DNA from: Amphibalanus amphitrite
Taxonomy: Eukaryota > Arthropoda > Thecostraca > Balanomorpha > Balanidae
DNA: 64,000 nt
Reading direction: 5' to 3'
NCBI RefSeq assembly: GCF_019059575.1
Contig: NW_024881535.1
Coordinates: forward strand, 1,276,001 to 1,340,000
Below the pieces are notes generated by a model that saw only the letters and a list, made by a program, of their open reading frames with translations, had not been told where the DNA came from and ran no database searches. Numbering within the stretch: the first letter of the stretch is position 1; the number at the start of each line of letters is the position of its first letter. This document shows positions 1 through 64,000 of this stretch, in pieces. The position numbers were made by a program, and so were the translations under genes.

Positions 1-2960
1 CAGCATAACGACACGCCAGCGAGTTAAATGCACAGCGAGTTCAATTGAATCCCACCCTGTTACATGCAAATTTGGGCATGTTGTTGTTTGTCATGCAAAA
101 CATGGCAATGGTGTCGACGAGACGCACCGGCTAGGGTGACAAATCAGCACTAGCCCGAACTGAACACTGAACAGGACCTGCATTTCTTGCTACAGAATTT
201 ATATATCTGCACATGTGACAGGACAAAACTGCAATAAAAGATCAAAATCTTCCCTGGTAGACCCCGTTATGCCTCCTGTGCATCACTTTTTTCTTGACAA
301 TAGTTCACCAGCATCAGATATCAGTACAGTACCAGAATGCACCCGCTCCGCTCCACGCAAATTCTGCGTGCCACACCACGGTAGATCCGTACCGCACGTC
401 GCAGCGACGTATTGCCCCACACCCATGAAATCTCGTCGAGATTGTCATACTTTGCAGTCTGGACCTGCAGCCTTGGTCTGGACGACACGGTGTATTTCGT
501 GTCGCACCGTTACGCTGTTGCTTGAGCTATGACTTATGAGGAAAATGTTTAGATCAGGAGATTTGCCGATGTGATCCATTGTTCGATCGTTCATAAAGAA
601 GCTCCATCGTTACGGCTCCGCACATGCCGTCACTCGTCAGACGTCATCCCATATCCGTACCCAAGATTCTTACAGATATCCGTACCAACGCGTTTTTAGG
701 TTTGCATGCATATTACCGGCACAACCTTTTGATTTGCAAACCGACGGAACGGGTCAGCGAAAGTTGTATCGCTTTCTCGGTCCGTATAGGTAAACCTAGG
801 GCCTTGGGTAAACCGACAGCCGACAGGAAAGGATATGCATAACATTGTAATGCATTATTTGTCGTCACGTAATATAAAAATGCCTTTTCCTAGTGGATGT
901 CAATGCCCAACGATAGTTATATATAACAGCACAAGCTACAAACTACTTGAAACATCAAAAAGACTTGCAAGATGCCACTATATGGCTTTGCTCCACAGTC
1001 CAAGCATGAAACATCCAAGAGTTCATTTTTGTTTTGAACCTATTTTATAAATCTCTAAAAGGAATTCACTTACCTTTTAGTCAGAACGACAGCATCCTTC
1101 GGTGCACATATTGTCGCTATTCTATATCCTCGGATAATCAAAGATTACAATTATTTTAGCAAAACCTAATCGCATTTCACCGCAAACCAGACGCCGCCGC
1201 ATAATTGAATCAGCTGTGAATATGGCTGCTTCCGAGTTTCGGTTGCCATAGTTACAGAACGTTGCCATGGCGACGAGGTGCTGCCAAATAGAAGATTTTT
1301 TTCTGTTTGACAGGTAAACGTTTGAAATGCATTGTAGGCATGTAAATGGTGTAAATGTACCATTATGACGATCATAAATAATAACAATTGTCCTGCATGA
1401 TTCGATGAGGAGTGGATAGAGATATTGAATTGGAGGTGCAGTGATGCATGTCAAATCCATCATCTAAACTTGAATTTCTTTCATAGAATTATTCATACCG
1501 TTGATCAAAATGAGTGAAGAAATGGAAGCTATATAGGAAGCTTTAAACATTCCAAATGTAAGTATGCTTTAGAGGTGATGTGAACGGGCAATGCATTTAT
1601 GCATAAAGTGCATACCTATTTAGTAATCACACCGCTGCAGACCCTCGCGCGTAAAACCAGCCGGCCGGCCTGGCCGCCTGGGCTTCCCTCCTGGCCCCCG
1701 GGCCCCGACCACCGAGCCGTCTGTGGGGGGCCACGTGAAGGGGAGATGTTTGGCTTGCCGCCGGAGGAACTAATGCAAGCGATTGGAGGAAACACAAGTT
1801 CCCATGTGCAGGTCTGACTAAGCTTTTGGTGTGTTGAGATAAGACGGCTTTGCGATACAGCATCCCTGCTATAATCCAGCTGTACCGCTAAGCACACACC
1901 ATCCTGCTTATCTGACGAGTCACGAATCGAGCTCAAATATGACCGTATTTGGGCAAAAGATCTGAGTGCATGCTCTTTATTCGCTGTACGTACATACAAC
2001 AGAAGTTCACTTTCGGTGTGAACTATCATTCGTTGGTCGTTAAATGCCACGACGAGCCCTTCTATGCATCACCTTTATTCGTAGCTCGGTTTGCTTGCAG
2101 GAAGTGTGTGTCGGGCCAGTCTTTATATTTTCGATGGGATAGAAATTCACCTGATAAAACTACAAACATTGATCAACAGACTATAAAGTTGTCCCAAATG
2201 AAAGCGATGACCCAGCTTCATATAGTTATGCAATTTGTTTATCTCTGGATATCATGAGTTGTTCATAAGCTTCAAACATTCATCGTGCTTCGGCGGCGAC
2301 ATACGTCACGGAATCGACTCGCGGCGGCCGACGCAGGCTGAAGGCAACGGTGAATGTCTGAGGCTGCTGAGCGTTTGCGTGACATTCAACCAGGAACAAA
2401 CCGGTATCAAGCGATAGGGCTCATCGATACCTTGCTATTGATGTAATATGTTCGGTGGTAAAACTTGTCACCTTTGTTTTATTCGCTGTATTCACTTTGG
2501 ACGGGCTCCAACAGAAAACGCGGAAATCGGCTCGAATGTGCTTGTGAGAGGGCCAACTTAAACTCGTATACGGAAAGACTGACGAGGGGTAACATGACGA
2601 TACTCGGCGATTTTGTAGCTGAATATTTGTTGTTTCGAATGGTGTTGCATATTTTTGTTCTCAGTCTGTCTTGGTTCCAAAATTCGACGTTATCTCCAAT
2701 GTTATGATTTTTCAGACACTAGCAATAATCTGTTTAAGCCTTTGCAAATGCTTTGCTAATGAGCCGACGTCTTATAAACTTATTCTGCACGTGCCTCAAT
2801 ATTCTGTCAATCGACACAGGGACCCAGATTTCGTTCATATGGCGTTGATAATACTAAATGAGCGATTTTTCGTAATCAGAAGCACAGTTGCCGGCTCGCG
2901 GCTCGCGGCTGGCGGCCGACCGCCCACCGCAGTCGGGGCGGCCCGACAGCCGTCCGCGCC
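1..2960. other. Intergenic, no gene recognised
   Basis: No reading frame here resembles a known family. Open frames are short and overlap on both strands as expected by chance. The last ~100 bases are GC-rich and form the upstream region of the histone H1 gene. No transposon ends were recognised. Confidence 0.5.
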
Positions 2961-2965
2961 GAGGT

Positions 2966-2973
2966 TATAAAAG
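2966..2973 (+). promoter_or_regulatory. TATA box of histone H1 gene
   Basis: TATAAAAG lies about 100 bases before the H1 start codon in a GC-rich stretch, which places the transcription start near 2995 and gives a 5' UTR of about 70 bases. The motif is seen directly. Its use as a promoter is inferred from its position. Confidence 0.75.
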
Positions 2974-3066
2974 CCTGTCCTCGGCCGCGCCGGACGTAAA
3001 CGTAAGCCAGCCGCCGTGGTGAGTGGATCACGCTCCGTCTGTGTCGTATCGCTCAGCAAACCAGTC

Positions 3067-3708
3067 ATGTCTGACGACGCTCCTGCTGCGACTACTGCTG
3101 CTGCTGCTGCTGCACCCGCTGCAGCGCCAGCGAAGAAAGGCCGCAAGCCCAAGGAGGGAGGTGCCGCCAAGAAGAAGGCGTCCAAGCCGACCCACCCGCC
3201 TACGCTGGAGATGATCACTAAGGCGATCGCTCACGAGACGGACCCTAAAGGTGTCTCAGTGATGGCTATCAAGAAGTACATCCTGGCGGAGTACAAGGTG
3301 CAGCCGGTGATGCTGCGTCACATGCTGCGGCGTGCCTTCGACGCTGGACTGGCTGCCGGTAAGCTGACTCGACCCAAGGGCCAGAGCGAGTCTCACCTCC
3401 TGTCTGGACGCTACCGGCTGGCCGGAAAGGAGCCCAAGGCGAAGAAGGTGGAGGTCTCTCCCAAGCCGAAGAAAGCGCCCAAAGTCAAGTCCCCTGCCAA
3501 GAAGCCGGCAGCAGCAAAGAAGCCCAAGGCGAAGACCCCGAAGAAGAAACCAGCAGCTGCCGCGGCAAAGAAGGCCAAGTCGCCGAAGAAGGCCAAGTCG
3601 CCGAAGAAGGCCAAGTCACCGAAGAAGGTGAAGACGCCCAAGAAGCCTGCTGTGAAGAAAGCTCTCGCCAAAAAGAAGACCCCCAAGAAGGCAGCGAAAA
3701 AGGCGTAA
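3067..3708 (+). CDS. H1: Linker histone H1
   Basis: This intronless gene encodes a 213-residue linker histone, which binds the nucleosome dyad and linker DNA. The start is the ATG beginning MSDDAPAA. An upstream in-frame GTG at 3016 adds 17 residues that do not look like H1. Residues ~1-38 are an Ala/Pro/Lys-rich head. Residues ~39-118 are the winged-helix globular domain, with THPPTLEMI at its start, VMAIKKYI, LRHMLRRAF and HLLSGRYRLA at its end. The rest is a Lys/Ala/Pro tail with three tandem AKSPKK units and further TPKK motifs, typical CDK-type phosphorylation and DNA-binding motifs. A TATA box lies ~100 bases upstream. No core histone gene is nearby in the window. The 3' region shows an AATAAA and no histone stem-loop, which suggests a replication-independent, polyadenylated H1. 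Confidence 0.97.
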   Translation: MSDDAPAATTAAAAAAPAAAPAKKGRKPKEGGAAKKKASKPTHPPTLEMITKAIAHETDPKGVSVMAIKKYILAEYKVQPVMLRHMLRRAFDAGLAAGKLTRPKGQSESHLLSGRYRLAGKEPKAKKVEVSPKPKKAPKVKSPAKKPAAAKKPKAKTPKKKPAAAAAKKAKSPKKAKSPKKAKSPKKVKTPKKPAVKKALAKKKTPKKAAKKA

Positions 3709-3953
3709 ATCGGTGTTTTATTTTGTGTCGCTCAAGTGTACAAAGACCAGTGTAAATACCATTGTATGCTATCTGCCACCAGTCATACATTTTGTTCGTG
3801 CGTCAAACGTGCTGTTACATTTGTGCGAAAGATCTCGCCCGAGCCGCTGGTGCGGTTGCTTCGCGTGCTGTGAATCATGTCAAAATGCGCTCGTGAACGG
3901 TGAAAGACAAAGCCAGTTGCCCGTCTTTCTCCAGCTCAAGCTGTTCTAATGAT

Positions 3954-3959
3954 AATAAA
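3954..3959 (+). promoter_or_regulatory. Poly(A) signal AATAAA for H1
   Basis: AATAAA occurs ~245 bases after the H1 stop. The intervening 3' UTR contains no copy of the conserved histone mRNA stem-loop, so normal polyadenylation is the likely route of 3' end formation. Confidence 0.6.
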
Positions 3960-3960
3960 G

Positions 3961-5113
3961 AATAGCGTGTTGTACTATTTTCTTGTATTTGGGACAGGGA
4001 ATACGGACACGGGAATGGGCGAGAGGTACATAAGTTTAATTATAACAAGTGAGATAAAGGTTGTATTTGGTGGGCGGGAGAATACGAATGGATGGTGGTC
4101 ATCAGGGTACAGAGTCGCATCCGAACGAGAAGACGTCGCACACGCAACTCCTTAGAGATGAGGATGAATGATCCAGAAAACTAAGAAGTGCATTTATTGC
4201 ATCGTAACTTCGCATTATGTGGTCGTGCATCACCAGTAAAAGCGATTGAAAAAGATTAAACGGTTAAAGATATGCCTATCGGTACCGCCATTTGTCCGAG
4301 TAGTAAAGTAATCTTGATTTGTCCCAGTTCCCGGGAAATTACTCGTAAAGGTATATATTTATTTGTTTATTTCACGGGTCGACATACATAGACGTTTCCG
4401 CATTCGACATAAATGTACGCGAATCCTGCAAAGAAGCGAAAACTTAGATTTTAATTATGCACTTTAAAAATGTTTTAAATATAATGTTTACGTTTTAATG
4501 TTATTTTTTTTTTGAAAATGTTAATTTTTTTCTATGAGTAGGTTTTTTACTCCAGATTAAAATAAGACTCGTGAAACGAGCACGTAATATAAGTAAGCAA
4601 ATAGCTGTTTTAGGTATAAATTAAGTTACAAGTAGGCAACTAAATGCATTTCCTATTTCTCTTCGCTTAGCTACTTTTTAGCTCACCTTCACATATCTTT
4701 TTTATCTTTTAGGGCCTTGGTTTTTATCTGCATCCAATTTCAGCTATCGTTGAGTCTTTCATCCATCCTCCGGGTGCGAACTATTACACAACGGATAGGA
4801 TACATGTGCTCCATTCATCGTGCGATTATCCCGGACACTCGGCTTTAGCTGAATGCCGCCGTCTACATCTTTCCACTTTTTTCTTGTTTAATGAGTTAAT
4901 TGGGTTAACACCAAGCTGTTGTGTGTTTCGGCAAGTATGTTAAAATAAACAAATAAAGAGGTACATATAATAGGTACCTACATTAAATTACGCATATAGA
5001 GATAACTCAAGATCTATATCGTGAAACAGCATCACTAAAGCGAAACTATCGCCTGCACGATAACCTTACTGTTGATCGAGCATAGCCCGAAAATAAAATA
5101 TGTGCGGACTTAT
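3961..5113. other. Intergenic AT-rich stretch
   Basis: No coding potential or recognisable repeat was seen. The stretch lies between the H1 poly(A) signal and the first TTAA-flanked MITE. Confidence 0.5.
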
Positions 5114-5117
5114 TTAA

Positions 5118-5584
5118 AGGGACCCTCCCACCTTAACATTAGATTTGAGTTGAGATAGCCAAAATGGGGTCCCTGGCTCACAATTACCGGTTTCGGCACT
5201 CACAACATCGAGAAATGCCTTAAATCGGAAATATTGAATTTCAAAATTGCAGCATTTTGATTCAGAGGGGCTAATGCATAGGAATACCCCTCTGAATGTG
5301 TGACGTCAGCGCAGATATCTAACGATTTTTAAATGTTTGACTAAAACGTTTTGTAGCACGCGGTGGTATATGCTGCGTTGCGCGCAACAAATGCCGCACT
5401 TTTAAATAAAGCCGCTAGGAACAGCGGAGATCCCAAAAAGTAAACAAAAGTAAAAGTCTATATCTTGAAAACCGGTGAATATTTTTCAATGAAATTTGGT
5501 AGATATTCGTTTTCGCTCTTTCTGAACCGAGCGACATCACCTTCATGCCAATTCATAAACTTTTTTGAAGGTGGGAGGGTCCCT
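5118..5584. mobile_element. TTAA-flanked MITE, copy 1 (467 bp)
   Basis: The ends are inverted repeats, AGGGACCCTCCCACCTT at the left and AAGGTGGGAGGGTCCCT at the right, and both are flanked by TTAA (5114-5117 and 5585-5588). This is the target preference of piggyBac-type transposases. There is no coding capacity, so it would be mobilised in trans. A second copy (37798-38274) is near-identical over its whole length, and a decayed 3' half lies at about 9655-9920. Assignment to the piggyBac superfamily rests only on the TTAA flanks and is inference. Confidence 0.88.
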
Positions 5585-5659
5585 TTAAGAACCTTTAGCG
5601 TGCTATACTCAACTCAACCAACTCAAAATTCACCGGAGTTTAGCGGGACTCAGCCGAAC

Positions 5660-7108
5660 TTAGCCTAGCTCAACTGTTGTCAGGGTGAAGACCCCTGAGC
5701 CACGTCGACTGGCCGTCGTTCCATTATCTCCGCCGTTTTCGGGGAGGATCTGCGGGATCTCTCGGCGAGGCGTGACTATGATCCCGGGACCGACCAGGTG
5801 ACGCTGACGGCCACAGAACTCGCTCCCGCCTCTCCACACGTCTTCCTTTCCGTCCTTGAGGCCTTTTGTGATTCCTCCGAAGCCGCTGAGGGACATCGGG
5901 TATCTGCCGTCTCGGGTGTGAAGATCATCGCGGTCGTCGGAACTTCCGTTCGGGTTCTTCATGGCGCCGGTCGCGTTTCTGGCCACCACCTTCTCCAGCA
6001 GATGCTGAAGGGCCTCCACGACGGTGAGCGCCGATACGCCGAGCAGGAGGCCCAGGTTTCCGCCAAAGTCGGCCAGAAAAGAGGTCCAGGTCATCGCGGG
6101 GTGCTCCGTTGTGCTCACGACGTTTCTGCGTCGGAACAGTAGCAGGGTTCGCAGCTCAAAGTCGCTGAAGCGGGCGTCGCGTCGCGGTGTGACATCCAGG
6201 TTCACAGAGGTCGTGGTACACGTGGCACGTGGACAGTCGCAGTCGTCGATGACCTCGTGGAAGCGACGGTGGAACGTGGTGAACTCTTGGAGGGTGTCAC
6301 AAGGTTGCAGAGGGACCATTCCAGAACCCGAACTGGAGGCTGTCTGGATGTCGGAGAGAAGGTCCAGCAGGAAGAACGGCGCGCAGTTGACCTCTCGCAC
6401 GGCTCGCTCCATCCGACAGCGCTCTGGACAGCTCCAGACGTCGGCAGCCTCGGAGCAGGGCGCGTCGGGTCGGTTGAGGCGGCGGTACTCGCCCCAGCTG
6501 ACCGAGACCACCGCCTCGGCCACGCTGGGCCGCAGGTTGTACTGCGTCACGACCACCGGCACGTCCAGGTAGCGGGCCGAGCGAGGAAGCTCACCAGGGT
6601 GGAACATGACAGCGGCCGTGTTGGAGATTTTCCGCAGAGCCACGTTCAGCTGGTGAGAGGAGGCGTGACGCGTCTTCTGGACAGAGGAGAGTGGGTGGCA
6701 GTACGTCATGTACATTCCGCGGTCGTTGACATCCAGTCTGTTCGGGATCGTGTAGTGGATTTCGTCGCTGAGTCCGGCCAGGATTGGTGTCTCCTCATCC
6801 TCGTCAATGCTGTCAAAGTAGAGGATCGTCTGCTGAGCGTCCGGCCGCAGGCTGTTGAACAGGTCCCGCGGGGAGACGCTCTCGTTCCATGCCTCGTGCG
6901 GGATGAAGAACGAGTTACAGAAGCTGATTTTCGGGTTCGGCGGGCCGTTCAGGTATTGAGTAGTCGTAATTAGCTCGCCGGCGATGAACTCGGCGATTTC
7001 TAGGCTCACCAGACAGACGAGTCCTGCTGCGCAGGTAAGCTTCAGCGCCACAAAGACTGTCTTCAGCAGAAGCTGAAGGCACTTTGTGACGCCCGAGTTC
7101 ATGTTCAT
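5660..7108 (-). CDS. DEG/ENaC (pickpocket-like) sodium channel subunit
   Basis: The 482-residue product is a subunit of a trimeric, amiloride-sensitive-type cation channel of the plasma membrane. TM1 is at residues ~15-42 (VFVALKLTCAAGLVCLVSLE), followed by the post-TM1 motif NPKISFCNSFF. The extracellular loop is Cys-rich and includes CPERCRMERAVREVNCAPFF and later CDCPRATC. TM2 (~residues 345-375) carries FLADFGGNLGLLLGVSALT, with the family's G-x-S selectivity-filter triplet as GVS. The cytoplasmic tail is ~100 residues. Only ~13 residues precede TM1 and the usual His-Gly gating motif is absent. The frame stays open upstream of the ATG to a possible acceptor (CCCTCCCAG near 7140), so a first exon is probably missing from this model. 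The gene is convergent with H1. The ligand or stimulus cannot be predicted. Confidence 0.9.
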   Translation of the reverse strand: MNMNSGVTKCLQLLLKTVFVALKLTCAAGLVCLVSLEIAEFIAGELITTTQYLNGPPNPKISFCNSFFIPHEAWNESVSPRDLFNSLRPDAQQTILYFDSIDEDEETPILAGLSDEIHYTIPNRLDVNDRGMYMTYCHPLSSVQKTRHASSHQLNVALRKISNTAAVMFHPGELPRSARYLDVPVVVTQYNLRPSVAEAVVSVSWGEYRRLNRPDAPCSEAADVWSCPERCRMERAVREVNCAPFFLLDLLSDIQTASSSGSGMVPLQPCDTLQEFTTFHRRFHEVIDDCDCPRATCTTTSVNLDVTPRRDARFSDFELRTLLLFRRRNVVSTTEHPAMTWTSFLADFGGNLGLLLGVSALTVVEALQHLLEKVVARNATGAMKNPNGSSDDRDDLHTRDGRYPMSLSGFGGITKGLKDGKEDVWRGGSEFCGRQRHLVGPGIIVTPRREIPQILPENGGDNGTTASRRGSGVFTLTTVELG

Positions 7109-7144
7109 GTCGCCACGTCGGACGTTCAGAGGCGACTGGGAGGG

Positions 7145-8118
7145 TGCGTGGTCAGTTGGATGTTTTAAAAGAACGGTTATCGATTGCTGGTACAGGGCAT
7201 CGTCCTACCGCAAGAACAAGGCGCCATCAACGGGTGCAAAACAGTCAATTTAAAAGACAAGTGGCCTGCGACGCCAGGTCAGCGATACTGCTATATGGCA
7301 CGCCACTTTGCTCATTTGCCTCTGCCAGTTAATGGGCCAGGATGATTGCTGCGGTACAACAACACCTTCACGAGCCTGCATGACAGCCCCCCCCCCAACC
7401 CCACCCCACCCCACTCTCACCCCTTTTGGTGAGAATTGTGAAGCCGTGCGACGTTCACCAATATCATCCGCAGCCATTCATCAGCTCAACTCGTCTAAAG
7501 CGGATGCCTCATCGGCCGACTCAATGTTAAACAATAATGCTGTCGAGCCTGCATATGAAGGTCACTAATTCAAAGCTTGTTAGTTGAATTTAGCAAACAA
7601 GTTAACGTGTGCGTCGTTCGTTAGCTGTCGCCGACAGCCTGCAATGGTGAATAGGGTGATGAGCATGACGACATATAAGCAAAGGCCGTTAGCCATTAGC
7701 ACGTTGCAATGGGAATAGCCCCGAGCCCAACGCTCGATTCTTAACTTTGAACTGAACAGACGTTTGCTTCGAAAAGCGAAACGGGTTGGTAGGTAACTAT
7801 TGCACCAACCTGTTCAATCAAAATAAATTAAAATATTCAGCATGCTTTAACCCAAACAAATGTTGGATTTCATGCTTCGTTATTTGTTATCGGCCTGCGG
7901 CCATGTAATGCGCCTAGGTTCCTATATAGTATATAATAGGTAGGTCGTTGTAACTTGTAGAATTCGTTTTCACAATGCTTCTTTTGTTAGCCAAGATCGT
8001 TTTGTTTGGAGCCGAAACAACTATGTAAGGAAAGCTTTATATTGCCCGGTACTTACTACTTAATACTTTCAACGTTTCGGTTCTGGCCACAGCGTTACCC
8101 CGAACCCGTCCCGGGACG
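7145..8118. other. Intergenic; C-rich tract
   Basis: There is a C/A-rich low-complexity tract at about 7387-7422. A short 5' exon of the channel gene could lie here on the minus strand, but none was recognised. No other feature was seen. Confidence 0.4.
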
Positions 8119-8126
8119 ATGGTGGG

Positions 8127-8428
8127 CAGGGCTGCGGAGTCGGAGTCGGAGTCGGAGTCGGAGTCGGTCGGAGTCGACAGTTGTGACCGGAGTCGGAGTC
8201 GGAGTCGGAGTCGATTTTAGAAACCCGAGCCGGAGTCGGAGTCGGAGTCACCGAAAATCTGTCGACTCCGCAGCCCTGCTAGGTCTGCGGAGTCGGAGTC
8301 GGGAGTTGGAGTCGCTCGGAGTCGACAATTCTGCCCGGAGTCGGAGTCGGAGTCGGAGCTCAGAGCTGGTTTTTGAAAGTCGGTGTCGGTGTCGGAGTCG
8401 CCGAAAATCCATCGACTCCGCAGCCCTG
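8127..8428. mobile_element. hAT-like MITE made of GGAGTC hexamers, copy 1
   Basis: Inverted ends CAGGGCTGCGGAGTC and GACTCCGCAGCCCTG bound a 302-bp block that is almost entirely GGAGTC-type hexamer repeat. The flanks are a perfect 8-bp duplication, ATGGTGGG (8119-8126 and 8429-8436), the length made by hAT transposases. CAG...CTG ends also fit hAT. The block consists of two similar half-units joined at about 8270-8290. There is no transposase. Long open frames on both strands (Ser-Arg, Gly-Val, Asp-Ser repeats) are by-products of the hexamer. A close copy lies at 41993-42275. Confidence 0.88.
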
Positions 8429-8436
8429 ATGGTGGG

Positions 8437-9190
8437 TGTGTATAAATTGCCGCGCTCTCTTATGCGGAATAGAAACATAGAAAGAATAACCTCTCCTAAA
8501 AATGTGTACCTGATATAATTATACATTCTGCCCTCGCGCCCTTTTTAGCCAGAGACGGACATAAGTGCACATAGATTAAATTACCGTGCCTATCTGCTTA
8601 CTTGGCGCCTTACAATACAAGTCATATTGCTTTCATTTCAAATTTTGGGCCCTTGCATCATGAGTAGCAAGTAGCAACTAGCAACTAGCAAAAGAAAGAT
8701 AATAGTATTTAAGCTATTTCGGTCCTATGAGTAATGACATCAGAAAGACTAATATATAACCACGCTTCTGGAGTTTTAGACGGACATCTACTACCTAGTG
8801 AACCTATAGATACGGATAAACCTACTTGGTTGACGATGCGGTACGCATACAGTCGTAAACTTGCACAAATGTTTAGGTATACTTCATTTTCTGCTTTGAA
8901 AAATGAGAATTGTTATAGTTTGAGTAAAGATACAAATATTGATACCCAGGGAACTCAGTTTTGCGTTATTGATAATTATTTCATTATATGTTTCATTTTG
9001 ATGTTTTACATAAATCGCTGCAAACTAATTTTGCAGTACTTTATGAAGATAGAAATCGGCGACAAAAAAGGCGCAAATGTGACAACAGATGACGCCAACT
9101 TCCGTTAGTTTTTCGCACTGTTTTTCGTCGATTTATTTGTATTGGTCGATTTCTTCTCATACTTTTTATTCTTTCAGTAATTGTAATCAG
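8437..9190. other. Intergenic, nothing recognised
   Basis: AT-rich sequence with no gene, tRNA or transposon end recognised. Confidence 0.4.
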
Positions 9191-9192
9191 TC

Positions 9193-9363
9193 GTCGCCCG
9201 TGTGCATAGGTCGAAAGGGATTTGAATTTTAACTCCTATGCGTACTTGCATTGCCGGCACTGTATATATCTTTACTGAGGGAATAGACTGAGGTGAGAAG
9301 ATTGCTCATTTTGAAGCTAATTGCCACCTAATTGCATGCCAGGTCGCTTACCCGGCCATCTCT
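9193..9363. repeat. Direct duplication, copy 1
   Basis: About 170 bases that recur at 9447-9634 in the same orientation. Shared landmarks are GTGTGCATAGGTCGAAA, TCCTATGCGTACTTGCATTG, TTTACTGAGGGAATAGA and GGCCATCTCT. Copies differ by point changes and small indels, so the duplication is not recent. No coding potential was seen. Confidence 0.75.
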
Positions 9364-9446
9364 CTAATTTGTCTGACTGGTAGGTTTGAAAATTGTCTAC
9401 TTGAAAGATATTTAATTTCATATTTAATTGAAAGATATCTAGCTTG

Positions 9447-9634
9447 TCGTGTCGCCTGTGTGCATAGGTCGAAACTCGAAAAGGATTTGAATTTTACCTC
9501 CTATGCGTACTTGCATTGCCTGCACTGTTTATGTCCTTATATTCTTTACTGAGGGAATAGAATGAGGTGAAAATATTACTTATTTTGAAGCTAATGCAAG
9601 ATCAGTTGCCAGGTCACCTTTTGGCCATCTCTTT
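9447..9634. repeat. Direct duplication, copy 2
   Basis: Second copy of the 9193-9363 block, followed directly by the relic of the TTAA-flanked MITE. Confidence 0.75.
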
Positions 9635-9654
9635 CATCTTTCATCTCCATCAGT

Positions 9655-9920
9655 AAAACATGGTGGTGTATACTGCTTTGTGCGCAGCATCTGCAGCACT
9701 TTAGGATGCCAAATTATTGCTTTCAAATGACATTAAACAAAAGTTAAAGTGTAATGTCTTGAAATCCAGTGAATATTTTTCTGGTGGCTTTAATGTTTCT
9801 GAACCACGGCGCATCACTTTTATGCCAATGCATTAACCACGGTGACTATAAATAACTTTTTAATTAACTTTTTTGGCATTAACTTTTTTGAAGGTGGGTT
9901 TTGCCCCTTCTAAGAACAAA
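9655..9920. mobile_element. Decayed 3' half of the TTAA-flanked MITE
   Basis: The order of landmarks matches the right half of the 5118-5584 element: a GTGGTGTATACTGC block, CAAAAGTTAAAGT, CTTGAAATCCAGTGAATATTTTTC, ATGCCAAT and TTTTTTGAAGGTGGG. The left half and the right TTAA are not recognisable. It is clearly older than the other two copies. Confidence 0.7.
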
Positions 9921-9924
9921 AATT

Positions 9925-10945
9925 TGACTCTTGCAATTGAACATTTTTGCTACATAAAATGAGGTTCAAAATCTATGATGAGTTCAATACCTTCAAGCTT
10001 TTATCATCCTGTATTGTTTATTTTTCATCCTTATTTTCTCTGATCTCCTAGCTAATGGCTATAAGAGTATGAGCATTATTTTACCACTCTTTCCTAACCT
10101 TGCTCTGACTGTCAACTACATCGCCACTTTCAACCTTAGCTGACATGTTTCCATTTGCTTAGGTGTTATTCTGAACTATCTATTGTAAATGTAGAGTACA
10201 TGAAATATTAGCTGTTCTTGTTATTGCTAGCAATTAGCATTGTAGTTGGGTAGTCTTTGAAGTTTGAGTAGGTCTTGCACCTCAGTTTGCATGGCTAATG
10301 ATACGGTGACAGGCTGTTGCCAATGAGTTGGGCCTCAGTGGATGGCTCAATGTATTATGTTACAACTTACAAGCATACTATCTGTAAAACACATATCTGT
10401 ATTTTTTAGGACAACTGCATTCCATGAATTATGTTTTCAATCCAGTACACACCAAATATGGTGGCTTCAATGTAGTTGCACACATGCAGTTTGAGTAGTA
10501 TGTGCAAAGAAGTTCCATTCACAACTTACAGGCCACTCATCTTTAAGAAAAAGTAATATTTTATGAGAAAACTTAAAATTTCATTTGTATTTTTGGTGCA
10601 TACATTAAATAGGTGCTCTGACTATATGACTATGTACTCAATTTTATCTTTTGTATGGCCTAATTTTAATTATGTTTGAAATGTAATATTTTGAAGTCAG
10701 CCCTAGGACCCTAAATCATGTGAAAAGAATGTTCAAAATACTGGACCATAGTGCTTTGACATTTTGTCTGATCATCGATCTATAGTACATATAGCTTATT
10801 AACAAAACGAAAGTCACTCAAGTCAGGTTTTCTATTGGAATCTTTAGGTTCCTTGATATGGTAGGTGAACCTGAAACCTAAACTTCACATTCTAATGCAC
10901 TCTCTTTATAACGCATAACATATTTTTTGCTCCCAACTCGCAGCA
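9925..10945. other. Intergenic AT-rich stretch
   Basis: No gene or repeat was recognised between the MITE relic and the CT microsatellite. Confidence 0.4.
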
Positions 10946-11114
<169 letters not shown>

Positions 11115-11208
11115 ACTCTCTGCCTTCTCCTTTGGCTCTGTAACCGGCCGCGACTTTAAATCCCGGGAGTGGCAGCATTTGGCTCGTCACCTCGCTCATG
11201 TGGTGGCT

Positions 11209-11286
11209 CGTGACGGCTCCGTCATACCACGCGCCGTGACGGCTGCGGGATGCTACGTGCCGTGACGGGTGCGTCATTCCACGTGC
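11209..11286 (+). repeat. Three 26-bp tandem units with CRE-like and E-box motifs
   Basis: Units at 11209-11234, 11235-11260 and 11261-11286 each begin CGTGACGG and end in ACGCGC or ACGTGC. They carry TGACG half-CRE motifs, and the third holds a CACGTG E-box (11280-11285). They lie in a GC-rich block upstream of the UCP4-like gene, so a promoter role is plausible but not shown. Confidence 0.65.
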
Positions 11287-11289
11287 CGA

Positions 11290-12807
11290 GTCTGTCCTGT
11301 CCGTGCCGCCTGTCCGTAAGCTGTGCCACGGTGACCATCCGTTCCCGCTATCCGTGCCACCGTGGGCTGAGCACGGCTCATGACATCTCTGGATATCGCC
11401 AGCCAGGGCCGTGGCGAGTTTATCGTAAACAAAGGGCGCCTATCACAACATGGCCGCTGGCGACGGACGCCGCGGCCGGGACGGTGACGGGCTGATCTGC
11501 GGTCAGATTGAGGTCAAACTGGCAACAGACAACTGTCAGACGGCCGTCAGACTGCTGTCAGTGAGAGCCAAGGGGTGCGTGGGGGTTTAACTAGCCAAGC
11601 CCTGGTTAGATGAAGGTGACTGAGATAAGAGTTTTATGTGACAGAAGTGACGAGCATTTGTCAAACTGTGTTCATGTCGAGTTGTTCGTTGTTTTGTTGT
11701 CAGCAACTTACTGGGGAATGTCTGGCATATCGACGTAGTCGTACTGTGTAATCATTCGCATCGTGGCATTTTCTTGGTAGTAATTGCCCGTTTCTCTGCA
11801 TGCTTTCGCAGCATTAAAGTAGTCCGAACTTCTAATTTTCTTGTGACCTAGGTTCAGGACCATCGACAATGTAATGCCAGTCATTGCCACTCAGAAGCTG
11901 CGCCTCGACATTTTAGCAAAATAATAGAGTCGGTGCCAGGTCAAGGATGACTGATCGACGTCAATAGCTAGTGGTCCCGATGGCAACGATGATGGTTAGG
12001 GGAAAAGACACGCGAATCGCATGTTAGATGTTACATTTCTCCGCACAAATTTGTTCCAGACGTCTTATTTCCGTCCATTTGAAGGCGATTGTTACAGCTC
12101 ATTCAGCCCCAATGTGCTGCCCGTGTTAAATTAGTGTGCTGTTTAGTTGCATTTCTGGCAGAAGTTTTTGATACGTTAGGTATGTGTTTTGCACTGTTTG
12201 TTCTACAATGAGCAGTTAACTTGAGTAGGTATTCCGAGTATTCATTTGCGACCCTGTTTAAATGATTCCACGAGAACATCACGTGGACTCCAAAAATCAA
12301 GAGATTATTTCATCAGCCTTGAGCCTTCACCTCGCAAGGGCAACTTTCTATTTATATTCTGATTGCTGTTGATTGATATCCTTTTCCCGGTTATGAAATG
12401 ATTGTCCTCTGAGTTGCATGCTCGAAAAATACTTAAACAGAATATTTATCCATGCTTTTATCATTCTGAACAAAGCACGCCAAACAGAAGACCCCTTGCC
12501 CTTGTCATTTAAAATATTCGACACATCTCATCGCTACTCGGAGCTGTTCTTCGAAAGGTCTTCGAAAGGTATCCGTGGCTTTCACCCTGGCGCCCAGTTT
12601 TCTTCTTTTTAAAATGATTACTTAAGGTCACCGAAAAGAAGTCATCACGCTCTGGTCTATAGCTCAGTGTACGTGTTTAAATGATCTTTGTCGAATTTCG
12701 TTAGCATGGATTAGATAGTACTGGCTAACTACTAGCTAACCCATGCCTTTACCGCTAACGCTATTGACTTTAGAATGAAACAGTGACCGGCCCCGTTCTG
12801 TTTCCAG
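11290..12807. other. Upstream region of the carrier gene; probable noncoding first exon
   Basis: The GC-rich part (11290-11520) includes ACAACATGGCCGCTGG near 11447, which resembles the YY1/initiator motif common at housekeeping promoters. The first coding exon of the carrier starts after a splice acceptor at 12807, so an untranslated exon must lie upstream, most likely here. The remainder (11600-12780) shows nothing recognisable. Confidence 0.4.
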
Positions 12808-12816
12808 GCTGCCGAG

Positions 12817-15800
12817 ATGGCCGTCACTAAGATAGTGGATGTCGGCACTGCGGATGCCGTCTGGTTCAAATACCTCCTCTCCTGTATAGCAGCGTCCTGC
12901 GCGGAGTTCGGTAAGTCGAGCCCCGACACATGTGTCTAGGCCACACTCCAGCCTGACGGCCAGTGGGCCGCTGGGAGAGTCGCTTCACCTCTGTATATGA
13001 ACCACGGTGGCGAGCGATTTTTCGTAGGGTAAGGTAGTTTTATCGCTTTTGGCTTCGGGAAGGGTGTACAGAATACCTTTTGCATAGGAGCGGAAAAAAA
13101 CGTCATCGAGACTTTCATCCCAGTAACCTGTAAATTGACTTTATTTGAAAACAAATGTTTGAATGCTGGAGAGTGAAGTGCAATATCTATGCTATTGTTT
13201 CAGGTTTCAAGCAGTCACTTGAGACTTGAGCGAGAGATACACTTGTCTCTACTTGTCGTATAAGTAAGGTGTAGTTTTGAAACCTATGAGAGTTTTACCA
13301 GACGTGCCACACGCGTTGTTCATAGCAAATAACGAACTTCAAATAGATTAATCGAAGCCGAAGATCGGCATCGTTTCGAAGAAGATAAGTAAATTACTTT
13401 CACGGCAAAAGTCGCTTACGTCAAGTTATTTCAAAACGATTTATGTAATCAACACATTCCTAGGAAACAAATATCCTTGTCTTGTGAAGTGAGTCCTCAA
13501 CACCTCTTTAGCGTGCCGCCGGCGCGTGTGACTTCCTCGCCCCTAGCTGACCGAGGCGGCTATATGTGTCAACGATTCATTGCCGACACGACCTCATGCT
13601 TGGCCTTTTTCTCCGTGCTTGGCCTTTTCCTTTTTCTCCTCGATACCGATCTGCGCTCTGCTTGTTTCTCGTTTGGTCCGCCGGTGGCGGCCGATGCGCT
13701 GTTGCGAGTGTCTTTGCTGGCTCGTTGGCTGGGCCGTCGCGTTGTTGCGAGTGTTTGGCGATGGTGAGTGTGTCACTGGCTCATTTTCAGCGACCTACCC
13801 GCTGGATCTGACAAAGACCCGGCTGCAGATTCAGGGCGAGTCGGCCGATAGCAAGGTAAGGCTACGGCCCGCCCCACCCCTGTGAACACTGCTGTGAAAA
13901 GCTGTTGGAAGTGTAGGCCCCTGTGTGTTTGTGGTCCTGAAAGCTCATGTACTCGTGTTGTGTGTGTGGGGTTTGTGTCTAGTTTATGGTTATGTGGTTT
14001 AGAAGTACAATTTGTGGGAATTGTGATGGATATTTGGATGGCGTTTTAGAGACATTCGAGTGCAAAGGTTAGGTGTCGTCAAATTAACGAAATGATGTGC
14101 TGGAACATAATAATGATTTGCGTGTCGTTGCGTGGTCCCATTACCTACCATTCGTTTGTGAATACCGTATGTACAATATTGTACATATGTGCGAAGCTAG
14201 CCAGTCTTCTCGAGAAGGACGTTGCCAACATGGAAATCGATGAAATGCTTTAACGCTAGTTTGTTCGCGAACACACATTTCCTTCCCTTCTCCTGCCTCG
14301 GACACAGTTGTCATGTTTGGTAGATGTTTCAAACACTGTTTCGTCTCTCGTCTTAGTTCCTTGTGATCAGTTGAGTTGTTCTCCCCTCATTATAATATGA
14401 AGCCTTCAAAATTTCTTCGCGATCCTACGCCATGCTCGATGGTTGTTTGTCGACGCTTTCGGTGCCGTGGTGGACGATGTTAAATATATGTGGCGACTCA
14501 GTGTGTGAACTTTCGCAAGTTTACTATCGGAACGGAAACCGTCTTCTGTCTTTTCATGCCGATGTCGTATCGTGTCCGTCATCTCTACGCTAACTGTGAC
14601 TACACTGACTAAAAGTGCTGTCTTCTGTTGCAAGTGTCCTGCTGTCCGCTGACTCCATTTTCTGACTGCCCCTGCCGCCCGCTCCCCGGCAGGTGCCGTA
14701 CCGCGGTCTGTTCAGGACCGGTCTCGGAGTGGTTCGAGAGGAGGGTATACTCTGTCTGTGGCAGGGTATTACCCCCGCCGTCTTCCGACATGTCATCTAC
14801 ACCGGTGTGAGGATGAACGGATACGAGTGGATGAGAAACCAAGTCCGTGAGGAGGGCGCCTCGCTGCCCGTGTGGTAAGACGACAGGGGGGTCGGGGGGG
14901 GGGGGGGGGTGGAGAGGGGAAGAAGCCTAGAGTTTTCTTTTTGCCTTGCGAACTGTGATGTTTAAAAAAATTGTATTGGCTGTTGTCATTTTATTCGAAG
15001 TGAGTAAGACGCCGGCGGTCGTTGTTTCTAGCTTCAGCCAGCTGGGAAGGTGTGTGCGACATTGGGAACCGTTTGAAGGAACTCTATGTTACCATTACGT
15101 AACAAAAGAAGATGGGACCGCCTGATGGTGGAATGGATTCACATGTCATATAGCTGATCATGAACGTTTCTTGTGGCTGGTGACTCTACTGAATGTGACT
15201 CTCTGTCCCAGGCAGGCGGCGTTAGGGGGCCTGCTGGCTGGAGGTACCGGATTACTGTACTGATGTATCTGTACCTGTGTCTGTACTTATGTGTCGGTGT
15301 CTGACTCTATCCCAGGCAGGCGGCATTAGGGGGCCTGCTGGCTAGAGGTACCGGATTAGTGTACTGATGTGCCTTTGTCTGTGTCTATCCCAGGCAGGCG
15401 GCATTAGGGGGCCTGCTGGCTGGAGGTACCGGATTACTGTACTGATGTGCCTTTGTCTGTGTCTATCCCAGGCAGGCGGCGTTAGGGGGCCTGCTGGCTG
15501 GAGGTACCGGATTACTGTACTGATGTATCTGTACCTGTGTCTGTACTTATGTGTCGGTGTCTGACTCTATCCCAGGCAGGCGGCATTAGGGGGCCTGCTG
15601 GCTAGAGGTACCGGATTAGTGTACTGATGTGCCTTTGTCTGTGTCTATCCCAGGCAGGCGGCATTAGGGGGCCTGCTGGCTGGAGGTACCGGATTACTGT
15701 ACTGATGTGCCTTTGTCTGTGTCTATCCCAGGCAGGCGGCGTTAGGGGGTCTGCTGGCTGGAGGTACCGGATTACTGTACTGATGTATCTGTACCTGTGT

Positions 15801-18112
15801 CTGTACTTATGTGTCGGTGTCTGACTCTATCCCAGGCAGGCGGCATTAGGGGGCCTGCTGGCTAGAGGTACCGGATTAGTGTACTGATGTGCCTTTGTCT
15901 GTGTCTATCCCAGGCAGGCGGCATTAGGGGGCCTGCTGGCTGGAGGTACCGGATTACTGTACTGATGTGCCTTTGTCTGTGTCTATCCCAGGCAGGCGGC
16001 GTTAGGGGGTCTGCTGGCTGGAGGTACCGGATTACTGTACTGATGTGTCTGTATCTGCGTCTATACTTATGTGTCTTTGTCTGTGTCTATCCCAGGCAGG
16101 CGGCGTTAGGGGGCCTGCTGGCTGGAGGTACCGGATTACTGTACTGGTGTGTCTGTATCTGTGTCTGTCTGTACTTATGTGTCTTTGTCTGTGTCTATCC
16201 CAGGCAGGCGGCGTTAGGGGGCCTGCTGGCTGGAGGTACCGGACAGCTACTCGCCTCGCCGGCTGACCTCGTCAAAGTTCAGATGCAGATGGAGGGACGG
16301 CGGCGACTGCTCGGACAAAAGCCCAGGTGAGACAACTCTGATGTCATGGTCCCGCCACCTCAGAACGGTGGGATTGTGACTAAAAGTAAATGGAAAATGC
16401 GAGCTATTAACACTGGTGTTTTGTGCTCGATTTAGTGATGGCAGGATATATTGTGTTTGTGTTGAGAAGAACCACACTGACTATATGCTCTAAAAGGTGT
16501 AAGGTTTAGAATTTAGAAAACACTGAACTGGGGTGTCAATAGCAAGTCCCTTGCTGCTGTTAGGCTCTGTATCTTGGTGCACGACGTGGTGGCTTGTATA
16601 CCTTATCACACCAACCATCATGCTTTCACTCAGTGAGTCTCCAGAGTGTTAAGTGCTCATTCTCACACTCCTACTGTCTTTTACAGAGTGCTGAGTGCGC
16701 GGCACGCGTTCCAGCGTATTATCAGCGAGGGCGGTGTCCGCAGCTTATGGAAGGGCTGTGTTCCCAACGTACAGCGCTCGGCACTCGTCAACCTCGGCGA
16801 TCTCACCACCTATGACTCTGTCAAGGGCCGTCTGGTCAGAAATACGTCACTGGGGGACAACCATCTGACGCATTTTCTGGCTAGGTGAGCTTTGGTGGTC
16901 ATGCTAGAGGAGGGTTCGGTGTGCCGCCGGCCGGTTAGCTCAGTTGGTTAGAGCGTCGTGCTAATAACGCGAATGTCGTGGGTTCGACCCCCACACTGGC
17001 CATTCGTTTCGACCTCGCGTCGACGTTTTCAATCTCTGGCCCCTGGCTTTGTGAAACGGTCCAAGAGGCTGCTACTTAGTTTTATTGTGTGAACCGTTTA
17101 TTTGTGATCGATCGGGGCGTTAGACGCACCTTAGGCGTGTCTGGTGTTGCTAGACAAGCTTTGATTTCGTGAACGCAATATTTATATCAAACGGAGCAGT
17201 CTCAAGTCATACCAAAATTGATTTTTATCCCACTTGCCACCGTTTTACAGCTGTGTTCAGATTCAGATTCAGATTCTTTATTCCGGTGAGGCTAATGTGT
17301 ACTTCTAATCGCTGATGTGTTTCGCCATGATTCCCGCGCCACCCTTCTGACGTGTTTCCGCTTTGTCCGACAGCGCGTGCTCGGGTCTGGTCTCTGCGAC
17401 ACTGGGCACGCCGGCCGACGTGGTCAAGACCCGTGTCATGAACCAACCCACCGACCATCATGGGAGGTGAGTGCGTGTCACAATTCACAGAGGTCAACTG
17501 CGGAGGCGAGAGTTACGGGGATTAGTGTCACATATCCGAACACTACAGGGATATTGTGTGCGAGTCATGACAGGAGTCAACCAGGAATATTATAGTCTGT
17601 TCTATATCAAGCTTGCAGTCGGAGTTTCTTCGGCAGATCGCTCCTCCGTTCAAGAATTTGCGTCTTAAAATGTAAGAGCTGTATATACAGAAATCACGCA
17701 CTGCTTTCAGCAGGGCACTTCGGCTGCAAACTTGAAACGGAACAGAGTATAGAACTGCAGTGCACAAAGTCACACAGCCGATCACAAATGAGTTTTCTTG
17801 CACTCTTGGTTACTGTCACTCCTGTTCCGGTACTTTTTTAGTTCCCATGAGTTCTTATTTTTGTTTACGCCTACGTACGCCCTCGTCCAGTGTTGGTGTC
17901 TTCCGATGCTGACCTGCGTCCTTTCTCCGCCCCCCAGGGGTCTTCTGTACCGGAACTCGATCGACTGTTTCATCCACCTGGTGCGTTCCGAGGGCCTCCT
18001 GGCCATGTACAAAGGCTTCCTGCCCTGCTGGATGCGCATGGCCCCCTGGAGCCTCACCTTCTGGTTCACCTATGAGAACATGCGGAAGTTCTTCGGCACG
18101 CCCACCTTCTAG
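12817..18112 (+). CDS. Ucp4: Mitochondrial carrier, UCP4 type (SLC25A27-like)
   Basis: Seven coding exons join in phase to 309 residues: 12817-12910, 13791-13855, 14693-14874, 16204-16326, 16687-16884, 17374-17466 and 17938-18112 (TAG). All have GT-AG borders, and the first exon extends 5' to an acceptor at 12807. The product is a six-helix inner-membrane carrier with the three signature motifs [22 protein letters not shown] and [18 protein letters not shown] and [15 protein letters not shown] are typical of UCP4. UCP4-group carriers are linked to proton leak or anion exchange, and the substrate here is not provable from sequence. Intron 3 contains eleven extra copies of the exon-4 acceptor and exon start, and intron 5 holds a tRNA-Ile gene. 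Confidence 0.95.
14885..14910 (+). repeat. Poly(G) tract in intron 3
   Basis: A run of G with few interruptions lies just downstream of the exon-3 donor (14875). G-runs close to donors can act as intronic splicing signals, but no role is shown here. Confidence 0.6.
15212..16246 (+). repeat. Twelve-copy array of exon-4 start with splice acceptor
   Basis: The block CCAG|GCAGGCGGC(G/A)TTAGGGGG...GGTACCGG occurs 12 times, with acceptor-to-exon junctions before 15212, 15316, 15394, 15472, 15576, 15654, 15732, 15836, 15914, 15992, 16096 and 16204. Spacings are 104, 78, 78 repeated, which gives a higher-order unit of 260 bp present about three times, then 104 and 108. Only the twelfth copy continues into the conserved carrier sequence ([11 protein letters not shown]). 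Copies 1-11 lead to a stop a few codons on (GGTGLLY or, in some copies, GTGLVY, then TGA). Each copy keeps a pyrimidine-rich CTATCCCAG-type acceptor. Confidence 0.93.
16929..17002 (+). tRNA. tRNA-Ile (anticodon AAT)
   Basis: The 74-nt cloverleaf has acceptor stem GGCCGGT/ACTGGCC, A-box TAGCTCAGTTGG, anticodon stem TCGTG/CGCGA with loop CTAATAA (anticodon AAT) and T-arm GTGGG-TTCGACC-CCCAC. There is no intron and CCA is not encoded. A T-run (17026-17029) follows. It lies in sense orientation in intron 5 of the carrier gene. Confidence 0.93.
17251..17292 (-). repeat. Non-LTR retrotransposon 3' tail fragment
   Basis: Read on the minus strand the fragment ends GGAATAAAGAATCTGAATCTG, a poly(A)-signal-like AATAAA followed by AATCTG tandem units. 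This is the usual tail form of CR1/SINE-like retroposons in invertebrates. Only the extreme 3' end is present. Confidence 0.5.
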
Positions 18113-21100
18113 CAGAACGCTCATGACGTATGGACGGAGAGCCAGGACCATAGAGGACGCTGGAGAAGCGAACCGGTGATAAGAGAGGATGAGGGGATGG
18201 CAGGGAGTGGCAGATAAGTGAGTGAGTGATGCAATGAAGAAAGAAAGGCGGCTGGTGGAAGGACAGTATGACACAGACGCCATTTGGCCAGGGTCTTGTG
18301 GTGTCATCTGGTGTTGAGAGCGGGAGGCTTTGTCCCTTAGCGAGAGGCTTGGAGGTCAGTCTGTAGCCGACGAGAGTTCCTCGCACCGCCAAACCAGCAG
18401 GAAGGCCAACAGGAGCAGAGACCAGTGAGGGATGTGAGGGAGACGCGAAGTTTCAGAGGTAGAGATTGCAGGGACGAGAGATCAGCGGACGTTCTGACTG
18501 GCAAGGAGCCTGTGTTTGCGTTCGATGGCACATTACGCACATATCCAGTTATCAGCAGGCGACCAAGAACTGAGAGCCGAGCAGGAGCACTTCGCCGTCG
18601 TGTTGTTCGCTATTCTGGGCGGTGGTTTATCGTTGTGAACGAGAGGTCAGGTCAGCTCAGGTCAGCCTGAGGTCAGGTCAGTCTAGACGAAAGTCGGCCA
18701 GAAAACGGGAAGGGCAAACTGGAAGGCGAAAGTAAGCCCCCGGGCAGAAAATTGCCCTGAAGCCAGTCTTATGCCAGAAGAGGCTATGCTCTTGGAACGA
18801 TCGTTAGTGGATGGTGACCGGTTGGGTGTGGTTATGGATCTTATTGTGAGCCGCTGTGACAAACTCACACGCACGGCACGACCATTTGAGATCTTATCCA
18901 CGGACCATGTACTGTTTATTCATATCGATTGATGTCAGTACATTGGGACTTATTCGCGTGTGATCAATTCACCGGAAAGAATTCGGTGCTGTGTGATAGT
19001 CGGTGGGGTTGGCGAAAAGCTCGTGCATAATTGGATTCGCGACCTCGCGTAGGAAGTTGGACGCTGGTGAGCGAAATGGCCAGAGCAGAGAGCACTTTTT
19101 GTAGTGTATTGAATGCGACATGACTTTTGAACTTGGGACTCAATCGGTCATGCTTTTGGGGCTGATAACCATTTTTCTGTAGTTCCTCACATCAGTTATT
19201 TTGTGTAGCTCTCACATTGCCTATTTTTCTGTGGTTCTTCAAATTAGTGTTGTACAGACCCCCTGTTGACTGAAGGCGCCCCATTATCAATTATTAAGTG
19301 CATATGGAATTAACGAGCTCCATCCCATTAATTCCAATAGGGCTGCTGACAAATGACCATTAAGTAGAGGCTATAGAGTATGCTCATTTAAGTTTGACCT
19401 TAGCACTAATGTCAATCGATCTACGAAAGTTTATGGTCATAACTAACCCGACTGTTGTTGTGAACGATAATGTATGCGAAGCGAGGACCTTGACACGATT
19501 TTTGATTAGGTGCTGACGCGATCAACTCGATTCGTGGCCATCAATTCTAGTTGGCCATTCTTTCATTGTTTGTAGCTTGTGTTTTTTGGCATTTAATCTT
19601 CGGTATGAAGTTTAATTCAATAGTTTCAGTTGTCTTTTCAAAGTATCAAGTATCGCAACACGGACCCACCTATTGATGTGTGAATGCATGACGTGTCGAT
19701 GGCTCTTATAGAGTCTTTAAAGCCCGGTGTGATTGATGACGCAAGAAATTGAGAAAAGTTAACGTCACTGAGTTGGATGTTCGTATGTAATTGATGTTGG
19801 CATCGAACTGCCGTTTGAAAGCGCTGCCGTTTAACCGAAGTGGATAGGGCCGGGGTTCGCCTCACTAACACTAACCCTATGGTGTGGATAGATAGGACAG
19901 TATTACACTCACTTAGCTCAAGTTTAGCTCTCAGGGTAGATCGCCGAAAGGAACACTCGCTGGCGTGGGGGGGATGGGAACTCACGGCGTCCCGCTCGGC
20001 TCCTTGGACTTTTCACCGGAGTAAAGGTGCCTCTGGTGGAAGGAAACTCACTCGAGAAGGGGCGCGGATATCAGGTGGGAACGGTTGGGTGTGATGTCCG
20101 TGAAAATTTAGCGAGATGTAACCGTGATATCACCATAGTTTCTTACGCATATTTGCCGGTGTTTGGTGTAAGTGTCGTGGTGGTGGGCCCTTTGCCGGTG
20201 TTAGGATGAATGTTTTGCTGTTACGACTTACGGCGAACTCTGATGTAATGTGAGGCGGTGGCATGACTTGAAATTCGAGTAACGCACACGTCGACACGTA
20301 TGGAGAGGTGTTGTTCACTAGTTATGTAGTCGTTCATTGAATGGTATTAAAAATGGAACCTGTGTAAATGAAATCCGTACTGCGTACGCACAGTGAATGT
20401 GCTTTAGTTGCGATATGTGTTAGCGTTCTTTTATTTCACCTTACTAAATTACACCAGTGATTAATCTATAAAGTTGCGCCTGTTGGGAGTCGAACCCGGG
20501 ACCACCGTTGTGGATGTGCGCCCTCTTACGTGCCATGTTACTCCCGAATGCCCCCTTAGCATGGGGCTTTGCGACTCGGTCGCCCCCCGCGCCCCGGATC
20601 GTCCGTTGATGTCTTGTGCCGTGACTTCAGCCCTCAGCGGAGCACAATTTCTCGTCGATCCTGTGAAATAATGCAGATCTAGTGAGGCCGTGACACTTGC
20701 GGTTGTCGCATGTCGGTGTGTCGCCCGGAATAATATGTATTTTGTGGTACTGAGCGTCTACATTAGTAGGGGAAGGGTAGCCATGTATTAGTATGAATGT
20801 CGTGGGGAGCGCACGCCCCAGTGATGTAAATTAGTGGAGAGAGATACCAGTGAGGTATGGGATCTGAAAATCGTGCTGTTTTATAGCACGCTATTGATGG
20901 CGCCGCGAAAATGCATGGCTGTTGTTCGAACATGGTGCAATAAATTGTGGTGTGATAGGATGACTCGTGTTTTACTGTTGACTGCTGCGGAATAACGGAC
21001 ATCGACATCGATGTCAATGCGGTCTAAATTTCGTTTAATCGTGGCGAAAACATGGATCACCTCGGGTGTCACGCACAGTATGAATATGCACGTCGGGAGA

Positions 21101-21367
21101 TGGCGAGAAATTCGAACAAAAATCACATTACGTGCTGTGAAAGAAACCCGTCGACTCAGTGTGCCTCGTCAGTGAGGTGGGCTCAGCGGGGTCTTGTTTG
21201 GTCGATGTCCGTCCTGTCTCCCCTCTCTCTGTCCAACTCCTCCCTTACTCTGTCTGGGGTTAGTCGCTTGCCGGTACGGTACTAGAGCAGCTTGTACCAG
21301 AGCCTGGTGTCTGTCGGAGGCGGCAACCCGAGTTAGGAGTGAGTCAGTGAGTTCAATTGTGAGCACG
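18113..21367. other. Carrier 3' UTR and intergenic region
   Basis: No further gene was recognised. The stretch begins with the 3' UTR of the carrier gene, whose poly(A) site could not be fixed. It contains a GGTCA-rich cluster (18641-18684) and a tRNA-T-arm-like fragment near 20480-20500 on the minus strand without a full cloverleaf. It ends with the probable 5' UTR of the FANK1-like gene. Confidence 0.4.
18641..18684 (+). repeat. Cluster of five GGTCAG units
   Basis: GAGGTCAGGTCAG, CTCAGGTCAG and TGAGGTCAGGTCAG follow one another in 44 bases, which gives five nuclear-receptor-like half-sites on one strand. The cluster lies 530 bases after the carrier stop codon, in the 3' UTR or just beyond it. 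Confidence 0.6.
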
Positions 21368-24300
21368 ATGAGTGAGAACGATAATCACCTAACCATCGAG
21401 TGTCTCCACGCGGGAATATACGAGCTTCATCTCTCCTGGCGGCCGAAGTCGCCGGAAACTGAACCGGTGCCCGATCAAGAACGCAAGAATGTGGAACCCA
21501 CGTCGGGGAAAGACGCTGAGAATGCTGAGATCCAACCCTCAAGAACCGCTACTGATACCACCAAAGCGCAAACTTTAGAACCGAAAATCCTGTCCGCATC
21601 CACCAAGACGAACCACCAATACGACCAAGCTGAGGCCAACCCAACAGTCATCGATCAAACAATACCAAACGAGCAGCCCCTCACCCCTGAAAACCTTTCC
21701 CCACCCGCCTCTCACCCTCCCCGCCCGTTGTACGCCCTGGAGATGTTCGAAGCGCCGCCGGTAGCTGGCTGGACACGATGCTACTATGGCGCAGGGACGA
21801 ATTGTTGGCTCAATAAGTTGAAGCCGAACGTCCCCCATAGGGTCAGAGTGAGGAGTGAGGCGGGAGTGAGTCAGGTGAGGAGCGAGGACGGGATGGGAGG
21901 AACGGGAGCGGCGAAGCCGGCATTGTCTTGGTGAGAGCATGGCTTAGGGGACACAGCCTCACAGGGACGGAGGTGCAAACTTGTGTTTTTGTCAGATAGG
22001 AGGGAGCAGGCTTCGATGATCGGGGTATATGGTTCGTTGATACGGCAGGTCTTCCGGTGAGCATGATTATGTTGCGCGGATTGTGATAGTGAATACGGTG
22101 CACTACATGAGTCAGTGCTATGGATTAGTACCTAGATTTTGAGCTTGTAACGCGACCAGCAATGACTCAGGCGAAATGTGCGTCTATTTCTCTCCCGATA
22201 ACCACCCCTCTACATCCCCCCCCCCACCTCGGCTCTCCCTCAGACGTTCACCTTCAGCACGCTCCCGGCGCCCGTCTCCGTCTCCGATCTCCACCGGGCC
22301 GTCCTGCTGGACCGTGTGGAGCGCGTGGAGACGATTCTGACGCGCCGGCCGCGTGCCGTCAGCGCCGTCAGCGCGTACGGCCTCAGCGCGCTGATGGTGG
22401 CGGCGCGCGAGGGGTTCCGATCCATGAGCTCCCTTCTGCTGCGGCGAGGAGCCGATGTGAACCAGAGCAGTCAGGGGGCCGGCAAAACAGCGCTCATGTT
22501 CGCCAGCTTCGCGGTAAGAACAGCCGGGAGGCACTCTGGAGTTGAAAGCTTGATGCATCGTTCCTGTTAGGCTGAAAAGTTTGAAAGCGTAGGAACAGAA
22601 ATGGATCAGTACAATAACTTAGGAAGGCCCTCTTAGCGATCCAATGGCTGATGACGTTTTAATTGCTAACTTAGAAACCCAGTGCACGTTTCAAGATTAC
22701 GCATCTCCCTCCCCTCACCAATTATACTCTTCTTCCTCTCGACCTCCTCTCACCCTCCCACCTCTACCTCTCCCGCAGGGTCATCTAGACATCGTCGACT
22801 TGCTGCTCTCCGCCGGCGCCTCTGTGACCTCCCAGGACCGCTCAGGACGGTCCGCGCTGCACCACGCGGCCGATGGGGGCAGCGCTGCCGTGGTTCGTCG
22901 CCTGGTGGCCGCTGGAGCACCGCTGGAGCAGGCCGATTCCGAGGGCTGGAGTCCGCTGATGAGAGCTGTGATGTTAGGAGGTGAGAGGGAGGGGAGAAGA
23001 GGGAGGGAGGAGAGAGAGAGAGAGAGATGGAGAGAGAAAAGGAGGAGGAGATGGAGGGAGGGTGAGAAATAAAGAGAAGACAAGCGTTTAATCGACGCGG
23101 TGCACGGTATTAATAAAATGGGACGATGCGTTCACTTTGATAAATAGCTTTCCAGTTATCTGATATGCACCCGTCGTCAACCGATCGCTAGCTCCAGCCT
23201 CCAGCTCCTGATGAATGAGCCCCAACTAAGCACTCCTCGTCGGCCTCACCAGGCCCAGTCAGTAACTTGGTTTCTACCACTCCCTTTCCGTAGGTCCGGT
23301 CAGCACCCTGGTCGAGATGGGCGCTCGGTCGGACGGTTCAGACGGCCGCGGTCGCCAGCTGCGCCGCCTGTCACCCTGTCCGCTGCGCAGTGCCGAGCTG
23401 CTCAGTGTGTGGCGCCGCAGCGCCCTGGTGCTGCCTCCGTGGCGACGCAGCAGCTCTCAGCAACCGGAGTGCAGTTCTCAGCAACCGGCGGCTAGCAGCT
23501 CCCAGCAACCGGCGCAAAACAGATCACAGCAACCGGCGCGGAGGGACTCTCAGCAGCCAGTGCGGAAGGACTCTCAGCAACCGGCGGTTAGCAGCTCGCA
23601 GCAACCGGCGCGGAGCAGCTCCCAGCAACCGGTGCGGAGGGACTCACAGCAAATGGCACGCAAGGACTCAAAGAAGTTAGTGCGAGGTGACTCAAAGCAA
23701 CTAGTGCGGAGGGACTCCCAAAAACCGGTGCGGAGCGACTCACAGAAACTAATGCGGAAGGACTCCCAACAACCGTCGGTATCGGCCGGAGAGCCAGAAA
23801 GCTAGGAAGTAGGGAGAAAAGCAAGAGGTGGCGGCTCTTGAGGGCTCCGGTAGTGAAAATCACTTGAAGGTGAGCTTTTCTAGGTAGTTGGTAAGCATTA
23901 GTGAGGAAGGGAGTCAAGAAGGTATGTTAGTGGTGGTAGGTGAGCGCTCTGATGTTACTGAGCATCGCATACTGAGGTCTGCTTGGATGGGCGAGATACT
24001 CAACTCGTGACAACATAGTGCACACTGCACACATTTCGATAAAATCGGCCTACCAACACCAACTCCGCGGCATCAGTCGATCAGTCAGTTTCCCTTCATC
24101 TACCTGTCAAACCCTCAAAATTGACATGTTTTCTAACCGCCCCGAACTCACAACTGTCATTCATTGACGTGTCTGTAGCACGTAAAAATCGATTTTACGT
24201 CAAATTTAGTGTGCGACTCAGCGCGGTTGGTTAGGTAATCGTTCGCAGTGGAGAGCTTGGGGTGGGACGGTCTGTGTTGTTTTCGCTTTTCAAAAAGAAC

Positions 24301-26145
24301 GAGTATTGAGAGTGGATTGTGGACAGCGTGGGACATGGCCAAGACGATAGGCGAAATGACTGCAGGTAACTAATAGTGATTGGGTTCCTAGGATGGGGAG
24401 GGAGGTTTCTGTCGGTAGGGGTACGAAGAGATGGAGAAGGCTTGGAGAGCGGGGGAGAGAAGAAAGTGGGAGCGGGAAGAGATATGCGTATCATTACGAT
24501 ATGCGTATCAGATGCAAACAGATCGCTAAAATGTTAGTTATCCATCTTTAGACAAAAAAGGCGGAGAGAAAAATATGTCACTTCTATCTGCTAGCAGTGA
24601 ATACGCGAAATGGTAAAACATCTTATTGGCTGCTAGGGATCGCCATCATCTAACCGTCTAACTCTTTGTTTCCGCAGGCCTGCCTGTGGTGACGCTGCCT
24701 CCCTCCGACAAGGGGAAGCTGATCGACGAGAGGCGAGAGTCGCGCTGCCTCTCACTGAAATGGTGTCTGCTCACCGCCTGCTGCTCACTGCTCGCTGTTC
24801 AGGTTTGTGGGGTGCCGGCGTCTAATGAAGGGGTAGCATCTGTTACTTAAGGCAATATACCTGCAATGTAGGTGGTTCTATTGACTACTGTGTAAAATTG
24901 TAGAACCTGAGCGTAGTGAATTGCCTGAAATCGACATGCAAGCTGGATAATACCGATGTCATTTAATATCATCATATTAGTTTCTGCAAGGGCTGAGAAG
25001 TGTGAGGCACTGTGAGAAGCTGAGGCATTACACAGCGAGTTTCAAATCAAACTTTGTGTCTGTGAATCTTGAATGATGACAGCGAATATCGATTATGCCA
25101 ATGCCGTCATTGTCCCCAGTTGCTGGCAGTGCTGGTCACCGTCCTCCTGAACTGGGGAAGCGCGCTGGACGGTAGTGACGTCACTACCACCACCAGTCTG
25201 CCTCTGAGGACCCAGATCCCTGCACCTGATGGGAGCACCGTCACCCCTACACCGGACCCCGGCCGGGTGGGAAACGGCGCTGGGTAGGTCGAAACGACGG
25301 ATGAGTAACTAATACACCCGTGATGAACACCAGCTTGACTGTGGTCCGCGCACATTAGAATCCACTTATCTCTTCAATAAGGGTTACCGACTATCAGGAA
25401 TTTCTCCAGAAGAATACCAGCTATAGTAAGTGGCTCGCAGGAGTGATGGATTTCCTGTGATTTGACAGTAGCGTACATTGAATTTTCCCCCAAGTGATAC
25501 GAACGAGCCACGATATGAAAAGGAATGTGATATAAATGTGTGATATAAATGTTCCAGCACCCGTTAGGTGGAGAGTCGACCTAAAGGGTAAGAAACTGAT
25601 GTTCTTTATCCCGTGTGTGTTTTCACAGTGAAGGCAACACCACCTCTCGCGGCCGACTTCTGCTGGTACTACTGGCCGGCCATCAGCACCGCACTGACGA
25701 CACAGAGAGTCCTCAGCGACCCCTGCCTACCAGTCCAGCTCGGTACATGAGCGACAACTCAACCAGTCAGCACACCCCTCACGGAAAACCCAGCGACACT
25801 AGGGAGGATAACGCCCTACCGAGGGGCGCTCTACTCAAATGGTACAGAGTGATGAGTCATGGACGTCAGAACGGGAATGAGACATCGACAGACACGGCAA
25901 GAGAGAGGTCTCGAGAGCTACTGGCGCTTCTGAGGAGGCTACACGGGCTACATCATATCACCAGTCGCAACATGCACAGACAGGCTACAGATGACGTCAC
26001 AAGGGGTGCGGAGGCAGCTACAAATGACGTAACAGGGGGTACGACAGCGGATCGGAGCAGGCGGGAGGCAGGCGAGGAGCTGAAAAAGGCCAAACGATCT
26101 GCGAAGGTGTGGCCGCGCAGGCTGGAAAATATCGGAACACACTGA
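21368..26145 (+). CDS. Fank1: FANK1-like fibronectin-III and ankyrin-repeat protein with C-terminal membrane segment
   Basis: Model: 21368-21874, 22244-22513, 22779-22980, 23294-23686, 24678-24802, 25120-25283 and 25629-26145 (725 residues, all phases fit). Exon 1 has a fibronectin-III start (LTIECLHAGIYELHLSW), an ~80-residue low-complexity insert and the FN3 end (LKPNVPHRVRVRSEAG). Ankyrin repeats follow in exons 2-4 (YGLSALMVAAREGF, GKTALMFASFAGHLDIVDLL, GRSALHHAADGGSAAVVRRL, GWSPLMRAVMLGG). FN3 followed by LHRAV and ankyrin repeats is the FANK1 order. Unlike FANK1 as I know it, there are then 8-residue SQQP repeats, a membrane segment across the exon 5/6 junction (WCLLTACCSLLAVQLLAVLV) and a basic tail. 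The 23686 donor is chosen by phase. Without splicing there the frame ends at 23805, giving a soluble isoform. The exon-1 donor is ambiguous (21866 or 21874). Confidence 0.75.
22982..23072 (+). repeat. Purine-rich (GA/GGA) tract in intron 3 of the FANK1-like gene
   Basis: AG- and GGA-rich simple sequence directly follows the exon-3 donor. The open frames across it are not coding. Confidence 0.7.
23455..23790 (+). repeat. Coding 24-bp tandem repeat (SQQP units)
   Basis: Fourteen in-frame 8-residue units run S-Q-Q-P-[AV]-R-x-[DS], drifting to SKKLVRGD and SQKPVRSD towards the end. The frame is open through all units to a stop at 23805. A usable GT donor (after 23686) falls inside unit 10, so the later units may be intronic in the membrane-bound form. 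Confidence 0.85.
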
Positions 26146-27188
26146 GAGGACTTTGAAAGGACTTTTTGGGGAAGGATTGTGTGTCAAAATGTTTGAGTGC
26201 TACAGCGATTGGAGTGCTCTGTTGGGTCTCGTGTGCACCTGTCATGTGTCGCTGCGGCAATGCGCAAGACTTTTCATAAATGTAGTTTACTATCTCCTGT
26301 ACCGCCCTCCCGCCTGCCGCGTTTCGGGCGTAGTCGCGGTAAAGGTCATGATTCCTAGTCGGAAGGTAATACTGTCCAACTGAACACAAGAAGTTTGTGG
26401 TATTTCGCTGCGGATGAGCGAAATGTTGACGCGTGTTAAGTGGAGAAGATAACGTGCGTGCAATGCTGTGACACTTTGATACATGCTAAATATACTACGA
26501 TAAACAACCGCGGAATAGATTGGCTTACGAAGAGTGGATTTAACCGAACTCAGATTTCGCGATGCCCGTATCAATTATATCACCATGGAATGTGCCATGA
26601 TGGAAGACCATCGAACCACTAAGGCTAGACTAGCACTTATCCGACCTTTAAACCAGTGAAAGACCTGTGTTGAAAAAGTGCGTGTCTCTGTATTGAAATG
26701 CCCCGCAAAGCGCCGAGAACACTCGCCAAGCATAACACAGTGGGTAAATGACTTTAATGGCGAGATCGCAAGGCAATGGCATGATACCTGTGCTACAAAC
26801 ACATGAACAAAGTGTATGGCAACGTGAAACCCAACGGCTGTGCCCACTGAGAAGTATCTGAGCTTTGCTATTAACGTTGGCAAGTCTTCACACACAAACT
26901 GCATGACACACAAATCCGTATTGGCCCTGAACGAAACGAAACACCCTGTTTCGAAAGCTCAATTAACACACAACTCTGGTTCAACACTTCAGGAACCCAC
27001 AGCCTTCGCAGGTAACATTTGCAAACCTCGCGAAGCGCAATGACGTTCGAAAACGCCAGACTAAACGCACCGCGAAGTATCGTAATACTACGGCCTTCCC
27101 TTACAACAAACGGGACAAATCTTTGTGGGGTGTGGGGTCACCCTGTGGCTGCACTTTCTCTCGTGAAGTCAAACAAAACATGGTCATC
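26146..27188. other. Convergent 3' region between FANK1-like and MBT genes
   Basis: Two genes converge here, so the stretch should hold both 3' UTRs. No canonical AATAAA for either gene could be placed with confidence, and no other feature was seen. Confidence 0.4.
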
Positions 27189-35458
<8,270 letters not shown>

Positions 35459-35577
35459 TGTCTTGAGACCACGCAGGTCACACTAACTTTCTCAGCTTCT
35501 ATCTGTAAAGGATGAGAACGTCAGTAAATACTCAATACTGATGTCATTCATAAAATGAGATGCATAAGCATTTTTAA

Positions 35578-35995
35578 CCCTTGCACTTATAGGGGGCTCC
35601 ACAGACCCTCCCTCCCCCTATTTTTTTTTTTTAACTCGCACAAAAAGCAGCCGATCGCGCCCAAACTTTCAGTAACCTGGAGTTAGTCATTTTCACCTAC
35701 TCTGAAACTTCATGACCCTGAATGAAATGACATTTGACCTATGACCCATTTCTCAAAGCCACGTCAGGCCGGAATCGTGATTCAGTACCTGTCAGCGAAC
35801 ATTATTCAAGCATTTCCTGACGTTTTGTGGTTATAAATATTCAAACGTGTGAAATGATGTTTTTCCCATGCATTATGCAGGGTGTCAAGCTCATGTGAAG
35901 GTCAGGTCAAGGTCAGTCACCTTACATGACTTTGGTTCATTTTTTCAAGTTTTACATGTAACATATGAGATTGACATAAGATGTAATATTACAAG
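35578..35995. mobile_element. Decayed left part of a TTAA hairpin-ended element
   Basis: It begins after TTAA (35574-35577) with CCCTTGCACTTATAGGG, then matches the left half of the copy at 28556: AAGCAGCCGATCGCG, ACTTTCAGTA, TTTCATGACCCTGA, GAAGGTCAGGTCAAGGTCA, TTTTACATGT. The right end is not found. Confidence 0.75.
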
Positions 35996-36059
35996 CAGGG
36001 GTGCGGAGCCAGAGCTGGACCCGGAGCCGCCGGAGCCGGCACATTTTGCCTGGAGCCAT
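35996..36059. mobile_element. Left-end fragment of a GGAGCC hAT-like MITE
   Basis: CAGGGGTGCGGAGCC followed by degenerate GGAGCC units and CACATTTTGCC, matching the left end of the 28963 element. No right end is near. Confidence 0.6.
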
Positions 36060-36258
36060 TTGTTATCCATTTGCTATCAGGGCTCCAAAAAACGTATCAG
36101 GCATTCAAATTCACACAAAAACGAGCCAATGTCAATGTTGCGTAAACCAGGCCAGGCGCCATTTTAACTCAAAATACTGAAAAATTTGAGTATTTTTGCA
36201 GGAATTTTGAGCGGCAATTGGTGGAGAACCCTGCCGGAAAACCCGACGGCATTAAAAA

Positions 36259-36604
36259 AATTTAGACCGAACCTTTTGAATGGAAGGATTCACCTTTCAC
36301 AAGGAGTAAGAACAGAGCCCCCACTAAGCACAGCTTGTTGCGTTGACCCTGCCCTCTACCCTCCGATCGCGCAATTCCGGCTCTATGGCAGAATTTAGAG
36401 TCCAAAGTTTAACGTGCGCACATAGCCGCGCAAGGCCGGTCCCCTTACTGACTTCGCCTGGGTACGGCCTGCCACCAACCGCAACCATACCTGTCAGGAG
36501 GCCCATAAATGTCAAGCACCCGTCGCGCTTCGAACCCGGACTGTTATAACCGGGAACGCGTGCTCTCACCACGCGGAGTCCAACGCTCTACCGACTGAGC
36601 TACG
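36259..36604 (-). repeat. tRNA-derived SINE-like repeat, copy 1
   Basis: Read on the minus strand it begins with GTCCCGTAGCTCAGTCGG (A-box) and has GGGTTCGAA (B-box). The acceptor stem cannot be closed, so it is tRNA-derived rather than a tRNA gene. A diverged direct copy lies at 37319-37650. Shared landmarks are AATTTAG-CCGAA, AGC-TAGCTTGTTG, CCGATCGCGCAATTCC and ATGGCAGAATTT. Confidence 0.6.
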
Positions 36605-36612
36605 GGACTGAG

Positions 36613-37312
36613 TATGTGCATTTTGGCGTTATGTGCACTCCCCAGGGATGCGGAGCCGTGGAAATTTCAGACGGCTCCGGCTCCGGAGAAAAAAAAAATC
36701 GGCTCCGGCTCCAGCTCCGGGTGAAATGCCATGGCGGCTCCAGCTCCGGCTCCGGCTCCGAGTAAAATGGTCCGGCTTCGGCGGCTCCGGCTCCAATACT
36801 CAGTACATCCCCTATGCAATTAAATACGGGTGGAAGAAAAAAGACGATGGGATTGGTGCACGTTGCTTCTATATTTGCATAACAGGACTTTTTTCATATT
36901 TTGAATAGCGCATGTTTTACTGCCTTGAACTATTAAACCGAACTAGGTCAATAATTTTTTCCTCTTCACAAAATAGGAGCCGGAGTCGCCCCTTTTTTAC
37001 GGCTCCGGCTCAGGGCTATATTGTTCCACGGCTCCGGCTCCGGGCAAAATATGCCGGCCTCGGCGGCTCCGCACCCCTGGGCCACTCCCGCCTGACAACC
37101 AGAACCAAGGTGGACGACCTCATCACCTGGAATGGGGATATGGCATGCACGGACGCATCTACATCCAGGGCTCTGGCCGAAGCCTACAGCCGTGTGTACT
37201 GCTGGGATGAAGACCCGGCTGACGTTCCAGCTATGAATCTCCAGTATGGAGGTCCAACGTTGGAGGAGCTGCGGGTGAGTGTGACACCAGAGCAAGTGGA
37301 GGGCAAACTTTT
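36613..37312 (+). pseudogene. CR1-type LINE ORF2 fragment split by a MITE
   Basis: The short coding-like pieces on either side of the MITE at 36643-37079 (FWRYV-type residues before it, then KVDDLITWNGDM, ALAEAYSRVYCWDEDPADVP and SVTPEQVEGKL after it) match the linker between endonuclease and reverse transcriptase in CR1/Jockey LINEs. That linker has a FW-Y pattern, then A-x-x-L/Y-F-x-x-V-F, then the T-x-x-x-V helix. The catalytic reverse-transcriptase motifs are absent. It is a dead fragment, recognised by pattern only. Confidence 0.5.
36643..37079. mobile_element. hAT-like MITE with GGAGCC hexamers, inverted and shortened
   Basis: Ends CAGGGATGCGGAGCCG and GGCTCCGCACCCCTG. The flanks GCACTCCC and GCCACTCCC look like an 8-bp duplication with one changed position. 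The centre (ATTAAATACGGGTGGAAG, TGCCTTGAACTATTAAACCG) is the reverse complement of the centre of the 28963-29821 element. Confidence 0.82.
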
Positions 37313-37318
37313 TTTATA

Positions 37319-37650
37319 AATTTAGCCCGAATGGTTGAATGGGTGAATTTGAGGAATCAGGGCCCGCACTAAGCATAGCTTGTTGTGCTGACCCTGACCC
37401 CACCACCCGATCGCGCAATTCCAGTTGTATGGCAGAATTTTGTCCGAACATTTAACGTGCCCTCACGACTGGACACGGCCCCCTCCGCTCTCTCACGTTA
37501 CCTGGCTTCTGTGCGGCCCCTGCCACAGACACGCACGCCATTACACGTAGGAGCTAAATGTGGCCGCCCACACCGAGGCTTGAACCGGGCTCTCACTACC
37601 GGCTAAGCGTCAAATTCCGGCATTTTACTCCACTCGGCCACAGAGGGGAC
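37319..37650 (-). repeat. tRNA-derived SINE-like repeat, copy 2
   Basis: Diverged direct copy of 36259-36604. The B-box-like GGCTTGAACCGGG on the plus strand and the CCGATCGCGCAATTCC and ATGGCAGAATTT landmarks are retained. Confidence 0.5.
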
Positions 37651-37797
37651 TTCGCGACCTACGTCCGGCAGCATCACCAGGCCCTGACGCGGTCCATCCC
37701 AAGGTATTGCGCGAGCTGGCTGCCCCGTGTGGTCCCTTGGATGGCCATGCAAGAAACTGTTTCCTTATCCACGGGTGGGCCAAAAGGTATTCGTTAA

Positions 37798-38274
37798 AGG
37801 GACCCTCCCACCTTAACATAAGATTTGAGTTGAGATAGCCAAAATGGGGTCCCTGGCTCACAATTACCGGTTTCGGCACTCACAACATCGAGAAATGCCT
37901 TAAATCGGAAATATTGAATTTCAAAATTGCAGCATTTTGATTCAGAGGGGCTAATGCTTAGGAATACCCCTCTGAATGTGTGACGTCAGCGCAAATATCT
38001 AACGATTTTTAAATGTTTGACTAAAACGTTTTGTAGCACGCGGTGGTATATGCTATTTGCGCGCAACATCTGCCGCAAACGCCGCACTTCTAAAATAAAG
38101 TCGCTAGAAACAGCGGAGATCCCAAAAAAGTAAACAAAAGTAAAAACTAATATCTTGAAAACCGGTGAATATTTTTCGGTGAAATTTGGTAGATATTCGT
38201 TTTCGCTCTTCCTGAACCGAGCGACATCACTTTCATGCCAATTCATGAACTTTTTTGAAGGTGGGAGGGTCCCT
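37798..38274. mobile_element. TTAA-flanked MITE, copy 2 (477 bp)
   Basis: Same family and orientation as 5118-5584, near-identical including the inverted ends, and flanked by TTAA at 37794-37797 and 38275-38278. Differences are a handful of substitutions and small indels, such as extra bases in the CGCGCAACATCTGCCGC part. The similarity implies recent activity. Confidence 0.9.
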
Positions 38275-38312
38275 TTAAGCATGCTTCACACTGTTTTTTT
38301 TTTCTTTTAACG

Positions 38313-38467
38313 AAGGAGAGGTGCTATACCCAGAGCAGAGATGCTCTCTAATCAAACCAAACCAAACCAATCCTAACCAAACTTAGCCTTACCTACAACC
38401 TGCAACCTAGCCTACCAGCTTAAACCCAAAGCCAACAACCTAGCCTACAGCAAGAGCACCTCTCCTT
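38313..38467. repeat. Small inverted-repeat element
   Basis: 13-bp perfect arms AAGGAGAGGTGCT and AGCACCTCTCCTT bound 155 bases containing AACC-rich repeats (ACCAAACCAAACCAA). No clear target duplication was found, so MITE status is uncertain. Confidence 0.5.
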
Positions 38468-39055
38468 GGTAGCAAAAAACAAATGTGATGCCTGCTTTAC
38501 TACTACTGGCAAAAACCAGTAGGTCAGGTAAGATTAGGTTATTCTAGTTTTTACTTGGCCATATTTTTTTCAATCTATTTCTTCTCTCTAGTGTACAGAC
38601 TTCTGGAGCGTTTTACAACATTACAATACAGTCGCACGTCACACACAGCTCATAAACATCGAAATGACATCAGATGTGTAATTTCGTTGTACGAAAAATG
38701 GTTGGTATAGTTGTGATAAATCAAAATGATGGTCCATTTCAGCATTTTCATGACAATTATGGTTTCCACCTTATTTAACATGGAGAAGTAGATTATGACT
38801 ACCTATAGAAAATGTGTGTTTTGATAGGCAAAGGTTTTAAATATCAGGTATGGAAAAAGACCAAGGTCATTCAGTTACAGACAAAACCAATTTGAAACCC
38901 AAATCATGATATAAGCATACAGTAATGAACAGAAATTGAAGAAAAATTATGCCACTTCACGTTGTTGTTGTTGTTGTTATGGGTTAGGGCGCGTAGCAAC
39001 TTGGCTCTATGCCACTTCACCAAACATTCAACTTTTTTTTTTTTTAGTGGCCTTA
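38468..39055. other. Intergenic, nothing recognised
   Basis: AT-rich sequence with short GTT and T runs. No gene was recognised. Confidence 0.4.
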
Positions 39056-39060
39056 TATAT

Positions 39061-39329
39061 CCTCGGCCAGAGGGGTGTTCACGGGCACCGCACACTGCTG
39101 CGTGCGGTGTGTGCGGTACGTCCAGCAGGCGTGGGGGTAGGGGATGGGTAGGCGGCTCTGACGTCACGGCTGCGTGCGGTGGACGGTCCGCTGCGGCCAG
39201 TCCCGACCGGCCACAGCGGTCGCTGTGTGCGGTGACGCAAGGCTGACGTAGGGACGCAGTGGGCGGAGCTTGGAGGCTGTGTGCGGTCCGACCGCACACA
39301 GGGTCCGTGAACAGCCCTCTGGCGAGGAG
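39061..39329. mobile_element. Inverted-repeat element, GC-rich
   Basis: Left end CCTCGGCCAGAGGGGTGTTC and right end, read in reverse complement, CCTCGCCAGAGGGCTGTTC form ~24-bp imperfect inverted ends, followed inward by CACGG. Repeated TGTGCGGT motifs and a CRE-like TGACGTCA (39161-39168) lie inside. No target duplication was found. It is probably a MITE of unknown superfamily. Confidence 0.55.
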
Positions 39330-40407
39330 GAGGCTATCCGGCTCGTGAAGCGAGACCGGTGGCCACTTTTTAAGGCAGAATAGGGAAACCCACGCAAATG
39401 TAATTTTTCAAATGAGTGGAATTATTAGTAATATAGGCCAAAACACCTTATTATATTACATGTGCGTGGGGAAAACCCTATTATTTACGTTACGAGGTTT
39501 TTGGGTCCTTACCTCCACTAACCTTGTCTGGATTGTGATGTAGTTGATGTCGGTTGATCTCGTCGGTTGATGTAGTTTCAGGCCTGGACTGATACCACGC
39601 TTGACGCCCCAGCTGTATGCTATTCTGTTCAATAGCACAGTTCTCACGAAAAACCAGACGATATGATGGTAATAAGTGTTGCCTAGCAACAAAAAAATTA
39701 ACTAGCAGGCTGCCTAGCAACAGGAGGCTGAAATCATTCCAAAGGAAGTTTTTGAACAGTAACAGTTATTTGTGACAGAACTTGCTGATGGAATACGTTT
39801 GTGGTTTGGTCTAAATTTAGCCAAGATGTAATATTGGTAATCATAAATCATTTGGTAATCATGAACATAACACAGGTTTAAAAATATAATTATGATATTT
39901 TTTATAAATAAATGCAAGCAATTTTCGAGAATTTCCCCCGAAAAAACAACAGCTGGGTTTCGAGAAAGAAGCTTAACCTTGAACTAGCCTAAATCAAAGG
40001 ATGACAAAAAGCCAAGACTCAGCCAAGACTTGCGGGAAAGCGGCAGCTAATTACTTACTAACGTCAGCCACAAATGTCATTATTGTGGCCCGGTTTTCAT
40101 GGATTTTTTTTTTATAATTTATTTGTATGCATTCTGCGTATGTGTCTCCTCGGATACCGAAAAGCAGGATAAGGGATTAATACACTGAACTCTATAAGGC
40201 ACTAAAGCGTGCCACCCGGGACGCTTGAGCCTGACGGCTACGCGCGTCGCGCCCTTGTCCACAAAAAAGTGGCACCCGAGCCCAGAGCCACCCATCCATC
40301 CATTCGGAATAAATTTATTAAAAAAAGGCATTAGCTACTGCAACACAATAAACAAACGCGAGTCGCAAGTGCAATTATCAAGTGCTATTTTTCTATAGGC
40401 CATTGTA
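39330..40407. other. Intergenic, nothing recognised
   Basis: No gene or defined repeat was seen. Confidence 0.35.
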
Positions 40408-40735
40408 GTCTCCCGCTTAGATGCCGCGGCACTGGTGTTAGGCCACCATGCGGTGATGAAGTCTCCCGCCAAAGTCCCGGTATTGGTGCTAGGTACCTAT
40501 GCGGTGATGCAGTCACTCACAATGAGGTCCGTACGCTGGTGTTAGGCCCCCATGCGGTAATGAAGTCTCCCGCTCAGTTGCCGGCATTGGTGTTGGCTTT
40601 CATGTGGCGATGCAGTCTCCTGCTCAGCGCTTCTCTATAGGCTTGGATGTTAGGCTTCTACTCGTAGGTAGGTACATAAGTAGGTACATGGTGATGCAGT
40701 CGCTCACCATTATCTGTCAGCACTGGTTCGATTTG
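40408..40735 (+). repeat. Degenerate ~60-bp tandem repeat
   Basis: About five to six units share GATGCAGTCTCCCGCTCA, CGGCATTGGTGTTAGGC and CATGCGGTGATG. Unit length and sequence drift strongly, so it is an old minisatellite. Confidence 0.7.
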
Positions 40736-41984
40736 TCAAATTCTTGCGATCGCCACCACCTGTCTTTACACATCGTCTTATGACTGATAAACCTCCACAA
40801 GGTTATAGTAATTCGAAATTGCGCTTAGTTGTAACTTATATTATTGTCAAATGGAAAGACTTAGGGACTCGATGGTTTTGACTCATGTCTTCCAACAAGG
40901 AAGCACGACTCGGGTCCCGATTTAAATGTTGATGTCTAAGTGTTCAATTCATTTTACAATTGCAGCAAAACGGCATCATCAATGCATACGTCGACCATCG
41001 AAGTTAAACATATGTATGTGCAAGTTGCCCGTTATAAACGGCAACCATCATCATTCAATCAGTTTTCAAGTCTGCATGTCAAGCATAGCATTTGCAGGAT
41101 TTATGTTTTCATCATATGTACACACTGTAAAATCGGATAGTTTTGCGGTTACCATGGTCAACGTTTATTGAAAACATTTCGCGTTTCTAAACTGTGAACA
41201 TGAAATCAACCACTGCCCTAGCGAGATTTGCAAAACTTAGCGCCATTTTTCTCTCGCGAGCTTTCAGTGCAGCTGTGTAACTTCGTGCCCGGTGGTTTAT
41301 GTCTAAAATGCGCCAGCATCACCACAGACCACAAATTAGCGATCCCGATCGTTTTTCGTTGGGCGCAGTTGAGTTTGGTCAGATGCTGTTGTAAGTTGAG
41401 CAACGTGCATTGAGAAATTTGTCCAGTTAAGTTCCAGTTATCCAGTACAGATGGCCCAGTGGTGGCTGTCTCTCAAATAAAAATACAACTGTTTAATCGG
41501 TAAATGTTTGGGAAGAAATAAAATTTTACGTCTTTTCTATAAACGGTATTTTCACTTTCGTACCGACCCGTGCCAGCAGAGTAACTACTGTTGCCACAAG
41601 CTAAGCCAAGAGTCTAAGCAAATTATGTTGGCTCATCACATCACCCTACAAATACTCACCGCTTACCTCGGTTACGAAATTAACCGTAACCCTGCATCTC
41701 TGTTCCAACAAAGGAAAACAACAGATTATGTTAATTGAATGCATGACATGTATCTCACAGGTAATGACATGCTGATTCAGGAAGGACGCTCTCTGACGCT
41801 CGTAAGTGACACCTCCACCTCTGCATGAGTTGTAAGTGTGATGCATACTGGTATCACGTTAATCCGGTTTGCGACAAAACAACACCTTTCACTCTGCGCA
41901 ACCAAATGATGTTCGATGTGATCACTAGAACTTGTTGCGAGTTTTGGCATTTACCGGTCAGTCTTGTAGGTTTTCTCAGAACTA
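40736..41984. other. Intergenic, nothing recognised
   Basis: AT-rich sequence with no gene or repeat recognised. Confidence 0.35.
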
Positions 41985-41992
41985 CCCCGAAG

Positions 41993-42275
41993 CAGGGCTG
42001 CGGAGTCGGAGTCGGTCGGAGTCGACAGTGGTGACCGGAGTCGGAGTCGGAGTCGGAGTCGATTTTAGAAACCCGAGCCGGAGTCGGAGTCGGAGTCACC
42101 GAAAATCTGTCGACTCCGCAGCCCTGCTAGGTCTGCGGAGTCGGAGTCGGGAGTTGGAGTCGGTCGGAGTCGACAATTCTGCCCGGAGTCGGAGTCGGAG
42201 TCGGAGCTGGTTTTTGAAAGCCGGAGTCGGAGTCGGAGTCGGAGTCGCCGAAAATCCATCGACTCCGCAGCCCTG
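41993..42275. mobile_element. hAT-like MITE made of GGAGTC hexamers, copy 2
   Basis: CAGGGCTGCGGAGTCGG and CGACTCCGCAGCCCTG ends are flanked by a perfect 8-bp duplication CCCCGAAG (41985-41992 and 42276-42283). The interior is closely similar to 8127-8428, including the internal CAGCCCTGCTAGGTCTGCGG junction, and differs mainly in hexamer counts. Confidence 0.9.
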
Positions 42276-42283
42276 CCCCGAAG

Positions 42284-44170
42284 TGACTTTCGCCAAAGTT
42301 AATACATAATCTGACCGTTGATGACCTTTGGAGCCCAAGCTCCTCACCCGTGATCAAAACATCCGAGACAATAGTAGGTAAATAGTTTGCAAATATCCAC
42401 CTAATTGGTCATTGACGCATTTTTGCATTTATCTTTATTCGTGCGACGAATCAGTACGACCGGAAATATGCAAAGCATATCTTTTTTAGGTAATTTAGAG
42501 ATACTTATTGCAGGTAGCACTCGTTGCGCTTGCCGTAATGGTCACTTCAGTGTGCAATAGATCACATAAAAATCCACCGCGCCCGCCTTGATGAGTGTTG
42601 GTGAACTCCGCTCACAGATCATAAATTAGTCAGCGTCTTGCAGTTACATAAAACAGCCGTGTCGGTTACATCATTTCATCACACCGGCCGGTCAGCAGCT
42701 CTTTTCCTGGCAGGCTGACCGGCCGAGCCTGAGCCTCCCAGCGTCACAACTTTCACTCGAGCACAGGACGATCGACAGTTTGACCGTCCCCTGGGGCATT
42801 CGGGCCTCCTCCCAGCATTAGTGAGAGCGGAATCGGCCGGGGGACCAGGCCGGACCCGGGGCCTCCTTCGCATCTTCAGCGCGGAACACAGACCTGTGAC
42901 CGGTTCCTGGGGCCCGAGGGAGTCCGGGACACGTCAGTCCTTTCGCTTTCAGAGTGTGGGTATGGAGGAGGGATGGGATGATGATGATCGATCTGGTCGT
43001 TCTGGTCACACTAGTGCTGGAGGGTGTGGATTGGATGTAATGAAGGAGAGAGGAAGAGCAAAACGGGTTTTCTTAGCGGAACTGTAAGGGAATTGGATTA
43101 GACGGTCAGATGAGAAAACCGGCTTACTGACTTGAGATAAGTGTTACTTTTAGCAGGTTCGCTGCACAGCAAAGGCAAAACTTTAGATCTGTGATGTAAC
43201 GCCTAAACAAAGATGAATCGTCCTGGACCCCAGAGCTCATGTCCGGCTGCTTCGCTTTGGCGAAAAACACGCGGACTTGTAGCAAAGTATGAAGAAAGCA
43301 TTTTATAGGCAGATATAGCTTACAGTTGAAAAAGTACCTACACGATGAAATAAACTGCTAAGGAACTGTAAAGCGTTTCTTTATCACGAGTCACGACAGC
43401 CGTTTATGACTCCGTACCATGCGTTAAAATCATAGAATTATCACGGTAACATTGTTTTGACAAATGGGACGTTTTTGGGGTCTATTTTATTCCGAGAATA
43501 TCTTGACGTACCTCCGGGATATTTCATTTTCATTGGCACCCTTTACGACCCATATCAGCAGCCAAACGCATCACGTCTTCTTCAAAAGCTCTGACTGGCA
43601 TTTCTTCTGCCCTAATGATGTCCGTAGTGCCCAGCATCTGTGGTTCGTATGACTAACTAGCATGGTCAGCGAAAGGAGATGAATGCTAAGCTGTAGAAAT
43701 TTGGCAGCTGGGACATACGCGTCACCTGTGGCAGATGCTTTCAATGACCGGCCAAATCCCTTTAGACGGGATGGAGAAAATGGTGACAGGTTTCGGTGTC
43801 ACTCCGTTAGGTTCGTGGCATGGCTATGGAACTCAGCACATTAACGAGACGTTTTAAGGCCATGTAGTCGGGAACTTAAAAACTTTAGATTATCCATTGA
43901 GCAAGTTTTGGAATAAGTAAACACAAAATTTAGTTTATAATTATTTACACTTCTCCGTTTACGGTGAAACGAAAGTGGCGTTAAACAGCTCAATGTGAAC
44001 AGTAACCGCTGTTTCACCAGGCTATGTTCTAACGAGTCACGGAGAGCTGCTCTACAAACTGCAAGTCATTCGCCACGGCCGACCTACTTTGAATACCACC
44101 GACTGAAAGCGAACAAAATCGAGCTGAGTACCGTCGGGCCATCAACCACACTGCTGCCGACTCACAGTCC
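42284..44170. other. Intergenic, nothing recognised
   Basis: The stretch is GC-rich at about 42690-43010 with short open frames on both strands that match nothing I know. Otherwise it is featureless. Confidence 0.35.
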
Positions 44171-44294
44171 GACTTACACCTCTAATGGCAATTCACGGTC
44201 CGACTTACACCTCTAATGGCAACTCACGGTCTGACTTACACCTCTAATGGCAACTCACGGTCTGACTTACACCTCTAATGGCAACTCACGGTTC
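44171..44294 (+). repeat. 31-bp tandem repeat, four units
   Basis: GACTTACACCTCTAATGGCA followed by ACTCACGGTCT repeats with exact 31-bp spacing from 44171, 44202, 44233 and 44264. Units differ by single bases, which indicates recent expansion. Confidence 0.9.
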
Positions 44295-46654
44295 ATACAA
44301 TTCACGGTGAGACCACGGACACAGCCGAGTGTGACTGAGTGGTCACGAAGTTCTCTCCCTCAGTGAAACCGAGACGACGTTTCAACGCTTCGCGCTCATC
44401 GCCGTGAGAAAGTTTTTCACCTCGGGGTGAATAGAAATTTGAGATGAGTTGTGGCGGCGAGTTTTGTTTCGTGAACTCGTGAAGATTCGTGATGCTGACG
44501 ATTTAATGTTTGCTGATGATTGTTAAAACACTGGCGTTGACATATTTGTAGTTTATTTATAAAAGTCGGCATCCCGTCATGCATTGGTCATTCATTCATT
44601 CAGAACGGAACAACGCTGCGGCAGACTTGAGCACTCACTCCAAACAACGGGGGAACATCGTTACCGGGGGGCAGCGTGGGGGGGGGGGGGGGGTACATTT
44701 TCACCGTGGGGTCCATGGAATCATGGAGCCAGCGCCGACGCACAAACTGTGGCAGTCAGGACGCGTGTGAAAGACTTGAAAGACAGACTGTCGACGGCCT
44801 CCCAGTTTCGCACCGGGTCGATTTGGGTCAGGGCTTCTGATATTTACTATCTTAAGGCAACCAGCGATGATCTAAGTCACGATCTCAAGATGTCATTGCT
44901 TAGCCGCAGCCCTTGTTAACCCTCTTCGACCAGGTGATTGGATGGTTGGAGCCGCCGCCTCAACAACAAGCACACGATTCTCGCGCACTGTAGAATGATG
45001 TTCGCGGTGAAAAAAACTAAAACAAGTATCTAGAGTTACACGTATGAGCGATTGACCCACAGATGTGCCGGTGGCGTGGCCCGGGTCAGGTCAGGTCGGC
45101 TCGGGTCAAGTCGTATTTCCGATGGTTGTTCAGAGCTTGTCCCGCCGTGATCTGAAAAGAAGCGAAAATCGTCACAATTGTAAACCCTGTATAATCATCC
45201 TCTATCTACACAAGAGTGGGAGGGAGACAGCCATGGATGGAAATATGCACCTCTAATGGCATGTGTGACAACTGACAAACGTATTCCATGTCTCCAGCTC
45301 CAGTGATAAGGGGCGCCGGACCGGCAATCATGTCATTATATCCAGCCGTGTCACACGAAACTCCCGTTTATGTTCCCGTTACGTCATGTGGAAAATCGTC
45401 CGAGTTTGACCGGACAGGAGAGAGTCTAGGCGCGCCATCACTGCCCGGTGGCATGTGGAAATGAATAGGATGTCGGTTTCTACGGCCTTGAGCTGCCCCT
45501 CCCTGCCCGTGATTACCTACCCCCCCCCCCCTCCGTCCGTCCCCCCCCCCCGTAGCTCAGAGATGAGGAGAAAGTAGTCCGTCGGTCCCGGACATTGGCA
45601 AAGCTCCAAAAAAGAGGTGGCACTGTGCCAACCATTATGACGTTTTGTAGCAAGCGACGAGCGACGTTTTTGGCGTTGCGTATAGTTGCCAAACAAAAGG
45701 AATTTCGGCAAGTCATCAACTGTGGAAAATGAGCGAGTGCAACACAATGACGGAGTGTAACGCTGCTTCAGAGGGCAAATACGCGGGCACAAATGACGGC
45801 AAGAAACTGAATGTGGTTTCGTAGGAAAACAAAAACAGGGCAAGCCGGTATTTCAACTAGCCACTGCAGTAATGAATATTTGCTTTGGACAATTAAATGG
45901 TTATGCCTTTGAAGCATAATCTAGCCTTTGCGGCTCGTCACGTTTGGCGGGGTTTCAGTATGTTTTCAGTACATCGTCATTAGTGTTATCAACCTTTATG
46001 CACTTAAATCACGGAGTTATTTAGTTTTACTTATGCACTAACTGATAGTGATAGAGCTACGGTGAATCGCTTAATAACCAATTAGCATATTTGTCCTAAT
46101 AGCGATTCTTCTCTCATGATCTCTGTCTCTACCCAATCTCTCCTCCCCTCATCTCTTCTCTCCTCATCCCATGCCTCCCTCCCCATCATCCCGCGGCCAC
46201 CGACTCAGGAAAGTGACACCGGCGCTCCGGGGAGGGCAGGGGAGGGGAGGGGAGGAGGGTGAAAGTCGACCGCGGGCTGAGGCGTGACCGCCAGACTGCC
46301 CCAGGCGACACGGCGGCCGGGCAGACATAGGAGAGGGTCGACGTCCTGCTAATGGCTGTATGGAAGCTGAGTGAGGAGCGATGAGTTTGACTGAGAGGGA
46401 AGACAGGGGATGTATAGTCGGTTATGGATTATAGATGTGTAGGTAGATATTGGACAAGATGAATAAAGTAGCTAATAGAGTTACCTAAGTATTGCATAGT
46501 ATTGCATATCAGCCATTAAGCCTATAGTGACTAGTTAGCTCTTAGAATCCCGATGTCCATAAGAATGGCTGTCATCTCGCTTAACTATGCATCGTGCATC
46601 AATGTAACCGTCATCTATAGACACACTTCAGCTCACCTTTTCGGATGTGCCCGT
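44295..46654. other. Intergenic; poly(G) and poly(C) tracts
   Basis: Poly(G) lies near 44678-44692, two poly(C) runs near 45521-45552 and a GGGGAGG-rich block near 46230-46258. No gene was recognised. The right edge would hold the 3' UTR of the GH/YVT protein gene. Confidence 0.4.
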
Positions 46655-49379
46655 TTACTTTTTGCCGTAGCCGTCATCGTGGTAGCTGGGGTAGGTCGGC
46701 TTGGGGCACACGGTCACGTACTGCGGCTTGTTCTGGGTCTGCCGGGGAGGAGAAAAATAATAAACGGTCAGACGTGAGATTATGTAAAAGGCTTGGGTTA
46801 AAAAGAAGACAAACATATAGCATGATTTGGATCATCGTGCATCAGTTGACATCACGTCTTTTCTTCCATTACCGGTTAGGCTCGACATAAACTCACACTT
46901 CCCATGCTAATAACCGAGGTCATGGGTTCGAATCCTGTTAGCTCCCGGTGTTTCCGCTCGTCTCCGCTGCTAACTCACCTTGGTGACGGTGACGTACTGG
47001 TGCTCGGTGTTGGTGTGCGTCACGTATTTGTACTCGGGGTACGCCTCCGTGACAGTGTGCGTCACGTAGTGGGGCACAGGCTCCGTCTCCGTCACGTACT
47101 CGTAGTTGACCTGGTGGAACAGAGATGGCGTTAGGTGCGCGATGACCTTCGGCTGAGTATACAGATAGGGTTACAATATGGCTATGTGAAGTTACATGAG
47201 AGCCTGGAAGCTACATGAAAAGTGATCTTTCATGTCAATAAAAGGATAAGCTTTTATCATATTTAGGATAACAATGTTATAAATAATTGACAGTTAAACG
47301 ATATCAGCAGAAATGTGTTCGTACCTTGGTCTGGGTGACGTACGAGTACTCGGGGTACTTCTCGGTGTGGTACGCCGTCTTGGTGACGTAGTACGGCTCC
47401 TGGACGGTCTCCGTGTAGTACTTGCTGGCCACCTCGGTCTCCGTGTAGTAGGCCTTCTCCGTCTTGGTGTAGTAGGCCGTCTCGGTGAAGTACTGGTGCT
47501 CGGTGACGTACTGGGTGTCGTACAGCACCTTGGTGGTGACCTGAGGGGAGGGGCGCCGTCAGCTGACTGAGTGGGGTGAAGGTGACGGGTTCGAGACCCG
47601 GTGAGGTATGTTCTCTTCCTTTGGTCGGTAAGAAGTTATTACTAAAGGCGATATTTAAAAAGGCATGTCATTTTTTCCAAATGATGTCATCAGCCATGTC
47701 AGTGACAAGTGACGATAAAATGAAAACGCATTTCACGACCTTTTGAAAAGGCAGCGTGTGTAGCCAGGCAATTCAGTTGTCATTTTCCTCCATCACGACA
47801 AACCGATTATGAGGGTGATTTGCGGAACCGGCAAGCGAGCGAACGACACGGTGTAAAGTTATGAATGCCTTTCGCAATCCCCCTTCATGACCGACCACTA
47901 TAGGAGCTGCCCCAAAACTCGCATTCCATTTCAAGACTACGCGTCGCCAGTGATTACATCTCGGGCGCCACGCGAGAGAGAAAGTGGTCATCTCTCAGCT
48001 CTGTCTCGCTAAATGGTCTCCCCGTGGGGATGAATGCGACAGGCGGTCCGTTTCTAACAAACGGCTCCGTGCGCGGCGCGGTGCCCGGGTTTCCGTCCTG
48101 ATTTATGAGGTCCACGGGCTGTTACGTCATCCGAGTGGCAGCAGCCACCGACGATCGCTGGAGTTTCACAATGGACCGCCCGCGGTCATTGGACGGGATT
48201 CCTTCATGGAGAGAAAATCTGTCTTCATTCGGTCAGTTTCTCCCGATGAGAAATCCTCGTTTGACCGAAAGTGAGGCTGTCCGTGAGGGTATCTTATATG
48301 GAATAATTTGCTCTTCCTGCATCAATATTGTTTTAGGATGAACGATTGATGATCTTCATAACTGGTTCCTGGATAACATTGGCGGGCAAGTTTCTATGAG
48401 AGATAGGAAGCTGATGGTTTCAAAACAGAGAGTTTATGTAGCTGATGGTGTAACGAATCAGCAGCGCATCTATGCTGCGCTTTCCGAACTAATTCTTCAT
48501 GCATACCGACCTTCATAAGAACTATTCAAACGCGTTCGGATGGCAGCGGTCAACGTGCGCAGGAATCGGGCACGACTCGAGTATGTAGCATGTTTTGCCT
48601 CGCGGTCCATCACGGTACTGAAGCTGTACCTCACTCGGTACCTGACGCGGTACTGACCTTGACGTCGGGCGCGATGTAGCTGGTGACGTACTGGGTCTGG
48701 TACACGGTACTCGGGTAGTACAGCGTCTCAGTGATCTGCTGGTACAGCGTCGTCGGCTTCACAGCCGTGTACGTGTTGTACGCCGTCTCGTAGCCGATCT
48801 TGGTGGAGGCCACTGAAAAATGAGAGCGGGGGTTAGTTACACCGATCTTGGAGAGAAATAAACAGAGAGCTTATCTTTGTGAAATGCATGTTATTGGACT
48901 GAGCAAGCAAAAAATTGTCTTAAATTCTGATAGCATATTATGATGGTGATGGTTGGAAATTTTTGTTGTAACGGATAATAAAACAGCGCAAAAAGGCGAT
49001 GATAATAGGTAGGTAATGAATCTGCACTCTGGGTAGTGATTGTTAAAATTACGCAGAAAACACCCAGCGAGTCTTCACTTCTCTTCCCGCCTTTCTTACC
49101 GGTGACGTAGTGGGTCTCAGGCTTGCAGCCGTACCCCTTAGCGGGGGCGCCGTAGGTGGGGGCCGGGGCGCCGTAGGAGGGCTCCAGGGCGGGCGCCGCG
49201 TACCCTCCGCCGCCGCCGCTGCTGTGTCCGTGTCCTCCGCCGCCGCCGCTGCTGTGACCGTGTCCTCCGCCGCCGTGTCCGTGTCCGCCGCCCCCGTGTC
49301 CGTGTCCGCCGCCGTCGGGCTTGGGCACGGCCTGGACACAGGCCAGCGCCAGCAGAACGATACAGGCCGACTTCACCAT
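46655..49379 (-). CDS. Secreted GH-rich, YVT-repeat extracellular protein (unknown function)
   Basis: Five coding exons on the minus strand: 49379-49100, 48812-48658, 47540-47325, 47110-46979 and 46738-46655 (TAA), 288 residues. Phases fit, and the ATG lies just inside an exon with acceptor CCCACAG, so a noncoding first exon exists. Residues 1-17 (MVKSACIVLLALACVQA) are a signal peptide. Next comes a Gly/His block (GGGHGHGGGGHGHGGGGHGH), then APAPTYGAP. The rest is Tyr/Thr/Val/Glu repeats such as YVTETE, YYTETE, YVTHT and AYYTKTE. The only mature cysteines (YGCKPE and TVCPKP) flank the repeats. The internal exons ending in Lys codons (PDVK, TQTK and TVTK) end at phase 0, so unit exons could be duplicated freely. 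This looks like cuticle, shell or adhesive matrix material. I do not recognise the family. His clusters may bind metal. Confidence 0.85.
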
Positions 49380-49380
49380 C

Positions 49381-51569
49381 CTGTGGGGGAGAAAAGAATG
49401 AAGGTTATATGGCGGTAAACAAAGAGGGACAGACATTTCGATTCATTCATTCATACTTTTCTCATTCATTGCACCTGGTATTATTAGGTATGTTTAATTG
49501 ATAATTGATTAGGTCATCGATCATAATTTGAAGACATGTTCACAAGTACAAGAGAGAAAAATTAGGATACCTATGTGCTATTGTTTACATAATTATCATT
49601 GTTGTCTACCGAAAAGGGTTAACGCTCGGAATATGAAAAACGCTCCTGATGGGTATCGAACCGAGGATCATTGGGTTTGTTTGCCAGCTGACCGCGTCGC
49701 TAGTGGTTTGGTCACCCGTCATTGACCGTGTCACAACACGTGTCGGTTACCGTCACGCGTGTCTAACCGTCACGGAATGTGACGGGTGATTACATGGTTG
49801 ATGTGGGAGTCGATGTCCCCGCCCTCTCGAGTTTCGAATTTCGGTGTAGTTTGGATAGAGAGTGACCGTGGGAAGGCCATGGGAGCACCTGTCCCGGGAG
49901 GGGAGGGAGCCACTTATAGTGACCAGTGACCATAAAATAATTAGGTGTGGGATGGTGGATTAGCTGTTCGATGCATAATATGATTCTTGTTTCATGTGAA
50001 TATTTGATCCTTGCGATTGAAATACGGTTAAGGCAATGGAAGCTACAATTCCGAAATAAATATTCATGAGCAATAATTCAGATTGTCACTGTCGTGGGGT
50101 GCAAACTGGATTTCTGATTTTATACCGCCTTTCAAAATAACCTCGCAATAATCTTTCAACATCTCGGTTAATTTCGCCTCACATCTGCCAATTCCTCTCA
50201 CTTCCCCAACTAGCCCGTCCGGTTTGCAAAGGCTGCCAATCTAGCCAGCGGCCGCGAAAACGCCCAGAAGCTGTCGGTCTGCTTTCGCTTTTCACTGGAC
50301 CATTGCAAGCAGCCTGGGTGACGGGACGGCTACGGGAGAGCAGCCCGCGTGGATCAGCGCCCGACGAAAGTGGGCAGGGACCGCCGGGGCCTGGCACGGT
50401 GCCAAATACCCTCAGGGGTGGTCATGAGGAGAGGAGGCGCGTTTCACCTCGCCTGAACGGGAGATAATGGGGGCGTAATCGACCGCGGAAGACGATGCCC
50501 ATGGTGTAACGGCGAGAAATACGAGCAGCACGAAATACGTTCTTCAAAGTTACGATCTTTTGGGCTTCTCAAAAACCTTTTTCATTACTGGGTGCAGAGA
50601 AAGTAATCGGTAGTTACTATCGAACATTGAATTTTACTTGAAATAATTCCTATTTCTTTAGAGGTTCGAGGAATCAGAGTTGTCTCCAGATTAAAAATTC
50701 ACATGTTAATTTCACGAAACCGAATTGAAGTAAAGTTGATCAAAATAGCCACTAGACGGTAATGCATCCTGGCCTGCTTGACAGTCACGGGTCATATAAA
50801 GGTCGACCAACTAGCCGTGCTCGGTGGCCATTCGTTGCACCTAAATATTGGACCGATGCCGTGTGCCATTGGTCAGCCGACCGACATGTGTTTTAGAAGT
50901 CATAGCACGAGTTATGACAAAATAACGATCATGCTCGTCATCAGTTCCGTTATAATTTCTCAATTATAGGTATCTATCGGCAAAAGGGTAATGTTTTTAC
51001 TGTCCCTGCTCAATGTGAAGTTCATTTACGTTTTATTTTTTGTTAGTGTGTACAATTACAAGCTATCTTTTGAAGACGGAATGGGAAATGTCGTATTACT
51101 GATCAACATAATAATGTATCGATTACTTCGGAATTTTCTTAGATGCAGCTTGGCCAACTTTAATGGCTTGGTGAGGCAGCACCTTTTATTCAAAAAATTT
51201 TTAAGTGAATAAAAATTAGCAGGATTCGGTAAAAATTTAATAAGAAATTAAACGAGATGGCGCTATTAAAGAATCGAGTGCTCCTTTTTGTCACGGAGCG
51301 TCGTCATCATGGTCAATTTTGATAGGAAATACATTTTTTTAATTTCTTTTCGGAATCACTGAAAGTATCCTGGTTTTAGCGCACCACTTTTCACGGTGGC
51401 TATCGCATCCCTGTTTCAACGCACGAATTATATCGTGTGGTCAGCCCGCGCTCGGGAGTTTTTCACGATCACTGCACTAAGTCACCATCACTGCACCACA
51501 GCCACTTCGGGGGCACCTCCGCCGTCGAATCGCTCCTCTGCCCTCCCACCGCAGACCGCCGCTGCTCAC
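49381..51569. other. Probable first intron of the GH/YVT gene
   Basis: The stretch lies between the acceptor at 49380/49381 and the proposed noncoding exon near 51.6 kb (minus strand). No other gene is visible. A tRNA-like fragment on the minus strand near 49640-49720 lacks a full cloverleaf. Confidence 0.45.
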
Positions 51570-51603
51570 CTGACAATCCGAATGTGGAACACACACTGCT
51601 TCT
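51570..51603 (-). other. Proposed noncoding first exon of the GH/YVT gene
   Basis: On the minus strand TATTTAAG is followed 25 bases later by TCAGAAG (initiator-like) and then, at 51570, by GATTGTCAG|GTGAGC, a strong splice donor. This would give a 5' leader exon of ~34 bases joined to the acceptor at 49380. It is inferred from signals only. Confidence 0.4.
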
Positions 51604-51620
51604 GAGCGCCGTGGCGGCAG

Positions 51621-51628
51621 CTTAAATA
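51621..51628 (-). promoter_or_regulatory. TATA-like box, candidate promoter of the GH/YVT gene
   Basis: TATTTAAG on the minus strand in a GC-rich region, correctly spaced from an initiator-like TCAGA and a splice donor. The nearest downstream gene on this strand is the secreted GH/YVT protein. Confidence 0.4.
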
Positions 51629-51877
51629 CGCCCCCACCGCCCGCCGCCGGTGACGCCTTCGATGACGCCGCCGCCGCCGCTGCCGCCGCCGCGCGATCGT
51701 CCACTTTCGCTGTCCGACGAGGGACGCTGGCCGGCGCGGCTGGGGCAGAGAGGTGGCTGTGGGGCGCGGGCCCCCTCCGGGACGCAGCCAAGATCCGGTA
51801 CTGGTTAGTAGGACTGGCGCCGGATGTCCTCCATAGGTCAAGTTGTGACATCAAGGGGACGTGATGTGTGTTTGTGG

Positions 51878-51895
51878 GGGGGGGGGGGGGGGGGA
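51878..51895 (+). repeat. Poly(G) tract
   Basis: An 18-base G-run followed by A. No function was seen. Confidence 0.8.
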
Positions 51896-52404
51896 GTCGT
51901 GTGGTGTGTCAGAGGAATTGCATAGTCATCATTAGATGTGTGTGCTGGGAGTGCGTTAGTTTGCACAAAATGTTTGGTGTTTGGACATGACACCAGCGCA
52001 AGCTAATGTAACGACGACCGGGAGACCAAAGCTGTATCCAGAGCTACTCGTAGAAGAAGAAGATAATTTACACCCTCTTGAAATGACTCGAGACGCGAAA
52101 AACTGGATGTGTTTTCGGAAATACGGAAAGAAAGACAAATTTGAATCGGTCCGATTCGTTTGACGATCAGCGACCAGTCGAGCAAATCTAGCCGCTGGAC
52201 GTGCGTTTGTTGACGTATTTTGTCCGTTGGTGTTATTAATTAATCCAAAGTCACTCTTGCCGAGGAGAAACCAGGAGAAACAGATAAAAGTACGAGATAA
52301 AAGTACGGCTCTGCGAAATATAGGTAAGACTAGTGAATACCCTCCAACAGTGGAAATGTTGGCCTTTACTCCACTCGCAGAGCCGAGCCAAGCGATTTGG
52401 TGCT

Positions 52405-53065
52405 ACTGTCCTGTGACTCACTGCAGTCTCGGTTATTGGTGTTACTGACCTGTAATACTCGTACACTGCATTCTCGGTTATTGGTGTAAATGTCCAGTGG
52501 TTCACTGCAATCTCGGTTATTGGCGTTAATGTCCTGTGATATTGCAGTCTCAACAAGTGGTGTGACTGTCCTGTGACACGCTGCAGTCTTGGTCATTAAT
52601 GTTAGTTTCCTGTAACATATTGCGGTCCCGGCAATTTGCATTACTGTCCTGTGGTACATTGCAGTCTCTGCAGGTGTTACTGGGCTGTGATATATTGCAG
52701 TCCCGGTTATTGGTGTTTCTGACTTAGTTGACTTACTGCAGTCTCGGTTATTGGTATTACTGCCCTGTGATACACTGAAGTCTGTGTTGTTGGTGCTATT
52801 GTCCTTTGATGCAGTCTCGGTTATTAGTGTCACTGTCCTGTGATACACTGCAGTCTCGGTTATTGGTGCTACTGTCTCGTGAAGTATTGCAGTCTCCGTT
52901 AGTGATACTTCTGTCCTGTGGCTCACTGCAGTCTCGATTGTTAGTGTTAGTCTCTACTAATTGCAGTCTCAGTAATTGGTGCTACCGTCGTGTGATACAC
53001 TGCAGTCTCCGTTATTGGTGTTAATGTCCTGTGACGTATCGCAGTCTCGGTTACCGTCATGTGAG
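52405..53065 (+). repeat. 38-39-bp minisatellite, about 17 units
   Basis: Each unit carries CACTGCAGTCTCGGTTATTG followed by GTGTTACTGTCCTGTGATA. About 17 units are spaced 37-46 bases apart, mostly 38-39. Because 39 is a multiple of three, long minus-strand frames reading ITETAVYHRTVTP arise. Unit-length drift breaks the frame, so this is not taken as a gene. Confidence 0.92.
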
Positions 53066-55331
53066 CTGTCGCATTCACTCGCGCTGTGTTCTGCCAATTG
53101 ACGCCTCTACTGAATGTAATCACCTGTCCAGCCCCAAAGAGGGCCTCTCCGCCCATATCATCCTGCTGTAACCACCCTCCGCCCAGCGGGGAGAAAGGAG
53201 CCCGACCCCGTGACTACCGACCATCGCACCCGGTACTTCCCGTTGACACGACCTGGGGCGGACGGCAGCACCGCCGTGACATTCACTGGGCAAGCTGCCA
53301 TTTGGCCCACATTTATCGTGTGTGTTACATATTTCAGCTAGCCATGATGTTGCAAATGTGTGTTTAAATACATAGCTAGATCAGTCAGTGACAACACGCA
53401 TGCTGGTTTTCTTTTTCCTGGCCCGAGTGAAGTCAGGAAGCTATATTTCCTCTCGCTGGATTAAGTTCCGCTTCACTATGCCAGTATGTGTGGCGGTGAC
53501 TGCCGCGTGTGTCTGTCACTGTAATGTGTGTCTTATGCTCAGGGGTATCCTCCATCAATGTCGCACTTTGCATTTTGCAGCGGTCAACGTGCATGCATTG
53601 TGACGCTGCACACCAAGCAGAGATGCACGGAGCCTGCACCGAACCTTGCACTGAGCAGTTGCTCCGAACATTGCTCAGAACATTGCATCTCTCATTGTGT
53701 GGTGTGTTGCAGCTTGCAGAGTGCCATTACATCGAGGAATTTACTGAAGGTGAAGGTAACTGATGAATTGTGATAAGTTTAGCTTTGCTCAAAATGCAGC
53801 ATATGACACTATGAAAAGAGACCGAAACAATGAGTTGCAGACAGTTTATGCAACTCGTTGCAGTAATATCACGCATAACGTCGACTGTGGCGTTTGACTA
53901 AACGACATTCACCTGGACTTCTGCACTGCAACCATGATGCTGTCAGTGCCGTGTTACAGTAACTCTGCATTGTGTCAGATAGATTGTCAAGCTGTCAGTA
54001 TGTCAGTCCGATAGCGATCTTTGCAGCGAGTGATGAATCTGTGATTCGTGTGATTCAGCGGGCTGTATTAAGCAGCGTCTTGGACAATACATACCATTGG
54101 GAGCAAGGTCTCTATCTAGCGCAGGGTAAAGAGATGTTTCTTCAGCTATATGGTCAACTGGAATGAAAATGCTAAGAACCCCAAAACACTGTTTTGATAT
54201 ATAACTCATGTTTTTATTTTGCTTCAGCGCTTTCGATACTCAAATTTAGAATACAGTGCTTCAGAGCCAACTCGATTTGCATTCGTCTGAACTACAGGCG
54301 ATCACTTTCTCGAACCTTATTATGCATGCTTTGATGGAACACAATCACAAAAACTTTGGCAGGCAGCCACGTTATTTACACATGAATGTTTGACTGATGT
54401 GCCGATTAACATACCCACGTCTCTAACAAATAACTACAGGGCCATTAGACCATGTTTTATTACGCGAACAATCAAACAATGCGTGCCTTCGACAGAGGCT
54501 TTCCACATTACATAAGGTAGTGACCACTGACTAATGAGATATGACCCTTCGGCGCTCACGCATGACATCTTCTGACGAACTACGGGGATGATCTATGATC
54601 TGCAGTTCCTAATTGTCGGCAAAAAAACATGGCTATCGCTGACGCCCCATCAGAGACGCCCACCTCTGAGGGCGTCCATCGGGGTCGTCCACTATTTACC
54701 CCGTTTACATGAGTCATTCAGCCTTAACGGATAAGTATATCCGATTAGCCAGGGAACGGATAAATGCGTTTCGGTGGCTCCGTATACATGAGCGCTATCG
54801 GAAAAATCCGTTTACGGAACGGATTAATCCGTTAACGCGGCAGCCCCCAAAATACGGATATTTTGCGTATTTTTACATATGTGACGCAGCGCCCAGCGGC
54901 GCGGCGGCGCACCTTTCCGAGGCGCCCCACGGAGGGAGTTCGACCCGCGGCGCCCTTTCACCGGTCCTTGGGTAACCATGAGTTCTTCCGCTCCGGGCAA
55001 GTCGGATGGAACGCTGGAGCCGTTCTGGTTTAATGGGATGGGGTATACAGAGAGCGAGAGGTCAGGAAGATAGAGCTGATCGCGGGCCGAATACCTGAAG
55101 AGGTGGGATTGTTCCTTACGGTCTCGTTGGGATAAAAAACAAAAGAACGTCGCTCTGGAGAAATTTCACAAGCACAAAAAACACGACTAAAATTCCTTGC
55201 GCAATATGTATGTTTTACGTTGAGGATGCTTGAAAACATTGCCATCATGCACCAAGCAGTACCGTTTCTCCACATTTCATACACACACTCAGTGCACGAT
55301 GTTGTTATTTCATTCTGCTATACTCAAGCCA
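53066..55331. other. Intergenic, nothing recognised
   Basis: Only short, unrelated open frames. A small hairpin AATCCGTT-TACGG-AACGGATT lies near 54806-54826. No gene was recognised. Confidence 0.35.
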
Positions 55332-55558
55332 TTAACCCTCGCCCGTATAGGGGGGGGGGGGTCGAACGGACCCCCCACCATGGTTTTTGCGAATAACTCG
55401 CGTAAAAAGCGGCCGATCGCGACGAAACTTTCAGTACCCTCGCGTTAATCAATTTTACACCTACCCTGAAAATTTCATGACCCTGACCCCAATGACCTTT
55501 GACCTGTGACCTACTTTTCGAGACCATGTTTGGCCGGAATCGCGATTCGGCGTATGTC

Positions 55559-55560
55559 TT

Positions 55561-55595
<35 letters not shown>

Positions 55596-56762
55596 TTTGT
55601 TACGACCCCCCCCCTGGCGTTTCGAAACGGAAGGTCGTAGAGCTTAGCGGAAAAAACCAACGGATTGCTCTCAACGAGATCTCGCGATTGGTGGTATATT
55701 TTTTGGTCCTAGGTCAACATTTGACCTACTTTTGACCGGTCAAAGTTCAAATTTTCGGAAAAATAGACTTTTTTCAACTTTCGGCGGCGATTGCGGCAAA
55801 ACGGTGGGAGATATCGACTTGAAACCTTCACTATCGTGTTCCTTGATCAATTCTCTATCGTTTGGTATGTATTTCGTTTCCCTAGCTCTAAAAATGGCGC
55901 GTTGGGGGCGCCGGAAGTCGGCAAGGTCACAGTCGGCGGCAGAAATTCGAAAAATCAAAATTTAATTTTTTGAAATCTGATTGTATTTTTGGATTTGGGA
56001 GGTCCATTTGCTCCCTATAGAAGCTAATATTGCTGCATATTCCCATTGAGGTGACAAGAATTAGCAAAATAGTGGTTCGGGCGCTTTTCAAAAATAGTAC
56101 CGGACGCTGTTCCTCTTGTGACGTCATAGCTCCATGACCTGACCTGACCCGGTCAAATTTCTTATACCATATGATAGCCAATACTTGCCCCAACATGCAT
56201 GGGAAGTTTCATCACGATCCATCAACCGATGTCCGTACCACCGGCAGGAAACCTCGGGCGTTGGCACTCAGTTTGTGAAAATCCGGCCGGAGGCTGTACC
56301 TCTTATGACGTCATAACTCCGTGACCTGACATGACCCGATCAATTTTTTTTTTCGGCAAAAGATGCGCAAAGGTTGCCCCAGAGGGTATTGAAAATTTCA
56401 GCCCGCTACGACAAGCCGTTTAGCGTGCACTTCGAAAAAACCTCAGGGGGGGGTTGATACAACCCCCCCCCCCCTAGGCGTTCTAGGGTTAAAACATGGG
56501 TAGGAAACTTGTCAAAAAATCACAGATAGCATCACAGTCATACCTGCACGCTCACATGCACACATAAAAGCTACGACAGAACAAGTGCCTTAGCAGCGCG
56601 CTTTAAGCCCCGCGAGTCTAGCTCCATGGCCCCCACCGGCAACCGGCTCAGCAGCGACACTGCTCGGTAACCAAACGAGCGTTGGCCGGTCACTGTGCGC
56701 GTGGCAGGGGGTCGTAGGCGTGAATCCGATCGTGTCACACGCTCACAGGTTCGCTCACACAC
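55559..56762 (-). mobile_element. Composite insertion: retroposon tail plus inverted TTAA element
   Basis: The repeat ATGTC flanks the insertion (55554-55558 and 56763-56767), and the host sequence is continuous without it when compared with copy A. On the minus strand it reads into a (TAAA)n tail at 55559-55600, with the piece GCGCGCTGCTAAGGCACTTG upstream, as in a CR1-like 3' end. Inside it sits an inverted relative of the TTAA elements. Confidence 0.65.
55601..56488 (-). mobile_element. Inverted TTAA-type element lacking one terminus
   Basis: The right end (plus strand) is a G/C-run hairpin with TTGATACAA loop (56446-56474), then TAGGCGTTCTAGGG and TTAA (56489-56492). The left side reaches only the GGCGTTTCG and poly(C) part, and the terminal inverted repeat is missing next to the (TTTA)n tract. 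Two TGACGTCATA-type motifs and TGACCTGACC clusters lie inside. Confidence 0.6.
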
Positions 56763-57430
56763 ATGTCGGCTCGCATTAGCCGCGCGTTGCAGTCTTTTCG
56801 TGGTTTCAAGCGTTCAAACATGTGATATGATGTTGCCCCCATGCATTAGGGTGGGTGTCAAGGTCACCTGAAGGTCAGGTCAGGTCATTGACCTTTGGTG
56901 ACCTCGATTCACTTTTTCGAGTTTTACATGTTTCTAGGCCAGTTTTTGGAGCTGAATTCGAATTTAGCAACCATATGAACATTACGAAGTAGTTTTGGTG
57001 CCTTCGTAACATGTTACGAAGCTGTCAGAGGCGGTTGACACCTACTAGGAATACCCGGCAGGACCCCTACTGGTTGACCTGACCTGACCTGACCCGACCT
57101 GGACTAAATGCATAAAGACATCATCTGTGATCAAACCTAACATGATATTCGTGATCAGCGCCCCGAAAACCCCCATAACAGCCACACTTTACGACGTTCT
57201 AACAGGTCCCGGATTGTCCGACTTTTGGGTCATTGACCTGACCTGCAAGGTCAACCAATGACCTAGGACCTTAAAATTAGGTATCATCGGCTTCCTCTCG
57301 TCACGGGCAACACGCTCGTTTTTTCCGCGAAGCTCTAGCTCGATCAGGGGCGAAACGGCAAGGAAGGGGGTCCAACGGACCCCCCTTATACGTTCGCGGC
57401 TGGAAAAACACCAATACGGGCGAGGGTTAA

Positions 57431-58920
57431 TGGTGACATTTATTTGTGCATATGAAACCGGCTCTTTTGCATAGAATATGTGATCGATGCAGCTAACCAC
57501 TGATGTTAGGTCGTAGGTGCACGCTTCGTGTAGCAGTAATGAATGCCTCCTGATATAAGCCCGGACCCAATGATTTGCATTTTAAGTCTACTGTGACGTC
57601 TGAATCAACGCCGCCTTCACACCGCTTTGACGGCTCCATTTGTACACTGCGTAAGCAGCTTTCGCCTTTCGTTGCTCAAAAATCCGATTACATAATGTTG
57701 TGAGCGTGCAATGCATAGATGTCGGAACGTTTCATACAGACCCAGCATAAATAAAGGTAACTTTATTTTTAAACAGTCAGAAGCCGAGCGAATAGTCTCA
57801 ATGTGGAGGAACAGACTAAAAGATATCATAAGTGAAAAATGTTGATAGCCACATTACTTTTCAGATAAGCCGACACCCGAGGCTGCCTATTAAACGCACT
57901 ACCGGTCCTCTATGGTAGTGCCGTCACCGTGCGGATAGGGCCTTTCCGTGCGGTTCAGGCATGGTGGGCGTGATAAGTTAATCGTACAGACCGGCAAGCA
58001 GACGGGATTACCAGAAGGAAGGCATTGACTGACGCGATTAGACGGTCTGAGAGAACGGGTTACGGGACCAGTGTGAATGGACGTGCCGGTGAGGATGGTT
58101 AGGTACAATAGCAGGCTGGCTTATTCGGTTCTATTTTGTAAGCGGAGGCATGGCTTATTTATTTTGTCAATGAAACGGAAGAGGCAGCATCCTAAGTGAC
58201 TGGGTGAGTATGAAAAGAAGTAGCAGCAAGATACAGTCAAGACTGTAAAAAGAGTGAGCGGCATGTTCGACCAGACCAGTGTTTAGGAGGCGATGCATGT
58301 AGCAGCATGGCCATCTAGCTATGACTGTAAAGAGAGTAGCGGGCTGCACGTTTAGATAAGCAAGCGAAAAAGCGAGAGAAGAAAAGCACTAGGCGGAGCG
58401 AGGTCTCTGAGATGAAACACAGTGACCGACTCGACCATCCGAGCACCGTAGAGGAGAGGCGGTCGGGAGAAACGGTCACGGTTGGCGCGCGGAGCCTGGC
58501 CGGCAGCCGGACCGGGACGGGCCGGGACGAACGGACTCGGTCCGATCAGATACAGGGAGATGGTGCGGCGGGCACGTTTCACCGAGCGCTCGCTCTCTGT
58601 GGTAGAAAGGTCGGCTGCGCGTGCTGCGTGACTTGTGGTTTTTACAGGAGTTGTATGCGAGATGTATACGGTCAATATTGCTAAGCAGTATCGCAAAACA
58701 TCAACAGCAAACAAACGCTCAATCGTATCAGAGCTGAGTTTTTAGCAGGCACCGTTCCAAAGCCACATAGGCATACAGGTTGACATTAGAGTGGGTTACT
58801 AGCAAATGGGGTGAAAGGAGCGTTTTACGCAAAATGGACCATTCACGCTAATGAGCATAACTCATTTCTCGTCGTGATTTGAACAAGTGTCTTCCTAAGC
58901 GCATGGTGACACTCAGGCAT
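57431..58920. other. Intergenic, nothing recognised
   Basis: A GC-rich block (58400-58640) has open frames on both strands that match no family I know. Nothing else was seen. Confidence 0.35.
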
Positions 58921-59019
58921 TGCGTGCTGATTACGGAGCGAGCGAAGCGAGCGTAGTCTTTCCTTAGATTAACGGAAATTTCTGAGTATGAGCGCCGGCC
59001 GTGGTCACGATTCTGCGAT

Positions 59020-59480
59020 GCTTATATCTCAGCAACCACTTGACCGATTTACACGCGGTAATTTTTGTAGGGTAGCTTCATTCCTTCTACCAAGTATTGG
59101 ACTATTCCCGATGCATGTGGGTGACCTCTTATGCACGTGCCAACTGCCACGTGCAAAACGAAGAGGTGTCACTTTTGTAATTGTTGCAATATCTCGGTAA
59201 CTACTTGGCCGATTGCGATGAAACTTGGCATGTAGGTAGGCACCCACTAGGCAATGCATATCCATGTGCCAGAGTTGGGGTGCTGTTGCACGTGCGCACG
59301 TGCAGGGGTCGATTCCAGATCTCGAGAACGGCTGGACCGATGGCGCTCAAATTTGGTACATGGCTAGGGACCGGTTAGTAGGGTGCCGTGCAAAAGTCAG
59401 TTGGGACCCATTTTGCACGTGCGCACGTGCAGGGTGCCGCTTCCAGATCTCGAGAACGGCTGGGCCGATTGTGTTAGAAC
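59020..59480 (+). repeat. Degenerate module array with CACGTG palindromes
   Basis: Four modules of the form ATCTCGNNAACNNCTNGNCCGAT start at about 59024, 59189, 59317 and 59444, two followed by GAAACTTGG/CAAATTTGG. Between them lie CACGTG-bearing blocks, including two copies of GCACGTGCGCACGTGCAGGG (near 59289 and 59415). Module spacing is about 125-165 bases. Confidence 0.7.
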
Positions 59481-60356
59481 CGTCAATTTAGTTATCGTCT
59501 TTTCGCCCGCTTGTGTCGGCTCGGCCGCCCGTATTTCTCCTCGGCCGACGCGCGGCCGCTGTATTGCGGCACAGCATCTCTCGCTGGAGCGGGGCTGTGC
59601 GGCGCGGACTCGTGCAGTGATTGGTCGGCTGCTGACCACGTGATTGTGAGGTGAGGTCGGGTGAGGGCGCGCCGGCGGAGGGCAGTCGGGCAATGTCTGT
59701 TGTCGCGGCTGGTGCGTTGGGACCTCGAATGTTATATGCGTTTGCTGGGGACGTCGGCAGACTCGTCTGAGAGGCTTGCTGTCGGCTTACTCGGCGACGC
59801 ATGTGCATTCGAGGGTCTAAATCTGGGACTGAGTCTGTCCGGCTCGGTTCCACATACGCTTTTTGGACCCAACCACCGTTAGCACAGCGCCGTGAATATG
59901 TTAGCCTTACTAGTCTGAGCGGCCTGTTTGGTGAGCATATTCACGGAGCTGTTCGTAACATTTGAGCGTGCCTTGCAATGTCGCTATTTCATACGGCAAC
60001 GCGCCTATTCAGGGAGGATATTCACGGGTTGGGGAGCCATGAACTAGGCTCTCATTTCATAAAGTAGGTTTCTCTTGGTTTAGGTGCCGCTTTTGTACTG
60101 GGCCGAGTCGGAGCCCTGTCCTGCCATGGTTGTCAATTTTGTGGATAATCAAAAATACATCCGCCTGGTGTATTTATACCTTCTTTAACTTGGAATCGCA
60201 ACATAGTCCACCGGGGCCGGATCATTTATTCAGTGGAGGACACAGTCCCCATGGCTACCGGACATTTAATTTGTTGAGTCCACTGGGTAAATTGATGGTT
60301 TGTTTTGAACATACAGTCCACTTTGTACTTTGATTCAGTTCCCATTTCACTCAAAC
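59481..60356. other. Region upstream of the gag-like frame
   Basis: A GC-rich stretch, then AT-richer sequence leading to the gag ATG. It might include a 5' LTR, but no matching 3' LTR could be recognised in the window. It contains an 11-bp inverted repeat (59890-59946). Confidence 0.35.
59890..59946. repeat. Inverted repeat CCGTGAATATG/CATATTCACGG
   Basis: Perfect 11-bp arms at 59890-59900 and 59936-59946 are separated by 35 bases. A third partial copy, ATATTCACGG, lies near 60018. It could form a cruciform or be a short transposon relic. Confidence 0.6.
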
Positions 60357-63332
60357 ATGGAGGAGCTACTGGCTGCTAGGTCGCGTCTCCGCACAAAGGC
60401 TACTAAAGCGTGCAATGATCTCCGGGCATACAGGGAAGGAGATCGGAAAGCGCTAGACCCGGACCAGCTTGCCCTAAAACTGCATCATGTGGAGAAGATC
60501 CATGCTGAGTTGCAGGGCTTGCAGGTCCAGCTGGACAAACAGGGTCAAGCCGATGAGACAAATCATGTTCAGACTCTTGAGGATGAGGCTTTCCTCGGTT
60601 CTCGCCTTTTGACTCGCCTCGAGAAGGCAGAGGAGGCCCAGTTCAGGGCAGAGTCGATGAAGGCAGCTGGTAGCGCCGATTTGAAATCATCTCTCACCGT
60701 GGCGATTCCCACATTCGATGGTGATGTGATGAGATGGCCCGAGTTCTGGGAACTGTTTTCGATTGCTGTGCACGACAACCAGTACTATGCCAACGTGCAG
60801 AAATTCGTGGTCTTAACCCGCGCCGTGCTGGGGGGGGGGGGGGGCGTTTTTACGCCCCCCCTCAGGTTTTTCGCGAATATCTCAAAAACGGCGGCGCGCA
60901 GCGCCGCCGTTTTTGGTACACGTGTTCCTACATCATTTCCGCACATGTTGTGAAAATTTCAGACCTAGGCCGTTCAAGGTCAGGTCACCAGGTCACGTCA
61001 AGTGACCTTACCTCAGAAAAAGTTCAAAGGCTCGCTATAGCTACACCGACTGAACGATCACTTTGAAACTTTCAGCGATTGATATGAGTAACAGTATGTA
61101 TAAAATGTTTATCTCGGATTTTTGATATCTGTGACCTAAGGTCAGGTCAATTTTGCGACCTCTCCATTATAAGTCAATGGGAGAAAATTGAAATGCGCCT
61201 CTTTTGGACGAATATCGTTCAAAACGCTCTCAAACATCGGTTCATAGGTAAACATGACACACTGAATAGGAAAAATGCACCTGTGACCCCTCTGTGTGCC
61301 CCTGAGGTCATCTCAGGTCATGAACGGTCGCCAGCAGTTTTTTGGCTATAACTTTTGATCGAAACGTGCTAGAGCGGTGAAAACACGTCAGATGTGTTCA
61401 GCTCGACGATACGGATCGACTGATATGCAACATGACCCTTTTCGGTCAGGTCATGACCTTGACCTGAGGTCAAATTTTCAAAATGACCTTTCAAGGTCAA
61501 CAAATAGTTCATTCGACGCGTCTCGACGAGAGGAACACGATGCTGGCAAAAGTAATGTCATGGCGCTTATGAGTCAAAAGTTATTGACGAAAAAACGTTT
61601 TTCGTAAAAACGGCTATTTTTGGAGTTTTTGCCCTCTGGAGGCTAAACCGTTGACCTGAGGTCAAATCTGAGAACATTACTCAGAAAGGTCTGTAAAAGG
61701 GCTATCGAATGCGCTTTTCCGCGGCGCTGTAGCTCTATCGGTTCCCGAGATAGCCGTTGGCAGTTTCCAAAATGTTGAAATAGTCAACATTTTACCTTTG
61801 GTGACCTCTGGTGACCTGACCTTTGACCTGACCCAAAAAATGACCGAAGTGTTTTCGTCCTTATTTTTGACGCTCTTTCGATTGCCGCTTACCGCGTGTC
61901 GCTACGTGGCCCAGGAGCCGAGTTAGACGGGGGGGGGCGTGAAAACGCCCCCCCCCCAGCACTCGGCGGAAAGTTCAGGCCACCAGCACGGCGCGGGTTA
62001 AAGTCGCATCTTGCCGGAGCGGCATTGAGGGCCATCCAGGGCATCCCAGTCACGGGTGATGGGTATGTGCAGGCGGTGTCAGCTCTGAAAGCGCGATTTG
62101 ACCTCGAGAATGTGCGACGGGAGACTCTCTTGAAGGAGCTGATGAACATGTCATCAGTCCGCCACGGTGACTTGAAGGTCATGCGATCCTTCATAGATCA
62201 CCTGTCTGCGCACACGAGAGCTCTCAGCACTCTGGGTGTCTCCTCAGAGAGCCTATCCAGCCTGCTGCTGCCCATGGTGAAGGGCAATATCCCGGAAGAC
62301 TGGCGTCTGGAGTGGGCCCGGCGATCGAGTCACCACTTTGATGACTTTCTGGTGTTTTTGAAGGAGGAAATTCGGGTCAGAGAGCTTGCTAGGGGCCCGA
62401 ATAGTGAATGCTCTGCTGTTGACCCACCAGCAACGTTCTCGGTGACCACCAGAGACCTCGACTCTGAACACCTGGCCAGGGAATGTCTGGGCAGTCCGTG
62501 TGCTGAGCGTGGCCGCCAGCATCACTCGCTGCTGCATGATGCGGAGCTTGGAACGCAGCATTCACCCTCAGCAGTTTCTGAGTTGAGCCCTGATGCTGAA
62601 CCACTCCAGCCTCCTGAGCCTCCTGCTCCGGGTACTTGTGCAGAGGCTCAGACACACGGTGTTGAGCTGTCCAGTCGTCACCGATACAATGTCAGCTCTA
62701 CAGAAAAGAGCTTCTTGCAGACCTCTGCTGTTGTGGCTGCAGGTCCCAATGGTCTGAAACCGACATGCGGTCCCCTTGTTGGAGGATATCACGCCTCCGA
62801 ACTTGACATGAGGAGCACAGACATGCTGTGCTCACCACCCCCAACTGCTCAGCCGCCTCGGTTGCCGTCTGAGATCCAGACGGCTGATGATTTCCGGGGC
62901 GGTGAGGTTGACGTCCTCGTAGCGGCTGATGACGTGCATCAGGTCGTCCTACAGGATCAGTTGGAGGCTGATGGGCTGAGAGCCATCGATACTATTTTTG
63001 ACTATGGGCTGAAAGGTGGAGACAATGATGGTCCCCACACGAGCCAGTGCCCTTCTAGTCGGCCCGATGCTGCTGACTGGGACGCGAGCCCAACTGGCAT
63101 TCATGACAAGGAGATGTGCGACTCACACTCCAACCCGCAGCTGATGAGTGAGAAGCTCCACGAGCCGCCCCCGATCTGGGGCTCTGACGAGAGGCCGACA
63201 TATGGCCGCCGCTCCCGGCCGTCGTGGTGCCGTGAGGCGCCCTCGATCGTCGGCCTCCGACCCATCCCGTCGGTGCAGAGGAAGCACCCCGGCGGGATCT
63301 GGCGGTGGCATCGGTGGCGCCGTCGGGGGTGA
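60357..63332 (+). pseudogene. BEL/Pao-type gag-like frame interrupted by a transposon
   Basis: The first part (60357-60812) has a coiled N-terminal region and then the DUF1759-type start IPTFDGDVMRWPEFWELF, typical of BEL/Pao gag. It stops at a TTAA where a DNA element (60817-61997) is inserted. The same domain resumes on the other side in the matching frame, with features such as RFDLENVRRETLL and a degenerate CCHC-like region near RQHHSLLH. The downstream frame runs to 63332 without protease or reverse transcriptase. The frame is therefore broken by the insertion, and the element lacks pol. Both coding halves are otherwise open, so the insertion looks recent. A host-domesticated gag is an alternative. 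Confidence 0.75.
60817..61997. mobile_element. TTAA-flanked hairpin-ended element, copy C (1181 bp, uninterrupted)
   Basis: Inverted ends CCCGCGCCGTGCTGG and CCAGCACGGCGCGGG are flanked by TTAA (60813-60816 and 61998-62001). Hairpins with matching inner stems GGCGT/ACGCC and G/C runs lie at both ends (60830-60861 and 61929-61957). The body is rich in AGGTCA-type motifs, including TTCAAGGTCA at 60973-60982. No transposase. The insertion target lies inside a gag reading frame. Confidence 0.92.
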
Positions 63333-64000
63333 ACCCACCGCAACGCGCCCCAGTGAGGTTCATCCCCGAGGCTGTCCCATGGTGGGGAGGCTTTTGGCAG
63401 TGATTCGTGGGGCTGAAAAGACTGATTTACCAGAAGGCGATGCCCTGAGGCAGCCAAAGTGACCCCCGAGGCTGGTGTATTATTAGTTAAGTTAGGTTAA
63501 GGATGGGTAAAAGGGGACAATTTGTGAGGGCAAATTCAGTCTGGCGACTGAATCTGTAGCCATTTGGCAGTGGCTCTGTTGCCATGATTGCCTTGCTTAG
63601 TGACTTTGTTTCCCCTCTATTTACGGAGTGTTTGTTTCTTTCCTATTTTCAGTGTTTCCCACCGATCGCGTGTCCAGTGCTGCTGGACCCGCGTGGCTGC
63701 CGCGCCGTACTGGGATCCGCCGGTGCTGCAACTGGGCGTGCCGCGTTTTTCGGCGCGACGGGGTGACCGCGTCTCCTCCCGAGGGATACGCCCGGTGCTG
63801 CTGGGCCGTCGGTGCTGCGTCTGGAGGTGCCGAGCTTTTCGGCGCGTCGGAGTGATGACCTCTCCGCTCGAAGGATGCCCGAGCGGGCGCCGACGCCTCG
63901 GAGCGCCGATCGGGATGTCGCGGACGGTGATCGTGTCGTCGCGGCTAAGAGGACCACGCGTGTGAAGCGGTTCTCTCTAGAGTGATTTTGCGTGAAAAAA
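63333..64000. other. Region after the gag-like frame; ~89-bp imperfect tandem pair
   Basis: Two imperfect units start at 63722 and 63811 (GGTGCTGC, CTGG-NGTGCCG, TTTTCGGCGCG, CTCC, GATNCCCG). No further coding region was recognised before the window ends. Confidence 0.45.

What the first reader, a model, noticed from the sequence alone, without database searches (positions are those of the whole stretch)
15212..16326. Twelve tandem splice acceptors with cloned exon starts in a UCP4 gene
The start of coding exon 4 with its CCAG acceptor is present 12 times at 78/104-bp spacing in a 260-bp higher-order unit. Only the last copy leads into a functional exon, and each decoy leads to a stop within a few codons. 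The spliceosome must skip eleven almost perfect decoys or the gene loses output, so array length could tune expression or allow a truncated isoform. I know of no described case with this layout.
Basis: seen in the sequence. Interest (0 to 1): 0.78.

Follow-up and report, generated by a model that had tools for sequence, protein, structure and literature searches.

The report
Splice-site minisatellite in a UCP4-like gene
A short DNA segment holding the end of one intron and the start of the next exon is present twelve times head-to-tail in a mitochondrial carrier gene; this kind of repeat is already known from lancelets as a 'mirage', and it probably leaves splicing largely intact.

Summary
CCCAG|GCAGGCGGC occurs 12 times, first exonic bases 15212 to 16204, spacings 104/78/78 three times, then 104 and 108; the three 260-bp blocks differ by 0-1 bases. 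The gene is intact: seven exons give 309 aa when copy 12 is the acceptor, with carrier and UCP matches.

First, copy 11 reaches no stop: its TGA is TGG and it lies 108 bp (3 x 36) before copy 12, so its frame stays open into exon 4, adding 36 aa. The same base makes a donor-like CTG|GTGTGT, giving a possible 51-nt in-frame exon and 57-nt intron. Second, the layout is described: amphioxus 'mirages' repeat an intron's 3' end with the exon's start, vary in length, and by RT-PCR seem not to disturb splicing (PMC3087553 passages); they were proposed as a route to new introns.

Most likely this is a mirage-type minisatellite spliced mainly at copy 12. An incipient exon at copy 11 is possible but untested; its open frame is within chance (7.9% of simulations).

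The parts
15202..16243 (+). mirage-type minisatellite: 12 copies of [3' end of intron 3 + first 40 nt of exon 4]
15212..15471 (+). 260-bp block 1 (104+78+78), copies 1-3
   Evidence: identical to block 2
15472..15731 (+). 260-bp block 2, copies 4-6
15732..15991 (+). 260-bp block 3, copies 7-9
   Evidence: 1 difference from blocks 1 and 2
15992..16095 (+). copy 10, 104-bp unit with a diverged spacer, frame closed by TGA
16096..16203 (+). copy 11, 108-bp unit: TGG where the other decoys have TGA, and a spacer 4 bp longer than that of copy 10; frame open into exon 4 (+36 aa)
16096..16146 (+). possible 51-nt in-frame cassette exon inside copy 11, ending at CTG|GTGTGT
   Evidence: donor score 7.41 against 7.85 for the exon 3 donor; of the GT listed in 15190-16330 the only others above 2.96 are 15194 (4.72, left of the array) and the exon 4 donor (10.87); no RNA evidence
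16147..16203 (+). possible 57-nt new intron made only of repeat spacer
   Evidence: inferred
16204..16326 (+). copy 12 = true coding exon 4 (123 nt), donor GTGAGA
   Evidence: joined protein intact and aligned without a gap to UCP2 across this junction
12817..12910 (+). coding exon 1 (from the ATG)
   Evidence: read from sequence, joined
13791..13855 (+). coding exon 2
14693..14874 (+). coding exon 3, ends in phase 2 (TG|G)
16687..16884 (+). coding exon 5
17374..17466 (+). coding exon 6
17938..18112 (+). coding exon 7 with stop

Best explanation
The array is a mirage-type minisatellite. A segment with the branch-point region, pyrimidine tract and AG of intron 3 plus the first 40 nt of exon 4 is repeated in tandem (shown by the sequence). 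It grew by unequal exchange or slippage, lately in 260-bp blocks (inferred from three blocks with 0-1 differences). Only copy 12 is followed by the rest of exon 4 and its strong donor. Splicing probably uses copy 12 most of the time because exon definition favours the acceptor nearest the donor, giving a 123-nt exon (inferred; exon definition is recalled knowledge). Use of copies 1-10 would give a premature stop and probably decay of the mRNA. Use of copy 11 would give an in-frame protein with 36 extra residues, or 17 if its own donor is used. Array length is expected to vary between individuals, with little effect on output.
For: Twelve copies with sharp edges: unique intron to the left of copy 1, the rest of the exon to the right of copy 12. 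All 12 copies keep CCCAG|G, and the 40 exonic nt differ from copy 12 by 0-2 bases. Copies 2-12 (11 of 12) keep a yUnAy branch-point-like A at -27; copy 1 has its nearest at -55. Acceptor scores are 10.82 for 8 of 12 copies, 6.3 for three and 7.09 for copy 1; five other acceptors of the gene score 5.17-10.69. The gene is intact: seven exons, 310 codons with the stop, no internal stop; PF00153 on each of the four exon translations tested; UCP2 best PDB match at 3.4e-40. The same layout in amphioxus BflGb6 seemed to splice regularly by RT-PCR and differed between haplotypes, 6 and 3 repeat units (passages of PMC3087553).
Against: No RNA or population data here, so the use of copy 12 and the expected length variation are not shown. 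The decoys are as strong as the true site by a recalled, human-like matrix, so appreciable mis-splicing cannot be excluded. Assembly error cannot be tested without reads. The mirages in the papers seen are all from lancelets, and the source organism here is unknown.
Confidence: 0.8

Rival explanations
1. Incipient exon and intron (can hold on top of the best explanation). Copy 11 is spliced as a 51-nt in-frame cassette exon (donor CTG|GTGTGT at 16146), and the 57 nt of spacer before copy 12 are removed as a new intron; or copy 11 is used as an alternative acceptor adding 36 aa. This would be intron gain caught in progress.
For: Copy 11 alone of the 11 decoys lacks the stop. Its distance to copy 12, 108, is a multiple of 3; that is also true of copies 2, 3 and 4, which do have the stop. 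It has a donor score of 7.41, reached by 82 of 4153 GT on the + strand of the window. The phase fits (TG|G on both joins). An intron gained by duplicating an intron end plus exon start is documented in potato RdRp (passages of PMC4974935), and recruitment of a mirage unit as an exon was proposed for amphioxus globins.
Against: With 3 random substitutions and one random indel from the copy-10 spacer, 7.9% of 200,000 simulations give an open frame, before allowing for the number of decoys; so it may be chance. The 17-residue insert repeats the start of what I take to be the third transmembrane helix and would probably damage the carrier (inferred). The donor has T at +4 and T at -2, away from the consensus.
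Confidence: 0.13
2. Regulatory decoy array: the number of copies sets how much pre-mRNA is lost to nonsense-mediated decay, so array length tunes UCP4 output.
For: 10 of 11 decoys lead to a stop after 17 residues, upstream of further exon junctions, so decay would follow if they were used (established rule, recalled).
Against: Mirages in amphioxus seemed not to interfere with regular splicing. Near-identity of the 260-bp blocks is explained by recent expansion without selection (inferred).
Confidence: 0.06
3. Assembly artefact: a shorter array inflated during assembly.
For: Blocks 1 and 2 are identical and block 3 differs by one base. One amphioxus mirage was aberrantly assembled in a draft genome.
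Against: The 78- and 104-bp types and copies 10 and 11 differ from each other, so several real copies must exist. An array of about 1 kb is short for long reads.
Confidence: 0.08

Closest known systems
Mirage minisatellites of amphioxus: globins BflGb6 and BflGb9 (passages of PMC3087553); Adh3 (Canestro et al. 2002, seen only as cited there)
   Same: Tandem repeats spanning an intron-exon boundary; in BflGb6 the 3' end of an intron plus the 5' part of the exon; units 81-100% identical; many units keep splice signals
   Different: Here 11 decoys plus the true copy, against 6 and 3 repeat units in BflGb6 (authentic section apparently named apart); a 260-bp higher-order block; 78/104/108-bp units instead of 150-160 bp; a UCP-type gene; organism unknown
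Lancelet PGBD5 repeats, and troponin C mirages as cited there (passage of PMC3902484)
   Different: Few and imperfect copies (3 x 108 bp); the authors note that the PGBD5 duplications are less perfect than the mirages
Intron gain by tandem duplication in potato RdRp (passages of PMC4974935)
   Same: Duplicated segment crosses the same kind of boundary (intron 3' side + exon 5' side); branch site, tract and AG inherited from the parent copy
   Different: There a duplication with an established new intron whose GTAAG donor was a cryptic site recruited from the upstream exon; here 12 copies, a donor-like site in the spacer, and no RNA evidence
Intron polymorphism by repeat expansion in Cryptococcus CNN00420 (passages of PMC2395259)
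   Same: Repeat expansion in a gene changes its set of splice sites
   Different: Whole, EST-supported introns are multiplied there
Internal tandem repeats in human duplicated genes (passages of PMC2812944)
   Same: Variable repeats in genes that can activate cryptic splice sites and form new introns
   Different: Repeats contained within exons

Membership tests
mirage minisatellite | tandem repeat unit spans an exon-intron boundary | tested here: met
   12 copies of intron 3 end + 40 nt of exon 4
mirage minisatellite | repeats keep AG or GT splice signals | tested here: met
   CCCAG|G in 12 of 12
mirage minisatellite | homogenised inside, diverged at a cluster edge | tested here: met
   blocks 1-3 differ by 0-1 bases; copies 10 and 11, at the exon side, have diverged spacers; copy 1, at the intron side, is not diverged within its unit
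mirage minisatellite | copy-number variation between haplotypes or cells | not testable with these tools
   one haplotype only
mirage minisatellite | regular splicing not disturbed | not testable with these tools
   no RNA data; the reading frame is intact through copy 12
mirage minisatellite | found in a cephalochordate (where the term arose) | not tested
   organism unknown; window G+C 49.7%; the genome search did not complete
UCP4 (SLC25A27-type carrier) | mitochondrial carrier repeats | tested here: met
   PF00153 on 4 of 4 exon translations tested, of 7 exons
UCP4 (SLC25A27-type carrier) | closest to UCP4 rather than UCP1-3 or UCP5 | tested here: inconclusive
   best PDB match is UCP2, but no UCP4 is among the 10 matches; the UCP4 name rests on recalled sequence features
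intron gained by tandem duplication | new intron shown in RNA | not testable with these tools
   only a donor-like site and an open frame in copy 11

The most novel reading that the evidence does not exclude
The array is a working intron-gain intermediate: one base difference in copy 11 both removes the poison stop and makes a donor, so copy 11 is now spliced at some level as a 51-nt in-frame exon, followed by a 57-nt intron made wholly of minisatellite spacer, while ten sister copies remain closed.
Probability: 0.13. Interest if true: 0.6.

Novelty: new member of a known kind. Interest (0 to 1): 0.33.

Why it matters
It is a long example of a splice-site-bearing minisatellite with its history still readable. 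If copy 11 is used in RNA, it would let intron gain by tandem duplication be watched at one locus, with the closed copies as controls. If not, it would show that the spliceosome tolerates 11 near-perfect acceptors upstream of the real one.

Tried and rejected
Hairpin masking of the AG: a 39-nt stretch at copy 12 (CCCAG plus the next 34 nt) can form a stem of -19.7 kcal/mol, but 39 of 500 dinucleotide shuffles are as stable (z -1.6), and the longer stretches folded for copies 12 and 4 give the same structure, so it cannot tell true from decoy; rejected.

Decoy mini-exons through GAG|GTACCG, present in all 12 copies: donor score 2.96, reached by 686 of 4153 + strand GT in the window; too weak.

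Same event elsewhere in the gene: 81-nt queries around five other acceptors and the ATG region found only themselves at E 0.1.

Other tandem arrays: seven that I picked from the 47 TRF rows were scanned on both strands. Six have no acceptor scoring above 6; 52397-53053, of about 17 units, has three, at 6.2-6.6.

Relatives of the protein: no confirmed match in viral contigs (2 pattern stretches) or genome contigs (8 pattern stretches), as expected for an animal gene. Structured RNA at gathering threshold: only the tRNA. Selection for the open frame of copy 11: not supported (7.9% in a simple simulation).

In one search the exon 6 donor was mis-placed by one base (score -17.51); one search places it at 17466|GTGAGT. 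Splice matrices are recalled human-like frequencies, not fitted to this organism. Earlier descriptions were sought, and UCP4 splicing (10 of 976 listed, none opened). The original mirage paper (PMC117041) is not held.

Full report
CCCAGGCAGGCGGC occurs 12 times on the + strand of the window and not on the other. Spacings are 104, 78, 78 three times over, then 104 and 108. Tandem Repeats Finder gives period 260, 97% matches, score 1804. The three 260-bp blocks differ by 0, 1 and 1 bases in the three pairwise comparisons.

The host gene is intact. Seven exons (12817-18112) join to 310 codons, the last a stop, so 309 aa, with no internal stop when copy 12 is the acceptor of exon 4. Four of the seven exons were given to Pfam and all four match Mito_carr. 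The joined protein of exons 3-7 matches UCP2 and UCP1 structures best, and the alignment to UCP2 runs without a gap across the exon 3/4 junction. The name UCP4 rests on recalled features; no UCP4 was among the 10 PDB matches.

Each copy carries 40 nt of exon 4 (to ...GGTACCGGA), and each of the 11 decoys is followed by a spacer of 38, 64 or 68 nt. To the left of copy 1 lies intron sequence not repeated elsewhere in the window beyond a 13-base match, and to the right of copy 12 the rest of the exon. Copies 2-12 keep a branch-point-like A at -27; copy 1 does not. Seven of 11 decoys are identical to copy 12 for at least 21 nt upstream of the splice point. By a recalled human-like matrix these score the same, 10.82; copies 2, 5 and 8 score 6.3 and copy 1 7.09; the five other acceptors scored in the gene lie at 5.17 to 10.69. 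So the decoys are good acceptors by sequence.

Read on from exon 3, copies 1-10 reach TGA after 17 residues. Copy 11 does not. It has TGG in place of TGA, and its spacer is 4 bp longer than that of copy 10, which makes the distance to copy 12 108 bp, a multiple of 3. Copies 2, 3 and 4 also lie a multiple of 3 from copy 12, but they have the stop. The frame from copy 11 therefore runs through copy 12 into exon 4 with 36 extra residues. The same A/G difference makes CTG|GTGTGT at 16146, with score 7.41 against 7.85 for the real exon 3 donor; 82 of 4153 GT on the + strand score as high. Copy 11 could thus be a 51-nt exon in phase on both sides, followed by a 57-nt intron. A simple simulation opens the frame in 7.9% of trials, so this is a lead, not evidence of selection.

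The layout is known. [quoted passage not shown] A passage of PMC3902484 reports similar repeats in lancelet PGBD5 and cites troponin C. The globin authors proposed that a mirage unit can be recruited as an exon, giving a new intron. In potato an intron arose from a duplication of just this kind of segment, with a donor activated from a cryptic site of the upstream exon (passages of PMC4974935).

I therefore take the array as a mirage-type minisatellite, spliced mostly at copy 12, probably through exon definition from the strong exon 4 donor (score 10.87; the mechanism is inferred). Eleven decoys and the 260-bp block go beyond the 6 units reported for BflGb6, but the kind is the same. The organism is unknown, because the genome search tool did not complete; if it is not a lancelet, this extends the range of mirages. 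RNA and several individuals are needed to go further.

Noticed in passing
16929-17002 (+): A tRNA-Ile (anticodon AAT) gene lies in the intron between coding exons 5 and 6 of the same gene, sense strand (Rfam 65.5 bits).
   Followed up: partly
44160-44292: 4.3 copies of a 31-bp unit, 96% matches; one donor-like site on the - strand scores above 6. I did not look for a gene there beyond the ORF list.
   Followed up: partly
52397-53053: 17 copies of a 39-bp unit, 67% matches; three acceptor-like sites (6.2-6.6) on + and one donor-like site (8.6) on -.
   Followed up: partly
23441-23775: 24-bp repeat inside an open frame (SQQPVRRD-like repeats) downstream of ankyrin-repeat sequence at 22202-22567.
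   Followed up: no
61827-63332 (+): DUF1759 match, which I recall from BEL/Pao-type retrotransposons.
   Followed up: no
2971-3708 (+), 5660-7204 (-), 27189-28697 (-): Linker histone, ASC sodium channel and MBT-repeat frames, pointing to an animal genome.
   Followed up: no
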